Source of the DNA: Desulfobaculum xiamenense
Lineage (GTDB): Bacteria > Desulfobacterota > Desulfovibrionia > Desulfovibrionales > Desulfovibrionaceae
Length of the DNA: 64,000 bases
Assembly: GCF_011927665.1 (NCBI RefSeq)
Contig: NZ_JAATJA010000002.1
Span: forward strand, 1 to 64,000
Reading direction: 5' to 3'
The position numbers and the translations under genes were made by a program. Shown in pieces: positions 1 to 64,000 of the stretch. The notes under the pieces are model-generated. The model had not been told where the DNA came from and did no database searches. It was given only the letters and a program-made list of their open reading frames with translations. The number at the start of each line of letters is the position of its first letter. Positions within the stretch are counted from its first letter, which is position 1.

Positions 1-116
1 GCGATCCGATTTTATCGAACCGCAAAGCTGACTTTTAAGGCAATTCGTTCAAGATCGACACGACTCGCTATTTAATTGTCAAAGACCAAATCCGCCAACG
101 CCGTTTGGCGTTGCGA
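1..116 (-). other. Leader of an rRNA operon (boxA); 16S gene lies beyond the left edge
   Basis: Read on the minus strand, positions 87-77 give GGTCTTTGACA followed by an AT-rich stretch. This matches the boxA antitermination element (core TCTTTGACA or TCTTTAACA) in bacterial rRNA leaders. It sits about 30 nt downstream of the start expected from the last of four rrn-type promoters. The 16S 5' end is not seen in 1-116, so the gene must start left of position 1. The leader identity is inferred from boxA plus the promoter array. Confidence 0.8.
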
Positions 117-122
117 GAGGCG

Positions 123-151
123 TTTCTATCGGAGCGCGTTGGCTCCGTCAA
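123..151 (-). promoter_or_regulatory. rrn promoter P4 (nearest the gene)
   Basis: Minus strand: -35 TTGACG (151-146), 17-bp spacer, -10 TAGAAA (128-123). It is preceded by a run of eight A and a second A-tract (UP-like). Transcription would start near 116, with boxA about 30 nt into the transcript. Confidence 0.75.
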
Positions 152-213
152 CCTCTTTTCAAACTTTTTTTTCAAGTGCCGCGGAAGCTTGCGCTTCGTG
201 CGGCGGGTTGCGG

Positions 214-242
214 TCTCTAACCCGTGGGTCAGCGTCCGTCAA
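214..242 (-). promoter_or_regulatory. rrn promoter P3
   Basis: Minus strand: -35 TTGACG (242-237), 17-bp spacer, -10 TAGAGA (219-214). It has A-tracts upstream and a GC-rich discriminator downstream. It lies 91 bp from the equivalent point of both P2 and P4. Confidence 0.7.
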
Positions 243-304
243 CCTCTTTTTTCAACTTTTTTTCGGCGCCGCGTCGGAAGATCCTTCCGTGCGGCGGGGT
301 GGCA

Positions 305-333
305 GAACTAACCGGCTTAGCCGTCGTCGTCAA
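305..333 (-). promoter_or_regulatory. rrn promoter P2
   Basis: Minus strand: -35 TTGACG (333-328), 17-bp spacer, -10 TAGTTC (310-305). It is preceded by two A-tracts about one helical turn apart. The -10 is the weakest of the four, but its position in the array is the same. Confidence 0.65.
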
Positions 334-403
334 CCCGTTTTTTCACCTTTTTTCAAATTGCCGTTTCGGAGTGGCTGTTGCCTTTTCCGTGCGGCGGAGG
401 GCG

Positions 404-432
404 GTTCTAGGCAAAACAGCCCCTGCCGTCAA
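404..432 (-). promoter_or_regulatory. rrn promoter P1 (most upstream of four)
   Basis: Minus strand: -35 TTGACG (432-427), 17-bp spacer, -10 TAGAAC (409-404). A-tracts lie upstream of the -35 in the position of an UP element, and a GC-rich segment follows the -10. It is the first of four similar units. Confidence 0.7.
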
Positions 433-574
433 CAGGTTTCAGAAGATTTTTTCAACATTCACCGATCTTTTCACCAAAACCCGCGCCAAACAAGGCTTCC
501 CTGCCATCGCGCCTTCCCGCGCACCATGGCGAAATGACAGGACATCGCCCGCCATCCGCCACGATACCGCGAGG

Positions 575-2857
575 CTAGGCGTCCTCTTCGGTCAGGGCTC
601 GCGTATACTTGCAGTCCTTATTGGGACAGGCCAGGTGCTCGCCGCGTGCTCGGGTGTTCTTGCGCTCCAGCACGGGGAAGCCGCAGTCCGGGCATGCCTC
701 GGCCACGGGCGGATTCCACTGGGCGTAGTCGCAATCCGGGTAGCGGCTGCACGAGAAGAACAGCTTGCCGCGCCGCGAGGACTTCTCCACCAGCTCGCCC
801 TGTCCGCACTTGGGACAAGTGATGCCCGTGGTAAACGGCTCCGTATAGGTGCAGTCCGGGTAGTTATCGCAGGCGATGAAGCGGCTGCCGGTCCGCGCAC
901 GCTTGAGCACAAGCTCGCCGCCGCATTCCGGGCACTTGCGACCGAGCTTCTCGGATTCGGCCTTGGCCTTCTCGATGATCTCGATGTCGCCCTGTTCGTT
1001 GCGGGTGAAGTTCTTAGTATTGGTGCAGCCCGGATAGCCGGAGCAGGCGAGGAAAGTCCCCGCGCGCCCGAACTTGATGACCATGGGCTTGCCACACACC
1101 TCACAGGGCATCTCAGTCTGGAGACCGGTCTTCACACGGGCCATGTTGTCCCGCGCCCGGTCGAGGGTGGGGTAGAAGTCCGTGGTGAAGTCCTTGAGCA
1201 GGGCGATCCAGTCCTGCTCGCCAGTGGCCACGCGGTCGAGGCTCTCCTCCATGCTGGCCGTGAAGCCGACGTCGAGGAGCGTCTCGAAGTGCTCGGTGAG
1301 CAGGTCGCTGACCACGGCACCAAGGTCCGTAGGAATGAAACGCTTGTCCGTGAGTTGCACGTACTCGCGCGCCAGCAGTGTGGAGATGATGGCCGCATAG
1401 GTCGACGGACGGCCGATGCCCTTCTCCTCCAACTCCTTGACCAGTGACGCTTCGCTGTAGCGCGGCGGCGGCTGGGTGAACTTCTGTTCCTTCTGGAAGT
1501 CTTCGAGGGTGAGGTCCTGTCCGGCCGCGAGCTTGGGCAGTTCCGCCTCGGCCTCGCCGTTGCCCGACGGGCTGTACACGGTGAGGAAGCCGGGGAAGAG
1601 CATGCGCTCGCCCTTGGTGCGCCACAGGGTCTCCATGGACGCATCCACGCCCTCTCCGGCGGCGCGCACGGTGACGGTGGTATCCCAGAAGGTCGCCGCC
1701 GCCATCTGCGACGCCACGAAGCGCTCCCAAACGAGCTTATAGAGCTTGAACTGATCGGCGGGCAGCAGGGCCTTCACGTCATCCGGAGTGATCTCCACAT
1801 CGACGGGACGGATGGCCTCGTGGGCGTCCTGCGCGGAGGCCTTGGTCTTGAACTGCCGGGCCTTGGGCGGATAGAAGTCCGCACCGAAGCGCTCGACGAT
1901 GAAATCCTTGGCGGCGTCGCGGGCATCGTTGGCGATGCGCACCGAGTCGGTACGCATGTAGGTAATGAGCGCGGTGGTGCCTCGCTCGCCGAGGTCCACG
2001 CCCTCGTACAGACGCTGAGCGGTGCTCATGGTGCGCTTGGCCGAGAAGCCGAGACGGCGGTTGGCCTCCTGCTGCAGGGTGGAGGTAATGAACGGCGGCA
2101 AGGGCTGCCTGCGGCGTTCCTTCTCTTCCACGGACTCCACGCTGAACGCGCCGGAACGCACGGCGGCCTCCACGGCCGCTGCCTGATCGCCGGAGCCGAC
2201 CTTGGCGGGCTTGCCGCCCACCTTCCACAGGTCGGCCTCGAAGGGCGGGGGCGTGTCTCCGGCGAGACGGACCTTGAGCACCCAATACTCTTCGGGCTCG
2301 AAGGCCCGGCGTTCCTTCTCGCGGTCCACCACCAGCCGCAGGGCCACGGACTGCACACGCCCGGCGGAGATGCCGCGCTTCACCTTCTTCCATAGAAGGG
2401 GAGAGACCTTGTAGCCCACGAGGCGGTCAAGAACGCGCCGCGCCTGCTGGGAATTGAAAAGATCCTCGTCGAGTTCGCGGGGATGTTCCAGCGCCTCCTT
2501 GACGGCACGGGACGTGATCTCGTTGAACTGGATACGCTGGATGGTCGCTTCGCCGTTGCTGTCGCGCAGGATTCTGGCGACATGCCACGCGATGGCCTCT
2601 CCCTCGCGGTCCGGGTCGGGCGCGAGATAGATGGTCTCGGCCTTGGCGGCGGCGGAGGTCAGCTTGTTCACGACCTTTTCCTTGCCCGGAATGATCTGGT
2701 ACTCCGGCTCGAAGGATTCCTCGTCCACGCCGAGCTTTTTGTCCGGCAAATCGCGGACGTGGCCGACGCTGGCCTCGACGGCGTACTGCCGTCCGAGGAA
2801 CTTCTTGATGGTCTTCACCTTGGCCGGTGACTCGACGATGATTAGATTCTTGCTCAT
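575..2857 (-). CDS. topA: DNA topoisomerase I
   Basis: Type IA topoisomerase (760 aa) that relaxes negative supercoils by cutting one DNA strand through a 5'-phosphotyrosine. The Toprim domain is at the N-terminus, with Glu9 in IIVESPAKVKTI and DPDRE at 81-85. The catalytic tyrosine is Tyr300 in ITYMRTDS. The C-terminus holds four zinc-ribbon units, each with two CxxC-type pairs, as in many bacterial TopA proteins; all cysteines look intact. The gene is divergent from era, and the shared 194-bp gap contains a TTGACT hexamer on the minus strand (2981-2976) that could serve as its -35. It lies just upstream of the rrn promoters and reads toward them. Confidence 0.97.
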   Translation of the reverse strand: MSKNLIIVESPAKVKTIKKFLGRQYAVEASVGHVRDLPDKKLGVDEESFEPEYQIIPGKEKVVNKLTSAAAKAETIYLAPDPDREGEAIAWHVARILRDSNGEATIQRIQFNEITSRAVKEALEHPRELDEDLFNSQQARRVLDRLVGYKVSPLLWKKVKRGISAGRVQSVALRLVVDREKERRAFEPEEYWVLKVRLAGDTPPPFEADLWKVGGKPAKVGSGDQAAAVEAAVRSGAFSVESVEEKERRRQPLPPFITSTLQQEANRRLGFSAKRTMSTAQRLYEGVDLGERGTTALITYMRTDSVRIANDARDAAKDFIVERFGADFYPPKARQFKTKASAQDAHEAIRPVDVEITPDDVKALLPADQFKLYKLVWERFVASQMAAATFWDTTVTVRAAGEGVDASMETLWRTKGERMLFPGFLTVYSPSGNGEAEAELPKLAAGQDLTLEDFQKEQKFTQPPPRYSEASLVKELEEKGIGRPSTYAAIISTLLAREYVQLTDKRFIPTDLGAVVSDLLTEHFETLLDVGFTASMEESLDRVATGEQDWIALLKDFTTDFYPTLDRARDNMARVKTGLQTEMPCEVCGKPMVIKFGRAGTFLACSGYPGCTNTKNFTRNEQGDIEIIEKAKAESEKLGRKCPECGGELVLKRARTGSRFIACDNYPDCTYTEPFTTGITCPKCGQGELVEKSSRRGKLFFSCSRYPDCDYAQWNPPVAEACPDCGFPVLERKNTRARGEHLACPNKDCKYTRALTEEDA

Positions 2858-3051
2858 ATTGACGAGGTTCCGTAGCCGAACGGCTCGGGCAAGGCAACCC
2901 TTGCTTTTCGGATTGAATTGGTGGACGCTTCCGGTGCCGGAACATGACTGATTAACGTATACTATCTTTCCGGCGAGTCAACCTTGGACGAGAAAAACGC
3001 CCACAACAGGGCGAAACAGAACAGTATTCATTGAAGGAGAATCAAAACCGC

Positions 3052-3969
3052 ATGACGCACCGTTTCGGAACCGTGGTCCTTCTTGGCCCGCCCAACGCAG
3101 GAAAATCCACCCTGCTCAATGGCATCCTCGGCCAGAAGGTGGCCATCGTCAGCCCCAAACCCCAGACCACCCGCAACCAGATCACCGGCATCCTCACCGA
3201 TCCGGACGCCCAGATCATGTTTCTGGACACCCCGGGCGTACACCGCCTGTCCGGCAGGATGAACCGCTTTCTGCTGCAGGCGGCCTGGAACGCGGCGGAA
3301 TCCGCCGACGTGATGGTTGTCATGGCGGATGCGGATCTCTACGCCAAGAAGCCGTATCTGCTTGAAAAGGAGATGCAGCCGCTGGTCAAACGCGTCGCCG
3401 GCACGCAGCAGCCCGTATTCCTCGCCCTCAACAAGATCGATCTGGTCAAGGACAAGGCCGCGCTGCTGCCGCTCATGCAATTCTTCTCCTCCACATGGCC
3501 CAACGCCGAGATCATCCCGGTGAGCGCCGCAACGAACGAAGGCGTAGACCGGCTGCTCGCGAGCGTCAAGCAGTGCCTGCCCGAGTGCCCGCCCATGTTC
3601 CCCGAGGATCAGGTCTCCACCGTGCCGCTGCGTTTCATGGCCTCGGAGACCATCCGCGAGAAGCTGTTCCTCGGCCTGCGCCACGAGCTTCCGTACACCA
3701 CCGCCGTGGAGATCGAGGAATGGAGCGAAGACGACCACATGGTCACCATCTCCGCCGTGATCTACGTGACCAGGGACAACCACAAGGCCATGGTCATCGG
3801 CAAGGGGGGTCAGAACCTCAAGGACATCGGCCAGAAGGCCCGCAAGGAGCTGAAGACGCTCATTGAGAAAAAGGTTCACCTCGAACTGTGGGTCAAGGTC
3901 CGCAGTGGCTGGACCGAGGACGTCTCCTTCCTGCAGGCCATCGGGCTGACCGGCGGCATGGAGGACTAG
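3052..3969 (+). CDS. era: GTPase Era
   Basis: Ras-like GTPase with a C-terminal KH domain that binds the 3' end of 16S rRNA and aids 30S assembly. The G1 loop GPPNAGKST, G3 DTPG, G4 NKID and G5 SAA are all present. The KH signature VIGKGGQNLKDIG is near residue 250. ATG 3052 gives 305 aa, the usual Era length, with AAGGAG at 3034-3039. A TTG seven codons upstream overlaps that ribosome site and is a less likely start. Divergent from topA. Confidence 0.96.
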   Translation: MTHRFGTVVLLGPPNAGKSTLLNGILGQKVAIVSPKPQTTRNQITGILTDPDAQIMFLDTPGVHRLSGRMNRFLLQAAWNAAESADVMVVMADADLYAKKPYLLEKEMQPLVKRVAGTQQPVFLALNKIDLVKDKAALLPLMQFFSSTWPNAEIIPVSAATNEGVDRLLASVKQCLPECPPMFPEDQVSTVPLRFMASETIREKLFLGLRHELPYTTAVEIEEWSEDDHMVTISAVIYVTRDNHKAMVIGKGGQNLKDIGQKARKELKTLIEKKVHLELWVKVRSGWTEDVSFLQAIGLTGGMED

Positions 3970-3998
3970 GTCCCCCACGGCCAACGACGATTCACCAC

Positions 3999-4027
3999 GG
4001 GGCGGAGCTTCTGCGGAAGTCCGCCCC
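3999..4027 (+). terminator. Hairpin between era and yggS
   Basis: Arms GGGGCGGA and TCCGCCCC enclose a second 4-bp stem (CTTC/GAAG) capped by TGCG, with one bulged base. No T-tract follows, so it may be a weak terminator, a processing site or only a mRNA structure. Confidence 0.35.
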
Positions 4028-4130
4028 GCATACGTATCAGGCGGGAGCGCATCCGCGATGCTCCGCCGATCTTTTGACGGCGCGGCGTCCCGGCACACGG
4101 GGCGCACGCAGACCAACGAGGACACATCCC

Positions 4131-4847
4131 ATGATTTCCGATATCGAGGCGCAGGGCATCCGCGATCGACTGGCCGGAACACTCGACGCCGTGGCCGAGG
4201 CGGCACGCGTTTCCGGGCGCAGGCCCGAGGACGTGGCGCTGGTGGCCATCTCCAAGTTCCACCCCGCTGACGCGGTGCGTGCGGCCTACGAGGGCGGGCA
4301 GCGCCACTTCGGCGAAAACTACATTCAGGAAGCCCTGGCCAAGCAGGACGAGTTGGCGGATATCGACATCTCGTGGCACTTCACGGGGCGTCTGCAAAGC
4401 AACAAGGCCAAGTTCGTGCCCGACCGCTTCGGCCTCCTCCATACGCTGGACGGCTCCAAGCTGGCCCAAGCCTTGCATAAACGCCTTGCGGCAACATGTG
4501 CCCCCACGCTGGACGTGCTCATCGAGGTCAACCTCGGGGGCGAGGGCCAGAAGGCGGGAGTGGAGGAGAGCGAGCTTTCCGCTCTGGCCGAGGAGGTTCT
4601 CGGCCTGTCCACGCTCCGGCTACGCGGGCTCATGCTGCTGCCGCCCTTCGACCTGACGCCGGAGCAGCGCCGTCCGCTCTTCGCGCGGCTGCGCGAACTG
4701 CGGGACAAGCTGGAGCCCAGCCTCGGCGCGAAGCTGCCGGACTTGTCCATGGGTATGACCGACGACTTCCCCGAGGCCGTCATGGAAGGGGCGACCATCG
4801 TGCGAGTGGGAACGCGCATCTTCGGGCCACGGCCCGTCAAACAGTAG
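4131..4847 (+). CDS. YggS/PROSC-type pyridoxal-phosphate homeostasis protein
   Basis: Single-domain TIM-barrel PLP-binding protein (238 aa), a family without a known catalytic reaction that buffers PLP and affects amino-acid pools. The PLP-lysine segment is VALVAISKFHPA, followed by FGENYIQEALAK, WHFTGRLQSNK and the C-terminal LSMGMTDDFPEAV and VRVGTRIFG signatures. ATG 4131 fits the family N-terminus and has GAGGA about 10 nt upstream. The motA ATG is 15 bp after its stop, so the flagellar genes may be co-transcribed with it. Confidence 0.93.
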   Translation: MISDIEAQGIRDRLAGTLDAVAEAARVSGRRPEDVALVAISKFHPADAVRAAYEGGQRHFGENYIQEALAKQDELADIDISWHFTGRLQSNKAKFVPDRFGLLHTLDGSKLAQALHKRLAATCAPTLDVLIEVNLGGEGQKAGVEESELSALAEEVLGLSTLRLRGLMLLPPFDLTPEQRRPLFARLRELRDKLEPSLGAKLPDLSMGMTDDFPEAVMEGATIVRVGTRIFGPRPVKQ

Positions 4848-4862
4848 GAGCCGGCGAACGCC

Positions 4863-5624
4863 ATGGATCTTGCGACGCTCATCGGAATCGTGCTTTCCTT
4901 CGGACTGGTGGCGGCGGCCATCGTCACCGGAGGCAGCCCCCTCATCTTCGTCAACATCCCCTCGGTGCTCATCGTGGTGGGCGGGACCATCGGCGCGACC
5001 ATGGTCAACTATCCGCTCAGCCACATCCTCGGCGTGATGGGCGTCATCAAGAAGACCTTCTTCGCCGGCATGGAAAGCCCCGCCGAAATCATCGAAAAAT
5101 TCATGGATTACGCCAACCGCGCACGGCGCGAGGGCATCCTGTCGCTGGAGCCGCTCATCAAGGAAATCGACGACCATTTCCTGAAGAAGGGCCTGCAGCT
5201 CACGGTCGACGGTCTCGAACCGCAGACCATTCAGGAAATCCTCGAAACGGAGATCTCCTATCTGGAGGACAGGCACAGCATCGGCGCGGAAATCTGCTCC
5301 ACCCTCGGCGCATTCGCCCCAGCCATGGGCATGATCGGCACCGTCATCGGTCTGGTGCAGATGCTCCAGACCATGAGCGACCCGAGCACCATCGGCCCGG
5401 CCATGGCCGTGGCGCTTCTGACCACGTTCTACGGCGCAGTGCTCGCCAACCTCGTCTTCAACCCCATGGCGGGCAAGCTAAAGACGAGAAGCAAGGAAGA
5501 GGTGCTGCTCAAGGAAATGGTGATGCACGGCATCCTTTCCATCTCCAAGGGCGAGAACCCCCGCATCATCGAGGAAAAGCTCAACAGCTTCCTGCCGCCC
5601 AGAGATCGCCGGCAGGAGGGTTGA
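4863..5624 (+). CDS. motA: Flagellar motor stator protein MotA
   Basis: Inner-membrane stator subunit that, with MotB, conducts ions and turns the flagellar rotor (253 aa, normal length). Two N-terminal membrane segments surround the GGSPLIFVNIPS and VVGGTIGAT loops. A cytoplasmic domain with charged helices follows. The conserved region FAPAMGMIGTVIGL and the last segment GPAMAVALLTTFYGA close the four-helix arrangement. The next gene, motB, starts 22 bp downstream. The ion used (H+ or Na+) cannot be read from the sequence with confidence. Confidence 0.95.
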   Translation: MDLATLIGIVLSFGLVAAAIVTGGSPLIFVNIPSVLIVVGGTIGATMVNYPLSHILGVMGVIKKTFFAGMESPAEIIEKFMDYANRARREGILSLEPLIKEIDDHFLKKGLQLTVDGLEPQTIQEILETEISYLEDRHSIGAEICSTLGAFAPAMGMIGTVIGLVQMLQTMSDPSTIGPAMAVALLTTFYGAVLANLVFNPMAGKLKTRSKEEVLLKEMVMHGILSISKGENPRIIEEKLNSFLPPRDRRQEG

Positions 5625-5646
5625 TCCACGGACCACGGAGCCGCGC

Positions 5647-6471
5647 ATGGCACGAGAGAAGAAGGAGCAGAAGCCCGAAGGCGTCCCCGCATGGCTGGTC
5701 ACGTTCTCCGACATGATGACCCTCATGCTGACGTTCTTCGTGCTTCTGGTGAGCATGAGCGTCATGGACGAGCGCCGCAAGCTGGTGGTGCTCGGTTCCA
5801 TCGTCGGCACCTTCGGCCTCGGGCGCGACAGCTACGAGGTGCTCTCCACGCAGGACAAAAAGCGCTCCGTGGAACCCGGCCCCATCGAGACCGAAAGCAC
5901 CGACGACCTCGAACCGCTCAAGGCGCTCATCTGGGAAGACGCCAACGAGGACCTGAACTTCTCCTCCAACCGCTTCGTGCAGGTGTTCTCCATCGCGGAC
6001 GACGTGCTCTTCGAGCCGGGAGGAGCCATCCTCAAGCCGCAGGGGCGGCAACTGCTCGAACGCGCCCTGCCCGTACTCTTTTCGGTGGAATACCCCATCC
6101 TGCTGGCCGGGCACACCTCGTCCCTGCGCGACGAGGAGGGCACGAGCTACCGCGTGGAAGATCGCGGCAAATCCATGGACGATTCGTGGCGGCTGTCCTT
6201 CGCGCGGGTGATGGGCATCTACCGCTTCCTCATTGAGGCGGGCATGGACCCGGCCATGCTGCGCGTGGAGGCCTTCGGGCGCTACCATCCGCGCTACAGC
6301 GAGCTCACGGCCAAAGACCGGCGTAAGAACCGCCGCGTAGACATCATCCTCGACAAGCGCAACGCCAAGTGGCTCGACAGGCTCGGCCCCACGCGCAAGG
6401 ACGCGCCCTCGGACGAATTCCGCTACAAGGACTTCATCTTCCGCTTCGAACGCCGGGGCATGGGACAGTAG
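5647..6471 (+). CDS. motB: Flagellar motor protein MotB (first copy)
   Basis: Stator subunit with one membrane helix and a periplasmic OmpA-like domain that anchors to peptidoglycan (274 aa). The N-terminus is lysine-rich. The helix carries the ion-binding aspartate at Asp22 in LVTFSDMMTLMLTFF. The C-terminal OmpA-like part includes LLAGHTSS, where other family members have GHTD, and KDRRKNRRVDIIL. It is followed 12 bp later by a second MotB-type gene, so the two may form a mixed stator or serve different complexes. Confidence 0.92.
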   Translation: MAREKKEQKPEGVPAWLVTFSDMMTLMLTFFVLLVSMSVMDERRKLVVLGSIVGTFGLGRDSYEVLSTQDKKRSVEPGPIETESTDDLEPLKALIWEDANEDLNFSSNRFVQVFSIADDVLFEPGGAILKPQGRQLLERALPVLFSVEYPILLAGHTSSLRDEEGTSYRVEDRGKSMDDSWRLSFARVMGIYRFLIEAGMDPAMLRVEAFGRYHPRYSELTAKDRRKNRRVDIILDKRNAKWLDRLGPTRKDAPSDEFRYKDFIFRFERRGMGQ

Positions 6472-6483
6472 GGGAGAGCGCGC

Positions 6484-7218
6484 ATGGCCAAGAAGAAGAA
6501 AAAGGGCGGCGGCGGAATGTCTGGCGACGAATGGCTCATCACCTTCGGCGACCTCGTCACCCTGCTTTTGACATTTTTCGTGCTCCTGCTCAGTATGGCG
6601 TCCATGGATCGCAGCACACTGTCGAGGATCACCATCTTCAGCGATGACATAGGATTCTTGTCCTATCGTAGCGCGGGCAGGGTGCCCCAGCACATCAAGT
6701 TCATCATCGATGCGCTGGACAAGCCATGGGAAGTGCTCGAAAAGCAGCAGCGGATCAAGGATCTGCTATTCCCGGACGACATTCTACCCGAGGAACTGAG
6801 CCGCAGCACCCTCAACGAGAACCTGCACGTTCTCGAACGCCCGGAAGGCGTGGCGCTGGTGCTCACGGACAAGCTGCTGTTCTCCACGGGCAGCGCGCAG
6901 CTCGGTCCGCAGGCACGGCCGATCCTCACCGCCATCGGAGAGGTGCTGCAATACATGAGCGCCCCGATCAACGTCTCCGGCTACACAGACAGCGTGGGCG
7001 GGGATGCGGCGGGCAACTACCGGCTGTCCGGCGAGCGCGCCCTCGCGGTGCTGCAACACTTCCTGTCGCAGGGCATCCCCGGCGAGAGATTTTCCGTATC
7101 CGGCTATGGCCCCAACTGGCCCATCGCCGACAACGCCAGCACGGACGGCCGCGCCCAGAACCGGCGCGTGGAGATTCTTCTCAAGACGACCCCGTGGCTC
7201 GGCGCGTACACGCAGTAA
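6484..7218 (+). CDS. MotB-type stator/OmpA-family protein (second copy)
   Basis: Second MotB-like protein in tandem (244 aa). The N-terminus is very lysine- and glycine-rich. One membrane helix carries the expected aspartate, Asp23, in LITFGDLVTLLLTFF. The OmpA-like C-terminal domain has NVSGYTDSVGG and RAQNRRVEILL. The sequence is clearly diverged from the first copy outside the helix and OmpA motifs, so this is not a recent duplication. A role as a second MotB partner of the single MotA is inferred from position. Confidence 0.88.
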   Translation: MAKKKKKGGGGMSGDEWLITFGDLVTLLLTFFVLLLSMASMDRSTLSRITIFSDDIGFLSYRSAGRVPQHIKFIIDALDKPWEVLEKQQRIKDLLFPDDILPEELSRSTLNENLHVLERPEGVALVLTDKLLFSTGSAQLGPQARPILTAIGEVLQYMSAPINVSGYTDSVGGDAAGNYRLSGERALAVLQHFLSQGIPGERFSVSGYGPNWPIADNASTDGRAQNRRVEILLKTTPWLGAYTQ

Positions 7219-7245
7219 CAACCAATCTCCCCAAAGGAGCACACC

Positions 7246-7761
7246 GTGGCCGACGAACAACTCGAAGCCCCGAAAAGCGAAAAGAAAAAGGGCGGCATGC
7301 TCAAGTGGATCATCATCCTCGTGGTCCTTCTGGGCCTCGTGGCCGCTGGCTTCTTCGCATGGCCCATCATCAAGAACCAGCTCCTCGGTGGTGAGGCCCC
7401 GGCCAATGCCACGCAGGAGACCGAGGCGCAGCCCATGGCCCCCGCCGCCCAGCCCGGCGAGACGGAACTCGTGACGCTGCCGACCTTCGTGGTCAACCTC
7501 GCGGACCCGCTGGGCAGGCGTTACCTGAAGCTCACCCTGTCCGTGGAGGTCGCCAACAAGGAATCCGCCGAAGTCCTCGGCAAGTCCGAAGCCAAGGTCC
7601 GCGACGCCATCATCCTGCTCCTGTCCAGCAAGACCTTCTCCGAGCTTTCGAGCATCGACGCGAAGCTGGAGCTGAAGGACGAAATCGTGAAGCGCCTGAA
7701 CCAGATCATGGGCGGCTCGTCCATCCTGCGCGTGTACTTCACGGAAATGGTGGTCCAATAG
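7246..7761 (+). CDS. fliL: Flagellar basal body-associated protein FliL
   Basis: Single-pass inner-membrane protein that surrounds and supports the stator (171 aa). A short charged N-terminus is followed by the membrane helix LKWIIILVVLLGLVAAGFFA, an Ala/Pro/Glu-rich linker, and the FliL domain beginning at LVTLPTFVVNLADP. The start is GTG at 7246 with AAAGGAG about 8 nt upstream. It follows the second motB gene by 27 bp, the usual stator-FliL association. Confidence 0.92.
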   Translation: MADEQLEAPKSEKKKGGMLKWIIILVVLLGLVAAGFFAWPIIKNQLLGGEAPANATQETEAQPMAPAAQPGETELVTLPTFVVNLADPLGRRYLKLTLSVEVANKESAEVLGKSEAKVRDAIILLLSSKTFSELSSIDAKLELKDEIVKRLNQIMGGSSILRVYFTEMVVQ

Positions 7762-7810
7762 CTGCAAGGCGACCTGGCAGGCAATCTCTCATCCGCACAA
7801 GGGGATAGGC

Positions 7811-8335
7811 ATGGAAAAGGAACTCGATCAGGATCAACTGGCTGCCGAATGGGCCGCAGCGCTTGAGGACGACGGCTCGTCAAAGCCCGCAGGCGGCGGA
7901 GATTCCGGCGTCGACGACGATGCGCTGGCCGCCGAATGGGCCGCAGCGCTGGCCGAGGACGAGGCGGCGGGCATGCAGCAGGAGCAGGCCCAGCGCCAGC
8001 TCTCCGCTCAAAGCTCTGACGCGGTGTTCAAGGATTTGACGGACGAGGCCAAGGCTCCGCGCCCGGACCGCACCAAGCGAGACCTCGACTTCATCCTCGA
8101 CATCCCGCTGGACGTCTCGGCGGAACTGGGCCGCACCAAGTTGCTCATCAACGAACTTCTCCAGCTCGGCCAGGGTTCGGTCATCGAACTGAACAAGCTG
8201 GCTGGCGAGCCGCTGGAAATCTACGTCAACGGCAAGCTGGTAGCGCGCGGCGAGGCCGTGGTCATCAACGAGAAATTCGGCGTGCGCCTCACCGACATCA
8301 TAAGCCCCATCGAGCGGGTCAAGCAGCTCGGCTAG
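7811..8335 (+). CDS. fliN: Flagellar motor switch protein FliN with a duplicated N-terminal motif
   Basis: C-ring switch protein (174 aa). The C-terminal 80 residues form the SpoA/FliN domain (LDFILDIPLDVSAELG, INELLQLGQGSVIEL, NEKFGVRLTDI). The acidic N-terminal region contains LAAEWAAALEDD and, about 30 residues later, LAAEWAAALAED. A single W-A-x-A-L motif is known in other FliN N-termini (for example DLWADAL in E. coli, from memory), so it appears duplicated here. fliM is not in the window. fliO begins 4 bp after the stop. Confidence 0.93.
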   Translation: MEKELDQDQLAAEWAAALEDDGSSKPAGGGDSGVDDDALAAEWAAALAEDEAAGMQQEQAQRQLSAQSSDAVFKDLTDEAKAPRPDRTKRDLDFILDIPLDVSAELGRTKLLINELLQLGQGSVIELNKLAGEPLEIYVNGKLVARGEAVVINEKFGVRLTDIISPIERVKQLG

Positions 8336-8339
8336 CGCC

Positions 8340-8780
8340 ATGACACGCACTTCCGGCACATCCCCCATCGCGGCCTGCGCGCTACTCGTCGCCGTTCTCG
8401 CCCCTGTGGCGGCTCTGGCGGCGGGCGAGAGCGCGGCCGCCGTGCCCGTTCCCGGCACCGACCTCGGCGCGGCGTCGCTTCGCGCCGTGGGCGGGCTTCT
8501 GCTCGTGCTGTCCATTCTGCTCGGGGGCTTCTGGCTCCTCAAGCGGTTCGGCGCGCGGGCGGGCTTCGGCATGCAGGCCCGGGGTCTGCTCAAGGTCGAA
8601 GGACAACTGCCCATCGGACCCAAGAAAAACATCGTCGTGGTCCGGTTCTTGAATAAGCATCTGGTGCTCGGGGTCACCGACTCCAGCATCAATCTGCTAA
8701 CCGAAACGGAAATCGGCGATGACGACACTCAGCCAGACTTCTCGCAGACTCTCGACAAGGCGCAAGGCGACCCTCGCTAG
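8340..8780 (+). CDS. fliO: Flagellar biosynthesis protein FliO
   Basis: Small membrane protein that helps assemble the FliP ring of the flagellar export gate (146 aa). It has a signal-like hydrophobic N-terminus, an Ala-rich periplasmic stretch, one strong membrane helix (LLLVLSILLGGFWLL) and a cytoplasmic domain with the typical LPIGPKKNIVVVRF segment. Position between fliN and fliP supports the call. Its 3' end overlaps the fliP reading frame by 62 bp. Confidence 0.88.
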   Translation: MTRTSGTSPIAACALLVAVLAPVAALAAGESAAAVPVPGTDLGAASLRAVGGLLLVLSILLGGFWLLKRFGARAGFGMQARGLLKVEGQLPIGPKKNIVVVRFLNKHLVLGVTDSSINLLTETEIGDDDTQPDFSQTLDKAQGDPR

Positions 8781-9516
8781 CGCGGCTGCCCTTGTGGCGG
8801 CGCTCCTCGTTCCGGCTCTGGCCCTTGCCGAGCCGACCATCCCCCAGCTCACCCTGAACCTCGCCGCAGGACAGGCCGAACCCGAAAAGGTCTCGGTGCT
8901 GCTGGAAATCCTGTTCCTGCTCACGGTGCTCTCGCTGGCTCCGGCCATCATGATCACCATGACGTCGTTCACGCGCATCATCATCGTCTTCTCGTTTCTG
9001 CGTCAGGCCATGGGCACGCAGCAGATGCCGCCCAACCAGGTCATGGCCAGCCTCGCCATTTTCATGACGATCATCATCATGATGCCCGTGGGCACGCGCA
9101 TCAACGACGAGGCGCTCCAGCCCTACATCAACGAGGAAATCGGCTTCAACGAGGCGCTGGACAAGGCACAGGTGCCCGTGCGCGAGTTCCTGTTCAAGCA
9201 CACCCGCGAGAAGGACCTTTCTGTGTTCTACGCCGTCACCGGCAAGGAACAGCCGCAGACCAAGGCCGACGTTCCCACGCCCATGCTCGTGGCGGCCTTC
9301 GTTATTAGCGAACTCAAGACCGGCTTCACCATCGGCTTCCTCATCTACATCCCGTTCCTCATCCTCGACATGGTCGTGGCCTCCATCCTGCTGGCCATGG
9401 GCATGATGATGCTACCGCCGGTCATGATCTCCCTGCCGTTCAAGCTGCTCCTGTTCGTCATGGTCGACGGCTGGAACCTGCTCACGGCGTCACTCGTCAA
9501 CAGCTTCTACTACTGA
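8719..9516 (+). CDS. fliP: Flagellar export gate protein FliP
   Basis: Core membrane component of the type III flagellar export gate (265 aa). It has a cleavable-type signal peptide ending near ALALA (about residue 37), then family signatures FTRIIIVFSFLRQAMG and PPNQVMASLAIF and the C-terminal membrane pair around MVVASILLAMGMMMLPPVMISLPFKL. The only good ATG for the signal peptide is 8719, inside fliO, so translation is probably coupled. fliQ follows by 14 bp. Confidence 0.96.
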   Translation: MTTLSQTSRRLSTRRKATLASAAALVAALLVPALALAEPTIPQLTLNLAAGQAEPEKVSVLLEILFLLTVLSLAPAIMITMTSFTRIIIVFSFLRQAMGTQQMPPNQVMASLAIFMTIIIMMPVGTRINDEALQPYINEEIGFNEALDKAQVPVREFLFKHTREKDLSVFYAVTGKEQPQTKADVPTPMLVAAFVISELKTGFTIGFLIYIPFLILDMVVASILLAMGMMMLPPVMISLPFKLLLFVMVDGWNLLTASLVNSFYY

Positions 9517-9530
9517 CGGAGGCCAGCCCC

Positions 9531-9800
9531 ATGACTCCCGAATTCGTCATCGGCTTCGCCCGGCAAGCCATCGAGATGACACTGCTCATCTCCCTGCCCA
9601 TGCTCGGCATCGGCCTCGTGGTCGGCATCGTCATCAGCGTCCTTCAGGCTGCCACGCAGATTCAAGAGATGACGCTGACCTTCATCCCCAAGATCATCGC
9701 CATCTTTGTGGCGCTGCTCGTGGCCTTCCCGTGGATTCTCGACAAGATGACCACCTACACCACCAATCTCTTCCTGAACCTTCCCCAATACATCCGCTGA
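9531..9800 (+). CDS. fliQ: Flagellar export gate protein FliQ
   Basis: Two-helix membrane protein of the export gate (89 aa, full length). Signatures are FARQAIEMTLLISLPML, a long GIVISVLQAATQIQEMTL loop-helix and FIPKIIAIFVALLVAFPW. Last gene of the flagellar run: a hairpin follows and no fliR or flhB is seen, so the rest of the export apparatus is elsewhere. Confidence 0.95.
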   Translation: MTPEFVIGFARQAIEMTLLISLPMLGIGLVVGIVISVLQAATQIQEMTLTFIPKIIAIFVALLVAFPWILDKMTTYTTNLFLNLPQYIR

Positions 9801-9808
9801 ATACGACG

Positions 9809-9838
9809 CGGGGGCGGAACCTTCCGATTCCGCCCCCG
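9809..9838. terminator. Bidirectional hairpin between fliQ and the deacetylase-family gene
   Basis: Perfect 11-bp inverted repeat (CGGGGGCGGAA / TTCCGCCCCCG) with an 8-nt loop between convergent genes. No strong T-run follows on either strand. Confidence 0.6.
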
Positions 9839-9877
9839 TGAAATGCCTCAATGGCGCGTCTCCGCGCCGCCCGCATC

Positions 9878-11197
9878 CTAGAATCCGAACTGCCGACAGT
9901 ATCCGTCCTTGCGGTTGATGAGCTGCATGTAGCGGTAGCTGCCCTTGACCTGCGCCTCCTCCCACAACTGAAGCCCCTTGCCGTGACAGCGCTCGCACGC
10001 GGTGATCGGAATCTCGATCCCCACGGACAGCGGATTCACCGAGGACCACGACTCGATCTTGAGCACGCCGGGACAGTTGTCGCAGACCATGACCGACTCC
10101 ACCTGCGATTCGCTTATGCCGTCGGTATCGTAGAAGATATCCTTGTGGCGCACGAAGAAGCCGTCAGCCATGTCGCCCCTAAGCGAACTGCGCGGCGGAT
10201 TGAAGTACAGCTCACGCATGCGGTCCGAGAGGCTCTTGATGTAGTCAGTGACCTTCTGCGGCTGACGCAAGCGCTCGGGATCATAGTCCGGCTCGCGAAC
10301 GCCCGAGGAATCCAGCCCGGCCATGGCGAGGCAGATGCCGAGGTTCACGTAGGGCAGCGCACCCTGAATGGAGTACCCGCCTTCGAGCACGGCGATATCC
10401 GGGTTGAGCTTCTCGTTGAGCAGGGCGTAGCCGCGCGCCGAAAAGTTCATGTTGGTGATGGGGTCGGTGAAATGATTGTCCTGCCCGGCGGAATTGACGA
10501 CGAGATCCGGCTTGAAGTCGTCGAGGATGGGACGCACCACATGGTCGATGACGTGCAGGAAGCCTTCGTCGCTGGTGTGCGGCGGCAGGGGGATGTTGAT
10601 GGTCCGACCAAGCGCGTTCGGTCCGCCGAGGTCCATGGGGAACCCGGTGCCGGGGTATAGGGTGCGCCCGTCCTGATGCAGCGAGATGAACAGCGTGTCT
10701 GGATCGTGCCAGTAGATGTCCTGCGTGCCGTCGCCATGGTGACAGTCCGTATCCACGATGGCCACGCGGCGGTGGCCGTAGTGGGCACGGATGTGCTCCA
10801 CCATCACCGCCTCGACGTTGATATTGCAGAATCCCCGGTTGCCGTGGACGAACTTCATGGCGTGGTGTCCCGGCGGACGCACGAGGGCAAAGGCCTTCTC
10901 CTCCTCGCGCTCCATGACCAGCCGCGCGGCCTTGATGGCCCCACCGGCGGAGATGAGGTGGCTCTTGGTGGCCACGGAGGTCACGTCCGGCAGGCAGAAG
11001 TGCACGCGCTCCACGTCCTCGTGGGTGGCGATGTCCGGCTTGTGCTCGGTGATGCCGTCGATGTCGAACAGCCCCTCCTCGCGCAGCTGGTCCTGCGTGT
11101 AAAGCAGGCGCTCCTCGCGCTCGGGGTGGGTGGGGCTTATGGCCCAGTCGAAGGCCGGAAAGAAGATGATGCCGAGTCTGTTCTTCGCTTCAAGCAT
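9878..11197 (-). CDS. Histone deacetylase/AcuC-family amidohydrolase with C-terminal cysteine extension
   Basis: Zinc-dependent hydrolase of the arginase/deacetylase fold, a family that removes acetyl or similar groups from amines (439 aa). The active-site set looks complete: PPGHHA, DTDCHHGDGTQ, the aspartate in NSAGQDNH, and EGGYS. About 130 residues follow the roughly 310-residue domain and carry two CxxC pairs (CDNC, CERC), probably a metal-binding ribbon. The start at 11197 has GGAGAA 6 nt upstream; an upstream in-frame TTG is rejected. The substrate is unknown (acetylated protein, polyamine or acetoin-type metabolite). Confidence 0.85.
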   Translation of the reverse strand: MLEAKNRLGIIFFPAFDWAISPTHPEREERLLYTQDQLREEGLFDIDGITEHKPDIATHEDVERVHFCLPDVTSVATKSHLISAGGAIKAARLVMEREEEKAFALVRPPGHHAMKFVHGNRGFCNINVEAVMVEHIRAHYGHRRVAIVDTDCHHGDGTQDIYWHDPDTLFISLHQDGRTLYPGTGFPMDLGGPNALGRTINIPLPPHTSDEGFLHVIDHVVRPILDDFKPDLVVNSAGQDNHFTDPITNMNFSARGYALLNEKLNPDIAVLEGGYSIQGALPYVNLGICLAMAGLDSSGVREPDYDPERLRQPQKVTDYIKSLSDRMRELYFNPPRSSLRGDMADGFFVRHKDIFYDTDGISESQVESVMVCDNCPGVLKIESWSSVNPLSVGIEIPITACERCHGKGLQLWEEAQVKGSYRYMQLINRKDGYCRQFGF

Positions 11198-11320
11198 GGT
11201 GTTCTCCGGTATCGGCACAGGCGCCGCGCCCGCGCATCCTCGCATGAGACGACGTGCACCGGAAAATGTCAACAATTCCGGCGAAGGCTATACGGGTGGA
11301 GAAAGGGATGGGGCGGGGCG

Positions 11321-12964
11321 TCACAACCCAAGGGCCGCGCGCCGCGCCGCGATGTCGTCGAGGACCACGGCGAGCATCTGCCCGCGCAGGAGGTCCATGT
11401 CGGTCATGGCGTGCTTACGGTAGAGCTTATAGATGTTGCCCGCCGGGCCGTAGGGCATCTCACCGCTACGCGAGAAGACCGCCGCCGCAGTCCCCTGCTC
11501 GTGGGCCACGCGCAGGTGCCCCTGATAGACAGCGTAGCCGCCCATACGACCAAGGCGCAGATCGAGGTCAAGGTCGTCGAACTGCGAGGGCGAGAACTGG
11601 AGATCGAAGCCCCCGGCGGAAACAAGCGTCTCGCGCCGGAACATGTGGCAGCAGCCCGTCACAGAGGTGCAGGGACGGACGTAGGCGAACTGGCCGAAAT
11701 CCGGCTCCTCGGCAAAGGGACGCGAGAGGGCGAAGGTGGCCGTGCCTGGCACGAGGTCCAGTTGCTGCGCGGCGGGAGCAGGCAGGATGTGCATGTCCGC
11801 GTGCTGCACATGGTGGGGCGCATCCGCGCAGACGACCCGGCAGCCCCATGCCGATGCGGCGGGGTGCAGCTCGCTTCCCGCACCGAGCCTGCGCAGCCAG
11901 TCGCGCGGCAGGCGCACGTCGTCATCGAGGTAGACGAGAAATTCGCAGTCCGCCAGTTCCGGGGAATGGAGCAGCCAGTTGCGCGCCGCCGGAGCGCCCA
12001 CGTTGACCGGGGCGCGAAGGAGCGTCACACCCTGCGTCCCGAGACTACCCACGGCCGAGGCGATGACGCCGGGGGTGGCGTCGGTACTGCCATTGTCGAG
12101 GATGACGACCTGCGCGCCGCACAGGTCCGTGCGGGCGAGGGAATCGAGGGTGCGCCGCAGGCTCTCGGCCTTGTTCCACGTATAGAGGAGCACCGCCGTA
12201 CGCCCCTGCGGCGCGCACAGGCGCGATGCGCTGCCCGTCTCCTCGGCATGCAGGCGCATAAGGAGCGTCACGTCCCACGGCCGCGCCCGCACCGTGTCGC
12301 GCCACAGGGCAAGGGCCTCGTCGCGCCGCCCCATGCGCAGCAGACATTCGCCGCGCCGCAACTCCAGCCCCGGCCACGGCAGGGCCGCATAGGCCGTGAG
12401 CGCCGCGTCATCATTCCCGGCAAGAAGGGCGACATCCGCCCGTGCGAAGCGCCGTAGCGCCGCGCCGATGACATCCCCGTCATCCGGCTCGGGCAGGGCG
12501 AGAAGCCAATCCCAATCCGCATCCTCGATGGCCGCCTGTCTGGCCTGCGCCCACCAGAAAAGGTTGCCGCCCTCGGTGGCGATGCCGCGCCCGATCATGG
12601 TCCGTAGTTTCTCGCGCTCCCCGAGGCGGTGCAGACGGGCGACGTAGGCCGCGCCCTGCGGTTCGGCCGCGTGCGCGCACACGTATTCCAGAATGGCGGA
12701 GAGATCAGGCGAAAGGCGCGACAGCCGCGCGTCCAAAGCCAGAAGATGCCCGGCGATAGCGGCGTCGCAAGGGGAGAGCGCCCACGCCTGAAGCTGGACG
12801 TCGAAGCCCAGTCCGAAGAGCCACGCATACGCGGGAGCCTTGGCCGCCTTGTCGTAGCAGCGCTGACCGACGCCAAGCAAATGCGCGGTCCCGGTTCCGG
12901 CCGCAGCAAGCCCGCTGGCGATGTCCGGGGTCAGGGCGGCCCAGTCGAAAGACTGATCGGGCAT
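11321..12964 (-). CDS. Family 2 glycosyltransferase with helical N-terminal region
   Basis: Predicted cytoplasmic glycosyltransferase (547 aa). The first ~250 residues are Ala/Arg/Leu-rich, helical and repeat-like, possibly TPR-type. The GT-A domain starts near TAVLLYTWNKAESLRRTL, with VVILDNGSTDAT and the metal-binding YLDDDV. A later FDLQFSPSQFDDLDLDLRL segment matches the acceptor-side part of GT2 enzymes. Its ATG overlaps the upstream stop by one base (TGATG), so the two glycosyltransferases are coupled. The target is unknown; flagellin or surface glycan is plausible given the flagellar and CMP-sugar genes nearby. Confidence 0.85.
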   Translation of the reverse strand: MPDQSFDWAALTPDIASGLAAAGTGTAHLLGVGQRCYDKAAKAPAYAWLFGLGFDVQLQAWALSPCDAAIAGHLLALDARLSRLSPDLSAILEYVCAHAAEPQGAAYVARLHRLGEREKLRTMIGRGIATEGGNLFWWAQARQAAIEDADWDWLLALPEPDDGDVIGAALRRFARADVALLAGNDDAALTAYAALPWPGLELRRGECLLRMGRRDEALALWRDTVRARPWDVTLLMRLHAEETGSASRLCAPQGRTAVLLYTWNKAESLRRTLDSLARTDLCGAQVVILDNGSTDATPGVIASAVGSLGTQGVTLLRAPVNVGAPAARNWLLHSPELADCEFLVYLDDDVRLPRDWLRRLGAGSELHPAASAWGCRVVCADAPHHVQHADMHILPAPAAQQLDLVPGTATFALSRPFAEEPDFGQFAYVRPCTSVTGCCHMFRRETLVSAGGFDLQFSPSQFDDLDLDLRLGRMGGYAVYQGHLRVAHEQGTAAAVFSRSGEMPYGPAGNIYKLYRKHAMTDMDLLRGQMLAVVLDDIAARRAALGL

Positions 12965-14196
12965 CACCGCTCTCCGCCGTGCAGCCAATCGGCGTAGCGG
13001 GCTTCCTCGGCCTTGAGGAAGGAGCGCACCGCGCCCTGATCGAACTTGTAAAGCAGCTTCACTACGTTGCCGAGGCTGTTTCCGGCTCCGGCGCGGTCCG
13101 TCCCAGCAGCGCGGCCCATGCCGCGCAGGTGGCGGAACTCAATGAATCCGTTGAACACGATGTCGTAGCCGTGCACCCGCGCCCGCAGGTGGTGCTCAAT
13201 GTCCACGAGTTGGCAGGGGGAAAAGCGCAGATCGAAGGGGCCGACTGCCTCCAGCGCCTCGCGCCGGTACAGGTGCAGACAGCCTATGACGTGGTCCACC
13301 AGATCCACCACGGCGAACTGTCCCCGGTCCGCCTCCTCGCACTCGTTGGTGATCTCCAGCCGATCCGGCCCGAAGGCCGTCACCCGTCGGATCCCGCCAT
13401 GCACGACGCGCGGCAGGCCGGGGTTCAGGGCCAGCCCGCCCACGGCGGCGGCGCGGGGGAAGAGGCTCATGGTGCCGATCATGTCGGACAGCCACGAGGG
13501 CGCAATCTCCACGAGGTCGTCGTCGGCGATGGCGATGTAGTCCGCCTCGGCATGGGAGAAGCGCGAAAGCAGCCAGTTGTGCCCGGCTGGACGCCCGATG
13601 TTGGTGGGCAGGCGCTCCATGGACACGGGCACATCCACCGGGAAGCACTTCACTCCGGCGCGCATGGCCTCCCATGTGCCGTCGGTGGAACCGTTGTCGG
13701 CCATGTACACGGCGTAATCGCCATACCCGGTGGCGGCGAGCTGTTCGAGGGCGCGACGGACGTACTCCTCACGGTTGTGGGCCAGAAGCAGCACATGCAC
13801 GCGCCCCGTGGCCTTCGCCGCAGCCTCGGCTATGGCGGGCAAGAGCTGTGCGCTCCTGCGTCGCAGCAGCACATCCGGCGTCTCGGGCAGGGCGGAGAGA
13901 AAACTCACAGCCTCGTCGAAACGCCCCAGCCGCAAGAGCGCCCCACACAGGGGGGCCAGCATGGCGGGGCTGCGCTCGTGCGCGCAACGCTCCGGAATTT
14001 CGTCGAAACGTTCCTCACCGTAGAGCCTCGCTGCACACTCCGCGGCGGCCATGGACGCTTGGAAGCTCCCGGAGTCCCCGTCGGCGGCTTCCTCCTCGCG
14101 GAGCCGTTCGGCGTAGTAGCGGGATTTCTCGTGGTCACCGCGTCTGCGGTAATGTTCGGCCAGATTGGCGAGGGAATCGCGGTTGCTGTGCGGCAT
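12964..14196 (-). CDS. Family 2 glycosyltransferase with N-terminal TPR-like segment
   Basis: Paralogue of the following gene (410 aa). A short TPR-like start (LANLAEHYRRRGDHEKSRYY) leads into a GT-A domain with HVLLLAHNREEYVRRAL, MADNGSTDGTWE and the DxD-type IADDDL. It shares the FDLRFSPCQLVDIEHHLRA acceptor segment with its partner. ATG 14196 has GGAGG 5 nt upstream; longer in-frame starts lack a ribosome site. The acceptor is not evident. Confidence 0.85.
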   Translation of the reverse strand: MPHSNRDSLANLAEHYRRRGDHEKSRYYAERLREEEAADGDSGSFQASMAAAECAARLYGEERFDEIPERCAHERSPAMLAPLCGALLRLGRFDEAVSFLSALPETPDVLLRRRSAQLLPAIAEAAAKATGRVHVLLLAHNREEYVRRALEQLAATGYGDYAVYMADNGSTDGTWEAMRAGVKCFPVDVPVSMERLPTNIGRPAGHNWLLSRFSHAEADYIAIADDDLVEIAPSWLSDMIGTMSLFPRAAAVGGLALNPGLPRVVHGGIRRVTAFGPDRLEITNECEEADRGQFAVVDLVDHVIGCLHLYRREALEAVGPFDLRFSPCQLVDIEHHLRARVHGYDIVFNGFIEFRHLRGMGRAAGTDRAGAGNSLGNVVKLLYKFDQGAVRSFLKAEEARYADWLHGGER

Positions 14197-14373
14197 CTGC
14201 TCCTCCGGCCCGAGCGCTTGGAATGAGAGGGAATCCAAGCATACCACAGGGTTCGCGGCGCAGACAAACATCTTCGCGTCATTTCTCCAACCCGCCGCCA
14301 CGCCATGAACTTTTCACCTGCGTGGCACCCTGCGGCATGGACGGCCCCGGCGCACCTGCGCTATGCTTCCGAT

Positions 14374-15069
14374 ATGGCGACACAAGTTTCCATGCATGCA
14401 CACCCCCTGCGCAAGGACATGCGGGCGGTGGCCATCATCCCGGCGCGCGGCGGGTCCAAGGGGCTTCCGCACAAAAACGTGCGTCTGCTCGGCGGACGTC
14501 CGCTCATCGCGTGGACCATCGCCGCGGCGCTGCGCTCACGGCGCATTTCGCGGGTCATCGTGTCCACGGACGATCCGGACATCGCCGCCGTGGCACGGGA
14601 GTGGGGAGCCGAAACCCCGTTCCTGCGGCCGGCGGAACTCTCGGGCGATACGGCGCGCCTCGGTGCCGTCACCCGCCATGCGCTGGCAGAACTGGCCCGG
14701 CAGGGCGAGCATCCCGACGTGGCCGCCACACTGTATCCCACCCATCCCTTCCGGCCCAAGGGTCTCGTGGATCGTCTCGTGGAGCGCAACATGGCGGGCT
14801 ACGCCGTGGTCGTTCCGGTGCGCCGCATCAACTGCGGCCCCTGCGCCCACGTCGCGGCCGGGCGATTTCTCCCGGCGGCCGAGCAGCCCGTGTACCGCCA
14901 GTACGGCCTGTACGACGGCACCTGCGTCAGCTTCGAGGGCAGGGGAGTGTGGTACGAAATCCTCGACGATCCCGTGCACTGCACGGACATCGACACCGCA
15001 GACGACCTGCGCCTCGCCGAGGCCATCCTCGACGCAGGGCTCTTCGCGTGGCCGGGGGACGAACCATGA
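14374..15069 (+). CDS. CMP-sugar synthetase (acylneuraminate cytidylyltransferase family)
   Basis: Nucleotidyltransferase that would activate a nine-carbon acid sugar (sialic, legionaminic or pseudaminic type) with CTP. The N-terminal VAIIPARGGSKGLPHKNV is the family signature, followed by IVSTDDPDIAAVA and, near the end, DIDTADDLRLAEAIL. The start is uncertain: 14374, 14392 and 14419 are all ATG in frame and none has a good ribosome site; 14419 would begin right at the family signature. No sialic- or pseudaminic-acid synthase is visible here, so the sugar cannot be named. Confidence 0.82.
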   Translation: MATQVSMHAHPLRKDMRAVAIIPARGGSKGLPHKNVRLLGGRPLIAWTIAAALRSRRISRVIVSTDDPDIAAVAREWGAETPFLRPAELSGDTARLGAVTRHALAELARQGEHPDVAATLYPTHPFRPKGLVDRLVERNMAGYAVVVPVRRINCGPCAHVAAGRFLPAAEQPVYRQYGLYDGTCVSFEGRGVWYEILDDPVHCTDIDTADDLRLAEAILDAGLFAWPGDEP

Positions 15070-15815
15070 TCGCCGCCATCTGCGCCTGCCTGTCCCCGGA
15101 CGACATCCTTCGCAAATCGCCACTTCTGGCCGACTGCGCACGCCGGGCCTGCATGGCCGTGCGCGACACGCTTCCCGCCGCACAGCACATTGCCATTGCC
15201 GACACCCCGGACGTAGCGGACATGCTGGCGGCCCACGGCATGGACGCGCACATCGCCATTCCCAGCCCCGAGGCACCAGGCTTCCTGCCCCCCGGCGGAC
15301 ACGAGGCCCTGCGTCTCGCCACCGGGCAGGATATTCTGGTGACAGACCTCCGCAGTCCGCGCCTCGACGCCGCGCACGTCGCGCTGGCCCTTGAGCGCTT
15401 CGCCGCCATGGCCGACGAAGCGGACATGCTCGTCAGCGCGACGCAGCCGGAGGACCACCCCTGTCAGGGCTTCACGGCCCGCATGGCCGACGGTTCCCCG
15501 GCACTCGCACCGAGAGGGCAGGGCGGCTTCGGCTTCGACATACGCCGCCACCACGTCCCACAGGGCGCACCATGGCGCGAGGACGCCGCGACAGGGCTCG
15601 TCCTCAACGCCGAAACGGGCGAGGTCGTCGCCGGTCGCCAGCAGTTTCCGACGATTCACGCCCCGGACGGCGCACTGGTCATCATCCGCGCAAGCGCCGT
15701 GGAGCGGGCCATGGCCGCGCCGCACACGCTTCGCGTGGCCGTCATCGAATTTCCCCGCGCCTGCCGCCCCCTGCGCACGCGGCTAGATCTCGTGCGGCTA
15801 CGCCTCGGCCTGTGA
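15066..15815 (+). CDS. Unknown protein coupled to the CMP-sugar synthetase
   Basis: No family recognised with confidence (249 aa). It overlaps the synthetase by ATGA, so the two are almost certainly made together. Features such as ILVTDLRSPRLDAAHV and MLVSATQPEDHPCQGF resemble the 'LQPTSPLR' and 'VSVTP' segments of cytidylyltransferases, which suggests a diverged GT-A/nucleotidyltransferase fold without the N-terminal nucleotide loop. There is no signal peptide and no membrane segment. The relation is by eye only. Confidence 0.6.
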   Translation: MIAAICACLSPDDILRKSPLLADCARRACMAVRDTLPAAQHIAIADTPDVADMLAAHGMDAHIAIPSPEAPGFLPPGGHEALRLATGQDILVTDLRSPRLDAAHVALALERFAAMADEADMLVSATQPEDHPCQGFTARMADGSPALAPRGQGGFGFDIRRHHVPQGAPWREDAATGLVLNAETGEVVAGRQQFPTIHAPDGALVIIRASAVERAMAAPHTLRVAVIEFPRACRPLRTRLDLVRLRLGL

Positions 15816-15913
15816 AGCCAGCCGGAGCACCCCCCGGCCACGCATTCCACATCGCAATGAATGCTGCTACGATGCGCGGACCACGACACGGATAACGACC
15901 CGGAGACACGCTC

Positions 15914-17590
15914 ATGCTGCTAGGTATCGACGTTGGCGGAACACACACGGACGCGGTGGTCGTGGACGGCCCCCGCATCGTGGCCTGGACCAAGACGCCC
16001 ACGGACCACGACAATCTGCTCAAGACCATCCGCACGGCTATGGAAAGCGTGCTCGCGGACGTGGACTCCTCGCAGGTGCGACGGGTCAATCTGTCCACCA
16101 CCCTGTCCACCAACGCCATCGTGGAGGGCAAGATCGAGGACGTGGGCGTGCTGCTGGCGGCGGGTCCGGGCCTTGATCCCGAATACTACCGCACCGGCGC
16201 GCACTACTATCCGCTGCCCGGCTCCGTGGACCATCGCGGCACGCAGATCACCCCGCTGGACGAGGCCGCGCTGGACGAGGCCGTGGCCGCCTGCGCCAAG
16301 GCCGGAGTCCGCGCCTACGCCGTGGTCGGCAAGTTCTCCACCCGCAATCCCGAGCACGAACGCCGCATGGCGCAGGCCCTCACACAATCCGGACAGGCGG
16401 ACTGCGTGACCATGGGCCACACCCTTTCCGGCATCCTCAATTTTCCCCGGCGCATCGCCACCGCCTACTTCAACAGCGCCGTGTGGCGCGTGTACAACGA
16501 CTTCGCGTGGGCCGTGGAGGAGAGCGCCAGAGACTTCGGGCTGAACGCCGAAATCAACATCCTCAAGGCCGACGGCGGCACCATGCCCCTTGGGGTATCC
16601 CGCGAGAAGCCGGTGGAGTCCATCCTCTCCGGTCCGGCGGCCAGCGTAATGGGCATCGTGTCCCTGTGCGACGTGCGCGAGGACGCCGTCATCCTCGACA
16701 TCGGCGGCACCACCACGGACATCGCCGTCTTCGCCGACGGTGCGCCCATCATCGAGACCGAAGGCATGACCGTCGGCTCCTACCCCACGTTGGTGCAGGC
16801 GCTTCGTGTCACCTCCATCGGCATCGGCGGCGACAGCGCACTGCATGTCTCCTCCGACGCGGTGACCGTGGGGCCGGACCGGCAGGGCCCGGCGCTGGCC
16901 GTGCGCCCGCGCGACAACGGCACGCCCACCCTCACCGACGCCCTGAACATGCTGGGCATCTGCGCCTATGGGGACGTCGCGGCGTCGCGCGAGGGCATCG
17001 AGCGCCTCGCCCGCCAGCGGGACATGCAGCCGGAGCGCCTCGCCCGCAAGGCCATGGCCTACGCGGTGGAGCGCATCGCCCACGCCGTGAACGACATGGT
17101 AGACGCCATCAACGAAAAGCCCGTGTACACCATCTATGAGCTGCTCAAAGGCAAGAGCATCCACCCCGGACGCGCCTACGCCATGGGCGGACCGGCCGAG
17201 GCCCTGCGCGAGCTGCTTGGCGCGGCGCTTGGCTACGAGGTGCGCCTGCCCCGGCACTACCCGGTGGCCAACGCCATCGGCGCGGCACTCACCCGCACCA
17301 CGCTCGACGTGGAACTCTTCGCCGACACCCAAAAGGGGCGCATGTACATCCCGTGCCTCGACGTAAACCGCGAAGTTCCGCGCACCTACAATCTCGATCA
17401 GGCCAAGGCCGATGCGCGAAGCGCCCTGCTGGAGCACCTGCGCGCGCAGGGCGTTGGCGTAGCCGACGACGAACCCGAGATCACCGAGGCCGAATCCTTC
17501 AACATGGTGGACGGCTCCGTGACCACGGGGCGCAACATCCGCGTGAAGTGCCAACTGCGCCCCGGCGTGGACGGCCCGCGCCCGGACTGA
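15914..17590 (+). CDS. Hydantoinase/oxoprolinase family protein (HyuA-like)
   Basis: ASKHA-fold ATPase of the HyuA family (558 aa), whose members open hydantoin, 5-oxoproline or acetone-type substrates using ATP. N-terminal [19 protein letters not shown] and the second phosphate loop [15 protein letters not shown] are clear. It is shorter than classical HyuA (about 650-700 aa) and no HyuB partner is present, so the substrate is not assignable. GGAGA lies 8 nt before ATG 15914. It follows the unknown CMP-sugar partner by 98 bp and is followed 16 bp later by the acetyltransferase. Confidence 0.85.
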
Positions 17591-17606
17591 TCCTGTGGAG
17601 AACATC

Positions 17607-18278
17607 TTGACCAACGAATTCGACAGTCCCTTCGAAGGGCAGGAAATCCTGCCCCGCCTGAAGCACAAAAACATCACCGTCGGTCGGCGCAGCTACTATT
17701 CCGGCTACTATCACGGCCACGGCTTCGAGGAATGCGCCCGCTACCTGCATCCCACCCGCGACGACGTGGATAGGCTGATCATTGGCAGCTTCTGCTCCAT
17801 CGGCTCCGGCGCCAGCTTCATCATGGCAGGCAATCAGGGACACCGCCTCGACTGGGCTGCCACGTTTCCGTTCCACTACATGCCGGACCTCGCCGAAGCC
17901 CGCGACGGATGGAAACCCAGCGGCGACACCGTCATCGGCAACGATGTCTGGATCGGCACCGAGGCCATCATCATGCCCGGCGTGCACATCGGGGACGGCG
18001 CTGTCGTGGGTTCGCGCGCCGTCGTCACCAAAAATGTGGAACCCTACGCCATCGTCGGCGGCAACCCGGCCTGCCTCATCCGCCACCGCTTCGACGAGGA
18101 GAAAAGACGCATGCTCCTTGAAATCGCATGGTGGAACTGGGACGACGAGACAATCAGGGCAAACCTCGACCTGCTGTGCAGCGGGGAAATCACGGCCCTC
18201 TACAAACGAACCTTCGCAATGCGGCCCGATGCCGCATCCGGCACCCACCCCGCAACCGGGGAGCCGCCATGCAGATAA
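17607..18278 (+). CDS. CatB/xenobiotic acetyltransferase-family hexapeptide enzyme
   Basis: Trimeric left-handed beta-helix acetyltransferase (223 aa). It closely follows the type B chloramphenicol acetyltransferase pattern: [51 protein letters not shown] (catalytic-type histidine), then hexapeptide repeats around [18 protein letters not shown] and the YAIVGGNPA end. TTG 17607 is preferred: GGAG lies 7 nt upstream and the N-terminus (TNEFDSPF) matches CatB proteins as I recall them. A GTG four codons earlier overlaps that site. No integron or transposon borders are seen, so it looks chromosomal. Confidence 0.85.
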
Positions 18279-18730
18279 CCGTCACCACCCCGGCGCTCCT
18301 GTTCCCGGCCATCTCGCTCCTGCTCCTGGCCTACACCAACCGCTTCCTCGCGCTCGGCGCGCGCATCCGCCAGTTGCACGACACCTACGCCGAAAGCGGC
18401 GGAGAGCACCTGCGCGAACAGATCGACAGCCTGCGAAAGCGTGTCATCCTCATCCGCAACATGCAGGCCATGGGCGTCTTCAGCCTGTTTCTGTGCGTGG
18501 CGTGCATGCTGGTGCTCTTCGCGGGGCAGGAGCCGCTTGGCCGGGCGCTCTTCGGCGCAAGCCTCCTACTGCTCATGCTGTCCCTCGTGTGGTCGCTTCG
18601 CGAAATTCACATCTCCGTGCAGGCCCTGAACATCCACCTGCGGGACATGGAAATCGGCGCGCCAAGTCTGCGCAAGGGCCGAAAGGCCGCGAAGCGCAAG
18701 CCCTCCGACGATTCCAACGGTTCGTTCTGA
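18269..18730 (+). CDS. DUF2721-type small membrane protein
   Basis: Predicted inner-membrane protein (153 aa) of unknown function. One N-terminal membrane helix ([19 protein letters not shown]) is followed by a helical loop ([19 protein letters not shown]), two further membrane helices and a basic tail. This matches the layout of the DUF2721 family. ATG 18269 overlaps the acetyltransferase end by 10 bp and has GGGGAG 7 nt upstream. Confidence 0.75.
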
Positions 18731-18949
18731 TTTTGCCCCCCGGCGGCTTCCGCCTGACCGGAGACATAGCGGCAGGGAAATTTTGCCATGAATGCCAAGG
18801 CATTCCGAATGGAGCAAGGCGTCGTCGTCCGGGCAGGGGTTTATTTGTCGCCGACGCTGGTGTAGGTTCCCCAGTCATGGACATTTCCCCGGTCCCGTTC
18901 CCTATCGACCTTTCCATCGAAATTTCAAACTGTTGCCGAGCGAATCCAC

Positions 18950-21187
18950 ATGAATATTCCTTCCATGCCGGACGATCTAAAGCCCGTTGTCGTCAATGAG
19001 AATGCCCACGTCGTCCTGGAGAAGCGCTACTTCCAGAAGGACGAAGAGGGCCTGCCCCGCGAGAACGCCGAACAGATGTTCTGGCGCGTCGCCTCGGTCA
19101 TCGCGGCCGAGGAGGCCAAGTACGAGAAATCCCCGTACGCCGACGTCGCCACGCTGGCCAACGAGTTCTACGAACTCATGACCTCGTACCGCTTCCTCCC
19201 CAATTCCCCCACGCTCATGAACGCCGGAACGCGCCTTGGCCAGTTGGCCGCGTGCTTCGTGCTGCCCGTGGGCGATTCCATGGAGGAAATCTTCGAGTCC
19301 GTGAAAAACGCGGCGCTCATCCACAAGTCCGGCGGCGGCACGGGCTTTTCCTTCTCGCGCCTGCGGCAGAAGGACGCCATGGTCGGCTCCACCGGCGGCG
19401 TGGCCTCCGGCCCGCTGTCGTTCCTGCGCATCTTCAACACCGCCACGGAGCAGGTGAAGCAGGGCGGCACCCGCCGCGGCGCGAACATGGGCATCCTGCG
19501 CATCGACCATCCGGACATCATGGAATTCATCGCCGCCAAGGAACGCGACGGAGAACTGAACAACTTCAACCTGTCCGTGGCCCTCACCGAACGCTTCATG
19601 AAAGCGGTGGAAAAGAACGAGGACTACGAGCTGGTGGCCCCGCATACCGGCGACGTGACCGGCACCCTCAAGGCGCGCGACGTGTTCAACCGGCTGGTGT
19701 GCAAGGCGTGGGAGTCCGGCGACCCCGGCATCATCTTCCTCGACCGCATCAACAGGGACAACCCCACCCCGGCGCAGGGCGACATGGAGAGCACCAACCC
19801 CTGCGGCGAGCAGCCGCTTCTGCCCTATGAGGCGTGCAACCTCGGCTCCATCAACCTCGGACTCATGGTCCGCGAGGGCGACGAGCCGGAAATCGACTGG
19901 GACGAGCTGAAGCGTGTGGTGCACATGTCCGTGCGCTTTCTCGACAACGTCATCGACGCCTCGCGCTACCCCCTGCCCGAAATCACGGAGAAGGTGCGCA
20001 CCAACCGCAAGATCGGCCTTGGCGTCATGGGCTTTGCGGACCTGCTCTTCCAGTTGCGCATTCCCTACGACAGTCAGGAGGCCCTGATCCTCGCCGAGCG
20101 CGTCATAAAATTCGTGCGCGAGCAGGCGCGTAGCGCGTCCAAGGCACTGGCTGCGGAGCGCTCCCCGTTCCCGGCCTACGCGGAATCGGTCTTCGGCGAG
20201 CAGAATCTCGGCCCCTACCGCAACGCCACGACGACGACCGTTGCCCCCACGGGCACGCTGTCCATCATCGCCGGATGCTCCTCGGGCATTGAGCCGCTGT
20301 TCGCACTGTCGTTCACCCGCCACGTCATGGACGGAGCCAAGCTCACCGAGGTCAATCCTCACTTCGAGAAGGCCCTTCGCGACGCTGGCGCGTGGTCCGA
20401 AAACCTGATGAAGGACATCACGCGCAAAGGCTCCATCGCGAAGATGGACCATCTGCCCGCCGAAATTCGCAGGGTGTTCGTCACGGCCATGGACATCGCC
20501 CCCGAATGGCACCTGCGCATGCAGGCCGCCTTCCAGAAATACACGGACAACGCCGTGTCCAAGACCGTGAACCTGCCGAACTCCGCCACCAAGAAGGACA
20601 TCCACGACATCTACTGGATGGCCTACGAGCAGGGCTGCAAGGGCGTGACCGTCTACCGCGACGGCTGCAAGGCCGTGCAGGTGCTCTACACCGGCGAAGG
20701 CGAAGCGGCCAAGGCCGCCGCCGCGGATCAGAAGGTCCGCCAGCGCCCGGACGTGGTCTACGGCTTCACCCAGAAGATCGACACCGGTCTCGGGGCCATG
20801 TACCTGACCATCAACGAAGTGGATGGCAAGCCCTTCGAGGTCTTCGCCACCATCGGCAAGTCCGGCCGGTCCATCACCGCCAAGGCCGAGGCCATCGGAC
20901 GGCTGGTGTCGCTGGCACTGCGCTCGGGCATTTCCGTGCGCGCCGTCGTGCAGCAGCTCAAGGGCATCGGGGGCGAGCACCCCGTGTTCCGCAAGAAGGG
21001 CATGATCATGTCCATCCCCGACGCCATCGCGTGGGTGCTGGAACAGCGCTACCTCGGCGGAGACCTGCCCGTGGCCGCCGCCCCGCAGGATCTCGGCGCG
21101 CCCTGCTGCCCGGAATGCGGTCAGGAGCTCGCCTTCCAGGAAGGCTGCTTCCTATGCCCGGGCTGCGGCTACACCAAGTGCGGCTAA
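18950..21187 (+). CDS. nrdJ: Adenosylcobalamin-dependent (class II) ribonucleotide reductase
   Basis: Reduces ribonucleotides to deoxyribonucleotides with a B12-generated thiyl radical, so it works with or without oxygen (745 aa). An N-terminal cap (LPNSPTLMNAG), the first redox cysteine in AACFVLPVGDSMEEIF, and the finger-loop NPCGEQPLLPYEACNLGS with the radical cysteine and glutamate are intact. The C-terminal segment has paired cysteines (CCPECG and CPGCGYTKCG), a zinc-ribbon type tail. No B12 riboswitch was recognised in the 219-bp upstream gap. A strong terminator follows. Confidence 0.95.
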   Translation: MNIPSMPDDLKPVVVNENAHVVLEKRYFQKDEEGLPRENAEQMFWRVASVIAAEEAKYEKSPYADVATLANEFYELMTSYRFLPNSPTLMNAGTRLGQLAACFVLPVGDSMEEIFESVKNAALIHKSGGGTGFSFSRLRQKDAMVGSTGGVASGPLSFLRIFNTATEQVKQGGTRRGANMGILRIDHPDIMEFIAAKERDGELNNFNLSVALTERFMKAVEKNEDYELVAPHTGDVTGTLKARDVFNRLVCKAWESGDPGIIFLDRINRDNPTPAQGDMESTNPCGEQPLLPYEACNLGSINLGLMVREGDEPEIDWDELKRVVHMSVRFLDNVIDASRYPLPEITEKVRTNRKIGLGVMGFADLLFQLRIPYDSQEALILAERVIKFVREQARSASKALAAERSPFPAYAESVFGEQNLGPYRNATTTTVAPTGTLSIIAGCSSGIEPLFALSFTRHVMDGAKLTEVNPHFEKALRDAGAWSENLMKDITRKGSIAKMDHLPAEIRRVFVTAMDIAPEWHLRMQAAFQKYTDNAVSKTVNLPNSATKKDIHDIYWMAYEQGCKGVTVYRDGCKAVQVLYTGEGEAAKAAAADQKVRQRPDVVYGFTQKIDTGLGAMYLTINEVDGKPFEVFATIGKSGRSITAKAEAIGRLVSLALRSGISVRAVVQQLKGIGGEHPVFRKKGMIMSIPDAIAWVLEQRYLGGDLPVAAAPQDLGAPCCPECGQELAFQEGCFLCPGCGYTKCG

Positions 21188-21212
21188 CCCGCGCGCAATC
21201 ACTGCATATGCC

Positions 21213-21251
21213 GACGGGCGGGGGTATCATACCTCCGCCCGTCTCTTTTTT
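21213..21251 (+). terminator. Rho-independent terminator of nrdJ
   Basis: 14-bp stem (one G-T pair) with a 3-nt loop, followed by a run rich in T. Confidence 0.9.
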
Positions 21252-21374
21252 GACACCACCAGACGCACTCCTTAATCGCAAAATGCGCAACATGCGAAAT
21301 TCATTGCATTAGACGGCACATTTGTCGTATAGAGGTGCAGTCCCTCCTCACACCTTTCATACGGCACACACGCA

Positions 21375-24110
21375 ATGGAAACAGAAAACTCGCCAGAGCT
21401 GATGCCCCCCAGCATTGCCGCAGAGCTGACGGAGCTGCAACGCCTTCGACAGCAGAATGAATCTCTACGGCGCGAACTCGCCGCCCTGCGCAATCTCATC
21501 CGCAACGAAACCGTCACCCCCAACATGCCGGAATGGCTGCCAAGCGTCGTGGAGCGCTGTCCCGCGCTGGTGGTGGCGACGGACGCCGACGGCCTCATCG
21601 AATATGCCAATGCCGCGTTCTTCGGCGCGCTGGGCCTGCCACGCGAGGACGTGACCGGCCAGAGCATCTTCGAATACGCCGCGGACAACACCCTCACGCA
21701 GGTGGAACGACGGCGCATGATGCGCACGCTCCACTCCGGGCGGCCATGGCGGGGCCTGCTACGCTGCAATGCCGCCGACGGCACCTGCCACTGGCTCGAC
21801 GCGGAGGTCATGCGCCACGACGATGGCGAGGACGGCATGCGGCTGGTGGGCGTGATGGAGGACGTGACCGAACGTCTGCGCACGCGCAGCGAATCCGCCC
21901 GGCAGGAGCGCAACATCGCCATCCTCTACCGCATCGCCAACGCCGTGAACATGTCCGGCGACCTCGGCGAGCTGTTCCCGGCCATCCACGCCATCCTGCT
22001 GGAGTACATCGACACCCCGAATTTTTACATCGCCCTCGTGGACGCCGAACGTGACCGGCTCTCCTTTCCGTACTTCGCCGACGAGCGCGACACCTACTAC
22101 GAAATCGGCAACATCAGCGATCCCGAGACGAAAAGCCTCACCCTCGACGTCATCCGCAGCGGCCGTCCGCTCATCGTGCGTCGAAACGACGTGGACGAGC
22201 AGGGCGTGGGCCTTCGCGACGGCATTTCCGGCGTCATCGGCACCATGTGCGCCCAGTGGCTCGGCGTCCCGCTCATGGTGGAAGGGCGCATCACGGGGGC
22301 AATGGTCGTGCAGGACTACGAGGACCCCGAACATTTCTCCGAGCGCGACCTCACCATCCTCTCAGCCATTTCCGGACAGGTGGCCCTGTCCATCGAACGA
22401 AAGCGCATGGAGGACGCGTTGCGCCGTTCCGAGGCGCGCTACCGCATGGTCTCCGATTCCGCGCACGACCTCGAAACCTGGGCCTCACCGCAGGGGCGTC
22501 TGCTCTACGTCTCCCCGTCCTGCGAACGCATCACCGGCTTCACGCCGGATATCTTCATCGACGACCCGGCCTTCGTCGAATCGCTCATCCACCGCGACGA
22601 CCTGCCCCTGTGGCGCAGCTACATGGAATGCCGCCACGAGACCGGCTCGGATTCCCTCGATTTCCGCATCTTCCGCAAGGACGGCCGCATGCGTTGGCTC
22701 TCCGTGGTCTGCCGCGCCGTGGCCGACGACGACGGCACGCCCATGGGCGTACGATGCAGCATGCGCGACATCACCGACCGCAAGGCCCTTGAGCTCCGCC
22801 TGGGCTACGAGGCCCTGCACGACCTGCTGACCGGCCTGCCCAACCGCGAGCTGTGCCTCGACCGCATGCGGCAGGTGCTCGAACGCGCCAAACGCCGCGA
22901 GGACTACTACTTCGCCGTGGTCTTCCTCGACATCAACCGCTTCAAGGTCATAAACGACAGCCTCGGCCACGCCTTCGGCGACGCCGTCCTGCGCGAGGCG
23001 GCCATGCGCCTTCTGCACTGCGTCCGCAGCCTCGACACCGTGTCGCGCTTCGGCGGCGATGAATTCATCCTCCTGCTGGACGAATTGGAGTCCCCGCGCG
23101 AAGCCATCAGCGCCGTGCGCCGCGTGCGCGAGGCACTGGCCCGGCCGCTGGCCGTGGGTGACAAGGAAGTCCGCCTGAGCGTGAGCTGCGGCGTGGTGCT
23201 CAGCCCCACGGACTACTCCGAACCCGAGGAGCTGCTCCAAAACGCCAACATCGCGCTGCACCGGGCCAAGGAATCGCGCCACAACCGCATCAAGGTGTTC
23301 ACCGAACGCATGCGCGAACAGGCCGTGGCCATGCTCCACCTCGAAAACGACCTGCGGCGCGGCATCGACAATCGCGAATTCTTCGTGCTCTACCAGCCCA
23401 TCATTTCCCTGCGTAGCGGCCACGTCATCGGGTTCGAGGCCCTGTGCCGCTGGCGGCATCCCGTGCGCGGCATCGTCGGCCCCGGCGAATTCATCCCCTC
23501 GGCGGAACTCACCGGCGACATCATCGACCTCGGCCTCTGGGTGCTTCGCGAGGCATGCGCCACCATGGCCGCATGGCAGAAAGCCTACCCGCACCGAAAT
23601 GATCTCGTCATGTCCGTGAACATCTCAAGCAAGCAGTTCGCCCAGCCGAGCCTCGTGGACCAGATCACCTGCATCATCGAGGAAACGGGCATCGTCCCCT
23701 CCAGCCTGAAGCTCGAAATCACCGAAAGCGCAGTCATGGAAAATGCCGAAAGCGCACTGGTCATGCTGCGACGGCTCAAGGCGCTGGGAATCCAGCTCTC
23801 CATCGACGACTTCGGCACCGGCTATTCCTCCCTGGCCTACCTCCAGCGCTTCCCGGTGGACACCCTCAAGGTGGACCGCTCCTTCATCGCCGACATGTGC
23901 TCCGGCACGCAAAACACGGAAATCGTGCGCGCCGTACTCGTACTGGCCCGGACCCTCGGATTGGACGTCATCGCCGAGGGAGTGGAGGAGTCGGACCAGA
24001 TCAACGCGCTACGCGGTCTGGACTGCGAATACGTGCAGGGATTCTTCTTCTCCTGCCCGCTGGAGCGCGACGCGGCGTCGGCACTGCTGGCCTCGGCCAA
24101 CGTGGGCTGA
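21375..24110 (+). CDS. PAS-GAF-PAS-GGDEF-EAL cyclic-di-GMP regulator
   Basis: Cytoplasmic sensor predicted to make and/or break cyclic-di-GMP (911 aa, no membrane helix). A short coiled coil (residues 15-45) leads to PAS (about 52-165), GAF (about 180-340), PAS with PAC (350-470), GGDEF (480-640) and EAL (655-905). The GGDEF motif is exact (560-564) and the product-inhibition I-site RSLD lies five residues before it. The phosphodiesterase part keeps FEAL (687-690), DDFGTGYSS and EGVEES, so both activities look possible. No clear terminator follows. Confidence 0.94.
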   Translation: METENSPELMPPSIAAELTELQRLRQQNESLRRELAALRNLIRNETVTPNMPEWLPSVVERCPALVVATDADGLIEYANAAFFGALGLPREDVTGQSIFEYAADNTLTQVERRRMMRTLHSGRPWRGLLRCNAADGTCHWLDAEVMRHDDGEDGMRLVGVMEDVTERLRTRSESARQERNIAILYRIANAVNMSGDLGELFPAIHAILLEYIDTPNFYIALVDAERDRLSFPYFADERDTYYEIGNISDPETKSLTLDVIRSGRPLIVRRNDVDEQGVGLRDGISGVIGTMCAQWLGVPLMVEGRITGAMVVQDYEDPEHFSERDLTILSAISGQVALSIERKRMEDALRRSEARYRMVSDSAHDLETWASPQGRLLYVSPSCERITGFTPDIFIDDPAFVESLIHRDDLPLWRSYMECRHETGSDSLDFRIFRKDGRMRWLSVVCRAVADDDGTPMGVRCSMRDITDRKALELRLGYEALHDLLTGLPNRELCLDRMRQVLERAKRREDYYFAVVFLDINRFKVINDSLGHAFGDAVLREAAMRLLHCVRSLDTVSRFGGDEFILLLDELESPREAISAVRRVREALARPLAVGDKEVRLSVSCGVVLSPTDYSEPEELLQNANIALHRAKESRHNRIKVFTERMREQAVAMLHLENDLRRGIDNREFFVLYQPIISLRSGHVIGFEALCRWRHPVRGIVGPGEFIPSAELTGDIIDLGLWVLREACATMAAWQKAYPHRNDLVMSVNISSKQFAQPSLVDQITCIIEETGIVPSSLKLEITESAVMENAESALVMLRRLKALGIQLSIDDFGTGYSSLAYLQRFPVDTLKVDRSFIADMCSGTQNTEIVRAVLVLARTLGLDVIAEGVEESDQINALRGLDCEYVQGFFFSCPLERDAASALLASANVG

Positions 24111-24346
24111 CCGGTCCCGCCCACTCCCATCGGCTCCATCCGCCCCACAGGTCCGCCCGCCCGTGCAAGCCCCCCCCGCGCGCGACGCAAACACTCGCCT
24201 ATATATTAAGGAAATGATGAAAATTCCCGCGCCACAGGCATTTTCGCGGACGATTACATGTCGGACGCCAGCGAATCCGCTCGGCACTCGCCAGCGGCAG
24301 GGCAGGGGTGTCCCCCTGTCTGCGAAGGGAAGAAAAGAAGAGAGGA
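24111..24346. other. Intergenic stretch between convergent genes, nothing recognised
   Basis: 236 bp between the GGDEF-EAL gene and the helicase gene. I see no ORF with a ribosome site, no strong hairpin with a T-run and no repeat copy. Confidence 0.5.
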
Positions 24347-27300
24347 TCAGCCGGGCAATTCGTTCCAATCCACGGGCAGACGCACCGCGTTTCCGGCCTT
24401 GTTGGTGAAGAGAAGATAGCCGTTGTCGCGACCGAAGGCGTAGAGGTCACGGGTCACAGCCACGTCCTGCGTGCAGTAGGCAATGATGTCGTCGATGCGG
24501 CCCTGCTTCCACCATTCGAGAGCCTTCAGGCCGTCGGCTGATTTCTGCGCACCAAGGGTGGCGCGAGCCAGATGGTCGAGGGACAGGCGGTAGCCCAGCC
24601 TGCGATGCACGTGTTCCAGCATATCCACAGTGGGCAGGGACCGGAAATCGAAATCCGAATACCCGGACAGCACCTCGTAGTCGAAACGCCGAATATTGAA
24701 GCCCACCACCAGCGGCACTGCGCGCAAATCATCGATCAGCGCGGGGATGTCCGCCTCCAGATAGGCCCGCGTGGCGTCCGTGGCGGAATCGTACACGCAC
24801 ACGCACGATACGCGCATCCGCCGGGCATTGCCCCAGCCGCCAACCTCCTGCGCCGAAAGCTGGGTTTCGAGGTCGAGCACGGCGAAGCGTTCCACATCCG
24901 CAATGCCTCGCCCGGCGGCAGAACTTCTTTCTACGCCAACAGCCGCTCCCTCGCCCGCGACCTCGATACGGTTCGTATTACGAATCGTATCAGGGCTATT
25001 CCCTGTCGAATTCTCCCTCGCAACAGGCAGTTCGGGCGGCGTCAGATCCTTCGGCCTCGGCGCGGCCTTGATGGCGCGCAGCAGGTAGAGGGCCGCACCC
25101 TTGTCGATGGGGCGATTGCCGGAGCCACACTTGGGCGAGTGTACGCAGGACGGGCAGCCCAGTTCGCACTCGCAGGTCTCGATGACGGTGAGGGTGCGGT
25201 CAATGAGTTCCTCTGCTGTCTCGAAGGCCTGACTGGTCAGCCCCACGCCACCAGGCATGCCGTCGTAAATGAACACCGCCGCGCAGCCCACCTGCTCGTG
25301 GTAGGGGATGGAGATGCCGCCAAGGTCGTTGCGGTCTGTCATGACCAGCAGGGGCAGGATGCCGATGGCCGCGTGCTCCACGGCATGGATACCGCCCATG
25401 AAGTGCAGAAATTCGTCCTCCGCCCGACGCTGTATTTCACGTGGAACCTCGATCCACAGGCCGTCGGTCTCAAACGTCAACTCCGGCAGGTCCAGCGGGA
25501 CCACGGTCATGAGCTTGCCGCCCCGGATGCGTCGCTTCTCGTAACCCTGAATCCGTTGCGTGACCTTGAGCCGCCCCCGGAAGACCCGGCAGCCATACGC
25601 CGCGCGAACGCCCGTGATCTCCAGAATCTGTGTGGATTTCTCGCTTCGCACGCGGGTGTAGTAGTCCACCCGCGCGGGCCGCGCACGCACCACGCCTGCC
25701 GCGATGTCGAGGTCCTCCACCACGTAGGTCCGCCCGCGATGCAGGTACACGGCACCGGGATAGGTCTCGGTGTAGGCGCGATGCTCGTCCACGTCGCCCA
25801 CGCTCGTCTCGCCCTCGCCGTTCTCGTCGTCCAACCGGTCGCTGCCGGTGACAATGGAGAATGTCCGGCTTGATCCCCGAAGGCTCACCTCGCGATGCGG
25901 ACGCTTGCGCGAGGAATGGATGTCGCGCCCGTCGGCGCTGCGCAAAAGCCGCCCCTCGCGTTCCAGCCGCGCCACCTGCTCGGGCATGCCCGGCTCGCGA
26001 AGCCACGGTTCGTCCGCCGACAGGGTCAGCTCCGCCGCCGCGCACACCAGATGCTTTTCCACGATGACCGGATTCACGGGATTAAGCACCGCGCATTCAG
26101 GCGGTCTAACGAAGAAATCCTGCGGATTCTTCATGAAATACTGATCCAGCTGGTCCTCTCCGGCCACCAGCGCCACGGCGGACTCCTGTCGCGCGCGCCC
26201 CACACGGCCGCCGCGCTGCAAGGTGCTCATCACCGTACCCGGATAGCCCACCAGGATGCACAGATCGAGGCTGCCAATGTCGATGCCCAGTTCCAACGCG
26301 CTCGTGGACACCACGGCCAGTAGCTCGCCGGAAGCCATGCGCGCCTCGATGTCGCGGCGTTCCTCGGGCAGGAATCCCGCGCGGTAGGCGCTTATGCGCT
26401 CGCGGTACGGCCCGGAGCGCTCCGCCGCCCACATGGAGATGAGCTCCGTCATCTTGCGGGACTGGCAGTAGACGATCGTTCTCAATCCACGTGCCAGCGC
26501 GGCCTTCAGCAATTGAATGGCCACCTGCGACGGGCTTTCGGCCATGGTCAGCGCCGGATTGATGAACAGGAAATGCCGCGTCCCCTGTGGCGCTCCGGAT
26601 TCGGTAATGGCCTGTGCGTCCACGCCTGTCAGATCGTGCGCCAGTTGCGCCGGGTTGCCCACCGTTGCGGACAAAAATGCGAAGTTCGGCGATGCGCCAT
26701 AGCGGGCGCACACCCGCCGTAGCCTGCGAAACACCTGCGCCATGTGCGAGCCCAGAACCCCGCGATAGGTATGGACCTCGTCCACCACCACGTGCGTCAG
26801 CCCCGCCCAAAACGCCGACCACTGCTCGTGGTAGGGGAGCATGGACAGGTGCAACATCTCCGGATTCGTCATCAGCACATGCGGCGGATTCTCCCGAATC
26901 TTCTTGCGGAACCACTGCGAGGTATCGCCATCGTAGATGCGCGCCTCGGGGCGGTTGGCGTCCGGCCACGGGGCAACAAGCTCGTTGAAGCCCCGAAGCT
27001 GGTCCTGCGCCAGCGCCTTGAGCGGGAAAAGATAGAGCGCCCGGCTGTCCGGGTTCATCAGAATCTGTTCGATCACCGGGAGGTTGTAGATGAGCGTCTT
27101 GCCGCTGGCGGTGGGCGTCGCCACCACCACGCTGCGGCCGCTGCGCAGAATGTCCATGGCCCGCGCCTGATGCGAATACAGTCCGTCGATGCCGCGCCAC
27201 GACAAAAGGCGTTCCACCGTCACCGGAAGAGGACGGCGGCACTGCGCCACCTCTGCCTCGCGGCCGGAAAGCTTCTCGTGATGCACCACCAGATGCCCCA

Positions 27301-27349
27301 GTTGTCTGGAATCCTTCAGCGCATCAATGTATTCACGTATGTCAGCCAT
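24347..27349 (-). CDS. MrfA-like DEAD/DEAH helicase fused to an MrfB/YprB-like DEDD exonuclease
   Basis: 1000-aa protein. Helicase core: Walker A ATPTASGKT (77-85), DEVH (190-193), and a second RecA domain with QRGGRVGRA. The DUF1998 region carries four cysteines, CELGCPSCVHSPKC (728, 732, 735, 741), as in MrfA. After an 80-residue linker, residues 821-1000 form an RNase-H-like exonuclease with DLE (Asp826, Glu828), Asp890 in NIRRFDYE and Asp962 in CTQDVAVTRDLY. In Bacillus subtilis, MrfA and MrfB are separate proteins of a mitomycin C repair pathway. ATG 27349 has GGAGGG upstream; the longer frame runs through a repeat copy. A parS-like palindrome lies at 25433-25448. Confidence 0.88.
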   Translation of the reverse strand: MADIREYIDALKDSRQLGHLVVHHEKLSGREAEVAQCRRPLPVTVERLLSWRGIDGLYSHQARAMDILRSGRSVVVATPTASGKTLIYNLPVIEQILMNPDSRALYLFPLKALAQDQLRGFNELVAPWPDANRPEARIYDGDTSQWFRKKIRENPPHVLMTNPEMLHLSMLPYHEQWSAFWAGLTHVVVDEVHTYRGVLGSHMAQVFRRLRRVCARYGASPNFAFLSATVGNPAQLAHDLTGVDAQAITESGAPQGTRHFLFINPALTMAESPSQVAIQLLKAALARGLRTIVYCQSRKMTELISMWAAERSGPYRERISAYRAGFLPEERRDIEARMASGELLAVVSTSALELGIDIGSLDLCILVGYPGTVMSTLQRGGRVGRARQESAVALVAGEDQLDQYFMKNPQDFFVRPPECAVLNPVNPVIVEKHLVCAAAELTLSADEPWLREPGMPEQVARLEREGRLLRSADGRDIHSSRKRPHREVSLRGSSRTFSIVTGSDRLDDENGEGETSVGDVDEHRAYTETYPGAVYLHRGRTYVVEDLDIAAGVVRARPARVDYYTRVRSEKSTQILEITGVRAAYGCRVFRGRLKVTQRIQGYEKRRIRGGKLMTVVPLDLPELTFETDGLWIEVPREIQRRAEDEFLHFMGGIHAVEHAAIGILPLLVMTDRNDLGGISIPYHEQVGCAAVFIYDGMPGGVGLTSQAFETAEELIDRTLTVIETCECELGCPSCVHSPKCGSGNRPIDKGAALYLLRAIKAAPRPKDLTPPELPVARENSTGNSPDTIRNTNRIEVAGEGAAVGVERSSAAGRGIADVERFAVLDLETQLSAQEVGGWGNARRMRVSCVCVYDSATDATRAYLEADIPALIDDLRAVPLVVGFNIRRFDYEVLSGYSDFDFRSLPTVDMLEHVHRRLGYRLSLDHLARATLGAQKSADGLKALEWWKQGRIDDIIAYCTQDVAVTRDLYAFGRDNGYLLFTNKAGNAVRLPVDWNELPG
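25433..25448. promoter_or_regulatory. Weak parS-like palindrome inside the helicase gene
   Basis: TATTTCACGTGGAACC contains the palindromic core TTCACGTGGAA and differs from the parS consensus at positions 2 and 16 (plus a permitted C/T variation). It is far from parAB and may be chance. Confidence 0.3.
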
Positions 27350-27458
27350 GAACCCTCCACCCGGACACAAGGCCGGGCCACATTCACTACCGTGCCGCGC
27401 CAAGCCTTGCAACCGTCGCGCGGCACTCGCCACTCGCGTGGGGCGAGAGGAGAAGAGA

Positions 27459-27654
27459 GGCCTCCGGCGGCCGGGGCTCTGCCCCGGACCCCGGTCAAGG
27501 AAATGATTTCCTTGACAATCCTCACTAGGGCTTCGTCGCGCAAAGCCGCGCGGCTCGCCAAGGGCACCCACGGTTATCGCAAATCGGGGTTCCAAGGGAG
27601 CCGCGCTCCCTTGGCCGGCGGAGCCTACGTCTTGCACCCATCGACGAACGATAC
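27459..27654 (+). repeat. Structured intergenic repeat, copy 1
   Basis: About 196 bp, the main content of the gap between rsmB and the helicase gene. In order: left GC-rich arm, hairpin 1 (CCGGGGC/GCCCCGG), hairpin 2 (27494-27516, GTCAAGGAAAT/ATTTCCTTGAC), a conserved CTTCGTCGC linker, hairpin 5 (27592-27614, CCAAGGGAGC/GCTCCCTTGG), right GC-rich arm, and a GAACGATAC terminus. The paired bases in hairpins 2 and 5 differ from the other copies, yet pairing is kept. Confidence 0.85.
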
Positions 27655-27671
27655 GCCAGGCCCATGCGACA

Positions 27672-27703
27672 ACGCCCGGCCTCGCGGAAGCGGGGCCGGG
27701 CGT
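27672..27703 (-). terminator. Hairpin downstream of rsmB
   Basis: 14-bp stem (ACGCCCGGCC...GGCCGGGCGT, one G-T pair) with a GGAA loop, just after the rsmB stop on the minus strand. No T-run follows. Confidence 0.55.
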
Positions 27704-27740
27704 CATGGTCGTACGAAATCACAAAAGCGCGCAGCGGGGA

Positions 27741-29072
27741 CTAAGCCTTTCGCAGAGCGGCTCCGTAGAAGAATTCACGCAGAGGGGTGTCCTCGGGAGT
27801 CCGCCATGTGGTCTCGATGGAAGCATCGCTTGTGCGCTGGACGAAGGCGTCGATCTGCTGCTCGTTTTCCTGCGGGGTCATGGTGCAGGTAACGTAGGCG
27901 AGCAATCCGCCGGGTTCGAGGGCGCGCCATGCGTTATCGAGAATCCGGGCCTGAAGAGCGGCGAGTTCGGTAACGTCCTTGCGGGTGCGGCGATACTTGG
28001 CGTCAGGACGACGGGAAAGCACGCCAAGGCCGGAGCACGGCGCATCGAGGAGGATGACCGGGAACGTCCACTGGAAGGGTGCAGGCTCGTCAGCACGCGC
28101 GCGAACCACGGCCACATCCTCGGTGATGCCACGCTGGGCGAGCAGGGCGGAAAGCCCACGCAGGCGTTCGGCGTTCATGTCGCTGGCGGTGATAGGCCCG
28201 CCGCCGAGGCCGTGCAGGAGGAGCGTCTTGCCCCCGCGTCCGCAACAGGCATCCCACAGGGGGCGTCCCCAGTTCTCGGCGCCGAGGGCGAGCAGGGCTT
28301 CCTGCCCGGCAAGGCTCTGACGCACGGCGAAGCCGTCACGTTCGGCGGCCATGCTGATGGGGGTGGAGGCCGCAAGAGCGACGCCGGTTGCCGTGGACGC
28401 CTTGCAGGACTCGTCGAGCAGGAGCTGGCGATGGGCCTCTCGCGCGCCGGGGCGGGAGAAGTCGAAGCGCAGCCCGAGCGGCGGAGCCTGCGTGGAGGCA
28501 TGAAGCAGCGCAACGGTCTTGCGTTCGCCATAGGCCTTGCGCCACAGCTTCACCATCCACACGGGACAGGAGTAGTAGCGCGAAAGAAATTCGTCCCGGT
28601 CCGGCTTGTCCTGCCTGTAGTAGTCGTGACGATTGGCCTCGGCACCGAGGCGTGCGACGGAGCGCAGCACGGCGTTGGCCACGCCGGACAGGCGGGAGCT
28701 AATGTCGGACTTGATGTGGTGGACGCACCAATCCACGGAGGCGTACTCGGGCACGCGGTCGAGATAGAGGATCTCGAAGGCGGCAACGCCAAGCGCGAGC
28801 CGCATGGCGCGCGGCAGCTTGTGCGGCGCCTTGAGGTGCTCGTTCAGGACGTAGTCGAGCCGCAGACGCAAGCGGAGATAGCCGTAGGCCAGCTCGGTAG
28901 CCAGCGCGGCATCCCGTTGGTCGGGTACGTCGCCGTCATCTGTGGGGGTGAGTGCCGCATCGAGGGCGGCCTGAATGTCCACGCCTCTATCGAGGCAGGA
29001 GGCAAGAGCTTCGATGGCCGCCAGTCGAGCCGGCGGCAACTGTGGTCGGTATTTGGATCTTTTCCTGTTCAT
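27741..29072 (-). CDS. rsmB: 16S rRNA m5C967 methyltransferase RsmB
   Basis: Methylates C967 of 16S rRNA using SAM (443 aa). The N-terminal part is a NusB-like RNA-binding domain (from ARLAAIEALASCL). The Rossmann methyltransferase has WDACCGRGGKTLLL, the motif IV cysteine in LLDAPCSGLGVL and the catalytic cysteine in YVTCTM. ATG 29072 lies 10 bp after the DUF116 stop; an upstream in-frame start would overlap that gene and has no better ribosome site. Last gene of the minus-strand run that starts with hisS. Confidence 0.94.
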   Translation of the reverse strand: MNRKRSKYRPQLPPARLAAIEALASCLDRGVDIQAALDAALTPTDDGDVPDQRDAALATELAYGYLRLRLRLDYVLNEHLKAPHKLPRAMRLALGVAAFEILYLDRVPEYASVDWCVHHIKSDISSRLSGVANAVLRSVARLGAEANRHDYYRQDKPDRDEFLSRYYSCPVWMVKLWRKAYGERKTVALLHASTQAPPLGLRFDFSRPGAREAHRQLLLDESCKASTATGVALAASTPISMAAERDGFAVRQSLAGQEALLALGAENWGRPLWDACCGRGGKTLLLHGLGGGPITASDMNAERLRGLSALLAQRGITEDVAVVRARADEPAPFQWTFPVILLDAPCSGLGVLSRRPDAKYRRTRKDVTELAALQARILDNAWRALEPGGLLAYVTCTMTPQENEQQIDAFVQRTSDASIETTWRTPEDTPLREFFYGAALRKA

Positions 29073-29082
29073 GTCGGTGGTT

Positions 29083-29943
29083 TCAGATTCCCGCCTGCGC
29101 GTGGGCCTTGATGGGCCGATGCGAGACGGCTGGTTCGGGAGGTGTTGCAAGGAAACGCCTGAGCGCCTTCTCGACCAGTTCCGTGGATACCTGCGTATCC
29201 AGACACGGACCGTGGGGTCGCTCGTTCATGACTCCGTACGTGGGAATGGGATACGTGTCCTGGATGCCGCTGGCAAGGTCTCTTTCGCAGGCCACGGCCA
29301 GAATGAGCTTCGGACGCGTCTGGACCACGATGCGTCGGGCGATGGTTCCGCCGGTGGCAATGGCCATATTCACGCCGTAATGCTCGGAAAGTTCGAGGAG
29401 CGCCTTGATGGGGCACTTGCCGCAGCGCTTGCAGTTGTTGATGTCGTAGGTCAGGCGCATCTCGCAGCGGCTGTTCTGGAGGCAGTGGGGCAGAAGGAGC
29501 AAAATGTCCCGCGCCTCGTAGCGCCCGGCCTCGTGCAACACAAGCTCGTTGTTGACCTTGATGAACGAGGAGCGCACGCGGCGCTTGGAGATGCCGAGCG
29601 CCTTGCCGAGCAGCACCATGAGCGGCAGGAAGAGCTTGATGGTCAGCCCGTGCAGGCGACGCGCTCCGGGCAGGCTACGGCCGACGAGGATGTTGAGCAC
29701 CAGCCCGAGGGCCGCCCAACCCACGCCGCACACGGCAAGGACCACCACCGCGCCAAGCAACCATGGCGCCAGCGGATGGATGGTGGTCAGCCCGATGTAG
29801 GGCACATACCACAGAAGGAACAGCAGGCCGCACACCAGCACCGAGGCCAGGGTGATAAGGCCGATGAACAGCCGCTTACGCTCGCGCAGGACGGTGATGT
29901 CTAGCGCGTCGAATTCGGCCAGTCTTTTACTGTCGTCGCTCAT
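29083..29943 (-). CDS. DUF116 membrane protein with cysteine cluster
   Basis: Conserved protein of unknown function (286 aa). Two membrane helices near residues 25-85 are followed by a cytoplasmic domain with many cysteines: HCLQNSRCEMRL and NNCKRCGKCPIKAL, then CERDLASGI and NERPHGPCLD. The spacing suggests a metal or Fe-S site. DUF116 genes are often found beside fmt, def or rsmB in anaerobes, as here. ATG 29943 is chosen because longer starts add a low-complexity tail. Confidence 0.8.
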   Translation of the reverse strand: MSDDSKRLAEFDALDITVLRERKRLFIGLITLASVLVCGLLFLLWYVPYIGLTTIHPLAPWLLGAVVVLAVCGVGWAALGLVLNILVGRSLPGARRLHGLTIKLFLPLMVLLGKALGISKRRVRSSFIKVNNELVLHEAGRYEARDILLLLPHCLQNSRCEMRLTYDINNCKRCGKCPIKALLELSEHYGVNMAIATGGTIARRIVVQTRPKLILAVACERDLASGIQDTYPIPTYGVMNERPHGPCLDTQVSTELVEKALRRFLATPPEPAVSHRPIKAHAQAGI

Positions 29944-30049
29944 GGGGTGTCCGGTTCTCGCTCCGTCGCAATGACGGCAAGGGCATGAATTGTCATGCAT
30001 AACATCAGGGGACGTGCGCAATGTCAAGCGCCCGCCCCCATGGAAAGAA

Positions 30050-31024
30050 CTAGTCCCGGCAGCGGCTCATGTAGCCGCAACTGAATGCGGCGGCATCCAT
30101 GGCCTTCTTCCCGGCGGGCTTCACCGAAGGCACGAGGTAGTAGCGATCCGCGCAGGCGATGGCGAGGTGGCCGTCCATCTCGCCGACGATGGTGCCGGGC
30201 GCGGGGCGGTTCTCCTCGGGCAGTTCGGGGCCGATCTCGCCGGGAACCACGGTCAGCCGCAGCGGCTCGGTGCGGCCATCGGGGTTCCAGAAGAAGTAGG
30301 CACCGGGCCACGGATGCATGGCGCGGGCGCGGTTGTGCACCTCCTGCGCAGGGCGCGTCCAGTCCAGCTCGCCTTCGCTCTTTTCGAGCTTGGCGGCGTA
30401 GGTGGCCTTGGATTCGTCCTGCTTCACGCGCAACAGACGCCCATCGCGCAGGCGTTCGAGGGCCTCCACGATGAGACGGCCGCCAAGGGCGGCAAGGTCG
30501 TCGTGCAGGGTCTCGGCGGTGTCGTTCATGTCGATGTAGGTGGCGCGGGCGAGGAGAATGTCTCCGGTGTCCATGCCCTTGTCCATCTGCATGATGGTCA
30601 CGCCCGTGAAGTCGTCGCCGCTCAGGATGGCGCGCTGGATGGGCGCTGCGCCGCGGTACTTGGGAAGCAGCGAGGAGTGGACGTTGATGGCGCCGTTCGG
30701 CGCGATGTCCAGCACGGACTGCGGCAGGATGAGACCGTAGGCGGCCACAACCAGCAGGTCCGGACGCAGGGCGGCCAGTTCGGCCACGGTGTCCTCGTTG
30801 CGGAAATTGAGAGGCTGGCGGATCTCCCAACCCTTTTCAAGGGCGAAGACCTTGACCTCGGAAGGCTTGCAGACCTGACCGCGACCGCAGGGGCGGTCGG
30901 GCTGGGTGTAGACGGCCACGATCTCGCAGCCATCAAATCCGGCAAGAGCTTCGAGAACCACCCGAGCGAACTCGGGGGTTCCCATAAACACTACTCGGAG
31001 CGGCGCTGTTTCTGTTTGACCCAT
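30050..31024 (-). CDS. fmt: Methionyl-tRNA formyltransferase
   Basis: Formylates initiator Met-tRNA using 10-formyl-tetrahydrofolate (324 aa). The N-terminal RVVFMGTPEFA and the family signature SLLPKYRGAAPIQRAIL are present; the C-terminal OB-like domain ends normally. The start at 31024 lies 34 bp inside the end of def, so the two are translationally coupled, a classical pairing. Confidence 0.96.
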   Translation of the reverse strand: MGQTETAPLRVVFMGTPEFARVVLEALAGFDGCEIVAVYTQPDRPCGRGQVCKPSEVKVFALEKGWEIRQPLNFRNEDTVAELAALRPDLLVVAAYGLILPQSVLDIAPNGAINVHSSLLPKYRGAAPIQRAILSGDDFTGVTIMQMDKGMDTGDILLARATYIDMNDTAETLHDDLAALGGRLIVEALERLRDGRLLRVKQDESKATYAAKLEKSEGELDWTRPAQEVHNRARAMHPWPGAYFFWNPDGRTEPLRLTVVPGEIGPELPEENRPAPGTIVGEMDGHLAIACADRYYLVPSVKPAGKKAMDAAAFSCGYMSRCRD

Positions 31025-31509
31025 TTTCGCACTTTTTTGTCGTAGAGGGAGCGCTTGAGGCGGCTCACGTAATCAATGAACAGGACGCCGTCGAGGTGGT
31101 CGATCTCGTGCTGGAGGCAGATGGCCAGCAGGCCGTCGGCGTCGATATGCACGGGATTTCCGTCGAGGTCCGTGGCGTCCACGGTAACCTTCTCGGAGCG
31201 CGTGATCTTGGCGCGCAGGCCGATGACGCTCAGGCAGCCTTCCTCGGACTCCACCTCGCCCTCACGGGAGGTGATGACCGGGTTGACCAGAACGCGCAGG
31301 TCTTCGCGCAGCTTGGGTCCGGTGATGTCGATCACCACGAGGCGGATGCTTTCGCCCACCTGCGGCGCGGCAAGCCCGATGCCGTCGTCCTCGTACATGG
31401 TCTCGACCATGTCCTCGACGAGCTGTCGCAGCTCCGGAGTGACTTCGGTGATCTCGGCGGCCTTCTGGGCCAGAACCGGATCGGGATAGGCGAGTATTTC
31501 TCTTTTCAT
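30991..31509 (-). CDS. def: Peptide deformylase
   Basis: Removes the formyl group from new proteins using Fe or Zn (172 aa). All three motifs are intact: GIGLAAPQVG, EEGCLS and QHEIDHLDG. ATG 31509 gives the standard N-terminus MKREILAYPDPVL. No strong ribosome site is seen. The 79-bp gap to aspS contains a GC-rich hairpin. Confidence 0.96.
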   Translation of the reverse strand: MKREILAYPDPVLAQKAAEITEVTPELRQLVEDMVETMYEDDGIGLAAPQVGESIRLVVIDITGPKLREDLRVLVNPVITSREGEVESEEGCLSVIGLRAKITRSEKVTVDATDLDGNPVHIDADGLLAICLQHEIDHLDGVLFIDYVSRLKRSLYDKKVRKWVKQKQRRSE

Positions 31510-31548
31510 GTGCTGATACCCGGGGTGCCGAGCCGCCCTGTGGGCGAA

Positions 31549-31579
31549 GCCCCCGCCGCCGCATGGCGACGGCGGGGGC
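31549..31579 (-). terminator. GC hairpin between aspS and def
   Basis: Perfect 10-bp arms (GCCCCCGCCG / CGGCGGGGGC), no T-run. It may attenuate rather than end transcription, as the genes around it read in the same direction. Confidence 0.45.
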
Positions 31580-31588
31580 GGAAACCGG

Positions 31589-33406
31589 CTAGGTCGTGGG
31601 ATTCTCGCGCAGCCGGATGCCGAGCTCGCGGAGCTGGGCATTGGCGACGCTGCTGGGAGCCTCGGTCATGAGGCAGGAGCCTTTCTGCGTCTTCGGGAAG
31701 GCAATGACCTCCCTGATGGACTTCGCGCCCGTCAGGATCATGATAAGTCTGTCGAGGCCGAAGGCAATACCTCCGTGCGGCGGCGCACCGAATTCCAGTG
31801 CGTCGAGCAGGAAGCCGAACTTGCTGCGGGCGTCCTCGGCGCTGATGCCGAGCGTCTTGAACATGCTCTGCTGGACCTCGCGGTTGTGGATGCGGATGGA
31901 ACCGCCGCCCACCTCATAGCCGTTGATGACCATGTCGTAGGCGTTGGAGCGCACCTTGCCGGGATCGGTCTCCAGCAGGGCCACATCCTCGGGATGCGGA
32001 GCGGTGAAGGGATGGTGCAGGGCCACCCAGCGCTTCTCCTCGGCGTCGTACTCCAGAAGCGGGAAGTCCGTGACCCACAGGGCGTTGATGCGATCCTCGT
32101 CGATGAGGCCGAGCTGTTCGCCGATGCGCAGGCGCAGGTTGCCGAGGGCCGCGTTGACCATGTCGGCGGGGCCGGCCTGGAAAAACACGATGTCGCCCAC
32201 TTCGAGGCCCAGACGCTCAGTCAGGCCAGCACGCTCCTCCTCGGAGAGGAACTTGGCGATGGGGGACTGCCACTCGTCTTCCTTGATCTTGATCCACGCG
32301 AGACCCTTGGCGCCGTAGATCTTCACGAACTCGGTGTGCTCGTCGATCTCCTTGCGGCTCATGGTCGCGCCGCCCTTCACGGGCAGGGCCTTGATCAGCT
32401 CGGCGGAGGCGAAGAGCTTGAACTCGGAGTTGGCCACCACGTCGGTGACGTCGGTGAGCAGCAACTCGAAGCGGGTGTCCGGCTTGTCCACGCCGTAACG
32501 GTCCATGGCCTCGGCGTAGGTCATGCGGGGGAAGGGATTGGGCAGCTCGACGCCGAGCACCTCGCGGAACATGCCGCGGGCAAGGCCCTCGCCCATCTCC
32601 ATCACCTGCTCCTGATCGACGAAGCTCATCTCGCAGTCGATCTGGGTGAATTCGGGCTGACGATCGGCGCGCAGGTCCTCATCGCGGAAGCAGCGCACGA
32701 TCTGGAAATAGCGGTCCATGCCAGCCACCATCAGAAGCTGCTTGAACAGCTGGGGCGACTGGGGCAGGGCGTAGAACTGACCCTGATTCACGCGGCTGGG
32801 CACGAGGAAGTCGCGCGCGCCCTCGGGGGTGCTCTTGGTCAGGATGGGCGTCTCGACCTCAAGGAAGCCGAGGCCGTCGAGGTAACGGCGCACGTTCTGC
32901 GCGGCCTTGTGGCGCACGATGAAGTTCCGGGCCAGCTTCGGACGGCGCAGGTCGAGGTAGCGGTACTTGAGCCGCAGATTCTCGGTGGCGTCCACGCGGT
33001 CCTCAATGGCGAAGGGCGTGGTGCGGCAGGTATTGAGGAGCTTCCACCCCGTCACCACCACCTCGATCTCGCCGGTGTGGAGGTTCGGATTGGCCATACC
33101 CTCGGGACGGGGACGCACGCGGCCCTTGATGGCCAGCACGTACTCGGTGCGCAGGATGTGCGCGCTCTCGTGGGCCTCGGGGCTTTCGTCGGGGGAGAAC
33201 ACAACCTGCGTCAGGCCTTCGCGGTCACGCAGGTCGATGAAGATGAGCCCGCCGTGGTCGCGGCGGAACTGCGCCCAGCCCATGAGCAGCACGTCCTCGC
33301 CGACGTTGGCGGCGGTCAGCTCGCAGCAGGTGTGCGTACGGACCCAGCCGTCCAGCGGCTCGAGGTATTTCTGATGCTCCATCTGGATGTCAGATGTCTC
33401 TTGCAT
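31589..33406 (-). CDS. aspS: Aspartyl-tRNA synthetase
   Basis: Class II aminoacyl-tRNA synthetase of the long bacterial type with a GAD insertion (605 aa). The N-terminal OB domain ([15 protein letters not shown]), motif 2 region ([21 protein letters not shown]) and motif 3 ([13 protein letters not shown]) are clear. The start at 33406 has AGGAA about 9 nt upstream; a second in-frame ATG at 33382 is possible. Whether it also charges tRNA-Asn cannot be told here. Confidence 0.95.
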
Positions 33407-33483
33407 TGGAGATTTCCTTTCCCTCTTATCGTGAAAAAACATCCGCCGAACCGTCGGCGGCGTGAAAGCTTCCGTCGCCCGGA

Positions 33484-34734
33484 CTACTTCCGGGATTCGA
33501 TGTACTCGCGCACGGAGCTGAGCGCCACGCGCTCCTGCTCGCCGCCAGCGAGATCCTTCACCGTCACCTCTCCGGCGGCAAGCTCGTTCCCGCCCATGAG
33601 CAGGCACCAGCGCGCGCCAACCTTGTTAGCCGCCCGCAGGCGGCTCTTGAGGCTGCCCGCACCGAAAGCGGCCTCGCCGGTCAGCCCGGCGGAGCGCAGC
33701 TCCTGTGCGAGGGACAGGGCCGGAGTGGCGCAGGAATCGTCCAGCACGGCCACGTAGAAGTCCACACCGGGGTGTTCGAGGTCGCCAAGCAGCAGGGCGA
33801 GACGCTCCATGCCAATGGCGAAACCCGTGGCGGGTACGTCCGGACCGCCCAACTGGGAGATGAGTCCGTCGTAACGGCCACCACCAGCGACGGCCGTCTG
33901 CGCGCCGATATCCGTGGAAGTGACCTCGAAGGTCAGGCCCACGTAGTAGTCCAGACCGCGCACCAGACGCGGATTGTGGACGTATTCCACCTTCATGGCG
34001 TCAAGAATGCCGAGAATCACCTCGAAAGAGGTGCGGCAGTCATCGCAAAGGTGGTCGGTGATCTTGGGAGCGTTGGCGGTCAGCTCGCGGCAGCGCTCGA
34101 CCTTGCAGTCCAGAACGCGCAACGGGTTGGTGTCCACGCGGCGACGACAGTCATCGCACAGCTCGTCGCGGTTCAACCCGGCGAAGAAGTCCACCAGAGC
34201 CTGACGATGGCCGGGACGGCAGTTGCGGCAGCCGAGGGAGTTGATCTCGAAGCTCAGCTGGCGCAGGCCCAGACCGCGCAGGTAGGTGTAGAGCATGAGC
34301 AGCAGTTCGGCATCGGCCTGCGGCTCGTTGGCGCCGATCATCTCCACGTCCAGCTGATGGAACTGGCGCATGCGGCCCTTCTGCGGCCGCTCGTAGCGGA
34401 ACATGGGGCCGAAGGTGAACAGCTTGGACACGTTCTGCGCCGCGTAGAGCTTGTTCTCGATGAACGCGCGCATGAGACCGGCAGTGGCCTCGGGACGCAG
34501 GGTCAGGGAGCGGCCCTTGCGATCCGGGAAGGTGTACATTTCCTTCTGGACCACGTCCGTCTCCTCGCCGATGGACCGGGCGAACAGCTCGGTCTTCTCC
34601 ATGATCGGGATGCGCACCTCGTTGTAGCCGTAGCGCGAGAAGACCTCGCGTGCGGTACGTTCCATGAAGGCGAACTTGTCGCTCTCGGGCGGAAAGAGGT
34701 CGGCAACGCCTTTGATTTTCTGAATGTTGCTCAT
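33484..34734 (-). CDS. hisS: Histidyl-tRNA synthetase
   Basis: Class II synthetase (416 aa). It starts with [15 protein letters not shown]. Motif 2 is around [20 protein letters not shown], the histidine-A loop is [14 protein letters not shown], and motif 3 contains [12 protein letters not shown] four-cysteine cluster (CRNCRPGH ... CDDCRRR) lies in the insertion, typical of many HisRS. It heads the hisS-aspS-def-fmt-DUF116-rsmB run. Confidence 0.95.
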
Positions 34735-34809
34735 TGCTTTGACGTCGATGCGTTCAGGATTTCGTGGGGAGCGCGCGCGTCCGATGATGCACGCGGGCTA
34801 AGCCGGTAG

Positions 34810-34838
34810 GAGTTAGTCCATTGATGGGCAAATGTCAA
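34810..34838 (-). promoter_or_regulatory. Candidate promoter of the hisS run
   Basis: Minus strand: perfect -35 TTGACA (34838-34833), 17-bp spacer, weak -10 TAACTC (34815-34810). It sits 76 bp before the hisS start. Confidence 0.45.
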
Positions 34839-34916
34839 AAGCACGCAAAGCCGCCGCCTGCGACATGTCCCCGCCATGCAGTATTGCATCCCTCACGGAT
34901 TGGAATGGCAATCGAA

Positions 34917-35666
34917 TCATCCCGTTCCGCACGGGCGGGCACTGAAGGCCATAAGCGGGGTCAGCGGTTTGCCGCCGGATAAATCGATGCGCACGGCGCA
35001 GTAGGCACCGAGCTCGAAGGGATAGACCAGACGATTACACAGGCCCCACGGCCTGTCGCCGCGCCATGTCCACACCGGCCCCGGCAGCACGGATGCGCCT
35101 TCCTCCACGCGAAGACCAATGGCGCGGCCCACCATGCGCCGGATGTCCAGCGGACTGAACCAGTGCGCCGCCGCCAGCCGCCCGGCCTCGGGCGACTTGG
35201 CCCCCGCGCGGCCCACGGCCCACCAATATAGGCTCCAGCGGTTGAGGAAACCAATGATGAGTCCGTGCCGGGCCACCCGCGCGGCCTCACGCAACACGGC
35301 CTCCGGATCGTCGCAGAACTCCAGCACGGTCATGAGCACGGCGAACTCGAATTCGTTCTCGTCGAAGGGCAGATGATCGGCCTGACCGATGTGGTAGGAC
35401 GCGTGCGGCCCCAGCCTGCGTCGGGCGGCTCCCAGCATGTCGGGGCTGCTGTCCAGCCCGCTGACGTCGAAGCCCGTCTCCCACAGCGCCTTGAGGAACA
35501 TGCCCGGACCGCACCCTATATCGAGCAGGCGCTGCCCACGCCGGGGCCACGCGGACACCAGACGTTCGAGCAGACGACGCTCCTGCGTGAAGGCAAACGC
35601 CCCCTCGCGCGTCTCGAACCACTCCTCGTATCTGGCTACCGATTCGCCGTCCCATCTCGTGGACAT
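34917..35666 (-). CDS. SAM-dependent methyltransferase
   Basis: Class I methyltransferase of the UbiE/Methyltransf_11 type (249 aa). The SAM-binding loop is LLDIGCGPGMFLKAL, followed by the acidic end of strand 2 (VSGLDSSPDML) and the motif DHLPFDENEFEFAVL. The substrate is unknown; such genes may act on small molecules, lipids or quinones. It stands alone between hisS and ilvD with its own candidate promoter. Confidence 0.85.
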   Translation of the reverse strand: MSTRWDGESVARYEEWFETREGAFAFTQERRLLERLVSAWPRRGQRLLDIGCGPGMFLKALWETGFDVSGLDSSPDMLGAARRRLGPHASYHIGQADHLPFDENEFEFAVLMTVLEFCDDPEAVLREAARVARHGLIIGFLNRWSLYWWAVGRAGAKSPEAGRLAAAHWFSPLDIRRMVGRAIGLRVEEGASVLPGPVWTWRGDRPWGLCNRLVYPFELGAYCAVRIDLSGGKPLTPLMAFSARPCGTG

Positions 35667-35725
35667 GTCCGAAGCGCTCCTTTCACCACTCGGCCGCTAC
35701 ACGCTGATCCAACCCAACCACTGCA

Positions 35726-35754
35726 TATCTATGACAACCACTGCGCAAGCGCAA
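35726..35754 (-). promoter_or_regulatory. Candidate promoter of the methyltransferase gene
   Basis: Minus strand: -35 TTGCGC (35754-35749), 17-bp spacer, -10 TAGATA (35731-35726), 60 bp before the start codon. Confidence 0.4.
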
Positions 35755-35783
35755 TGCACACCTGCCGCGCAGCCGTTCGAGAA

Positions 35784-35817
35784 GACCGCCGGCCCGCCTT
35801 CTGGCGGACCGGCGGTC
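35784..35817 (-). terminator. Hairpin after ilvD
   Basis: 15-bp stem with one mismatch (GACCGCCGG...CCGGCGGTC) and a TTCT loop, 23 bp past the ilvD stop. Only a short T-rich stretch follows on the minus strand. Confidence 0.65.
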
Positions 35818-35839
35818 CCTGTGCAGCCCCGTGGGCAGC

Positions 35840-37504
35840 CTAGATATTCTTGCGGTACACCCCGCCGCTGGCGGCGGAGGTGACCAGGCGGCTATAGCGC
35901 CGGAGCACCGGCGAGGTCACCGTCTTCTCCGGATGACGCAGCTCGGCGCGGCGCCTGTCCAGTTCCGCCTCGTCCACCAGCAGCTCCATGCTGCGGGCGG
36001 GGATGTCGAGGGCAATGGTATCGCCCTCGCGAACCAGCGCGATGGTGCCGCCATCTGCGGCCTCGGGCGAGACATGGCCGATGGCCGCGCCGCGCGTGCC
36101 GCCGGAGAAGCGTCCGTCCGTCACCAGCGCGACGCTATGCCCAAGCCCCATGCCGTTGATGTTGGCGGTGGGGGAGAGCATCTCGCGCATGCCGGGCCCG
36201 CCGCGCGGACCCTCGTAGCGGATGACGATGATGTCGCCAGCGGCAATGCGTCCGCCAAGAATGGCCTCGTTGGCGGCCTCCTCGGAATCGAACACTCTCG
36301 CCGGGCCGGAGCGCTTCATCATCTCCGGCGCAACGGCGGACTGCTTCACCACCGCGCCCTCCGGGGCCAGATTGCCACGCAAGATGGCGATGCCACCCTG
36401 TGCGGCGTACGGCTCGTCCACGCTGCGGATGACCTCGTGATCGCGCACGGCCGCCTTCAATTCGTCCAAATTCTCGCCCACCGTGTGCCCGGTGACGGTC
36501 ATGGCGTCGCGGTTGATAAGCCCCTTGCGGTCCAGCTCGGCCATCACGGCCGGGATGCCACCAGCGCGGTGCAAATCCTCGACATGGTGCGGTCCGGCAG
36601 GGGACAGCTTGCACAGGTTCGGCGTACGGCGGCTCACCTCGTCGAAAATCGAAAGATCGAGATCCAGTTCCGCCTCCGCGAACACCGCGGGCAGATGCAG
36701 CACCGTATTCGTGGAGCAGCCAAGCGCCATGTCCAGCGTCACCGCGTTGGCCACGGCCATCTCGGTAACGATGTCGCGCGGGCGCAGGTTGCGCTTCACG
36801 AGGTCCATCACCCGCATGCCCGCCGTCTTGGCCAGCCGGATGCGCTCCGCCGTCACGGCCGGGATGGTGCCGTTGCCGGGCAGGGCAAGGCCGATGGTCT
36901 CGGACAGGCAATTCATGGAATTGGCCGTGAACATGCCCGCGCACGAGCCGCAGCCCGGACACGCGCATTCCTCCAGCCGCGAAAGCTCCTCCTCGGTAAT
37001 CTCGCCCCGCTTGGCGCGTCCGACCCCTTCGAACACGCTGATGAGGTCCGTCCCGTCCGGACCGGCCATCATCGGCCCGCCCGACACGAGAATCGCCGGA
37101 ATGTTCAACCGCAGCGCCGCCATGAGCATGGCAGGCACGATCTTGTCGCAGTTGGGAATGAGCACCAGCGCGTCAAACGGATGCGCACTGGCCATGATCT
37201 CGATGGAATCCGCGATGATCTCGCGCGACGGCAGCGAATAGCGCATGCCCTCGTGATTCATCGCCAGACCGTCGCACACGCCGATTACCGGAAACTCCAT
37301 GGGCGTACCCCCGGCCATGCGCACTCCGGCCTTCACCGCCTCGGCGATGCGGTCCAGATGGATGTGTCCGGGAACGACCTCATTGGCGGAATTCACCACG
37401 CCCACCAGCGGGCGCGACATCTCCTCGCGCGTCAGCCCCAGCGCGTGCAGCAGCGAACGGTGCGGAGCCTTCTCCAGCCCCTCGGTCATCTTCTTGCTTC
37501 GCAT
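35840..37504 (-). CDS. ilvD: Dihydroxy-acid dehydratase
   Basis: Fe-S dehydratase of valine and isoleucine synthesis (554 aa). Cluster cysteines are visible in [23 protein letters not shown] and [18 protein letters not shown]. The C-terminal [22 protein letters not shown] signature region is complete. A repeat copy lies upstream between it and ftsX. Confidence 0.96.
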
Positions 37505-37640
37505 ATGCGGTATCCTTCTCCATGCGTGAAACAGATTGGTTGCGTAACCAGGAGCCTAGACATCTTGCGCCCGCATCGCAAGCACCTTCGTACGTGGCGC
37601 AGGGCGCGGTGCTGTGGGCTGGGCACTGGGCTGTGGCCTG

Positions 37641-37835
37641 CCGTATCGTTCGAAGCCGCATGCGAGACGTAGGCTCCGCCGGCCAAGGGGCCGCTGGCCC
37701 CCTGGACCCCCGACATGCGATGGGCGTGGCTGCCCTTGGCGAGCCGTACGGCTTTGTGCGACGAAGCCCTAGTGGGGATTGTCAAGGGTGTCACACCCTT
37801 GACCGGGTCCGGGCAGAGCCCGGCCGCCGGAGGCT
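37641..37835 (-). repeat. Structured intergenic repeat, copy 2
   Basis: Inverted relative to copy 1; fills most of the ilvD-ftsX gap. Hairpin 2 is at 37781-37803 (GTCAAGGGTGT/ACACCCTTGAC), again fully paired with different stem bases. Hairpin 1 is shortened to six pairs. It lies directly downstream of ftsX. Confidence 0.85.
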
Positions 37836-37879
37836 TCGCCCGCGCAGCGGCCAATCGCGCCAACGCGTGCCCGAGCCAA

Positions 37880-38755
37880 CTATTCGCGAACGGCGACCCA
37901 GCCGCTGAACATGCAAACAAGGGTCAGCGCAGCGACGACGGCCACGCACTGCTCGGCGGGGAGAAAGGTGATGTCGATGGAGAGGGGCGCAGCGGCGCAG
38001 AAGCGCGCGAGGGCGACCTGCGCACCGCGCAGGAACGCGAGGGCGAGGCTTCCGGCCACAAGGCCGATGAGCGCGCCCCCGGCCACGAGGGGGAGCCGGA
38101 TATACCAGCGCGCCGCGCCGACGAGGTGCAAAATGGCGACCTCGTCACGCCGAGCAAGCATGGAAAGCTTCATGGTATTGCCCACGAGCAAGGCGACGGC
38201 GAGGGCAAGCAGGGCCACGACGGGCCACAGCACGCTGCGGGAAAAGACGGCCCATGACCGGGCAAGTTCTATCTGAAGGGCGTCGTAGTGCACATCGGCC
38301 ACGCCGGGCAGGGCCTGCAAGCGGGCAAGCATATCGCGCGCAAAGGCGTCGGCCTCGTCGGCGGGCGGGGAGAAGTGCAGAAGCGCCGTAGGGGGCAGGG
38401 GATTTCCGGAACCGAGGCGGTCGAGTCCGCCCACGCCGGACAACGTGCGGGAGAGGTCCTTGAGGGCCTCGTCCGGGGTGAAGGTCTGCCACGACACGAG
38501 ATGCGGCAGGGACTGCAGGCCAGCCCACGCTGTGCGCACCCCGTTCATGTCCGCCCCGGCCTCCCAGTAGACCTGAAAGGCAAAGCGCCCCTTCACGTCG
38601 AGAAGTTCGCGGTCGAGGTTGTCCACCACGAGCAGGAACAGCGCCCCGAGAAAGGCGGCGAGGGTCACGGCGGCGAGAGTGAGCAGCCGGGAGAGCGGAT
38701 GGCGCAGCGTATCGCGAAGGCCACGCAGGACGAGTCGCAGAATGACGCCGATCAT
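37880..38755 (-). CDS. ftsX: Cell-division protein FtsX
   Basis: Membrane subunit of the FtsEX complex that controls peptidoglycan hydrolases at the septum (291 aa). One membrane helix near residue 25-45 is followed by a periplasmic domain and three C-terminal membrane helices around VLWPVVALLALAVALLV. ATG 38755 overlaps the ftsE stop (ATGA), the usual coupling. A slightly longer start is possible but would sit deep in ftsE. Confidence 0.88.
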   Translation of the reverse strand: MIGVILRLVLRGLRDTLRHPLSRLLTLAAVTLAAFLGALFLLVVDNLDRELLDVKGRFAFQVYWEAGADMNGVRTAWAGLQSLPHLVSWQTFTPDEALKDLSRTLSGVGGLDRLGSGNPLPPTALLHFSPPADEADAFARDMLARLQALPGVADVHYDALQIELARSWAVFSRSVLWPVVALLALAVALLVGNTMKLSMLARRDEVAILHLVGAARWYIRLPLVAGGALIGLVAGSLALAFLRGAQVALARFCAAAPLSIDITFLPAEQCVAVVAALTLVCMFSGWVAVRE

Positions 38756-39501
38756 TCGCCGCCTCCGCACGCCTGGTCCTGCAACGATCCGCCGCAGTCA
38801 CGCGAAGCGCCGCGCGGCTCCCAGCTTCCCACGACCTGCCCGTCGGCCAGTTCCAGCCGCCGGGCGGCGGGCACAGAGCGCACGATCTCGCGGTTGTGGG
38901 TGGCGAGGATGATGGTGGTGCCGAACGTGTTGAACTGCTTGAACACGTCCATGAGGTGCAGGGCGAGGTCCAGATCGAGGTTTCCTGTCGGCTCGTCGGC
39001 CAAAAGCAGCTTGGGATTGACGACGATGGCGCGGGCGATGGCCACGCGCTGCTGCTCGCCGCCGGAAAGGCTACCGCACAAGCTCTGACCTCTGTTGGAC
39101 AGGTTCAGGCTGCGCAACACCGCGTTGACGCGCCGGACGATGACGCTTTGGCGTTCGCCGCGCACCTCAAGGGGCAGGGCGACGTTTTCCGCCACGGTCC
39201 TATCCGGCAGAATCTTGAAATCCTGAAACACGACGCTGACCTGTCGCCGCAGGTGCGGCACCTGTCTCGGCTTGAGGGTCTTGAGGTCGAACCCGGCGAC
39301 TTCGGCCGCGCCGCGCACCAGCGGCAGCGACCCATACAGCAAACGAAGCAGGGTGGTCTTTCCCGCGCCGGAAGGGCCCGTCAGAAACAGGAAGCCGCCC
39401 TTCTCAAGGGACAGGCTCACGTCCTTCAGTGCCCAATGGGTGCCAAAATTGTGCGACACGCGCCGCACCTGCACCATGCTTCCGTTGGAATCCACGCTCA
39501 T
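38752..39501 (-). CDS. ftsE: Cell-division ATP-binding protein FtsE
   Basis: ABC-type ATPase partner of FtsX (249 aa). Walker A GPSGAGKTT, Q-loop FQDFKILPDRTV (an FtsE hallmark), signature LSGGEQQR, Walker B LLLADEPTGNLD and the switch histidine in ATHNREI are present. ATG 39501 has GGAG 5 nt upstream; earlier in-frame ATGs at 39528 and 39522 lack one. It lies downstream of aroE, with a parS-like site in the gap. Confidence 0.92.
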   Translation of the reverse strand: MSVDSNGSMVQVRRVSHNFGTHWALKDVSLSLEKGGFLFLTGPSGAGKTTLLRLLYGSLPLVRGAAEVAGFDLKTLKPRQVPHLRRQVSVVFQDFKILPDRTVAENVALPLEVRGERQSVIVRRVNAVLRSLNLSNRGQSLCGSLSGGEQQRVAIARAIVVNPKLLLADEPTGNLDLDLALHLMDVFKQFNTFGTTIILATHNREIVRSVPAARRLELADGQVVGSWEPRGASRDCGGSLQDQACGGGE

Positions 39502-39603
39502 TCCCGCTCCGTTTGCAGACATATTCATGGATGGGGAACCTATCCGGTTTGCCGAGGAAGGGCAATCGCCGCACCAGCCTTGCCAGCGCCCGACGATGCC
39601 CAC

Positions 39604-39619
39604 CGTTCCACGGGAAACA
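39604..39619. promoter_or_regulatory. parS-like site (aroE-ftsE gap)
   Basis: CGTTCCACGGGAAACA matches the 16-bp parS consensus TGTTYCACGTGAAACA at 14 positions. It lies just past the aroE stop. It is about 12 kb from parA. Confidence 0.5.
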
Positions 39620-40456
39620 TCAGGCACTTAGCCGCGCGGCCAGAAGCCGCCGCGCCGCGTCGATATCGAAGGTCTTGCCCGTCCACAGGCGGAACTGTTC
39701 CACGGCCTGATGCACGAACATATCGAGGCCGTCGATGACGTGGCAGCCCCGCGCGGCGGCCTGTTCCAGAAATACCGTGCGCAGGGGGTTATACACAATG
39801 TCGTAGGCGATCTGGCGCGACGACAGGCGCATGCCCTCCGGCAGGGGAGATAGCCCCACGCCGTCACCACTCATGCCAAGCGGCGTGGCGTTGACCAGAA
39901 GCTCGGCGTCGATCCGGTGCCGCTCGTCCCAGTCCGCCGCAGAGACATGGAATTCGTTGGCCAATTCCATGGCCTTGTCCGCGTTGCGGTTGGTGATGAT
40001 GATATCCGGCACGCCAAGCTGCAACAGCCCGGCCACCACCGCCCGCGCAGCGCCGCCCGCGCCGAACACCAGTGCGGATTCCACACGCACCGGCAGCTTG
40101 CGCAGCGGAGACACGAAGCCGAACAGGTCCGTATTCTCGCCCATGAGTCGCTTGCCGTCCCAGTACACCGTGTTCACCGCGCCGACGGCCAGCACGCCAT
40201 CCGAAAAGCCGTCCAGATACGGCTTCACCGCCAGCTTGTGCGGAATGGTCACCGATAGCCCGGCAAGGGGCGCTTCCCGCACGTGCGCCATGAAGAATTC
40301 AAGATCCTCCGGCGGAAGCGGATAGGCCTTGTACACCGCGGGAATCCCCATGGACTCGAAGGCCCAGTTGTGCAAAACCGGACTCATGGTGTGCCCAAGC
40401 GGCCAGCCGATGATGCCATGCACCGCCTTCTCGGGCGCCGTCGAATTCGTCTCCAT
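39620..40456 (-). CDS. aroE: Shikimate dehydrogenase
   Basis: NADPH-dependent reduction of 3-dehydroshikimate in aromatic amino-acid synthesis (278 aa). Shikimate-binding GWPLGHTMSPVLHN, catalytic lysine in SVTIPHKLAVKPYL, GENTDLFGF, and nucleotide-binding VFGAGGAARAV and ITNRNADKA are all seen. Two adjacent ATGs (40459, 40456) follow AGGAGG; the second has the better spacing. Confidence 0.94.
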   Translation of the reverse strand: METNSTAPEKAVHGIIGWPLGHTMSPVLHNWAFESMGIPAVYKAYPLPPEDLEFFMAHVREAPLAGLSVTIPHKLAVKPYLDGFSDGVLAVGAVNTVYWDGKRLMGENTDLFGFVSPLRKLPVRVESALVFGAGGAARAVVAGLLQLGVPDIIITNRNADKAMELANEFHVSAADWDERHRIDAELLVNATPLGMSGDGVGLSPLPEGMRLSSRQIAYDIVYNPLRTVFLEQAAARGCHVIDGLDMFVHQAVEQFRLWTGKTFDIDAARRLLAARLSA

Positions 40457-40563
40457 CATCCCTCCTGCGCAGGCCGCGCGCACGCGCGGTCAACTGCCTA
40501 TCAGCCAGCGTGGTTGCTGGGTTCCCGAGATTTGCCTTCGCCACGCGACGCATGGCGAAGAAT

Positions 40564-40760
40564 GGCCTCCGGCGGCCGGGGCGCTGCCCCGGACCCCGCT
40601 CAAGGGAATGATTCCCTTGAGAATCCTCACTAGGACGTTGTCACGCAAAGCCGCACGCCCAGCCATGGGCACCCACGGTCATCGCAAATCGGGGGTCCAG
40701 GGGGCCAGCGGCCCCTTGGCCGGCGGAGCCTACGGCTTGCATGCGGCCATGAACGATACG
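40564..40760 (+). repeat. Structured intergenic repeat, copy 3
   Basis: In the gap between aroE and korC. Hairpin 2 is at 40599-40621, with outer pair C-G (CTCAAGG/CCTTGAG) instead of G-C. The linker reads GGACGTTGTCACGC, the most diverged of the set. The right arm is followed by the conserved GAACGATACG end; a second CGATACGG follows at about 40780. Confidence 0.85.
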
Positions 40761-40801
40761 ACTCGCATATGGCCGTAAACGATACGGCCAGCCTCTACGA
40801 T

Positions 40802-40835
40802 AAAAAAAGGGAGGGCGCTTTGGCACCCTCCCTTT
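40802..40835 (-). terminator. Rho-independent terminator of the kor operon
   Basis: Minus strand: AAAGGGAGGG / CCCTCCCTTT stem followed by a T-run, 26 bp after the korC stop. Confidence 0.9.
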
Positions 40836-40860
40836 GAGCATCCCGTGAAGGGTGCGTCCG

Positions 40861-41415
40861 CTAGGCCATGGCCTTGGCGGCGACGTCCGCTCCGGCCTGC
40901 AGGGCCTCGGCGTTCTTGGGAATGAGCTTCGCGTAGCTCTTGGAGATGACGCTCGGCAGTGCGTCCTGCACGGCCTTGACCGACATGATGCCCGTGGCCT
41001 GCACGTATGCGCCGAGGGCGACCATGTTGGCCATGCGGGTGCTGCCGATCTGGTCGGCGATCTCGTTGCAGGGCACGAGGATGGAGCGGATGCGTCCGGT
41101 CTCCACCAGCTCGGCGTCGATGAGCGACGAGTTGACGATCTCAATGCCGCCGTCGGCGAGACGGGACTGGAACTTGTCGAGCGACGGGCGGTTCATGAGG
41201 ATGAGGCTTTTCGGCGTGCGAATGATGGGCGAGCCGATTTCCTCCTCGGATACGACGACGGTGCAGTTGGCCGTGCCGCCGCGCATTTCAGGGCCGTAGA
41301 CCGGAATATAGGTCACGTTGAAGCCCTGATGCATGCCCGCGTAGGCGAGCAGGTTTCCGATAAGCATGACTCCCTGCCCGCCGAAACCCGCCATGATGAC
41401 GTCCTGATACAGCAT
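40861..41415 (-). CDS. korC: 2-oxoacid:ferredoxin oxidoreductase, gamma subunit
   Basis: Small subunit (184 aa) of the four-subunit enzyme that oxidises a 2-oxoacid to its acyl-CoA and reduces ferredoxin. The N-terminal IMAGFGGQGVMLIGNLLAYAG and VYGPEMRGGTANCTVVVS are typical. Last gene of the D-A-B-C operon, 10 bp from the beta gene. The set could be 2-oxoglutarate (Kor) or branched-chain 2-oxoacid (Vor) specific. Confidence 0.88.
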   Translation of the reverse strand: MLYQDVIMAGFGGQGVMLIGNLLAYAGMHQGFNVTYIPVYGPEMRGGTANCTVVVSEEEIGSPIIRTPKSLILMNRPSLDKFQSRLADGGIEIVNSSLIDAELVETGRIRSILVPCNEIADQIGSTRMANMVALGAYVQATGIMSVKAVQDALPSVISKSYAKLIPKNAEALQAGADVAAKAMA

Positions 41416-41425
41416 AGCGGCCTCC

Positions 41426-42187
41426 TTATTCCTCTTCCGCCGTGCGGTCCTTGAACACGCCCAGCGGGAAGTAGGGGATCATTTCCTCCTCGATGCGCTT
41501 GTTGGCATCGATGGGGGTCATCTTCCAGTTGGTGGGGCAGGTGGCGAGGAATTCGACGAAGCCGAAGCCCTGACCGTTCAGCTGAACCTCGAAGGCCTTC
41601 TTCACTGCCTTCTTGGCCTTGGCGATGTTGCCCACGTTGTTGACGGCGACGCGCGCGCAGTAGGCGGTGCCGCCGAGCTGGGAGATGATTTCGGCCATCT
41701 TCATGGGCATGCCTTCCTTGTCCTCGCAGCGTCCGGCGGGGCAGGTGGTAGTTGCCTGTCCGATCATGGTGGTCGGGGCCATCTGACCACCGGTCATACC
41801 ATAGACCGTGTTGTTCACGAAGATGATGGAGATCCGCTCGCCGCGGTTGGCGGCGTGCATGATCTCGGCAAGGCCGATGGAGGCGAGGTCGCCGTCGCCC
41901 TGATAGGCGAAGACGAACTTGTCGGGACGCGCGCGCTTGGCGCCGGTGGCCACCGCCGGGGCGCGGCCATGGGGCGCCTCGACGGCGTCAACCTTCAGAT
42001 AGTTGTAGATGAAGACGGAGCAGCCGATGGAACCGATGCACACGGCATTCTCGGCGAGGCCCAGCTCTTCGAGACATTCGGCGACGATGCGGTGCGCGGT
42101 GCCGTGCTGGCAGCCCGGGCAGTAGTGCGTGGGCCTGTCGACGAGCACCTCGGACGGCTTGAAGACGAGTTTTTCCTGTGGCTGCAT
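41426..42187 (-). CDS. korB: 2-oxoacid:ferredoxin oxidoreductase, beta subunit
   Basis: Thiamine-pyrophosphate-binding subunit (253 aa). The N-terminal YCPGCQHGTAHRI and IGCSVF, and the TPP motif GDGDLASIG ... NNTVYGMTGGQMAPTT are present. The conserved cysteine in TTTCPAGR is also seen. The start at 42187 follows the alpha-subunit stop by one base and has GGGAGG upstream. Kor/Vor ambiguity as for the partner subunits. Confidence 0.9.
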   Translation of the reverse strand: MQPQEKLVFKPSEVLVDRPTHYCPGCQHGTAHRIVAECLEELGLAENAVCIGSIGCSVFIYNYLKVDAVEAPHGRAPAVATGAKRARPDKFVFAYQGDGDLASIGLAEIMHAANRGERISIIFVNNTVYGMTGGQMAPTTMIGQATTTCPAGRCEDKEGMPMKMAEIISQLGGTAYCARVAVNNVGNIAKAKKAVKKAFEVQLNGQGFGFVEFLATCPTNWKMTPIDANKRIEEEMIPYFPLGVFKDRTAEEE

Positions 42188-42188
42188 G

Positions 42189-43256
42189 CTACTTCCCTCC
42201 CAGCCGCTCAAGGATGGGCTTTTCGAAGTCGTCGGGGTTGGGCAGGGTGCCGGGCATCTGGGCATGGAAATCGGAATCCCCATGCTTGCGCACGGCAAGG
42301 CGCACGTCGTCGACCATCTGGCCAAGGTTGTGCTCGATGGTCAGAAAACGCTTGCCCTGCGCGGCCAACTCCGCCAGCGCCTCGCTGGGGAAGGGGTAGA
42401 GCGTGATGGGTCGGAACAGGCCGACCTTGTGCCCACGCGCCCGCAGGCTGCGCACGGTGCTCTTCACGATGCGACCGATGGAACCGAAGGCCACGACCAC
42501 GAGTTCCGCGTCGTCGCACTCGAAGGTCTCGTAGCGCACCTCGGCCTTCATGGCCTCGTACTTGGCCTGCAACACAAGGTTGTGCTCGGCCAGAGCGCCC
42601 TCTTCGAGGAAGAGTGACTTGATGAGGCGGGGATCGCGCCCCTTGCAGCCGTCGAGCTGCCAGGACTCGGCATGATCGTTGTGCCCTTCGGGCTTCCAGC
42701 AGGTGACGGGCTCCTTCATCTGACCGAGGATGGCGTCACCGAGGATCATGACCGGGTTCTTGTACTTGAAGGCGAGATCGAAGGCCTCGATGATGAGATC
42801 ATAGGCCTCCTGACAGGTCGCGGGCGCGATGACCAGCAGGCGATAGTCGCCGTGACCGCCGCCGCGCGTGGACTGGTAGTAGTCACCCTGACTGGGGCCG
42901 ATGTCGCCAAGGCCCGGCCCGCCACGGCTCATGTTCACGAGCACGGCGGGGAGCTGGCTGCCAGCCATGTAGGAAATGGCTTCCTGCTTGAGGGAAATGC
43001 CGGGGCTGGAGGAGGAGGTCATGGCGCGGATGCCGCAGGCGGCGGCACCGAGCAGCATGTTGGCCGCGGCCACCTCGCTCTCGGCCTGAACGAATTCGCC
43101 GCCCGCCTCGGGCAGCGCCTTGGACATGAATTCCGGAATCTCGTTCTGCGGGGTGATGGGGTATCCAAAGAAGCAGCGGCAGCCCGCCGCGAGTGCGCCA
43201 TGGGCGACGGCCTCGTTCCCCTTCACGAAAATTCTTTCAGGAGCAGTCTTCGTCAT
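42189..43256 (-). CDS. korA: 2-oxoacid:ferredoxin oxidoreductase, alpha subunit
   Basis: Pyrimidine-binding and CoA-side subunit (355 aa). GYPITPQNEIPEFM, the glutamate in QAESEVAAANML, and TSSSSPGISLKQEAI are hallmarks. The C-terminal domain has VVVAFGSIGRIVKS and FRPITLYPFPSEAL. It starts 3 bp after the ferredoxin gene. Confidence 0.91.
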   Translation of the reverse strand: MTKTAPERIFVKGNEAVAHGALAAGCRCFFGYPITPQNEIPEFMSKALPEAGGEFVQAESEVAAANMLLGAAACGIRAMTSSSSPGISLKQEAISYMAGSQLPAVLVNMSRGGPGLGDIGPSQGDYYQSTRGGGHGDYRLLVIAPATCQEAYDLIIEAFDLAFKYKNPVMILGDAILGQMKEPVTCWKPEGHNDHAESWQLDGCKGRDPRLIKSLFLEEGALAEHNLVLQAKYEAMKAEVRYETFECDDAELVVVAFGSIGRIVKSTVRSLRARGHKVGLFRPITLYPFPSEALAELAAQGKRFLTIEHNLGQMVDDVRLAVRKHGDSDFHAQMPGTLPNPDDFEKPILERLGGK

Positions 43257-43259
43257 CGC

Positions 43260-43493
43260 TCACTCCTCGTCCTTGTGCTTCGGGGTCTTGTAGACCGTGA
43301 TGCAGAAGTCCGGACAGATCTTCGCACAGGACGCACAGCCGGTACATTCCTCCATCTTTTCGAGAGGAACTTCGACCACCTTGTACCCCTGTTTGTTGAA
43401 TCTGTCGGACTGCTGGATGATCCCCTTCGGGCAGACCGTCGTGCACAGGAGACATCCCTTGCACCGCTCTTCCCGAATTTCGATTCTCGACAT
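43260..43493 (-). CDS. korD: 2-oxoacid:ferredoxin oxidoreductase, 2[4Fe-4S] delta subunit
   Basis: Ferredoxin-like subunit (77 aa) with two clusters, CKGCLLCTTVCP and CTGCASCAKICP, which passes electrons to free ferredoxin. First gene of the operon. ATG 43493 is preceded by AAGGAG with about 9 nt spacing. Confidence 0.92.
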   Translation of the reverse strand: MSRIEIREERCKGCLLCTTVCPKGIIQQSDRFNKQGYKVVEVPLEKMEECTGCASCAKICPDFCITVYKTPKHKDEE

Positions 43494-43575
43494 ACGCAGC
43501 TCCTTGCTGATTCAGAGGTCGTCGTGACAAAAACGCCGCCCGCTCTGCACGGCTAAACCCGTGCGGCAGACGGTC

Positions 43576-44670
43576 CTAGAGTATGAGCATGGCGTCGCCG
43601 TAAGAGAAGAAACGAAACTTGTTCTCCAGCGCTGTTGCGTACGCAGAGAGCACGGCATCCCTTCCAGCGAACGCTGAAACCATAATGAGCAGCGATGATT
43701 CTGGCAAATGGAAATTGGTCAGCATACGGTCGCACACATTGAAGGAACGGCCCGGATAGATGTAGATGTCGGTCCACCCGGTGTAGGCGTTGATGCCGCC
43801 GGTCGCCGCATAGGCTCCCTCAAGGGAACGCACGCTGGTGGTGCCCACGCAGACCACGGGGCGGCCCTGCGCCTTGGCCTCGCGCACGGCGGCTGCGGTG
43901 CGTTCGCTGACCTCGATGTACTCGCCGTGCATTTTGTGCTCGCGGATGTCCTCGGCGCGCACGGGGCTAAACGTGCCGTAGCCCACATACAGCGTAACCT
44001 CTTCCCACTCGACGCCGCGTGCGGCCAGTCGCTCGCGCACCTCGGGGGTGAAGTGCAACCCGGCCGTGGGCGCGGCCACGGAGCCGAGCTTCTCGTCCTC
44101 GGCGTAGACGGTCTGATAGCGCTTGGCGTCCTCGGGGGTGTCAGGCCTGCGGATGTAGGGGGGCAGGGGATAGTGCCCGTGATCGCGGAACAGCCCGGCA
44201 AGGTCGCCCTTCCAGAACAGTCGCACGGTGCTGTGCCCGAATTCGCGCCGCTCCACGACCTCCAGCCGGAAGCCGTCACACACGGTGATGACCTGTCCGG
44301 GCTTCGGGGCCTTGGACGCGCGCAACAGGCCCTGCACCTCGGCGGTGTTCCAGCCGTCGGCGGCGGGGACCACGGCGTCGAGGACCAGCGGTAGCGGCGT
44401 CAGCAGCAGAAATTCCACCTTGCCGCCCGAGGCTTTGGAGCCATAGACGCGCGCAGGCAACACTTTGGAATTGTTGACAATCATGAGCGCGTTTTCGGGG
44501 ATGCGCTCCACGATGGACGGAAAGCTATCGATCTCCACGGCACCGGTTTCGCGACTCAGGACCATGAGCTTCGATCCGTCGCGGCGCTCGGCCGGGGCCT
44601 GCGCGATGCGGTCCTCAGGCAGCTCGTAGGTGTAGGAGGACAGCCTGTATTCGATTGGTATCTCTTTCAT
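43576..44670 (-). CDS. queA: tRNA preQ1(34) S-adenosylmethionine ribosyltransferase-isomerase
   Basis: Queuosine pathway enzyme that moves the ribosyl part of SAM onto 7-aminomethyl-7-deazaguanine in tRNA (364 aa). N-terminal YELPEDRIAQAPAERRDGSKLMVL, NNSKVLPARVYG, PTAGLHFTPEV and the C-terminal TNFHLPESSLLIMVSAF are present. It is divergent from the lipoprotein gene. Confidence 0.96.
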   Translation of the reverse strand: MKEIPIEYRLSSYTYELPEDRIAQAPAERRDGSKLMVLSRETGAVEIDSFPSIVERIPENALMIVNNSKVLPARVYGSKASGGKVEFLLLTPLPLVLDAVVPAADGWNTAEVQGLLRASKAPKPGQVITVCDGFRLEVVERREFGHSTVRLFWKGDLAGLFRDHGHYPLPPYIRRPDTPEDAKRYQTVYAEDEKLGSVAAPTAGLHFTPEVRERLAARGVEWEEVTLYVGYGTFSPVRAEDIREHKMHGEYIEVSERTAAAVREAKAQGRPVVCVGTTSVRSLEGAYAATGGINAYTGWTDIYIYPGRSFNVCDRMLTNFHLPESSLLIMVSAFAGRDAVLSAYATALENKFRFFSYGDAMLIL

Positions 44671-44795
44671 TTGTATTTACGACTCTGGGAGGGAACCTGT
44701 ATCAGCCGCATTCCGGCACGCCGACACGACACCGTCCCGCACCTTCGCAAAGGAGCGGGAACGCCCGCCGGGCATGGCTGGAGGCCCCGTCTTTA

Positions 44796-44824
44796 TTGAT
44801 GTTTGGCTTCTGGTCGGTTAGGGT
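44796..44824 (+). promoter_or_regulatory. Candidate promoter of the lipoprotein-coaBC run
   Basis: TTGATG (44796-44801), 17-bp spacer, TAGGGT (44819-44824), about 70 bp before the lipoprotein start. Confidence 0.45.
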
Positions 44825-44892
44825 GTACGACTGGCTTGCAAGAGACCGCCCTTCGAACGTCACACCGCAATCACCGATACTCTGGAGGCAAC

Positions 44893-45390
44893 ATGCATAG
44901 AACGTTTCTCGTGATCCTGGCAATGGTTTCCTTGCTCACCCTGTGCTCGTGCGAATCCGCCCTGCAGCAGCGCGGGAGCACCTCGCCCGAGCAGACGAGA
45001 ACCTCCGCCGCCAAGGCCATGAGTTCCTATCAGGAGTTCGACGACGTCCTCATTCCCAATGATCTCAAGCTGGATCAGAAGAACTCCTTCGTCTTTGAAA
45101 CGCCCAACTTCAAGACCGGCATCGTCACCTACAAGGGCAGCGTGGACGCCGTGGACCTCGCCAACTTCTTCGAGCGCAACCTCACCAAGGACAACTGGCG
45201 CCTGCGCAGCAAGATGAAGTACAGCCGCACGATCATGGTCTTCGAGAAGCCCGACAGGGACTGCATCATCAACATTTTGGACGGCACCTTCGACACCGTG
45301 GTCGAGGTCATGGTCGCCCCCCGTCAGGATGGCGGCGACGTTCCCGGACGTCCGATCTCCTCGCCCCTTGAGGAAAACCTGGCCCAGTAG
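44893..45390 (+). CDS. Predicted lipoprotein of unknown function
   Basis: 165-aa protein with a lipoprotein signal peptide (MHRTFLVILAMVSLLTLCSC; cysteine at 18 or 20 is the lipid site). The mature part has IPNDLKLDQKNSFVF, LANFFERNLTKDNWRLRS and IINILDGTFDTVVEVMV, a fold I do not recognise. Probably membrane-anchored in the periplasm. ATG 44893 has GGAGG 4 nt upstream. coaBC follows by 3 bp, so the two are likely co-transcribed. Confidence 0.75.
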   Translation: MHRTFLVILAMVSLLTLCSCESALQQRGSTSPEQTRTSAAKAMSSYQEFDDVLIPNDLKLDQKNSFVFETPNFKTGIVTYKGSVDAVDLANFFERNLTKDNWRLRSKMKYSRTIMVFEKPDRDCIINILDGTFDTVVEVMVAPRQDGGDVPGRPISSPLEENLAQ

Positions 45391-45393
45391 GGC

Positions 45394-46614
45394 ATGGCAT
45401 TCATGTATCCACATCTCGCCTTCTCCGGCCTGCGCGGCAGGCGCGTCCACGTCGGCGTGTGCGGCAGCGTCGCGGCCTTCAAGACGCTTGAGCTGATCCG
45501 CGACCTCGGACGCTGTGGCGTCCACGTCGGCGCGACCCTCACCGAAGGCGCGCAGCGCTTCGTCACGCCGCTCAGCTTCGAGGCCCTCGGCGCTGTTCCC
45601 GTCTATGGCGGCGTCCACGACGTGGCCTCCGGCACCTTCGGGCACCTCGAACCGGGGCAGGACGCCCATGCCTTCGCGGTGGCCCCGGCCACCGCGAACA
45701 TGCTGGCCAAGCTCGCCTGCGGACTGGCGGACGACATGCTCTCCTGTCAGGCGCTGGCCTTTCCCGGCCCCATCGTCATCGCCCCGGCCATGAATCCGCG
45801 CATGTGGAATGCCGCCGCCACCCGCGAGAACTGGCAGAAGCTCAAGGATCGCGGAAACATCTGCATCGAACCCGGCTGCGGCGAGATGGCCTGCGGCGAC
45901 GAGGGCAGGGGGCGCTTCCCCGCCATCGAGACCATTCACCTCGAAATCCTGCGCGCCCTCAGCCCGCAGGACATGCGCGGCCGCAAGGTGCTCGTCACCC
46001 TCGGCCCCACGCGTGAATACTTCGACGCCGTGCGCTTCTGGAGCAATCCCTCCACGGGCACCATGGGGGCGTCCATCGCCGTGGCCGCATGGCTGCGCGG
46101 AGCCGAGGTCACCGCCGTGTGCGGTCCCACCTCCCTCTGGCTGCCCGAGGGCATCCGGCGCATCGACGTCACCACCGCACGCGAGATGTTCGAGGCCGCC
46201 ACCGCAGCATGGCCGGACTGCGACACAGGCTGCCTCACCGCAGCCGTGGCGGACTTCCGTCCCGTTCCCTTCGGCACCGGCAAGTTCAAGAAGGAAGGCT
46301 CCACAGGTCTCGAAGTTCGCTTCGAGAACAATCCGGACATTCTCTTCTCCCTCGGGCAGAACAAGCGCGAGGGCCAGCGCCTCATCGGTTTCGCCGCCGA
46401 GGCCGCCGATCTCGAAGCCAACGCGCAGGGCAAGCTCCGCCGCAAGAACCTCGATATGATCATCGGCAACGACGTCACCAAGGCGGGCTCCGGCTTCGGA
46501 ACGACCACCAACGCCGTCGTCGTCCACGACGCCACAGGCCGCACCGAGTGCTGGGACACCATGCCCAAGCCCGACGTCGCATGGAGGATATGGGATTGGA
46601 TGCTCGCGCTCTAG
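45394..46614 (+). CDS. coaBC: Bifunctional phosphopantothenoylcysteine decarboxylase/synthetase
   Basis: Coenzyme A synthesis (406 aa): the N-terminal flavin decarboxylase (CoaC) and C-terminal CTP- or ATP-using synthetase (CoaB). CoaC: VCGSVAAFKTLEL, active-site region HLEPGQDAHAFAVAPATANM, APAMNPRMW and ACGDEGRGRFP. CoaB: VTLGPTREYFDAVRFWSNPS, AAVADFRP, and IIGNDV near the end. ATG 45394 is only 3 bp after the lipoprotein stop; a second ATG three codons in is possible. Confidence 0.93.
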   Translation: MAFMYPHLAFSGLRGRRVHVGVCGSVAAFKTLELIRDLGRCGVHVGATLTEGAQRFVTPLSFEALGAVPVYGGVHDVASGTFGHLEPGQDAHAFAVAPATANMLAKLACGLADDMLSCQALAFPGPIVIAPAMNPRMWNAAATRENWQKLKDRGNICIEPGCGEMACGDEGRGRFPAIETIHLEILRALSPQDMRGRKVLVTLGPTREYFDAVRFWSNPSTGTMGASIAVAAWLRGAEVTAVCGPTSLWLPEGIRRIDVTTAREMFEAATAAWPDCDTGCLTAAVADFRPVPFGTGKFKKEGSTGLEVRFENNPDILFSLGQNKREGQRLIGFAAEAADLEANAQGKLRRKNLDMIIGNDVTKAGSGFGTTTNAVVVHDATGRTECWDTMPKPDVAWRIWDWMLAL

Positions 46615-47378
46615 ACATCCGCGAAAGCCTGCGCCCATGGTACGAAGCCGGGCTTCAGCTTGTCTTCCGCTCCGCCTTTCCCGCCGCCAACACGGTAGAG
46701 CAGGGCGGTCATCCCTCTGTCGCGCCCGATGCGCAGACCGAATGGTCCCGCCCCGAACCCCGCGTTCGCGAGCGCAGTGCCGCGCCATCCGTGCACCACG
46801 GCCCCCGAAATGTTTCCCATGAAACATCCGCCACGAGATCGCAGGCCCCCGTGCGCCCCCAAAAGCTCACGCGCAAGGAAATCGCCGCGCAGACCGAGCA
46901 GCCCGCACCGCAGCCAAGCCCCCAGATGACCGGCCCGCAGTTCCCGTGGGACGAATTCATCACCCGGCTACGCGTCCCGTGCCGCACAGTGTGGACCTAC
47001 TGGGAACTCGGCACCGACTTCGGCAGCGCCCCCAGCGCCCCGCGTCGCGGTCTCTTCGCAAACATCATCAAGCACCTCGGCTGGCCCGGCGGCTCCATTA
47101 CCTTCTGGCCGCTGTCCGCCGAACATCAGGGCATCCTGCTGCCCCACGTCGGCCACTTCTGGCGCGGTGTGCGCGAGGCACAGGCCGAAACCGTCTTCTG
47201 CTTCGGCAGGCAGGCTTTCGACGTCCTCTTCCCCGGCGAGCCGCACAACTTCGGCATCCGCGAGAAGGGCGGCGTCAGCATCTACATCCTGCCCGGCCCA
47301 GCCGAAATGCTCGACGGTGACATGCAGGCCAAACGCACAGCATGGGCCGCCCTCAAAAGCTACCACTTCGCAGACTGA
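46590..47378 (+). CDS. Unknown protein overlapping coaBC
   Basis: About 262 aa, no family recognised. It overlaps the end of coaBC by 25 bp; a TTG at 46596 has better spacing from GGAGG (46583-46587) and ATG 46581 is also in frame. The first ~105 residues are Pro/Ala/Arg/Gln-rich and probably disordered. The ordered C-terminal part has WDEFITRLRVPCRTVWTYWE, IIKHLGWPGGSITFWPL and ETVFCFGRQAFDVLFPGEPH. A parS-like site lies inside, encoding NVSHET. A terminator follows. Confidence 0.7.
   Translation: MGLDARALDIRESLRPWYEAGLQLVFRSAFPAANTVEQGGHPSVAPDAQTEWSRPEPRVRERSAAPSVHHGPRNVSHETSATRSQAPVRPQKLTRKEIAAQTEQPAPQPSPQMTGPQFPWDEFITRLRVPCRTVWTYWELGTDFGSAPSAPRRGLFANIIKHLGWPGGSITFWPLSAEHQGILLPHVGHFWRGVREAQAETVFCFGRQAFDVLFPGEPHNFGIREKGGVSIYILPGPAEMLDGDMQAKRTAWAALKSYHFAD
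46811..46826. promoter_or_regulatory. parS-like site inside the unknown gene
   Basis: TGTTTCCCATGAAACA, 14 of 16 matches to TGTTTCACGTGAAACA, with intact outer half-sites. About 5 kb from parA. Confidence 0.55.
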
Positions 47379-47407
47379 CCACAGCCCCACGACAAACGAC
47401 ACACAAG

Positions 47408-47437
47408 GGGAGGAGCACGCCGCTCCTCCCTTTTTTT
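47408..47437 (+). terminator. Rho-independent terminator after the unknown gene
   Basis: GGGAGGAGC / GCTCCTCCC with a 5-nt loop and seven T. Confidence 0.9.
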
Positions 47438-47488
47438 GCGTCTGATGTCGCGCACAGCGCGCAGCGCGCAGCCCCGGCGCAGTGGACG

Positions 47489-47686
47489 GCCGGGTCGGTC
47501 ACGGCACATGCAAGCCGATGGCTCCGCCGGCCAAGGGGCCGCTGGCCCCCTGGACCCCCGACATGCGATAAACGTGGGTGCCCTTGGCGCACCGTGGGGC
47601 TTTGAGCGACGAAGCCCTAGTGAGGATTGTCAAGGGGGTCACCCCCTTGACTGGGGTCCGGGGCAAAGCCCCGGCCGCCGGAGGCC
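47489..47686 (-). repeat. Structured intergenic repeat, copy 4
   Basis: Inverted copy. Hairpin 2 at 47629-47651 is GTCAAGGGGGT/ACCCCCTTGAC. It is the first of two nearly identical neighbours (see the tandem unit). Confidence 0.87.
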
Positions 47687-47728
47687 ATGCCCCGCGCAGC
47701 GGCTTCTCGCTGATGGCGCAGTGGACGG

Positions 47729-47926
47729 CCGGGTCGTTCACTGCCATATGCAAGCCGTAGGCTCCGCCGGCCAAGGGGCCGCTGGCCCCCTGGACCCCCG
47801 ATATGCGATAGACGTGGATGCCCTTGGCGTGTCGTGCGGCTTTGCACGACGAAGCCCTGGTGAGGATTGTCAAGGGGGTCACCCCCTTGGCTGGGGTCCG
47901 GGGCAAAGCCCCGGCCGCCGGAGGCC
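47729..47926 (-). repeat. Structured intergenic repeat, copy 5
   Basis: Inverted copy, hairpin 2 at 47869-47891 with the same stem as copy 4 except for one T-G wobble. It sits in the nfeD upstream region; the nfeD promoter must lie within or after it. Confidence 0.87.
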
Positions 47927-48053
47927 ATGCCCCGCGCAGCGGCTCGTTCCATGGCGTCGCACAGACGGGAAACGCACCATAACTGTTTGTGTTCACAACG
48001 CGTCCTCTGGTAGGATTGAGCGCAGGATTCGCACCCAACGCACGGGAGGAGCC

Positions 48054-49382
48054 ATGCGTCGAACCGTCTTCGCGCTTCTGTTCCTGCTTGTCTTCACACC
48101 GCCATTGTGGGCGAACGAGACGCACCCGAACGGCGCGCCGTTCCGCATCCTGCATGCCCGCATTGAGGGCACCATCAATCCTGCGCAGCGCGATTTGCTG
48201 GAGGATGCGTTGAGCGAGGCGGGGCTGAAGCGCGCCGGGCTTCTCCTACTGACCATGGATACGCCGGGCGGCCTTGGGGACAGCATGCGCGAAATGGTTC
48301 AGGCCATTCTGAACTCGCCAATCCCCGTCGCCATATGGATCGGCCCGGCGGGCGCGCGTGCCGCCTCGGCAGGGATGTTTCTCGTTGCGGCATCGCATGT
48401 GGCGGGCATGGCACCAACGGCGACCATCGGCGCGGCCAGCCCCGTATCCATTGGCGGTGGCGACATGAACGGCACCATGGCCGCCAAGGTCAAGAATGAC
48501 GTCCTGAGCCTGATTCGCGGCATTGCGGCACAGCGCAAGCGCAATGTCGAGTGGTACGAGGAGGCGGTGGAGAAGAGTGTCAGCATCACGGGTGAGGAAG
48601 CCGTCCTCAAGGGCGTGGTTGAAATCGCCGCCACGGACGTGAACGACTTCATCGCTCAGGTTGCGGCACGCGGCATTCCCCACGAGGGACGCACCATCCG
48701 CTTCGACCCCGCGCGAACCGACATCATCACTTTCACACCCGGCGCGCGGCACACCATCCTCTCGTGGCTGCTCAACCCTCAAATCGCCTATCTGCTCCTG
48801 CTGGGCGGCCTCGCCGGACTCTTCTTCGAAATGACGACACCGGGGGCGGTCTTCCCCGGCGTTTTCGGCGGGCTGTGTCTTCTCCTCGCGCTGTATGCGC
48901 TCTCGGTTCTGCCCACCAACGCGGCTGGCATCCTCCTCATTCTCTTCGCCATGCTTCTCTTCATCCTCGAAATCTTCGTTACCAGCTACGGGCTGCTCTC
49001 GATTTCCGCGCTGCTGGCGCTGTTTTTTGGCTCCACCATTCTCTTCCGCGTGGACTACGGCTTCACGGGGCTACCCATGGCAACCATCATTTCCACCGTG
49101 GCCGGAGCAGGCATCATCATCGGCGCGGGCCTGTATCTCATCGCCCGAGCGCAACGCCTCGCTCCACGACTCGGACCGCAGACGCTGAAGGGACAAACAG
49201 GCACCGTGCGCACCTGGCACAGCACGGAAGGGCAGATACTCATCCGAGGCGAAATCTGGAGCGCACATTCCGCGTCCGCGCAGGATCTTCCGCCGGGCCA
49301 ACGCGTCACCGTCGTCGACCTCGACGGTCTGACGCTCATCGTGGAACCAAAGGGAGAAGAGGGCGAGGGCGTACAAGAATGA
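48054..49382 (+). CDS. NfeD-family membrane protease (long form)
   Basis: Membrane-bound ClpP-class serine protease of the long NfeD type (442 aa). A signal peptide is followed by a protease domain with MDTPGGLGDSM and ARAASAGMFLVAASHVAGMA (the serine sits in ASAG). Several membrane helices follow, then a C-terminal OB-like domain (LKGQTGTVRT). Such proteins pair with a stomatin/slipin, encoded next. GGAGGA lies 5 nt before ATG 48054; the much longer open frame upstream is repeat copies 4 and 5 read through. Copy 6 starts one base after its stop. Confidence 0.9.
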   Translation: MRRTVFALLFLLVFTPPLWANETHPNGAPFRILHARIEGTINPAQRDLLEDALSEAGLKRAGLLLLTMDTPGGLGDSMREMVQAILNSPIPVAIWIGPAGARAASAGMFLVAASHVAGMAPTATIGAASPVSIGGGDMNGTMAAKVKNDVLSLIRGIAAQRKRNVEWYEEAVEKSVSITGEEAVLKGVVEIAATDVNDFIAQVAARGIPHEGRTIRFDPARTDIITFTPGARHTILSWLLNPQIAYLLLLGGLAGLFFEMTTPGAVFPGVFGGLCLLLALYALSVLPTNAAGILLILFAMLLFILEIFVTSYGLLSISALLALFFGSTILFRVDYGFTGLPMATIISTVAGAGIIIGAGLYLIARAQRLAPRLGPQTLKGQTGTVRTWHSTEGQILIRGEIWSAHSASAQDLPPGQRVTVVDLDGLTLIVEPKGEEGEGVQE

Positions 49383-49383
49383 T

Positions 49384-49580
49384 GGCCTCCGGCGGCCGGG
49401 GCTTTGCCCCGGACCCCAGTCAGGGGGATGATTCCCTTGACAATCCTCAATAGGGCTTCGTCGCTCAAAGCCGCACGGTGCTCAAAGGGCACCCACGGCC
49501 ATCGCATGTCGGGGGTCCAGGGGGCCAGCGGCCCCTTGGCCGGCGGAGCCTACGGCTTGCATGGAGCAATGAACGACACG
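49384..49580 (+). repeat. Structured intergenic repeat, copy 6
   Basis: Lies between nfeD and the slipin gene, starting at the base after the nfeD TGA plus one. Hairpin 2 (49419-49441) has two G-T pairs but keeps its 11-bp length. It is in the same direction as the flanking genes. Confidence 0.87.
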
Positions 49581-49623
49581 GTCCGCCAACTGCGGCCATA
49601 ACGACAGACATGGAGGAAAGACG

Positions 49624-50382
49624 ATGCTTCAAGCGTTACCGGCGATTGGACTGATTCTGCTGATTCTGCTGGCCTCGCTTCGTGTCCTGAACGAATACGA
49701 GCGCGGAGTGATCTTCCGGCTGGGGCGGGTGATCGGCGCAAAGGGGCCGGGGCTGATCATCCTAATTCCGATCATTGACCGCATGACAAAGGTCAGCCTG
49801 CGCATCCTCGCATTGGACGTTCCGAATCAGGACGTCATCACGCGCGACAATGTCAGCATCAAGGTCAACGCCGTGGTCTACTTCCGCGTTGTCGACCCGG
49901 TGCGCTCCATCCTTGAGGTGGAGGACTACCTGTTCGCGACGTCGCAGTTGGCGCAGACGACGCTTCGCAGCGTGTGCGGCGGGGTGGAGCTGGACGAAAT
50001 CCTGTCGCACCGGGACACGGTGAACAACCAGATTCAGTCCATCCTCGACCAGCATACGGACCCGTGGGGCATCAAGGTCAGCACGGTTGAGCTGAAGCAC
50101 ATAGACCTCCCGCAGGAGATGCAGCGAGCCATGGCCAAGCAGGCCGAGGCCGAGCGCGAGCGCCGCGCCAAGGTCATCAACGCCGAGGGCGAATATCAGG
50201 CGGCGGATCGATTGGCCGAGGCTGCGGAGATCATCAGCAAGCATCCGGAAGCGCTCCAGTTGCGATTCCTGCAAACCATGCGCGAGATGGCCGCCGAAAG
50301 TCACGCATCCACGGTGCTTCCGCTGCCTCTTGATTTTTTTTCGTTTAACTGGAAGTCTCGCAACCGCTCCGAGGACGAATGA
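49624..50382 (+). CDS. Slipin/stomatin-like SPFH protein
   Basis: Membrane scaffold protein partner of NfeD-type proteases (252 aa). One N-terminal membrane helix ([15 protein letters not shown]), then the SPFH domain with [40 protein letters not shown] and the coiled-coil [20 protein letters not shown]. Good ribosome site (GGAGGAA). The pairing with nfeD is a known association; here the two are separated by a repeat copy. Confidence 0.92.
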
Positions 50383-50391
50383 CCCTCCGCA

Positions 50392-50407
50392 TGTTTCACG
50401 GGAAACA
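50392..50407. promoter_or_regulatory. parS-like site after the slipin gene
   Basis: TGTTTCACGGGAAACA, one change from TGTTTCACGTGAAACA. It is the core of a longer palindrome (50387-50412) with perfect 11-bp arms, which could also act as a weak terminator. About 1.6 kb upstream of parA. Confidence 0.7.
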
Positions 50408-50525
50408 TGCGGGCACGTCAAAACCGACGCGCCACGCTGCGCGGCTCTGCGCCGTGTCCGACACAGGATGAGAACGGACACAGCTTCATCCGTCCGTTCA
50501 CCACACAACCACGCGAGACGCATCA

Positions 50526-51533
50526 ATGAAAATTCTTGTGACAGGTGCAGCCGGCTTCATCGGCTCCCACCTCAGCATGCGCTTCCTTGCCGAAGGGCAC
50601 ACCGTTGTCGGCCTCGACAACCTGAACGACTATTATTCCGTCCAGCTCAAGAAGGACCGCCTGGCCCGTTTCCAGGACAACCCGAACTTCACCCTTGCGC
50701 AGATGGACCTTGAGGACGAACAGGGTGTGGCTGAACTCTTCAAGCGCGAGAAGTTCACCCATGTCATCAACCTTGCCGCTCAGGCAGGTGTTCGGTACTC
50801 CATCGAAAACCCCAAGTCCTATATCAACTCCAATACGGTCGGCTTCCTGCATATCCTTGAAGGCTGCCGCCACAATGGTGTCGAGCATCTCGTGTTCGCG
50901 TCGTCCAGCTCCGTGTACGGCCTGAACACCACCATGCCCTTCAGCGTTCACGACAATGTGGACCATCCCATCAGCCTGTACGCCGCGACCAAGAAGTCCA
51001 ACGAGCTGATGGCGCACACCTACGCCTACCTCTACGGCCTGCCGTGCACCGGCCTGCGCTTCTTCACCGTGTATGGCCCGTGGGGCCGTCCGGACATGGC
51101 GCTGTTCCTGTTCACCAAGGCCATCCTCGAAGGCAAGCCCATCAACGTGTTCAACCACGGCAAGATGCGCCGCGACTTCACCTACATCGACGACATCGTC
51201 GAGGGTGTGGTCCGCGTGACCAAGCACACTGCCGCCCCGAACCCTGAGTGGAACGGCGCGAATCCCGATCCCGGCACGTCCTGCGCACCGTACAAGATCT
51301 ACAACATCGGCAACAACAACGTTGTAGAACTCGGCCGCTACATTGAAGTCCTTGAAGAGTGCCTTGGAAAGAAGGCCGTCAAGAACTACATGGACATGCA
51401 GCCCGGCGATGTTCCCGCCACATTTGCCAATGTTGACGACCTCATCAAGGACGTCGATTTCCGCCCGAATACGCCGATTGAAGAGGGTATTGCGAAGTTT
51501 GTGGAGTGGTACAAGGAGTATCACAACATCTAA
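50526..51533 (+). CDS. NAD-dependent UDP-sugar epimerase (UDP-glucuronate 4-epimerase type)
   Basis: Short-chain dehydrogenase-type epimerase (335 aa). NAD-binding GAAGFIGSHL, LDNLNDYY, AAQAGVRYSIENP, the catalytic YAATKKS and FFTVYGPWGRPDMALF. The NLNDYYSVQLK and PWGRPDMA segments match UDP-glucuronate 4-epimerases such as those for capsule or LPS uronic acids, rather than GalE. A perfect 15-bp terminator follows. Confidence 0.9.
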   Translation: MKILVTGAAGFIGSHLSMRFLAEGHTVVGLDNLNDYYSVQLKKDRLARFQDNPNFTLAQMDLEDEQGVAELFKREKFTHVINLAAQAGVRYSIENPKSYINSNTVGFLHILEGCRHNGVEHLVFASSSSVYGLNTTMPFSVHDNVDHPISLYAATKKSNELMAHTYAYLYGLPCTGLRFFTVYGPWGRPDMALFLFTKAILEGKPINVFNHGKMRRDFTYIDDIVEGVVRVTKHTAAPNPEWNGANPDPGTSCAPYKIYNIGNNNVVELGRYIEVLEECLGKKAVKNYMDMQPGDVPATFANVDDLIKDVDFRPNTPIEEGIAKFVEWYKEYHNI

Positions 51534-51549
51534 TTCGCATTGACAGACA

Positions 51550-51585
51550 ACCATGCCTTCCAGTATCGCAACTGGAAGGCATGGT
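51550..51585 (+). terminator. Hairpin terminator of the epimerase gene
   Basis: Perfect 15-bp arms (ACCATGCCTTCCAGT / ACTGGAAGGCATGGT), 6-nt loop, followed by ATTCGTTTT. Confidence 0.85.
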
Positions 51586-51625
51586 ATTCGTTTTGTCACA
51601 CAACGGAGGAACCTCGAGGCTCGAC

Positions 51626-51916
51626 ATGGACTTCTTGACACTCAAACACGATCTCGACACGAATTTTGCGCTCATCCTCGACAGCACGACCCACGGCGAA
51701 CTGCCCGGCTCAGACGTCGTCGCCGAATTCGTCCGACTCTGTCGGACCCTGCACATTCAGGCAGAAGAAGATTGGAATGCCGAAGCCGAGGATTTCGCCC
51801 ACCTCGCGGTGAAACTGCAGCAGGCAGTCAAGAGGGGCAACGTCCAGGAAGCGGTCATGATCGTTGATTCGCTCGACGCCGCCAAGGATTATTGCCACCG
51901 CACGTTCAGCATGTAG
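51626..51916 (+). CDS. Small unknown protein upstream of parA
   Basis: 96 aa, acidic and mostly helical (DFAHLAVKLQQAVKRGNVQEAVMIVDSL), with one cysteine in the end segment DYCHRTFSM. No signal peptide, no membrane segment. ATG 51626 has GAGG 7 nt upstream. I do not recognise it with confidence; its place immediately before the parA parS-like site is the only context. Confidence 0.65.
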   Translation: MDFLTLKHDLDTNFALILDSTTHGELPGSDVVAEFVRLCRTLHIQAEEDWNAEAEDFAHLAVKLQQAVKRGNVQEAVMIVDSLDAAKDYCHRTFSM

Positions 51917-51934
51917 CCCGTTTTTTCGAGGCTA

Positions 51935-51950
51935 TGTTTCCCGTGAAACA
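51935..51950. promoter_or_regulatory. parS-like site in front of parA
   Basis: TGTTTCCCGTGAAACA, 15 of 16 matches to the parS consensus; 20 bp before the parA start. Confidence 0.75.
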
Positions 51951-51970
51951 CCGGGGAGGAGAGTATCCGC

Positions 51971-52741
51971 GTGTCGCGTATCATAATTGTCGCCAACCAG
52001 AAGGGTGGCGTGGGCAAGACGACCACGTCCATCAACCTTGCCGCCAGTCTGGCCGTGATGGAAAAGAACGTGCTCGTCGTGGATTGCGATCCGCAGGCCA
52101 ACGCGTCCAGTGGCGTTGGCATCTATCAGGATGACGTTCAGGCCAGCACGTACAGCGTGCTGCTCGATCCGTCCTCTGCGCGGGACGCCATCCAGAAGAC
52201 GTCCATTCCGTACCTGTCCATCATCCCCGCACATCAGGATCTAGTTGCTGCGGAGTTGGAGCTGGTGAGCAAGCCCGCCCGGGAATACTTCCTGCGCGAA
52301 GCGCTGCTCCCGCTCAAGGACGAGTACGATTTCATCATCATCGACTGCCCGCCGTCGCTCGGTCTGCTTACCCTCAACGCCATGTGCGTGGGCGAGGAAG
52401 TGCTCATCCCGCTCCAGTGCGAATACTTCGCGCTGGAAGGCATCGCCAAGCTGCTCCAGACCTACGGCCTCGTGCGGCGTCGACTCAACCCGGGCATCCG
52501 GCTGCTTGGCGTCGTGCTCACCATGTACGACGCGCGCAACCGCCTTTCCCGGCAGGTTCGAAACGAAATCCGCAACACGCTTCCCGAGCACTTGCTGGAA
52601 ACCATCGTTCCGCGAAACATTCGCCTGTCCGAGGCTCCGAGCTTCGGCAAGCCCGTGGTGGGGTACGACATCAAATCCAAAGGTGCCGAGGCCTACCTCC
52701 AGTTGGCCAAGGAAGTCGTGCTTCGCAGGCCGCAGGCCTAA
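51971..52741 (+). CDS. parA: Chromosome-partitioning ATPase ParA/Soj
   Basis: Deviant Walker-A ATPase that moves ParB-bound origins (256 aa). VANQKGGVGKTTTSINLA, VVDCDPQANAS and IIDCPPSLGLLTLNA are exact family motifs. GTG start at 51971 with GGAGGA upstream. It is separated from parB by a small minus-strand gene, which is an unusual arrangement. A bidirectional terminator follows. Confidence 0.96.
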   Translation: MSRIIIVANQKGGVGKTTTSINLAASLAVMEKNVLVVDCDPQANASSGVGIYQDDVQASTYSVLLDPSSARDAIQKTSIPYLSIIPAHQDLVAAELELVSKPAREYFLREALLPLKDEYDFIIIDCPPSLGLLTLNAMCVGEEVLIPLQCEYFALEGIAKLLQTYGLVRRRLNPGIRLLGVVLTMYDARNRLSRQVRNEIRNTLPEHLLETIVPRNIRLSEAPSFGKPVVGYDIKSKGAEAYLQLAKEVVLRRPQA

Positions 52742-52761
52742 CGAATACGCATTCCAAAAGA

Positions 52762-52788
52762 AAAGCCCCCACCTGCGGCGGGGGCTTT
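52762..52788. terminator. Terminator between convergent parA and the zinc-ribbon gene
   Basis: AAAGCCCCC / GGGGGCTTT stem with a 9-nt loop; works as A/T-flanked hairpin on both strands. Confidence 0.75.
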
Positions 52789-52837
52789 CTGATGGAGCCT
52801 CTTCCGGGAAGACGCTCCACGTGTACGGACATCGGCA

Positions 52838-53251
52838 TCATTTCTTGACGGCAGCCTTGAACTCGAACGTGATCTTGTCCTTGAAATGCCGCTTCGTGAC
52901 CAGCGCCTTGCAGTGCTGACACTCGAAGGTGGCCAGTCCGCCGAGATTCGCGGACTTCAGACGGAACACGCGGGGCTCGTCCGCCTCCCAATCCTCGGTG
53001 GAGGCACCGCACAGATCGCAGTGAACCATTGTGTCGATGGGGTAGGGGAAATCCCAGTATTGCTTGAGGGTCTCCCATTCCTTGATCGGCTCGGGCTTTA
53101 CGGGTTCCTCGACGCAGCCGGGGTAGATACGCTCGACGAGCGGCATGATGTCCGAATCGAGACGGTTCCACAGTTCGGGACTGATCCAGACGCCAAGGCA
53201 CTCACCCTTCGCGTCGAAAACAAATTTCAGATTGTCATCAAGTCGGGACAT
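52838..53251 (-). CDS. Small protein with CxxC pairs, unknown function
   Basis: 137 aa. It has MVHCDLCGAST and later FECQHCKALVTK, a likely zinc site, with a region EEPVKPEPIKEWETLKQYWD between. No signal or membrane segment. It sits alone on the minus strand between parA and parB. Role unknown. Confidence 0.75.
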   Translation of the reverse strand: MSRLDDNLKFVFDAKGECLGVWISPELWNRLDSDIMPLVERIYPGCVEEPVKPEPIKEWETLKQYWDFPYPIDTMVHCDLCGASTEDWEADEPRVFRLKSANLGGLATFECQHCKALVTKRHFKDKITFEFKAAVKK

Positions 53252-53343
53252 GGTTCCTCCATAGGGATCTGGTTTGACCGGACATTTCTCCGGCTACCGC
53301 CCAGAGATGAATTGCAACACCCGCAATGTCAAGGAGTACGAGA

Positions 53344-54252
53344 ATGGCGGCACTACAGAGAGGACTCGGACGCGGCCTGGACGCATTGCTCTCCGGTTTT
53401 CAGGATGATCTGGAAGCTCCGGAGGTGGTGCTCGTTCCCATCGGGAAGATTCGCGCCAATCCCAATCAGCCCCGTCGCGACTTCGACGACGGCGCGCTGG
53501 AAGACCTCGCCGCATCCATCAAGGCCAACGGCGTGCTCCAGCCCGTACTGGTCCGGCCGCTTCAGGGTGGCCCGCACATGTACGAACTCGTCGCCGGAGA
53601 GCGCCGCTGGCGGGCCTCGCAGCTCGCCGGGCAGGCCGACATCCCCGCGATCATCAAGCGCCTCTCCGACGAGGAAAGCCTCGCCATCGCGCTCATCGAA
53701 AACCTCCAGCGCGAGGACCTGAACCCCATCGAAGAGGCACTGGGTCTCAAGCGCCTTCAGGACGAATTCAGCCTCACGCAGGAAGACCTCGCCACCCGCG
53801 TCGGCAAGAGCCGTCCGGCCATCGCCAACACGCTGCGCCTCATGCAGCTGCCCGACGACGTCCGCGACGACATCCGCACTGGACGCATGAGCGCCGGCCA
53901 TGGCCGCGCTCTTCTGGCTATCGACAATGTCGATGCGCAGGAAACCCTGCGTGCACGCATTCTTGAGGAAGGCCTTTCCGTGCGCGAATGCGAGGCACTC
54001 GCCGCATACTTCAAGCGCACCGGACACCTGCCGGACAACGGCACCGGCCCGCGTCCCACAGGAAAGAAGGGCGCGCCGCGCGAGATTCTGCCCGTCATCA
54101 CCGAACTCAACACCCGCCTGCAGGACAGCCTGAACCTGCGGGTAAAGATCACGGGCGATACCGAACAGGGCAGACTCACCGTCACCTACAAGGATCAGGC
54201 GGAGTTCCTGAACCTCATGAACCGCCTCGGCCTGAGCGTGACGCTGGACTAG
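53344..54252 (+). CDS. parB: Chromosome-partitioning protein ParB/Spo0J
   Basis: Binds parS and spreads using CTP (302 aa). The N-terminal LGRGLDALL, the CTP-site motif GERRWRASQLA, ENLQREDLNPIEEALG and the HTH region (LATRVGKSRPAIANTLRLMQL) are all present. ATG 53344 with AAGGAG 7 nt upstream is preferred to an ATG six codons earlier. Confidence 0.95.
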   Translation: MAALQRGLGRGLDALLSGFQDDLEAPEVVLVPIGKIRANPNQPRRDFDDGALEDLAASIKANGVLQPVLVRPLQGGPHMYELVAGERRWRASQLAGQADIPAIIKRLSDEESLAIALIENLQREDLNPIEEALGLKRLQDEFSLTQEDLATRVGKSRPAIANTLRLMQLPDDVRDDIRTGRMSAGHGRALLAIDNVDAQETLRARILEEGLSVRECEALAAYFKRTGHLPDNGTGPRPTGKKGAPREILPVITELNTRLQDSLNLRVKITGDTEQGRLTVTYKDQAEFLNLMNRLGLSVTLD

Positions 54253-54321
54253 ACCGCACGGAATCGGACCGACGACGAAGAATTTAACCGGCCCACCACG
54301 TGGCCGAAAGCCGAAACGACA

Positions 54322-55371
54322 ATGAAACGAACCACAACCCTTTCCGCCGCAAGCCTCGTCCACGCCCTTGATTCCATGGCGGGCAAGAAGGTGCTCATCA
54401 TCGGCGACCTCGTGCTCGACCACTACGTCATGGGCACCGTGGGGCGCATTTCTCCCGAAGCCCCCGTCCCCGTCGTGGAAGTCGGCAACGAACGGCACAT
54501 CCTCGGCGGCGCGGGCAACGTCGCGCGCAACGTCAAGACCCTCGGCGGAAGCCCCGTCATCATCGGCATCTGCGGGCGCGACCGCGAAGGCGAGCGCATG
54601 GCCCGTCTGCTACGCAAGGACGGCATCACCGCCCACGTCGTCTGCGACGACAAGCGCCCCACAACCAAGAAGACCCGCATCATCGCCCAGAACCAACAGG
54701 TGGTGCGTGTGGACTGGGAAAACTCCGATCCGGTGACGGACGCCGTGCTCGCGCAGGTCATGGACTTCGTGCGGGCCGAGGCCGTCGACGCAGGCGTCAT
54801 CATCCTTTCGGACTACGGCAAGGGACTCATCACCGAAGAGTTCATGCCCCACCTCGAAACGGAGCTGGCCGCCCTCGAAAAGCGTCCCCTCGTGCTCGTG
54901 GACCCCAAGGTCCGGAATTTCCACCTCTACACAGGTGTGGACCTCCTGACCCCCAACACCAAGGAAGCGGGCGAAGGCGCAGGCATGCCCATCTCCGCCA
55001 CCCGAGACGACATCATCCGCGCCGGGCAGGAAATCTTCCGCAGGCTCGGCAACCGGAATCTGCTCGTCACCCTCGGTGCCGAAGGCATGGCCCTCTTCGA
55101 GGGGCCGGACCGCGTCCGCCATATTCCCACGGCGGCACGAAAGGTCTTCGACGTCACCGGTGCGGGTGACACGGTCATCGCCACCCTCGGCCTCGCGCTG
55201 TCGGCAGGGCTCGACCTGCTGACCTCCTGCGCGCTTGCCAACTACGCGGCAGGCATGGTCGTCGCCGAAGTGGGCACCGCCGCCGCGCAGGCCGACGCGC
55301 TGCGCGCCGCACTCGAAAACTATCAGGACACGCCTGTGGAAGTCTGGGCCGACGAAACGGCCACAGCCTGA
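54322..55371 (+). CDS. rfaE1: D-glycero-beta-D-manno-heptose-7-phosphate kinase
   Basis: PfkB-family kinase for LPS heptose activation (349 aa), the N-terminal half of HldE as a separate protein. VLIIGDLVLDHYVMGTVGRISPEAPVPV, GGAGNVARN, and the C-terminal catalytic DVTGAGDTVIA are present. No adenylyltransferase domain follows, so that step is elsewhere. A strong terminator ends the gene. The dispersed start of the sequence is quoted only in part here. Confidence 0.93.
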   Translation: MKRTTTLSAASLVHALDSMAGKKVLIIGDLVLDHYVMGTVGRISPEAPVPVVEVGNERHILGGAGNVARNVKTLGGSPVIIGICGRDREGERMARLLRKDGITAHVVCDDKRPTTKKTRIIAQNQQVVRVDWENSDPVTDAVLAQVMDFVRAEAVDAGVIILSDYGKGLITEEFMPHLETELAALEKRPLVLVDPKVRNFHLYTGVDLLTPNTKEAGEGAGMPISATRDDIIRAGQEIFRRLGNRNLLVTLGAEGMALFEGPDRVRHIPTAARKVFDVTGAGDTVIATLGLALSAGLDLLTSCALANYAAGMVVAEVGTAAAQADALRAALENYQDTPVEVWADETATA

Positions 55372-55403
55372 TCCGCACACCATCATTCCAACGCCACCAA
55401 AAA

Positions 55404-55440
55404 GGCCGGACTCCCGCATCGGGAATCCGGCCCTTTTTTT
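55404..55440 (+). terminator. Rho-independent terminator of the heptose kinase gene
   Basis: 13-bp GGCCGGA...TCCGGCC stem with one mismatch and seven T. Confidence 0.92.
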
Positions 55441-55676
55441 CATCCCACCACAGTTCCAAACGCCACCGCCCGACCACGCCACCGGCCCATCCAAGGGACG
55501 CACATGCCGACGCGAAGGCACACGGCAAATTTCGCGCAGAATGCCACCGCAGAGCGATTTTCATCTTCTTGATGAACCACGGCCCGGATTTGCCTTAAAA
55601 ACGCGGCAGAAGCGATTTATGAAGGACGCTTTTTCAGGGGCTTTAAGACGGATGACAGGGAAAAGGGCGGGGAGGA

Positions 55677-55869
55677 GCCTCCGGCGGCCGAGGGCTGCCC
55701 GGACCCGATCAAGGGGGTGCCCCCTTGATAATCCTCACGAGGGCTTCGTCGCAAAAAGCCGCGAGACACGCCAAGGGCACCCACGCCCATCGCATATCGG
55801 GGGTCCAGGGGGCCAGCGGCCCCTTGGTCGGCGAAGCCTACGGTTTGCATAGGGAGACGAACGAAACGG
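55677..55869 (+). repeat. Structured intergenic repeat, copy 7
   Basis: Between the heptose kinase and the DsrF-like gene. Hairpin 2 (55708-55729) has outer pair A-T (ATCAAGG/CCTTGAT). Hairpin 1 is shortened and the right arm reads TCGGCGAAGCC, so this copy is older or diverging. The remaining 230 bp before it (55441-55676) show nothing I recognise. Confidence 0.83.
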
Positions 55870-55981
55870 CTGGATACGGAGAAAAGGGTGAGCGCGAGGG
55901 ATGACGGTGACTCATCCCTCGCGCACGCCGGACCTGGCGGACCGGCAGACAGAGGAGGATTCTGTCTATCTCACTGTTGCC

Positions 55982-56320
55982 CTAGAATATATTGACGGAA
56001 TCGCACTCGTCGATGATGTCGGCGATCTCGTCGGCGTCGACGACTTCGACGCTTTCTGCGTTGAGGCTGTCGGCGTCGATGCCGCGCATTTCAAGACACT
56101 TGTCGAGGCAGACGATACGTCCCTCGTTCTCGGCGAACATGGAGACCATCTTGCCGAGGTAGTCAGGCTGGGAGCCTACGAGGTTGTAGACGCCCTTGTC
56201 CATGAACACGAGGGTGGTCTCGTAGCCGCCGACCTGCGCGGCGTACGCGGTGCGGATGCCGAGGGTGGCGCGTTCGTTGCCCATGGGCTGCTTCACGATG
56301 ATGGTAGCGGTGCTGATCAT
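55982..56320 (-). CDS. DsrE/DsrF-family sulfur-carrier-like protein
   Basis: 112 aa of the DsrE/DsrF/TusC fold. ATIIVKQPMGNERATLGIRTAYAA is typical of DsrF/TusC, and RIVCLDKCLEMRGID carries a Cys before an R-G pair, the position used for sulfur transfer in DsrE/TusD. Last gene of the OsmC-DsrH-DsrE-DsrF set. Function as part of a persulfide relay is inferred from family and neighbours. Confidence 0.8.
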   Translation of the reverse strand: MISTATIIVKQPMGNERATLGIRTAYAAQVGGYETTLVFMDKGVYNLVGSQPDYLGKMVSMFAENEGRIVCLDKCLEMRGIDADSLNAESVEVVDADEIADIIDECDSVNIF

Positions 56321-56333
56321 GATTGATTCCCCA

Positions 56334-56726
56334 TTAGCCCAGAGTGAAGGCGACGTCGGAGGTCATCCAGAATTTCATGAGGGACACGCCGACATTGCCG
56401 CGCGCCACGCCATCGAGGTAATCGCAGCCTTCGGTGCCGCGGCCGTATTCCGTGGTGTGACAGGTGTGAATCGATGCGCCACGAGCGGCCAGCGCAGCGA
56501 TGCGGTCCGCCATGCGCGAGGCGTCCATATGGGCACCGAGGGCTTCGGTGATGCCCTTTTCGCCGGTCCACGGCACTTCCTTGTTGGCCATGTTGCAGCC
56601 GTTGCCGTAGAGGAAGATGTTCACGGCATGCCCGGCGGCGAGGGCGGCCTCGGAGAAGCGGACCATGAAGTCGGCGTTCTCGTTCTCGACCGCTCCGGAA
56701 AGCATGTTGATGGTAATGGTGGCCAT
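56334..56726 (-). CDS. DsrE/TusD-family sulfur-carrier-like protein
   Basis: 130 aa. INMLSGAVENENADFMVRFSEAALAAGH resembles the nucleotide-like fold of DsrE; IHTCHTTEYGRG places a cysteine four to seven residues before R-G as in the active Cys of TusD/DsrE. A second cysteine (TEGCDY) follows. It starts 9 bp after the DsrH-like stop and ends 13 bp before the DsrF-like gene. Confidence 0.82.
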   Translation of the reverse strand: MATITINMLSGAVENENADFMVRFSEAALAAGHAVNIFLYGNGCNMANKEVPWTGEKGITEALGAHMDASRMADRIAALAARGASIHTCHTTEYGRGTEGCDYLDGVARGNVGVSLMKFWMTSDVAFTLG

Positions 56727-56735
56727 GGCGTCCCC

Positions 56736-57014
56736 CTAGATGTTGATGACCTTTTCGTTGTCGAGGACGATGTCCACAATACGCGCGCAACTCACGGCCT
56801 CGCAGTCGTCTACGAGATCGAGTCCGCGATCGGCGACGGCCTTGTCGTCGGCGTAGACGGAATCGAAGCCGAGGGCGGCGAGATCCACGGCGGCACCTTC
56901 GCGGGCGAGGTACACGCCATCGCTGATGAGCAGAAGCTCACGGTCAGCATCGCCACCCAGCACGGGGACAAACTTCAGGGCGTCCGCATCGGCCCTGTCG
57001 AGCAAGAACAGCAT
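56736..57014 (-). CDS. DsrH/TusB-family-like protein
   Basis: 92 aa, the size of DsrH/TusB. It starts MLFLLDRADADAL and ends CARIVDIVLDNEKVINI, with two cysteines (DDCEAVSC). Family assignment rests on size, the start-end pattern and its place between OsmC and DsrE-like genes. No TusA or DsrC gene is in the window. Confidence 0.7.
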   Translation of the reverse strand: MLFLLDRADADALKFVPVLGGDADRELLLISDGVYLAREGAAVDLAALGFDSVYADDKAVADRGLDLVDDCEAVSCARIVDIVLDNEKVINI

Positions 57015-57023
57015 GGTCGCCCC

Positions 57024-57455
57024 CTATTTGGCCTCGATGTTGTAGTCCAGGTCCATCTCCTCTTCGAGGGAGTAGGTGACCAAAGACCCGCGCAGCAGGC
57101 CGCTGCGCACGGTTTCGAAAATGGCGCGATCCTCGTCGGCCACATCGGCCTCGACGTTCAACTCGATATGCGTGTAGCGGGTACGCAGCTGGGAGTCGCG
57201 CTCCTTGGTGATCTCGGCCTGGGCCTCGATGAGGGGAATGGCGGACGCTCCGCCCCGCTTGAGATCGTTGGCCATGGTATTGATGTAGCAGGCCAGAGAA
57301 GCGGCCAGCAGCAGACGAGCGCCCATGTGCTCCTCGGCGCGGTCGGCCTCGGAAAGTTCCATGGGATTGTAAACGAGCTTGGGCAGTGCCTTGGAGCCGA
57401 GATCGATGGTGTACTCGCCGTTCTCGGCGCGAGTCAGGGTAACGTTCACGCTCAT
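57024..57455 (-). CDS. OsmC-family protein with a single conserved-position cysteine
   Basis: 143 aa of the OsmC/Ohr/YhfA fold. LLAASLACYINTMANDL holds the first, usually peroxidatic cysteine. In the region where others have a second one (typically CPVxxTL), this protein reads LLRGSLVTYSL, with serine. It may therefore not be a normal peroxidase. ATG 57455 has GGAG 9 nt upstream. First gene of the operon, with a sigma-54 promoter 146 bp further upstream. Confidence 0.82.
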   Translation of the reverse strand: MSVNVTLTRAENGEYTIDLGSKALPKLVYNPMELSEADRAEEHMGARLLLAASLACYINTMANDLKRGGASAIPLIEAQAEITKERDSQLRTRYTHIELNVEADVADEDRAIFETVRSGLLRGSLVTYSLEEEMDLDYNIEAK

Positions 57456-57610
57456 GGTATGGTCTCCGTATGTAGCGGTTCTCAGCATCTTGCCCGGGGA
57501 CTCACGTCCCCGGGAAATGGGATGTTTGCGGAGCCTCCGCGGCGAACCCTCGCCTGTCGGAAGATCCACGCGACGGTTTGCGGTCGTCGCGTTAGGGATT
57601 GCCAAGCATG

Positions 57611-57627
57611 GAGCAGGACTCGTGCCA
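57611..57627 (-). promoter_or_regulatory. Sigma-54 promoter of the OsmC-DsrHEF operon
   Basis: Minus strand: TGGCACG (57627-57621) then CTGCT (57616-57612). GG and GC are separated by exactly 10 bp, as in -24/-12 promoters; only one base differs from TGGCACG-N4-TTGCT. Transcription would start near 57601. Confidence 0.8.
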
Positions 57628-57646
57628 TTGTGATACATGCTCACAA
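57628..57646. promoter_or_regulatory. Inverted repeat touching the -24 element
   Basis: TTGTGA-N7-TCACAA, immediately upstream of TGGCAC. It resembles a CRP/FNR-type operator, but the spacer is 7 rather than 6. Confidence 0.35.
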
Positions 57647-57700
57647 CCATGCGAAATTATGCAACTTAATTTACATGCCGCGACAAGCCGAACTCCTGGA

Positions 57701-57812
57701 GTGGGACACATCCGCGCACCAAGGACTCTTTCGCCCAACTGCAACATACTGAGATCATATGAAATGACATATGGCGTGTCACAAGCGTCCAAAGCGCGCG
57801 ATAATGTCCCAC
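57701..57812. promoter_or_regulatory. Paired 17-bp inverted elements, candidate activator sites
   Basis: GTGGGACACATCCGCGC (57701-57717) and, inverted, GTGGGACATTATCGCGC (57812-57796) agree at 13 of 17 bases. They lie about 80-190 bp upstream of the sigma-54 promoter, the usual range for enhancer-binding proteins. Confidence 0.55.
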
Positions 57813-57881
57813 GCCCATGAATCTGCACATCGCTTGTGCCGAAAGGATCAAAAAAAGAGGGCTGGAGAGACAAAAACAAGC

Positions 57882-57915
57882 CAGCCGCCCGCGAAAGGAC
57901 TTTCGCGGGCGGCTG
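57882..57915 (-). terminator. Rho-independent terminator of the sigma-54 activator gene
   Basis: Perfect 16-bp stem (CAGCCGCCCGCGAAAG arm) with a GA loop, followed on the minus strand by TTTTTG. Confidence 0.92.
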
Positions 57916-57966
57916 CAACAGGATGGAAAGCGCGACGCAATGGCGGAAACGCGCGCTGAAAAACTC

Positions 57967-59880
57967 TCAGGAAATGCCGAGCTTCTTCATCTTGCGGAAC
58001 AGCGTCTTGCGCGGAAGGCCCAGGGCCGCCGCGGTGTGCGAACGATTCCAGCGATACTTCTCAAGCGTCTGGGCAATAATCTGCTTCTCGAAGCGCTCAA
58101 GCGTCTCCCGAAGGCCCTCGCCGGTGGCGAACTCCGGAGCGGGCATGGCATCATCCTCGCCATGCTCCATGCCGCTACGCACCCCGCGCGAACTCCACAC
58201 CTCCAGCCGCCCGAAGGCCACGTAGCGCTCCAGCACGTTCTGGAGCTCGCGCACGTTTCCGGGCCAATCATGCTCCAGAAGCCGCGCGAGGTCCTTGCTG
58301 GGCAGGCGCTGCGGATGGCTGAGCTTGGCGAGGATGTGCTCCACGAGGAACGGAATGTCCTCCTTGCGCTCGCGAAGCGGGGGAAGGGTGATGGGAATGA
58401 CGTTGATGCGATAGAAGAGGTCCTGCCGGAACCCGCCCTCGTAGACCATGTCGCGCAGGTTGCGGTTGGTGGCGGCAACGACACGGAATTCAGCCCGCGT
58501 GGCCGAGGTGTCGCCAACGGCGGTGTATTCGCCGCTGCCTAGGGCGCGAAGCAGCTTGGCCTGTGCGGAAAGGCTGATCTCACCAAGTTCGTCGAGGAAA
58601 AGCGTTCCGCCACGCGCCTTGTCCAAAAGGCCCTGCTTGTCCGCATGCGCGCCGGTAAAGGCCCCCTTGCGGTGGCCGAAGAATTCGCTCTCGAACAGTT
58701 CATCGGGAATGGCGCCGCAGTTCACCGGCACGAACGGTCCCTTGGCATGCGGCCCCATGTCGTGGATGGCGTGGGCGACCAGTTCCTTGCCGGTTCCGGT
58801 CTCTCCGTAGATGATGGTGCAGGCGTCGGAAGCTCCGGCGCGCTGGATCATCTCGAAGACCTCCTGCATCTTGTTGCTCTTGCCGATGATGTTGCCCAGG
58901 CGAATGCGGTAGTCGATGGACGAGCGCAGACGATCGTTTTCGGCTCGCAGTTCGCGGCGTTCGTGCTCGATGTATTCTTCGCGCTGCTTGTATTCCGTGA
59001 CGTCCTGCACGTAGGAGATCACCGCGGGCCGCCCGTTCCACTCCACGGGCGTAGGGCGTGCCTCGAACCACAGCTTGCGGCCCTGCTTGTCGATGCCCGT
59101 CCACTGGAAACGCGCGCCTTCGCGCTTCTCCCGCAGCAGATTGCGAATGATGCGAATGTGCTGGTTGCGTTCATCCTCGGCGAGCATTCCGGTGGGCGAC
59201 ATGTTCACGATCTCCTCGGGCGAGGAGTAGCCAAACATGGTGCAGAAAGTCTGGTTTGCAAGCAGGATAGCATCGTCCTGCATGAGGGCGACGCCGCCGG
59301 GAACGTGCTCGGCAAGGGTGCGCATGCCGGTATCCACGGAACCATGCGCCAACGCGAGACTACGCACGCGCTCAAGGCACCACGAGGTCTGCACCACGCC
59401 GGTTCCGGCGGAATCCGACGACACGTGCATCATCATGAGCCGCGGGGCCTCGCCCGCACGTTGGCACTCGCCGATGGCAACCCACTCGCTGTTCAGGGGC
59501 AGATTGGCGACATTGGCCGCACCAAAGGACTCGCACGCATCGTCGAGATCACCGGCGAGAAAAAGGTCCGCAAGCGAAGGTCCGCCATCACGCCCGAAAG
59601 CCTCGCGATGCCGGGATGTTCCGAGAACATCACTGGCGGCGAGGCCGGTCAGGGTCTCAAGCGTCGCATCCCAGATGCGAACCCGGCCCTCGGTATCGAG
59701 GGCGAACTGGCCCATATTCAGGCTGTTGCAGAGCATATTCGTATCACTGACTCCATGGCTCGGAGAAACGCCGAGGAGGCCCGGGACGACACGCAGGGGG
59801 ACGGAGCTGAATGCTGGCACTGATCCGTTGCTGTGGTTGCGGGCGGTCTCCATCGCCGCTTTTCGTACGACGCGGAGCAT
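57967..59880 (-). CDS. Sigma-54-dependent PAS-domain activator
   Basis: Enhancer-binding protein (637 aa). PAS-like regions (about 45-130 and 195-310) sense an unknown signal. The AAA+ domain has GETGTGKE, GAFTGAHA (contact with sigma-54), FLDELGEI and the arginine finger region FRQDLFYRINVI. A Fis-type HTH ends the protein (RSHTAAALGLPRKTLFRKMKKL). No receiver domain. The start is uncertain (59880 or 59853). It lies just upstream of the OsmC operon, which has a matching promoter. Confidence 0.93.
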   Translation of the reverse strand: MLRVVRKAAMETARNHSNGSVPAFSSVPLRVVPGLLGVSPSHGVSDTNMLCNSLNMGQFALDTEGRVRIWDATLETLTGLAASDVLGTSRHREAFGRDGGPSLADLFLAGDLDDACESFGAANVANLPLNSEWVAIGECQRAGEAPRLMMMHVSSDSAGTGVVQTSWCLERVRSLALAHGSVDTGMRTLAEHVPGGVALMQDDAILLANQTFCTMFGYSSPEEIVNMSPTGMLAEDERNQHIRIIRNLLREKREGARFQWTGIDKQGRKLWFEARPTPVEWNGRPAVISYVQDVTEYKQREEYIEHERRELRAENDRLRSSIDYRIRLGNIIGKSNKMQEVFEMIQRAGASDACTIIYGETGTGKELVAHAIHDMGPHAKGPFVPVNCGAIPDELFESEFFGHRKGAFTGAHADKQGLLDKARGGTLFLDELGEISLSAQAKLLRALGSGEYTAVGDTSATRAEFRVVAATNRNLRDMVYEGGFRQDLFYRINVIPITLPPLRERKEDIPFLVEHILAKLSHPQRLPSKDLARLLEHDWPGNVRELQNVLERYVAFGRLEVWSSRGVRSGMEHGEDDAMPAPEFATGEGLRETLERFEKQIIAQTLEKYRWNRSHTAAALGLPRKTLFRKMKKLGIS

Positions 59881-59911
59881 ACGCCCTGATTTGTGAAAAA
59901 TAAAGCATGAC

Positions 59912-59941
59912 GGGGGTCCGGAGCGCGATGCCCCGACCCCC
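59912..59941 (-). terminator. Hairpin after the outer-membrane protein gene
   Basis: GGGGGTC / GACCCCC stem; a T-rich stretch (TTTATTTTT) starts about 8 nt later on the minus strand. Confidence 0.55.
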
Positions 59942-59954
59942 CGCGTGCTCGCAG

Positions 59955-60875
59955 CTAGTTGAACATGCTGCCGAGATCGAAGGTCTTGATGAACTTGAAT
60001 TCCACGCGGTAGTCGTCGCTACCGGGCTTCACGTTCTCGTACCAGCGGTAGACGGGCATGGTCACGGCACCGCCGCAGATCAGGCCCATCGGGGCGTACT
60101 TGAAGGTCACCTTGGGACCGACGTACCACTCCACGCTGGAATCGTTCATGCGCTCGCCGAACTTCTGGGACTCGTCGTTCCACTCGAAGTTGGACTCCAC
60201 GCCGAGGTCGAAGTTGGCGCTCAGCGCGTAGGCCCAACCGGCGTTCCAACGCATGCGGTCAGGATGGGTGTAGTCGTGTCCGCCTTCCCAGAAGGTGGTG
60301 TAGTTCACTTCGGTGTCGAAGCGGTTGGCGCCGTAGAAGTAGGTGGCGCCAACGCCGCCCAACAGGCCCCACGCACCGTTGCCGATGAAGTCGTTGGACT
60401 GCTTGTCGAGGCTGCCGGTGGGCAGCACGACGCCCATGTCCAGAGCGAGGTTGATCACGTCGCCCTGACCCTGATTCATCAGGATCTTGTGCAGGACGGC
60501 GGTGGTGTCGCCCCAGCCATGCTGGGACTTGTCACCGGCCGGGGTGTCGAGATCCACGTTGTAGATGGGGGTGCAGGTACGGATGTCCAGGCCGGGAGCG
60601 ATGCCGTAGCGGGTCTTGGCAAGCACGACGCTCTTGTCGACCTTGATGTTGTCGTTGATCTTGTCGCTGTAGTGGCGAACATGATCGGCTTCCTTCCACG
60701 CGTAGTTGGCGACGGCGGCAAACTTGCCGACCGGGAAGCCGGTGCCACAGGGACCGAACACGCCGGTGACCGGCGGGACGGCCTTGGGAGCGGGGGCCGC
60801 ATCTCCAGCCAGCGCGGCGACGCCGGACAGGAGCACCGTAACCAGTGCGAGAGACAGAATCCTTCCGAGTTTCAT
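59955..60875 (-). CDS. Outer-membrane beta-barrel protein (phenol MetA-pathway/transporter type)
   Basis: 306 aa with a Sec signal peptide (MKLGRILSLALVTVLLSGVAALA). The mature protein has alternating strand-like segments with Tyr/Trp/Asn girdles (ANYAWKEADHVRHYSDK, GVVLPTGSLDK, YYFYGANRF-like region), GLLGGVGATYFYG and a C-terminal Phe-Asn. This fits the COG4313/Phenol_MetA_deg barrels. It follows the TRAP transporter genes by 142 bp and might admit the same substrate. GGAGG is 6 nt upstream of the start. Confidence 0.8.
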   Translation of the reverse strand: MKLGRILSLALVTVLLSGVAALAGDAAPAPKAVPPVTGVFGPCGTGFPVGKFAAVANYAWKEADHVRHYSDKINDNIKVDKSVVLAKTRYGIAPGLDIRTCTPIYNVDLDTPAGDKSQHGWGDTTAVLHKILMNQGQGDVINLALDMGVVLPTGSLDKQSNDFIGNGAWGLLGGVGATYFYGANRFDTEVNYTTFWEGGHDYTHPDRMRWNAGWAYALSANFDLGVESNFEWNDESQKFGERMNDSSVEWYVGPKVTFKYAPMGLICGGAVTMPVYRWYENVKPGSDDYRVEFKFIKTFDLGSMFN

Positions 60876-61017
60876 TTCATTCCTCCAGATTTTTGAGACA
60901 AGTATCCCCATGCTCTTTCCCCAACCATTTGAAATCATGGGAAAGAAGCTTGAAGGCAGCGTTCTGCCGAATGTGTGAGGGATCAGTCGACCGTGTCGGG
61001 GACGGCGTTCCTCGCAG

Positions 61018-62976
61018 CTAGAAGCACAGCGACACCAGCCCTGTCGCGATGCCCGGGAAGGCGATCAGCAGGACGAGGCTCAGCACCATGCAGATGAAGA
61101 ACGGGATGATGCCGATGAAGATGGTCCCCATGGGCACGTCCTTGGCCACGCTGGACAGGGCGAACACGTTGACGCCGATGGGCGGGGTGATCTGGCCCAT
61201 CTCCATGATGATGACCGTGAGCACGCCGAACCACACCGGATCGAAGCCGAGGGCCTGAACCGTGGGGAAGATGGCGGGCAGGGTGAGCAGGATCATGGGG
61301 ATGACGTTCATCAGGCAGCCAAGCACCATGTACAGGCCGATGATGCCCGCCAACACGGCGTACTTGTCCAGTCCGTGGGAGGTGATGACTCCCGCGAGGT
61401 CGAAGGGCAGGCGGCTGGCGGCAAGGAAGTAGCCGAGGATGCCGACGCCGATGAGGATCATCAGCAGCTTGGATGTGATGAGTACGGTCTGCTCGCAGGC
61501 GCGGACCAAACCTTCCCATGTCAGGCGGCGGCGAATGATCATGATGGCAAAGGAGCCGACCACGCCGATGGCGCCGCCCTCGGTGGGGCTGAACACGCCG
61601 GAGAGGATGCCGCCGAGGATCAGGATGAACAGGGAGAGCATGCCGAGGATGCCCTTGAGGGAACGGAGCTTCTCGCCGAAGGACACGGCCTCGCCACGGG
61701 GGGCGATATCCGGACGGACCATAGCGATGAGCATGATGCTCACGATGAACATGGCCGCCATCATCAGGCCGGGCATGAGACCCGCGATAAACAGCTTGCC
61801 CACGGACTCCTCGGTGACGATGGCGTAGAAGATGAAGCCCACGCTCGGGGGAATGAGGATGCCGAGGGTACCGCCAGCGGCAAGAGCGCCGCAGGCGAGA
61901 CTGGGCTTGTACTTCTTCTGGCGCATCTCAGGCAGGGCCACGGAACCCATGGTCACTGCGGTGGCCATGCTATCGCCGCACACGGCGGCGAAGCCGGAGC
62001 AGCCCGCAACGGCCGCGATGGCCAGTCCACCCGGCAGACGGCCGAGCCACTTGTACGCGGTGTCGAAGAGGTCCTTGCTGATACCCGCCTCGGAGGCCAG
62101 AAGGCCCATGAGGATGAACAGCGGTGCCACGGCGAGGATGAAACTCGCGGCGGTGGCGTAGGGCGCAAGGCCAAGGGTGTTCAGGGCGGGGGTCAGGCTG
62201 AAGCCAAGGGAGCCGAGTCCGATGAAGCCCACCACGCCCATGGCGAAGCCGATGGGCATGCCGAGCAGCAGAAGGACCATCATGAAGGCCATGCCGAGGC
62301 TACCTAGGCAGAGGCGGCTGGGACGCACGGGCAGGCTCTTGATCCACAGGGGAGCGGCAAGCACCACGACGCCCGCAACAAGAGCGAGCACGATGCCGAG
62401 CCATGCGCCGTCGCGCACGTTGCGCGAAAGGCTCCTCAAGGTCTGCTGCAGGATGACGAGCATGAGCACGAACAGGCCGAACGCGGCCAGCGCCACGAAG
62501 ATCCACATGGGGACCTTGAGCATGATGCTGTATTCGCCGACCTTCTTGAGAGTGGCCAGAACGGTGCGCCAGCCCATGAGGGCGAAGAAGGCCGTGCAGG
62601 TGACGCCGTTGAAGGTTCGCAGCACGCCCGCGGTACGGGGCGAGAGCTTGGAGGTGAGGAGGTCGATCTCGATGTGCCCGTCCTTCTTGTGCGTGTAGGC
62701 GAGGGACAGGAACACGATGGCCGCCATGAAGAACTCCTCCAGCTCGATGATGCCGGGGATGGACTTGTGGACGGCAAAGCGCGCCACCACGTCGAGGGTG
62801 ATGGGCACTGACATAAGCGCCACGGCGATGGTGGCCAGGGCGAACATCCTGCTCGCCACAGGCTCCAGGATGACGTCCATGGCGTCGGCGAGCCTGTCGA
62901 GGACATTGCGCTCGCCATTGCCGATACGCGTGGAGTCGATGGTGGAATCGAGGATTGCTTCGGACATAATTCTCAT
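61018..62976 (-). CDS. TRAP transporter fused small and large membrane subunits (DctQM)
   Basis: 652 aa. The N-terminal ~190 residues are the four-helix DctQ part (MFALATIAVALMS, IELEEFFMAAIVFLSLAYTHKK). The remainder is the 12-helix DctM part with GGLAIAAVAGCSGFAAVCGDS, GILIPPSVGFIFYAI and the C-terminal QITPPIGVNVFALSSVA. Fusion of the two is common. The start at 62976 has AAGG close by; 62967 is an alternative. The substrate is unknown. Confidence 0.93.
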   Translation of the reverse strand: MRIMSEAILDSTIDSTRIGNGERNVLDRLADAMDVILEPVASRMFALATIAVALMSVPITLDVVARFAVHKSIPGIIELEEFFMAAIVFLSLAYTHKKDGHIEIDLLTSKLSPRTAGVLRTFNGVTCTAFFALMGWRTVLATLKKVGEYSIMLKVPMWIFVALAAFGLFVLMLVILQQTLRSLSRNVRDGAWLGIVLALVAGVVVLAAPLWIKSLPVRPSRLCLGSLGMAFMMVLLLLGMPIGFAMGVVGFIGLGSLGFSLTPALNTLGLAPYATAASFILAVAPLFILMGLLASEAGISKDLFDTAYKWLGRLPGGLAIAAVAGCSGFAAVCGDSMATAVTMGSVALPEMRQKKYKPSLACGALAAGGTLGILIPPSVGFIFYAIVTEESVGKLFIAGLMPGLMMAAMFIVSIMLIAMVRPDIAPRGEAVSFGEKLRSLKGILGMLSLFILILGGILSGVFSPTEGGAIGVVGSFAIMIIRRRLTWEGLVRACEQTVLITSKLLMILIGVGILGYFLAASRLPFDLAGVITSHGLDKYAVLAGIIGLYMVLGCLMNVIPMILLTLPAIFPTVQALGFDPVWFGVLTVIIMEMGQITPPIGVNVFALSSVAKDVPMGTIFIGIIPFFICMVLSLVLLIAFPGIATGLVSLCF

Positions 62977-63024
62977 TCGCCTTGCTACAACCGGGGGGCG
63001 GCGCGGACCGCCCCCCGATCCGTA

Positions 63025-64000
63025 TTACATCTTGAAGCCGCGTCCGGTTTCGCCAGCATACTGATCGCGCAGACGGAAGGCGTCTTCGACGATGGCGCGG
63101 GCATTCTTGAAGCCGCGTCCTTCCATCTCGGCGATCCAGTTCTCGCGCAACTGCGCGGTGGCGGCGATCCAGCGGTCACGCTCGGCCGCGTCGAGCACGA
63201 TGAACTCGTGTCCGCCCTTCTTGAGGGTCTCGGAATCGCGGATGGCGCCCTCATCGAGGGTCACGCCACAGCGCCGAGCCATGACCTTGCCGGTGGTCTC
63301 GGTGAAGGCCGTCTTCGCGCCGTCACTCAGGCCATCCCACAGATCCTTGTTCATGCCAGCCCAGAAGGCATTGGCGAAGAGGTCGCAGATGGTGGTGTAC
63401 TTCACGGCCTCGCTGATCTTGTAGGAGACGATGGGAGCCAGCGGGCACAGCACGCCGTCGGCCATGCCACGCTCAAGGGCAAGGTAGTTGTCGGTCGGGG
63501 GCAGCTGGATGGGATTCGCGCCAAGGGCGTTGAGAATATTGATGGAGGTCCGGTTCCAGGCGATAATCTTCATGCCCTTCAGGTCCGCCATGGTGCGCAC
63601 CGGAGTGGTGGTGTGCAGCTGGTAGGTGGCGCTAGCCCAGTGCCACATCAGACGGATGTCCTTGTACTCGGCCTGAATCTCGGGATACTTGGCGTACAGG
63701 TCGGAAATGATGAGCGAACCGCACTCCGCGCCGGGCACGAGGCCGGGCAGTTCGAGAACGTTGCTCAGGTCGAACTTCCCGGGGTTGCGCGGGCAGTCCA
63801 TGGCACCGATGGCAAGCATGCCGGACACGGTGGAATCATAGTAGTCGGAGATGGGACACAGGGTGTTGGGGTTGAAGTAGGTGAGTTCCACTTCTCCGCC
63901 GGTGGCCTTGGCCATTTCCTTGAACCACGGCTCCCACGCGTTGGTCACGGTGGGGTGGGTATTCATGTAGATCGAGCTCATGGGAAGATCCATGCCCGCA
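63025..64000 (-). CDS. TRAP transporter substrate-binding protein DctP (5' end beyond the window)
   Basis: At least 324 residues of a periplasmic solute-binding protein. The reading frame continues past position 64000, so the signal peptide and probably 20-40 N-terminal residues are missing. Visible family features: THPTVTNAWEPWFKEMAKATGGEV, PVRTMADLKGMKIIAWN (with the arginine that binds a carboxylate), NYLALERGMADGVLCP, and a C-terminal helix. First gene of the dctP-dctQM-porin order. A carboxylate or sulfonate substrate is possible, but this is inference. Confidence 0.9.
   Translation of the reverse strand, partial: AGMDLPMSSIYMNTHPTVTNAWEPWFKEMAKATGGEVELTYFNPNTLCPISDYYDSTVSGMLAIGAMDCPRNPGKFDLSNVLELPGLVPGAECGSLIISDLYAKYPEIQAEYKDIRLMWHWASATYQLHTTTPVRTMADLKGMKIIAWNRTSINILNALGANPIQLPPTDNYLALERGMADGVLCPLAPIVSYKISEAVKYTTICDLFANAFWAGMNKDLWDGLSDGAKTAFTETTGKVMARRCGVTLDEGAIRDSETLKKGGHEFIVLDAAERDRWIAATAQLRENWIAEMEGRGFKNARAIVEDAFRLRDQYAGETGRGFKM

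Follow-up and report, generated by a model that had tools for sequence, protein, structure and literature searches.

In this study, we have analyzed a 64,000-nucleotide stretch of Desulfobaculum xiamenense DNA (the window) and conclude that the sigma-54 regulon that can be read from its sequence is real, largely conserved and ordinary in its regulatory logic. The explanation that we consider probable as a whole is that of a small sigma-54 regulon, run by an adjacent PAS-type activator, which would feed a proposed pathway of import, alkaline-phosphatase-superfamily (AlkP) chemistry and sulfur handling. The OsmC operon at the center of this work makes up one half of a bigger gene cluster, also conserved, that encodes a transporter, an AlkP-superfamily protein, DsrE/F/H-like proteins, an OsmC-like protein and a sigma-54 activator.

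The OsmC operon, its promoter and its neighbors

The operon consists of four minus-strand genes, which encode an OsmC-like protein of 143 aa (57024..57455) that keeps the first Cys (C56) and has Ser at the second position, a DsrH/TusB-like protein of 92 aa (56736..57014) without a Cys near residue 20, a DsrE-like protein of 130 aa (56334..56726) with an invariant Cys89-His90, and a DsrE/F-like protein of 112 aa (55982..56320) that matches Pfam PF02635. The first-pass annotation had read these genes as an OsmC-DsrH-DsrE-DsrF operon, and the names hold as "-like" only. It had also placed a PAS-type sigma-54 activator just upstream, which is what we find: the gene at 59880-57967 (57967..59880, minus strand) encodes a 637-aa protein of PAS, sigma-54 AAA+ and Fis helix-turn-helix domains, and it adjoins its putative target operon. 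Farther along the same strand lie the gene for a Phenol_MetA_deg family protein (Pfam; 59955..60938), which we take to be an outer-membrane channel (porin), and those for a fused TRAP transporter, DctQM (61018..62976), and a TRAP solute-binding protein, DctP (63025..64000), whose gene extends beyond the window end. The porin gene has the same position in two relatives, G029, which belongs to another genus of the same family, and G121, in which contig breaks divide the locus. Just beyond the window, an AlkP-superfamily protein of 656 aa is encoded by a gene that precedes DctP and is itself preceded by a sigma-54-like promoter and activator sites.

Between 59700 and 63200, a scan with a loop limit of 8 flagged no minus-strand terminator-like or sigma-70-like match; therefore, the genes from AlkP to the activator may be one unit. 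Visual inspection showed a GGGGGTC/GACCCCC inverted repeat at 59912-59942, in the gap that separates the porin gene from the activator gene; on the minus strand, T-rich DNA comes after it. This repeat, which the scan did not flag at that loop limit, might serve as a terminator. An intrinsic-terminator-like hairpin at 57882..57915 (minus strand), 3' of the activator gene, parts that gene from the OsmC operon.

The promoter of the OsmC operon (TGGCACGAGTCCTGCT, 57612..57627, minus strand) reads TGGCACG-AGTC-CTGCT from 57627 to 57612, has exact GG-N10-GC spacing, matches the -24/-12 consensus and aligns with the promoters of G029 and G121. The first-pass annotation had proposed this TGGCACG-N4-CTGCT promoter with the same exact spacing, and the proposal is borne out, with coordinates correct within one base. 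The distance to the ATG of the OsmC-like gene at 57455 is 157 bp, and transcription of the operon would start near 57601. By an ad hoc consensus score with a maximum of 14.5 and weights set from recall, the promoter scores 13.9, which makes it the top sigma-54-type match in the 64-kb window; this score was equaled in 1 of 2,000 first-order Markov sequences of the 511-bp region (minus strand). RpoN is encoded in the genome. A sigma-70-like match (10 of 12) was found at 57782-57754 on the minus strand, and four such matches were found in the region, compared with 1.1 expected.

Fold analysis showed a strong leader hairpin of the OsmC operon at 57493..57514 (minus strand), which reads CCCGGGGAC-GUGA-GUCCCCGGG from 57514 to 57493. 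A GC-rich leader hairpin without a U run is present at a similar position in G029 (locus L026) and G121 (locus L082), and the fold z-scores of the window, G029 and G121 leaders were -3.8, -3.9 and -1.3, respectively. An Rfam scan of 55300-60000 gave a single sub-threshold match, which was judged to be chance.

Upstream of the promoter there are two putative activator sites: a proximal one, GTGGGACA-CATC-CGCGC, at 57701..57717 on the plus strand, which is partly kept in G029 and G121, and a distal one, GTGGGACA-TTAT-CGCGC, at 57796..57812 on the minus strand, which is partly conserved. The sites are centered at about -108 and -203, counted in bp from the inferred start. The two 17-bp inverted elements, 13 of 17 bases identical, had been described in the first-pass annotation; they are present as described, and both fit GTGGGACA-N4-CGCGC exactly. 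They are the best inverted 17-mer pair within 57628-57875; when Markov sequences were made for this interval, 58 of 500 contained a pair that equals or exceeds 13/17. For a longer stretch that includes the terminator, the stem of which scores 16, 13 was reached by 16 of 60 Markov sequences. Judged as a pair alone, the two elements are only suggestive; the pair is credible because the motif recurs and is conserved, pair identity alone being insufficient. Head-to-tail repeats of GTGGGACA were also seen at G000:C1:104470-104518 and C1:62957-62984, where G000 is the window's own genome, and these are perhaps the site of another regulator.

Recurrence of the motif in the genome and in relatives

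Within the 18 kb examined, the motif recurs at three promoters of the locus: those of the OsmC operon, of AlkP and of a gene just outside the window that we take to encode a chemoreceptor, having named it from its methyl-accepting signature motif. CTGGGTCACAATCGCGC lies 79 bp upstream of CGGCACA-TTGG-TTGCT before the AlkP gene, and in front of the chemoreceptor gene, GTGGGACACGAACGCGC is located 63 bp upstream of GGGTACG-GGGA-TTGCA. The general form TGGGWCANNNNCGCGC (TGGGWCA-N4-CGCGC) occurs seven times in the 3.64-Mb genome, with four of these sites located within 11.5 kb, beside sigma-54-like promoters; the reversed pattern occurs once. The A/T choice (W) was made after the own genome and G029 had been inspected, and the motif was refined on sites already seen. 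When up to three mismatches were allowed, 15 sites were found in the locus, compared with 14.9 expected; there is no enrichment at this level, and the strength of the motif therefore rests on exact matches.

The gene orders AlkP-DctP-DctQM-porin-activator and OsmC-DsrH-DsrE-DsrF are both kept in G029, where three of the seven motif sites of the genome fall at the two homologous promoters (Poisson 8e-7, with the A/T choice made post hoc) and the reversed pattern occurs four times. In G121, one of six sites precedes AlkP, 142 bp from CGGCACATTGATTGCT, a distance equal to that in G029; the reversed pattern again occurs four times. Another G121 site, on contig C25, had no recognized cluster gene nearby and was set aside.

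In the alignment of the AlkP upstream regions, the promoter and each of the two sites stand out as conserved blocks in all three genomes (own, G029 and G121), and the promoter keeps CGGCACATTG(G/A)TTGCT in all three. In the OsmC upstream alignment with G029 and G121, the promoter is conserved and the proximal site keeps GGTGCGCG and TGTC, with a variable CCCA end; the distal site is reduced to GGGACATT or near it, and no exact motif match was found before the OsmC operon of G121. An extra site about 142 bp from the OsmC promoter is exact in G029, one base off in G121 and absent in the window. Since the sites are partly shifted between genomes, it is the pairing, not the exact layout, that is kept before OsmC. 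The first-pass annotation had suggested that the pair be sought in relatives, and the outcome is mixed: the AlkP promoter sites are retained throughout, and the proximal OsmC site is retained with changes in its TGTCCC half; however, the distal OsmC site is kept only partly in the two relatives that have this gene order. The chemoreceptor promoter showed no conservation, the best same-strand scores upstream of its homologue being 11.1 in G029 and 10.9 in G121; it was given reduced weight, having been seen in the own genome only.

In a distant Deltaproteobacteria MAG (L045), the gene that immediately precedes DctP-DctQM-AlkP-DsrH-DsrE-DsrF-OsmC encodes a related activator, and the locus carries TGGCACGCATGTTGCC and two copies of TGGACGTTTTTGTCCCA, an altered form of the motif; the opposite strand of TGGACGTTTTTGTCCCA is TGGGACAAAAACGTCCA, the left half of which is the same as that of the window motif. 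Signal-controlled sigma-54 transcription via the neighboring activator is thus well supported as a reading of the recurrence of the motif, of the homologous promoters in G029 and G121 and of the altered form in L045. This upholds one part of the earlier description of the locus as a signal-controlled sulfur-relay operon; however, the sulfur relay itself is unproven.

The wider cluster and its proteins

A DsrE-like profile search of 348 genomes of the order gave 23 matches at E < 1e-3, of which 20, own genome included, were below 1e-50; the matches at E of about 1e-3 in G093, G006 and G024 were set aside. OsmC-like matches in G046 and G022 were dropped, no cluster being present, and weaker ones were found in G004, G072, G066, G081 and G064. 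When two short conserved peptides were compared with a named genome collection (84,980 species), seven loci were found; six were close, and these belonged to Desulfovibrionaceae, Desulfovibrio, Pseudodesulfovibrio and Deltaproteobacteria MAGs. When 395 genomes sampled from the phylum were searched, DsrE-like matches at E 1e-10 were found in two (the own genome and, weakly, G675), and AlkP matches at E 1e-30 were found in 9 of 297 genomes.

Twenty-five loci were annotated, one of which (L050) lacks the cluster and two of which (L026 and L089) are parts of one. The recurring set comprises a transporter, AlkP, DsrH/E/F-like and OsmC-like proteins, a "tail" protein and a sigma-54 activator; the activator was not seen in L028 or in L075, which is cut by a contig end, as are L077 and L080. 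The transporter is of the BCCT class in most loci, of the TRAP class in G000, G029, G121 and L045, and a taurine/sulfonate-like ABC system in L087, a count that leaves out L083 and L088. A search of solved TRAP binding proteins gave 14 matches at E 1e-10, with a ligand named for none of them in the table. SaoP-like permease matches had suggested a link to the Sao system, which was dropped: the matches were below the cut-off, and PMC13188914, in its available sections, concerns other proteins.

In 18 of 20 loci, the gene chosen as the lead has a sigma-54-like promoter (score of at least 12) before it: 15 directly, plus L090, L076 and L083, where the start or gene call had hidden the promoter. 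In the controls, such a promoter was scored before 15 of 109 further long ORFs and at 185 of 4,000 random positions. No sigma-54 match at score 12 was found in L028 and L092, BCCT clusters of the window's own genus, and in L091 a sigma-54-like promoter stands before the second OsmC gene of the cluster. In most clusters, the activator is of a second type and the upstream site is a different one, CGACA-N4-TGTCG, which occurs in 51 copies over 18 loci, with at least one copy in 16 of the 18, compared with 0 or 1 per set in 20 Markov sets; the 18 second-type loci include L028, where no activator was seen. The six window-type loci are without CGACA-N4-TGTCG, and the 18 second-type loci are without TGGGWCA-N4-CGCGC. 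The recognition helices, LPRKTLFRKMKK in the window type versus LNMRTMQRKLKK or variants in the second type, differ in line with the two different sites. None of these locus counts is independent, since all of the loci are related. The own genome itself carries a second cluster, the BCCT-type L028 (G000:C1:137000-151000), which has a separate tail protein and CGACA-N4-TGTCG at 1236, 7794 and 7812.

The DsrE-like and DsrF-like proteins, at 29.7 and 49.6 bits, are above the PF02635 gathering score of 22.7 bits; the DsrH-like protein is below the Pfam gathering score and had no match in the PDB. The OsmC-like protein reaches 24.7 bits against PF02566, below the gathering score of 27.5, which its G037 homologue passes at 28.1. 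The NCBIfam equivalog cut-offs for TusB/C/D were missed (TIGR03010, 24.3 of 94.15 bits; TIGR03011, 27.5 of 49.2; TIGR03012, 22.2 of 89.25). The DsrE-like protein has a Cys89-His90 that is invariant in 14 of 14 sequences, and the structures nearest to the fold predicted for it (pLDDT 74) are those of DsrE 2HY5_A (E 4e-4, TM 0.58) and YchN; Cys89 aligned with the Cys at YchN chain residue 78 (E 0.016), and the 2HY5 alignments stop before Cys78. In the OsmC-like proteins, the first catalytic Cys (C56) is present in 15 of 15 and the second position is Ser in 14 of 15. Judged by position, not by alignment, none of 24 DsrH-like ORFs has a Cys near residue 20, with one having a Cys near residue 12 and one near residue 35; 20 of the 24 have in common a Cys at about residue 71, which is not where the Cys20 of DsrH lies. 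The operon frame of the first-pass annotation was too small, in that the operon belongs to a cluster with a transporter and AlkP, and its sulfur-relay reading is unproven, with Dsr-like proteins that fall below the TusB/C/D cut-offs and an OsmC-like protein that lacks the second catalytic Cys.

The AlkP protein, or an AlkP-derived tail protein, of these clusters has an invariant C terminus, REPWD(K/H)HDCA, in which the Cys is penultimate. The tail protein is related to AlkP but reduced in size: over its final 86 residues, it shares 53% identity with the C-terminal end of the window-type AlkP (E 4e-28; 6e-28 by profile comparison). All 19 tail ORFs end in REPWDKHDCA, as do those of three of three further loci (L110-L112). 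The window-type AlkP ends in REPWDHHDCA in G000, G029 and L045 (there in a separate frame), and in G121 it is the same as far as the cut; in the other aligned clusters, AlkP is without the arm, which is left to the tail protein. Distant AlkP relatives outside such clusters (L113-L115) are also without it. AlkP residues D14, T54, D364, H368, D418, H419 and H553, which are presumably the metal ligands and nucleophile of the superfamily, are invariant in 13 of 13 sequences, and AlkP has a Type I phosphodiesterase Pfam match. Against the model of PhnA (phosphonoacetate hydrolase), AlkP reached 29.3 bits, compared with a cut-off of 407.55, a weak likeness. In its Type I phosphodiesterase match and its invariant presumed catalytic residues, AlkP resembles PhnA and the nucleotide pyrophosphatase-phosphodiesterases; however, it is far below the PhnA cut-off, bears the C-terminal Cys arm and keeps different genetic company. 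A structure model of AlkP from three sequences had a mean pLDDT of 39 and was unusable. The tail protein, for which one L028 protein was scanned, gave no match to the DsrC/TusE model TIGR03342 and two weak matches to other families.

The variant clusters L110, L111 and L112 carry AlkP, the tail protein, a second-type activator and OsmC. No DsrE/F/H was found within 16.5 kb in these loci, nor genome-wide in G135 and G156 at E 1e-10; therefore, the tail does not need DsrE/F/H. In these clusters, the arm could be unloaded or reduced by other means; alternatively, it could be without a sulfur role. In L111, the one of the three that was searched, OsmC is followed by a dihydrolipoyl dehydrogenase gene that is above the cut-off; L110 and L112 have ORFs of similar size. 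L115 (G399), a distant TRAP-AlkP neighborhood, has a thioredoxin-reductase-like gene and no recognized Dsr-like gene.

Proposed mechanism and its alternatives

We postulate that the activator senses a signal via its PAS region and that, as site conservation suggests, it would bind TGGGWCA-N4-CGCGC copies about 60-200 bp upstream of sigma-54 promoters and open them. Based on gene order, one such promoter would drive OsmC-DsrH-DsrE-DsrF and another AlkP-DctP-DctQM-porin-activator; a third would serve the chemoreceptor, in the own genome only. From the sequence comparisons, binding at these sites and the roles of the OsmC and AlkP promoters are very probably as proposed. Because the activator lies within the AlkP unit, it would raise its own level. 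The transporter would then import a small organic acid or zwitterion, a class of substrate that is suggested by the exchange of TRAP, BCCT and taurine-like ABC systems, and the AlkP enzyme would act on it. Finally, the OsmC-like and DsrE/F/H-like proteins would handle a step of sulfur or thiol chemistry in which the REPWDHHDCA Cys arm of AlkP takes part, on the model of DsrEFH handing sulfur to the penultimate Cys of DsrC. The sulfur part of this last step is tentative.

In the relay of Allochromatium vinosum, sulfur moves from Cys78 of DsrE to DsrC, where the penultimate Cys accepts it, and dissimilatory sulfite reducers have been reported to lack DsrEFH (PMC3397948, available text). As in that system and its TusBCD and TusE counterparts, the cluster has a trio of small Dsr-like proteins, a Cys that is conserved in the DsrE member and a putative partner with a strictly conserved penultimate C-terminal Cys (PMC3397948, same text). 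However, the cluster proteins are below the equivalog cut-offs, the DsrH-like protein lacks Cys20, the arm is on an AlkP-type protein and not on DsrC, and the host is a sulfite reducer. The penultimate Cys of the arm resembles the sulfur-accepting arm of DsrC, and by this analogy a sulfur relay to the AlkP arm is plausible. The host genome encodes its own DsrA and DsrC; therefore, a relay to the AlkP arm would be additional. More doubtful is the full proposal that DsrE/F/H-like proteins and a one-Cys OsmC exchange sulfur with the penultimate Cys of the REPWD(K/H)HDCA arm, as a convergent counterpart of DsrC, in a sigma-54-switched pathway by which sulfate reducers would take up and use a small organic compound.

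The regulation could be as proposed, with the OsmC-like and DsrE-like proteins protecting the Cys of the AlkP arm or handling a toxic product, so that sulfur is not the payload. Members of the OsmC family are thiol peroxidases, which counts for such a role, as do the pairing of OsmC with dihydrolipoyl dehydrogenase in L111, with no DsrE/F/H nearby, and the thioredoxin-reductase-like gene of the distant TRAP-AlkP neighborhood. However, the second catalytic Cys is missing from 14 of 15 OsmC-like sequences, and an importer under sigma-54 control would fit the use of a substrate over defense; we regard detoxification or redox repair as unlikely. Alternatively, the cluster may serve organosulfonate or taurine-like catabolism, in which AlkP would supply dissimilatory sulfite reductase by releasing sulfite, or sulfur in some other form, and DsrE/F/H and OsmC would be accessory carriers. 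Organosulfonate degradation with TRAP import has reportedly been found in sulfate reducers, and a sulfate reducer with a TRAP importer is what we have here, although the AlkP and Dsr-like set sets this cluster apart. The three transporter classes found with the set, the DsrA and DsrC of the host and the weak likeness of AlkP to phosphonoacetate hydrolase would all suit such a pathway; however, the transporter class does not fix the substrate, there was no known desulfonation enzyme among the cluster genes run and we know of no hydrolytic C-S cleavage by the AlkP enzyme family, so that this reading is quite unlikely. That the promoter and paired elements are chance, with the operon read from another promoter, could draw on the Markov sequences that match the pair and on the sigma-70-like match and is very improbable, given the rarity of the promoter score in controls and the fact that the motif turns up again at promoters of this locus and at the homologous ones of other genomes.

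The regulon that we favor, with its adjacent activator, has clear parallels. In Desulfovibrio vulgaris Hildenborough, 36 sigma-54 regulons have been described; their activators are one-component proteins, of which six contain PAS domains, and are often encoded beside conserved sigma-54 targets (PMC4641369, available text); however, DsrE, OsmC, TusB, betaine, phosphodiesterase, alkaline phosphatase and TRAP are not mentioned in the main text of that paper, as far as it was available (PMC4641369). The first-pass annotation knew of no described system with this set, and in the open-access full-text literature (subscription papers and supplements apart) no paper apparently describes it; the transporter/AlkP/Dsr-like cluster is thus apparently undescribed.

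In conclusion, the analysis provides a defined regulon with testable sites for an apparently undescribed gene set, and it places DsrE/F/H-like proteins in a dissimilatory sulfite reducer, joined to a hydrolase superfamily via an invariant Cys arm. If the proposed relay is true, the arm would be an independent counterpart of that of DsrC, and the cluster would point to an unrecognized nutrient or electron acceptor of sulfate reducers.
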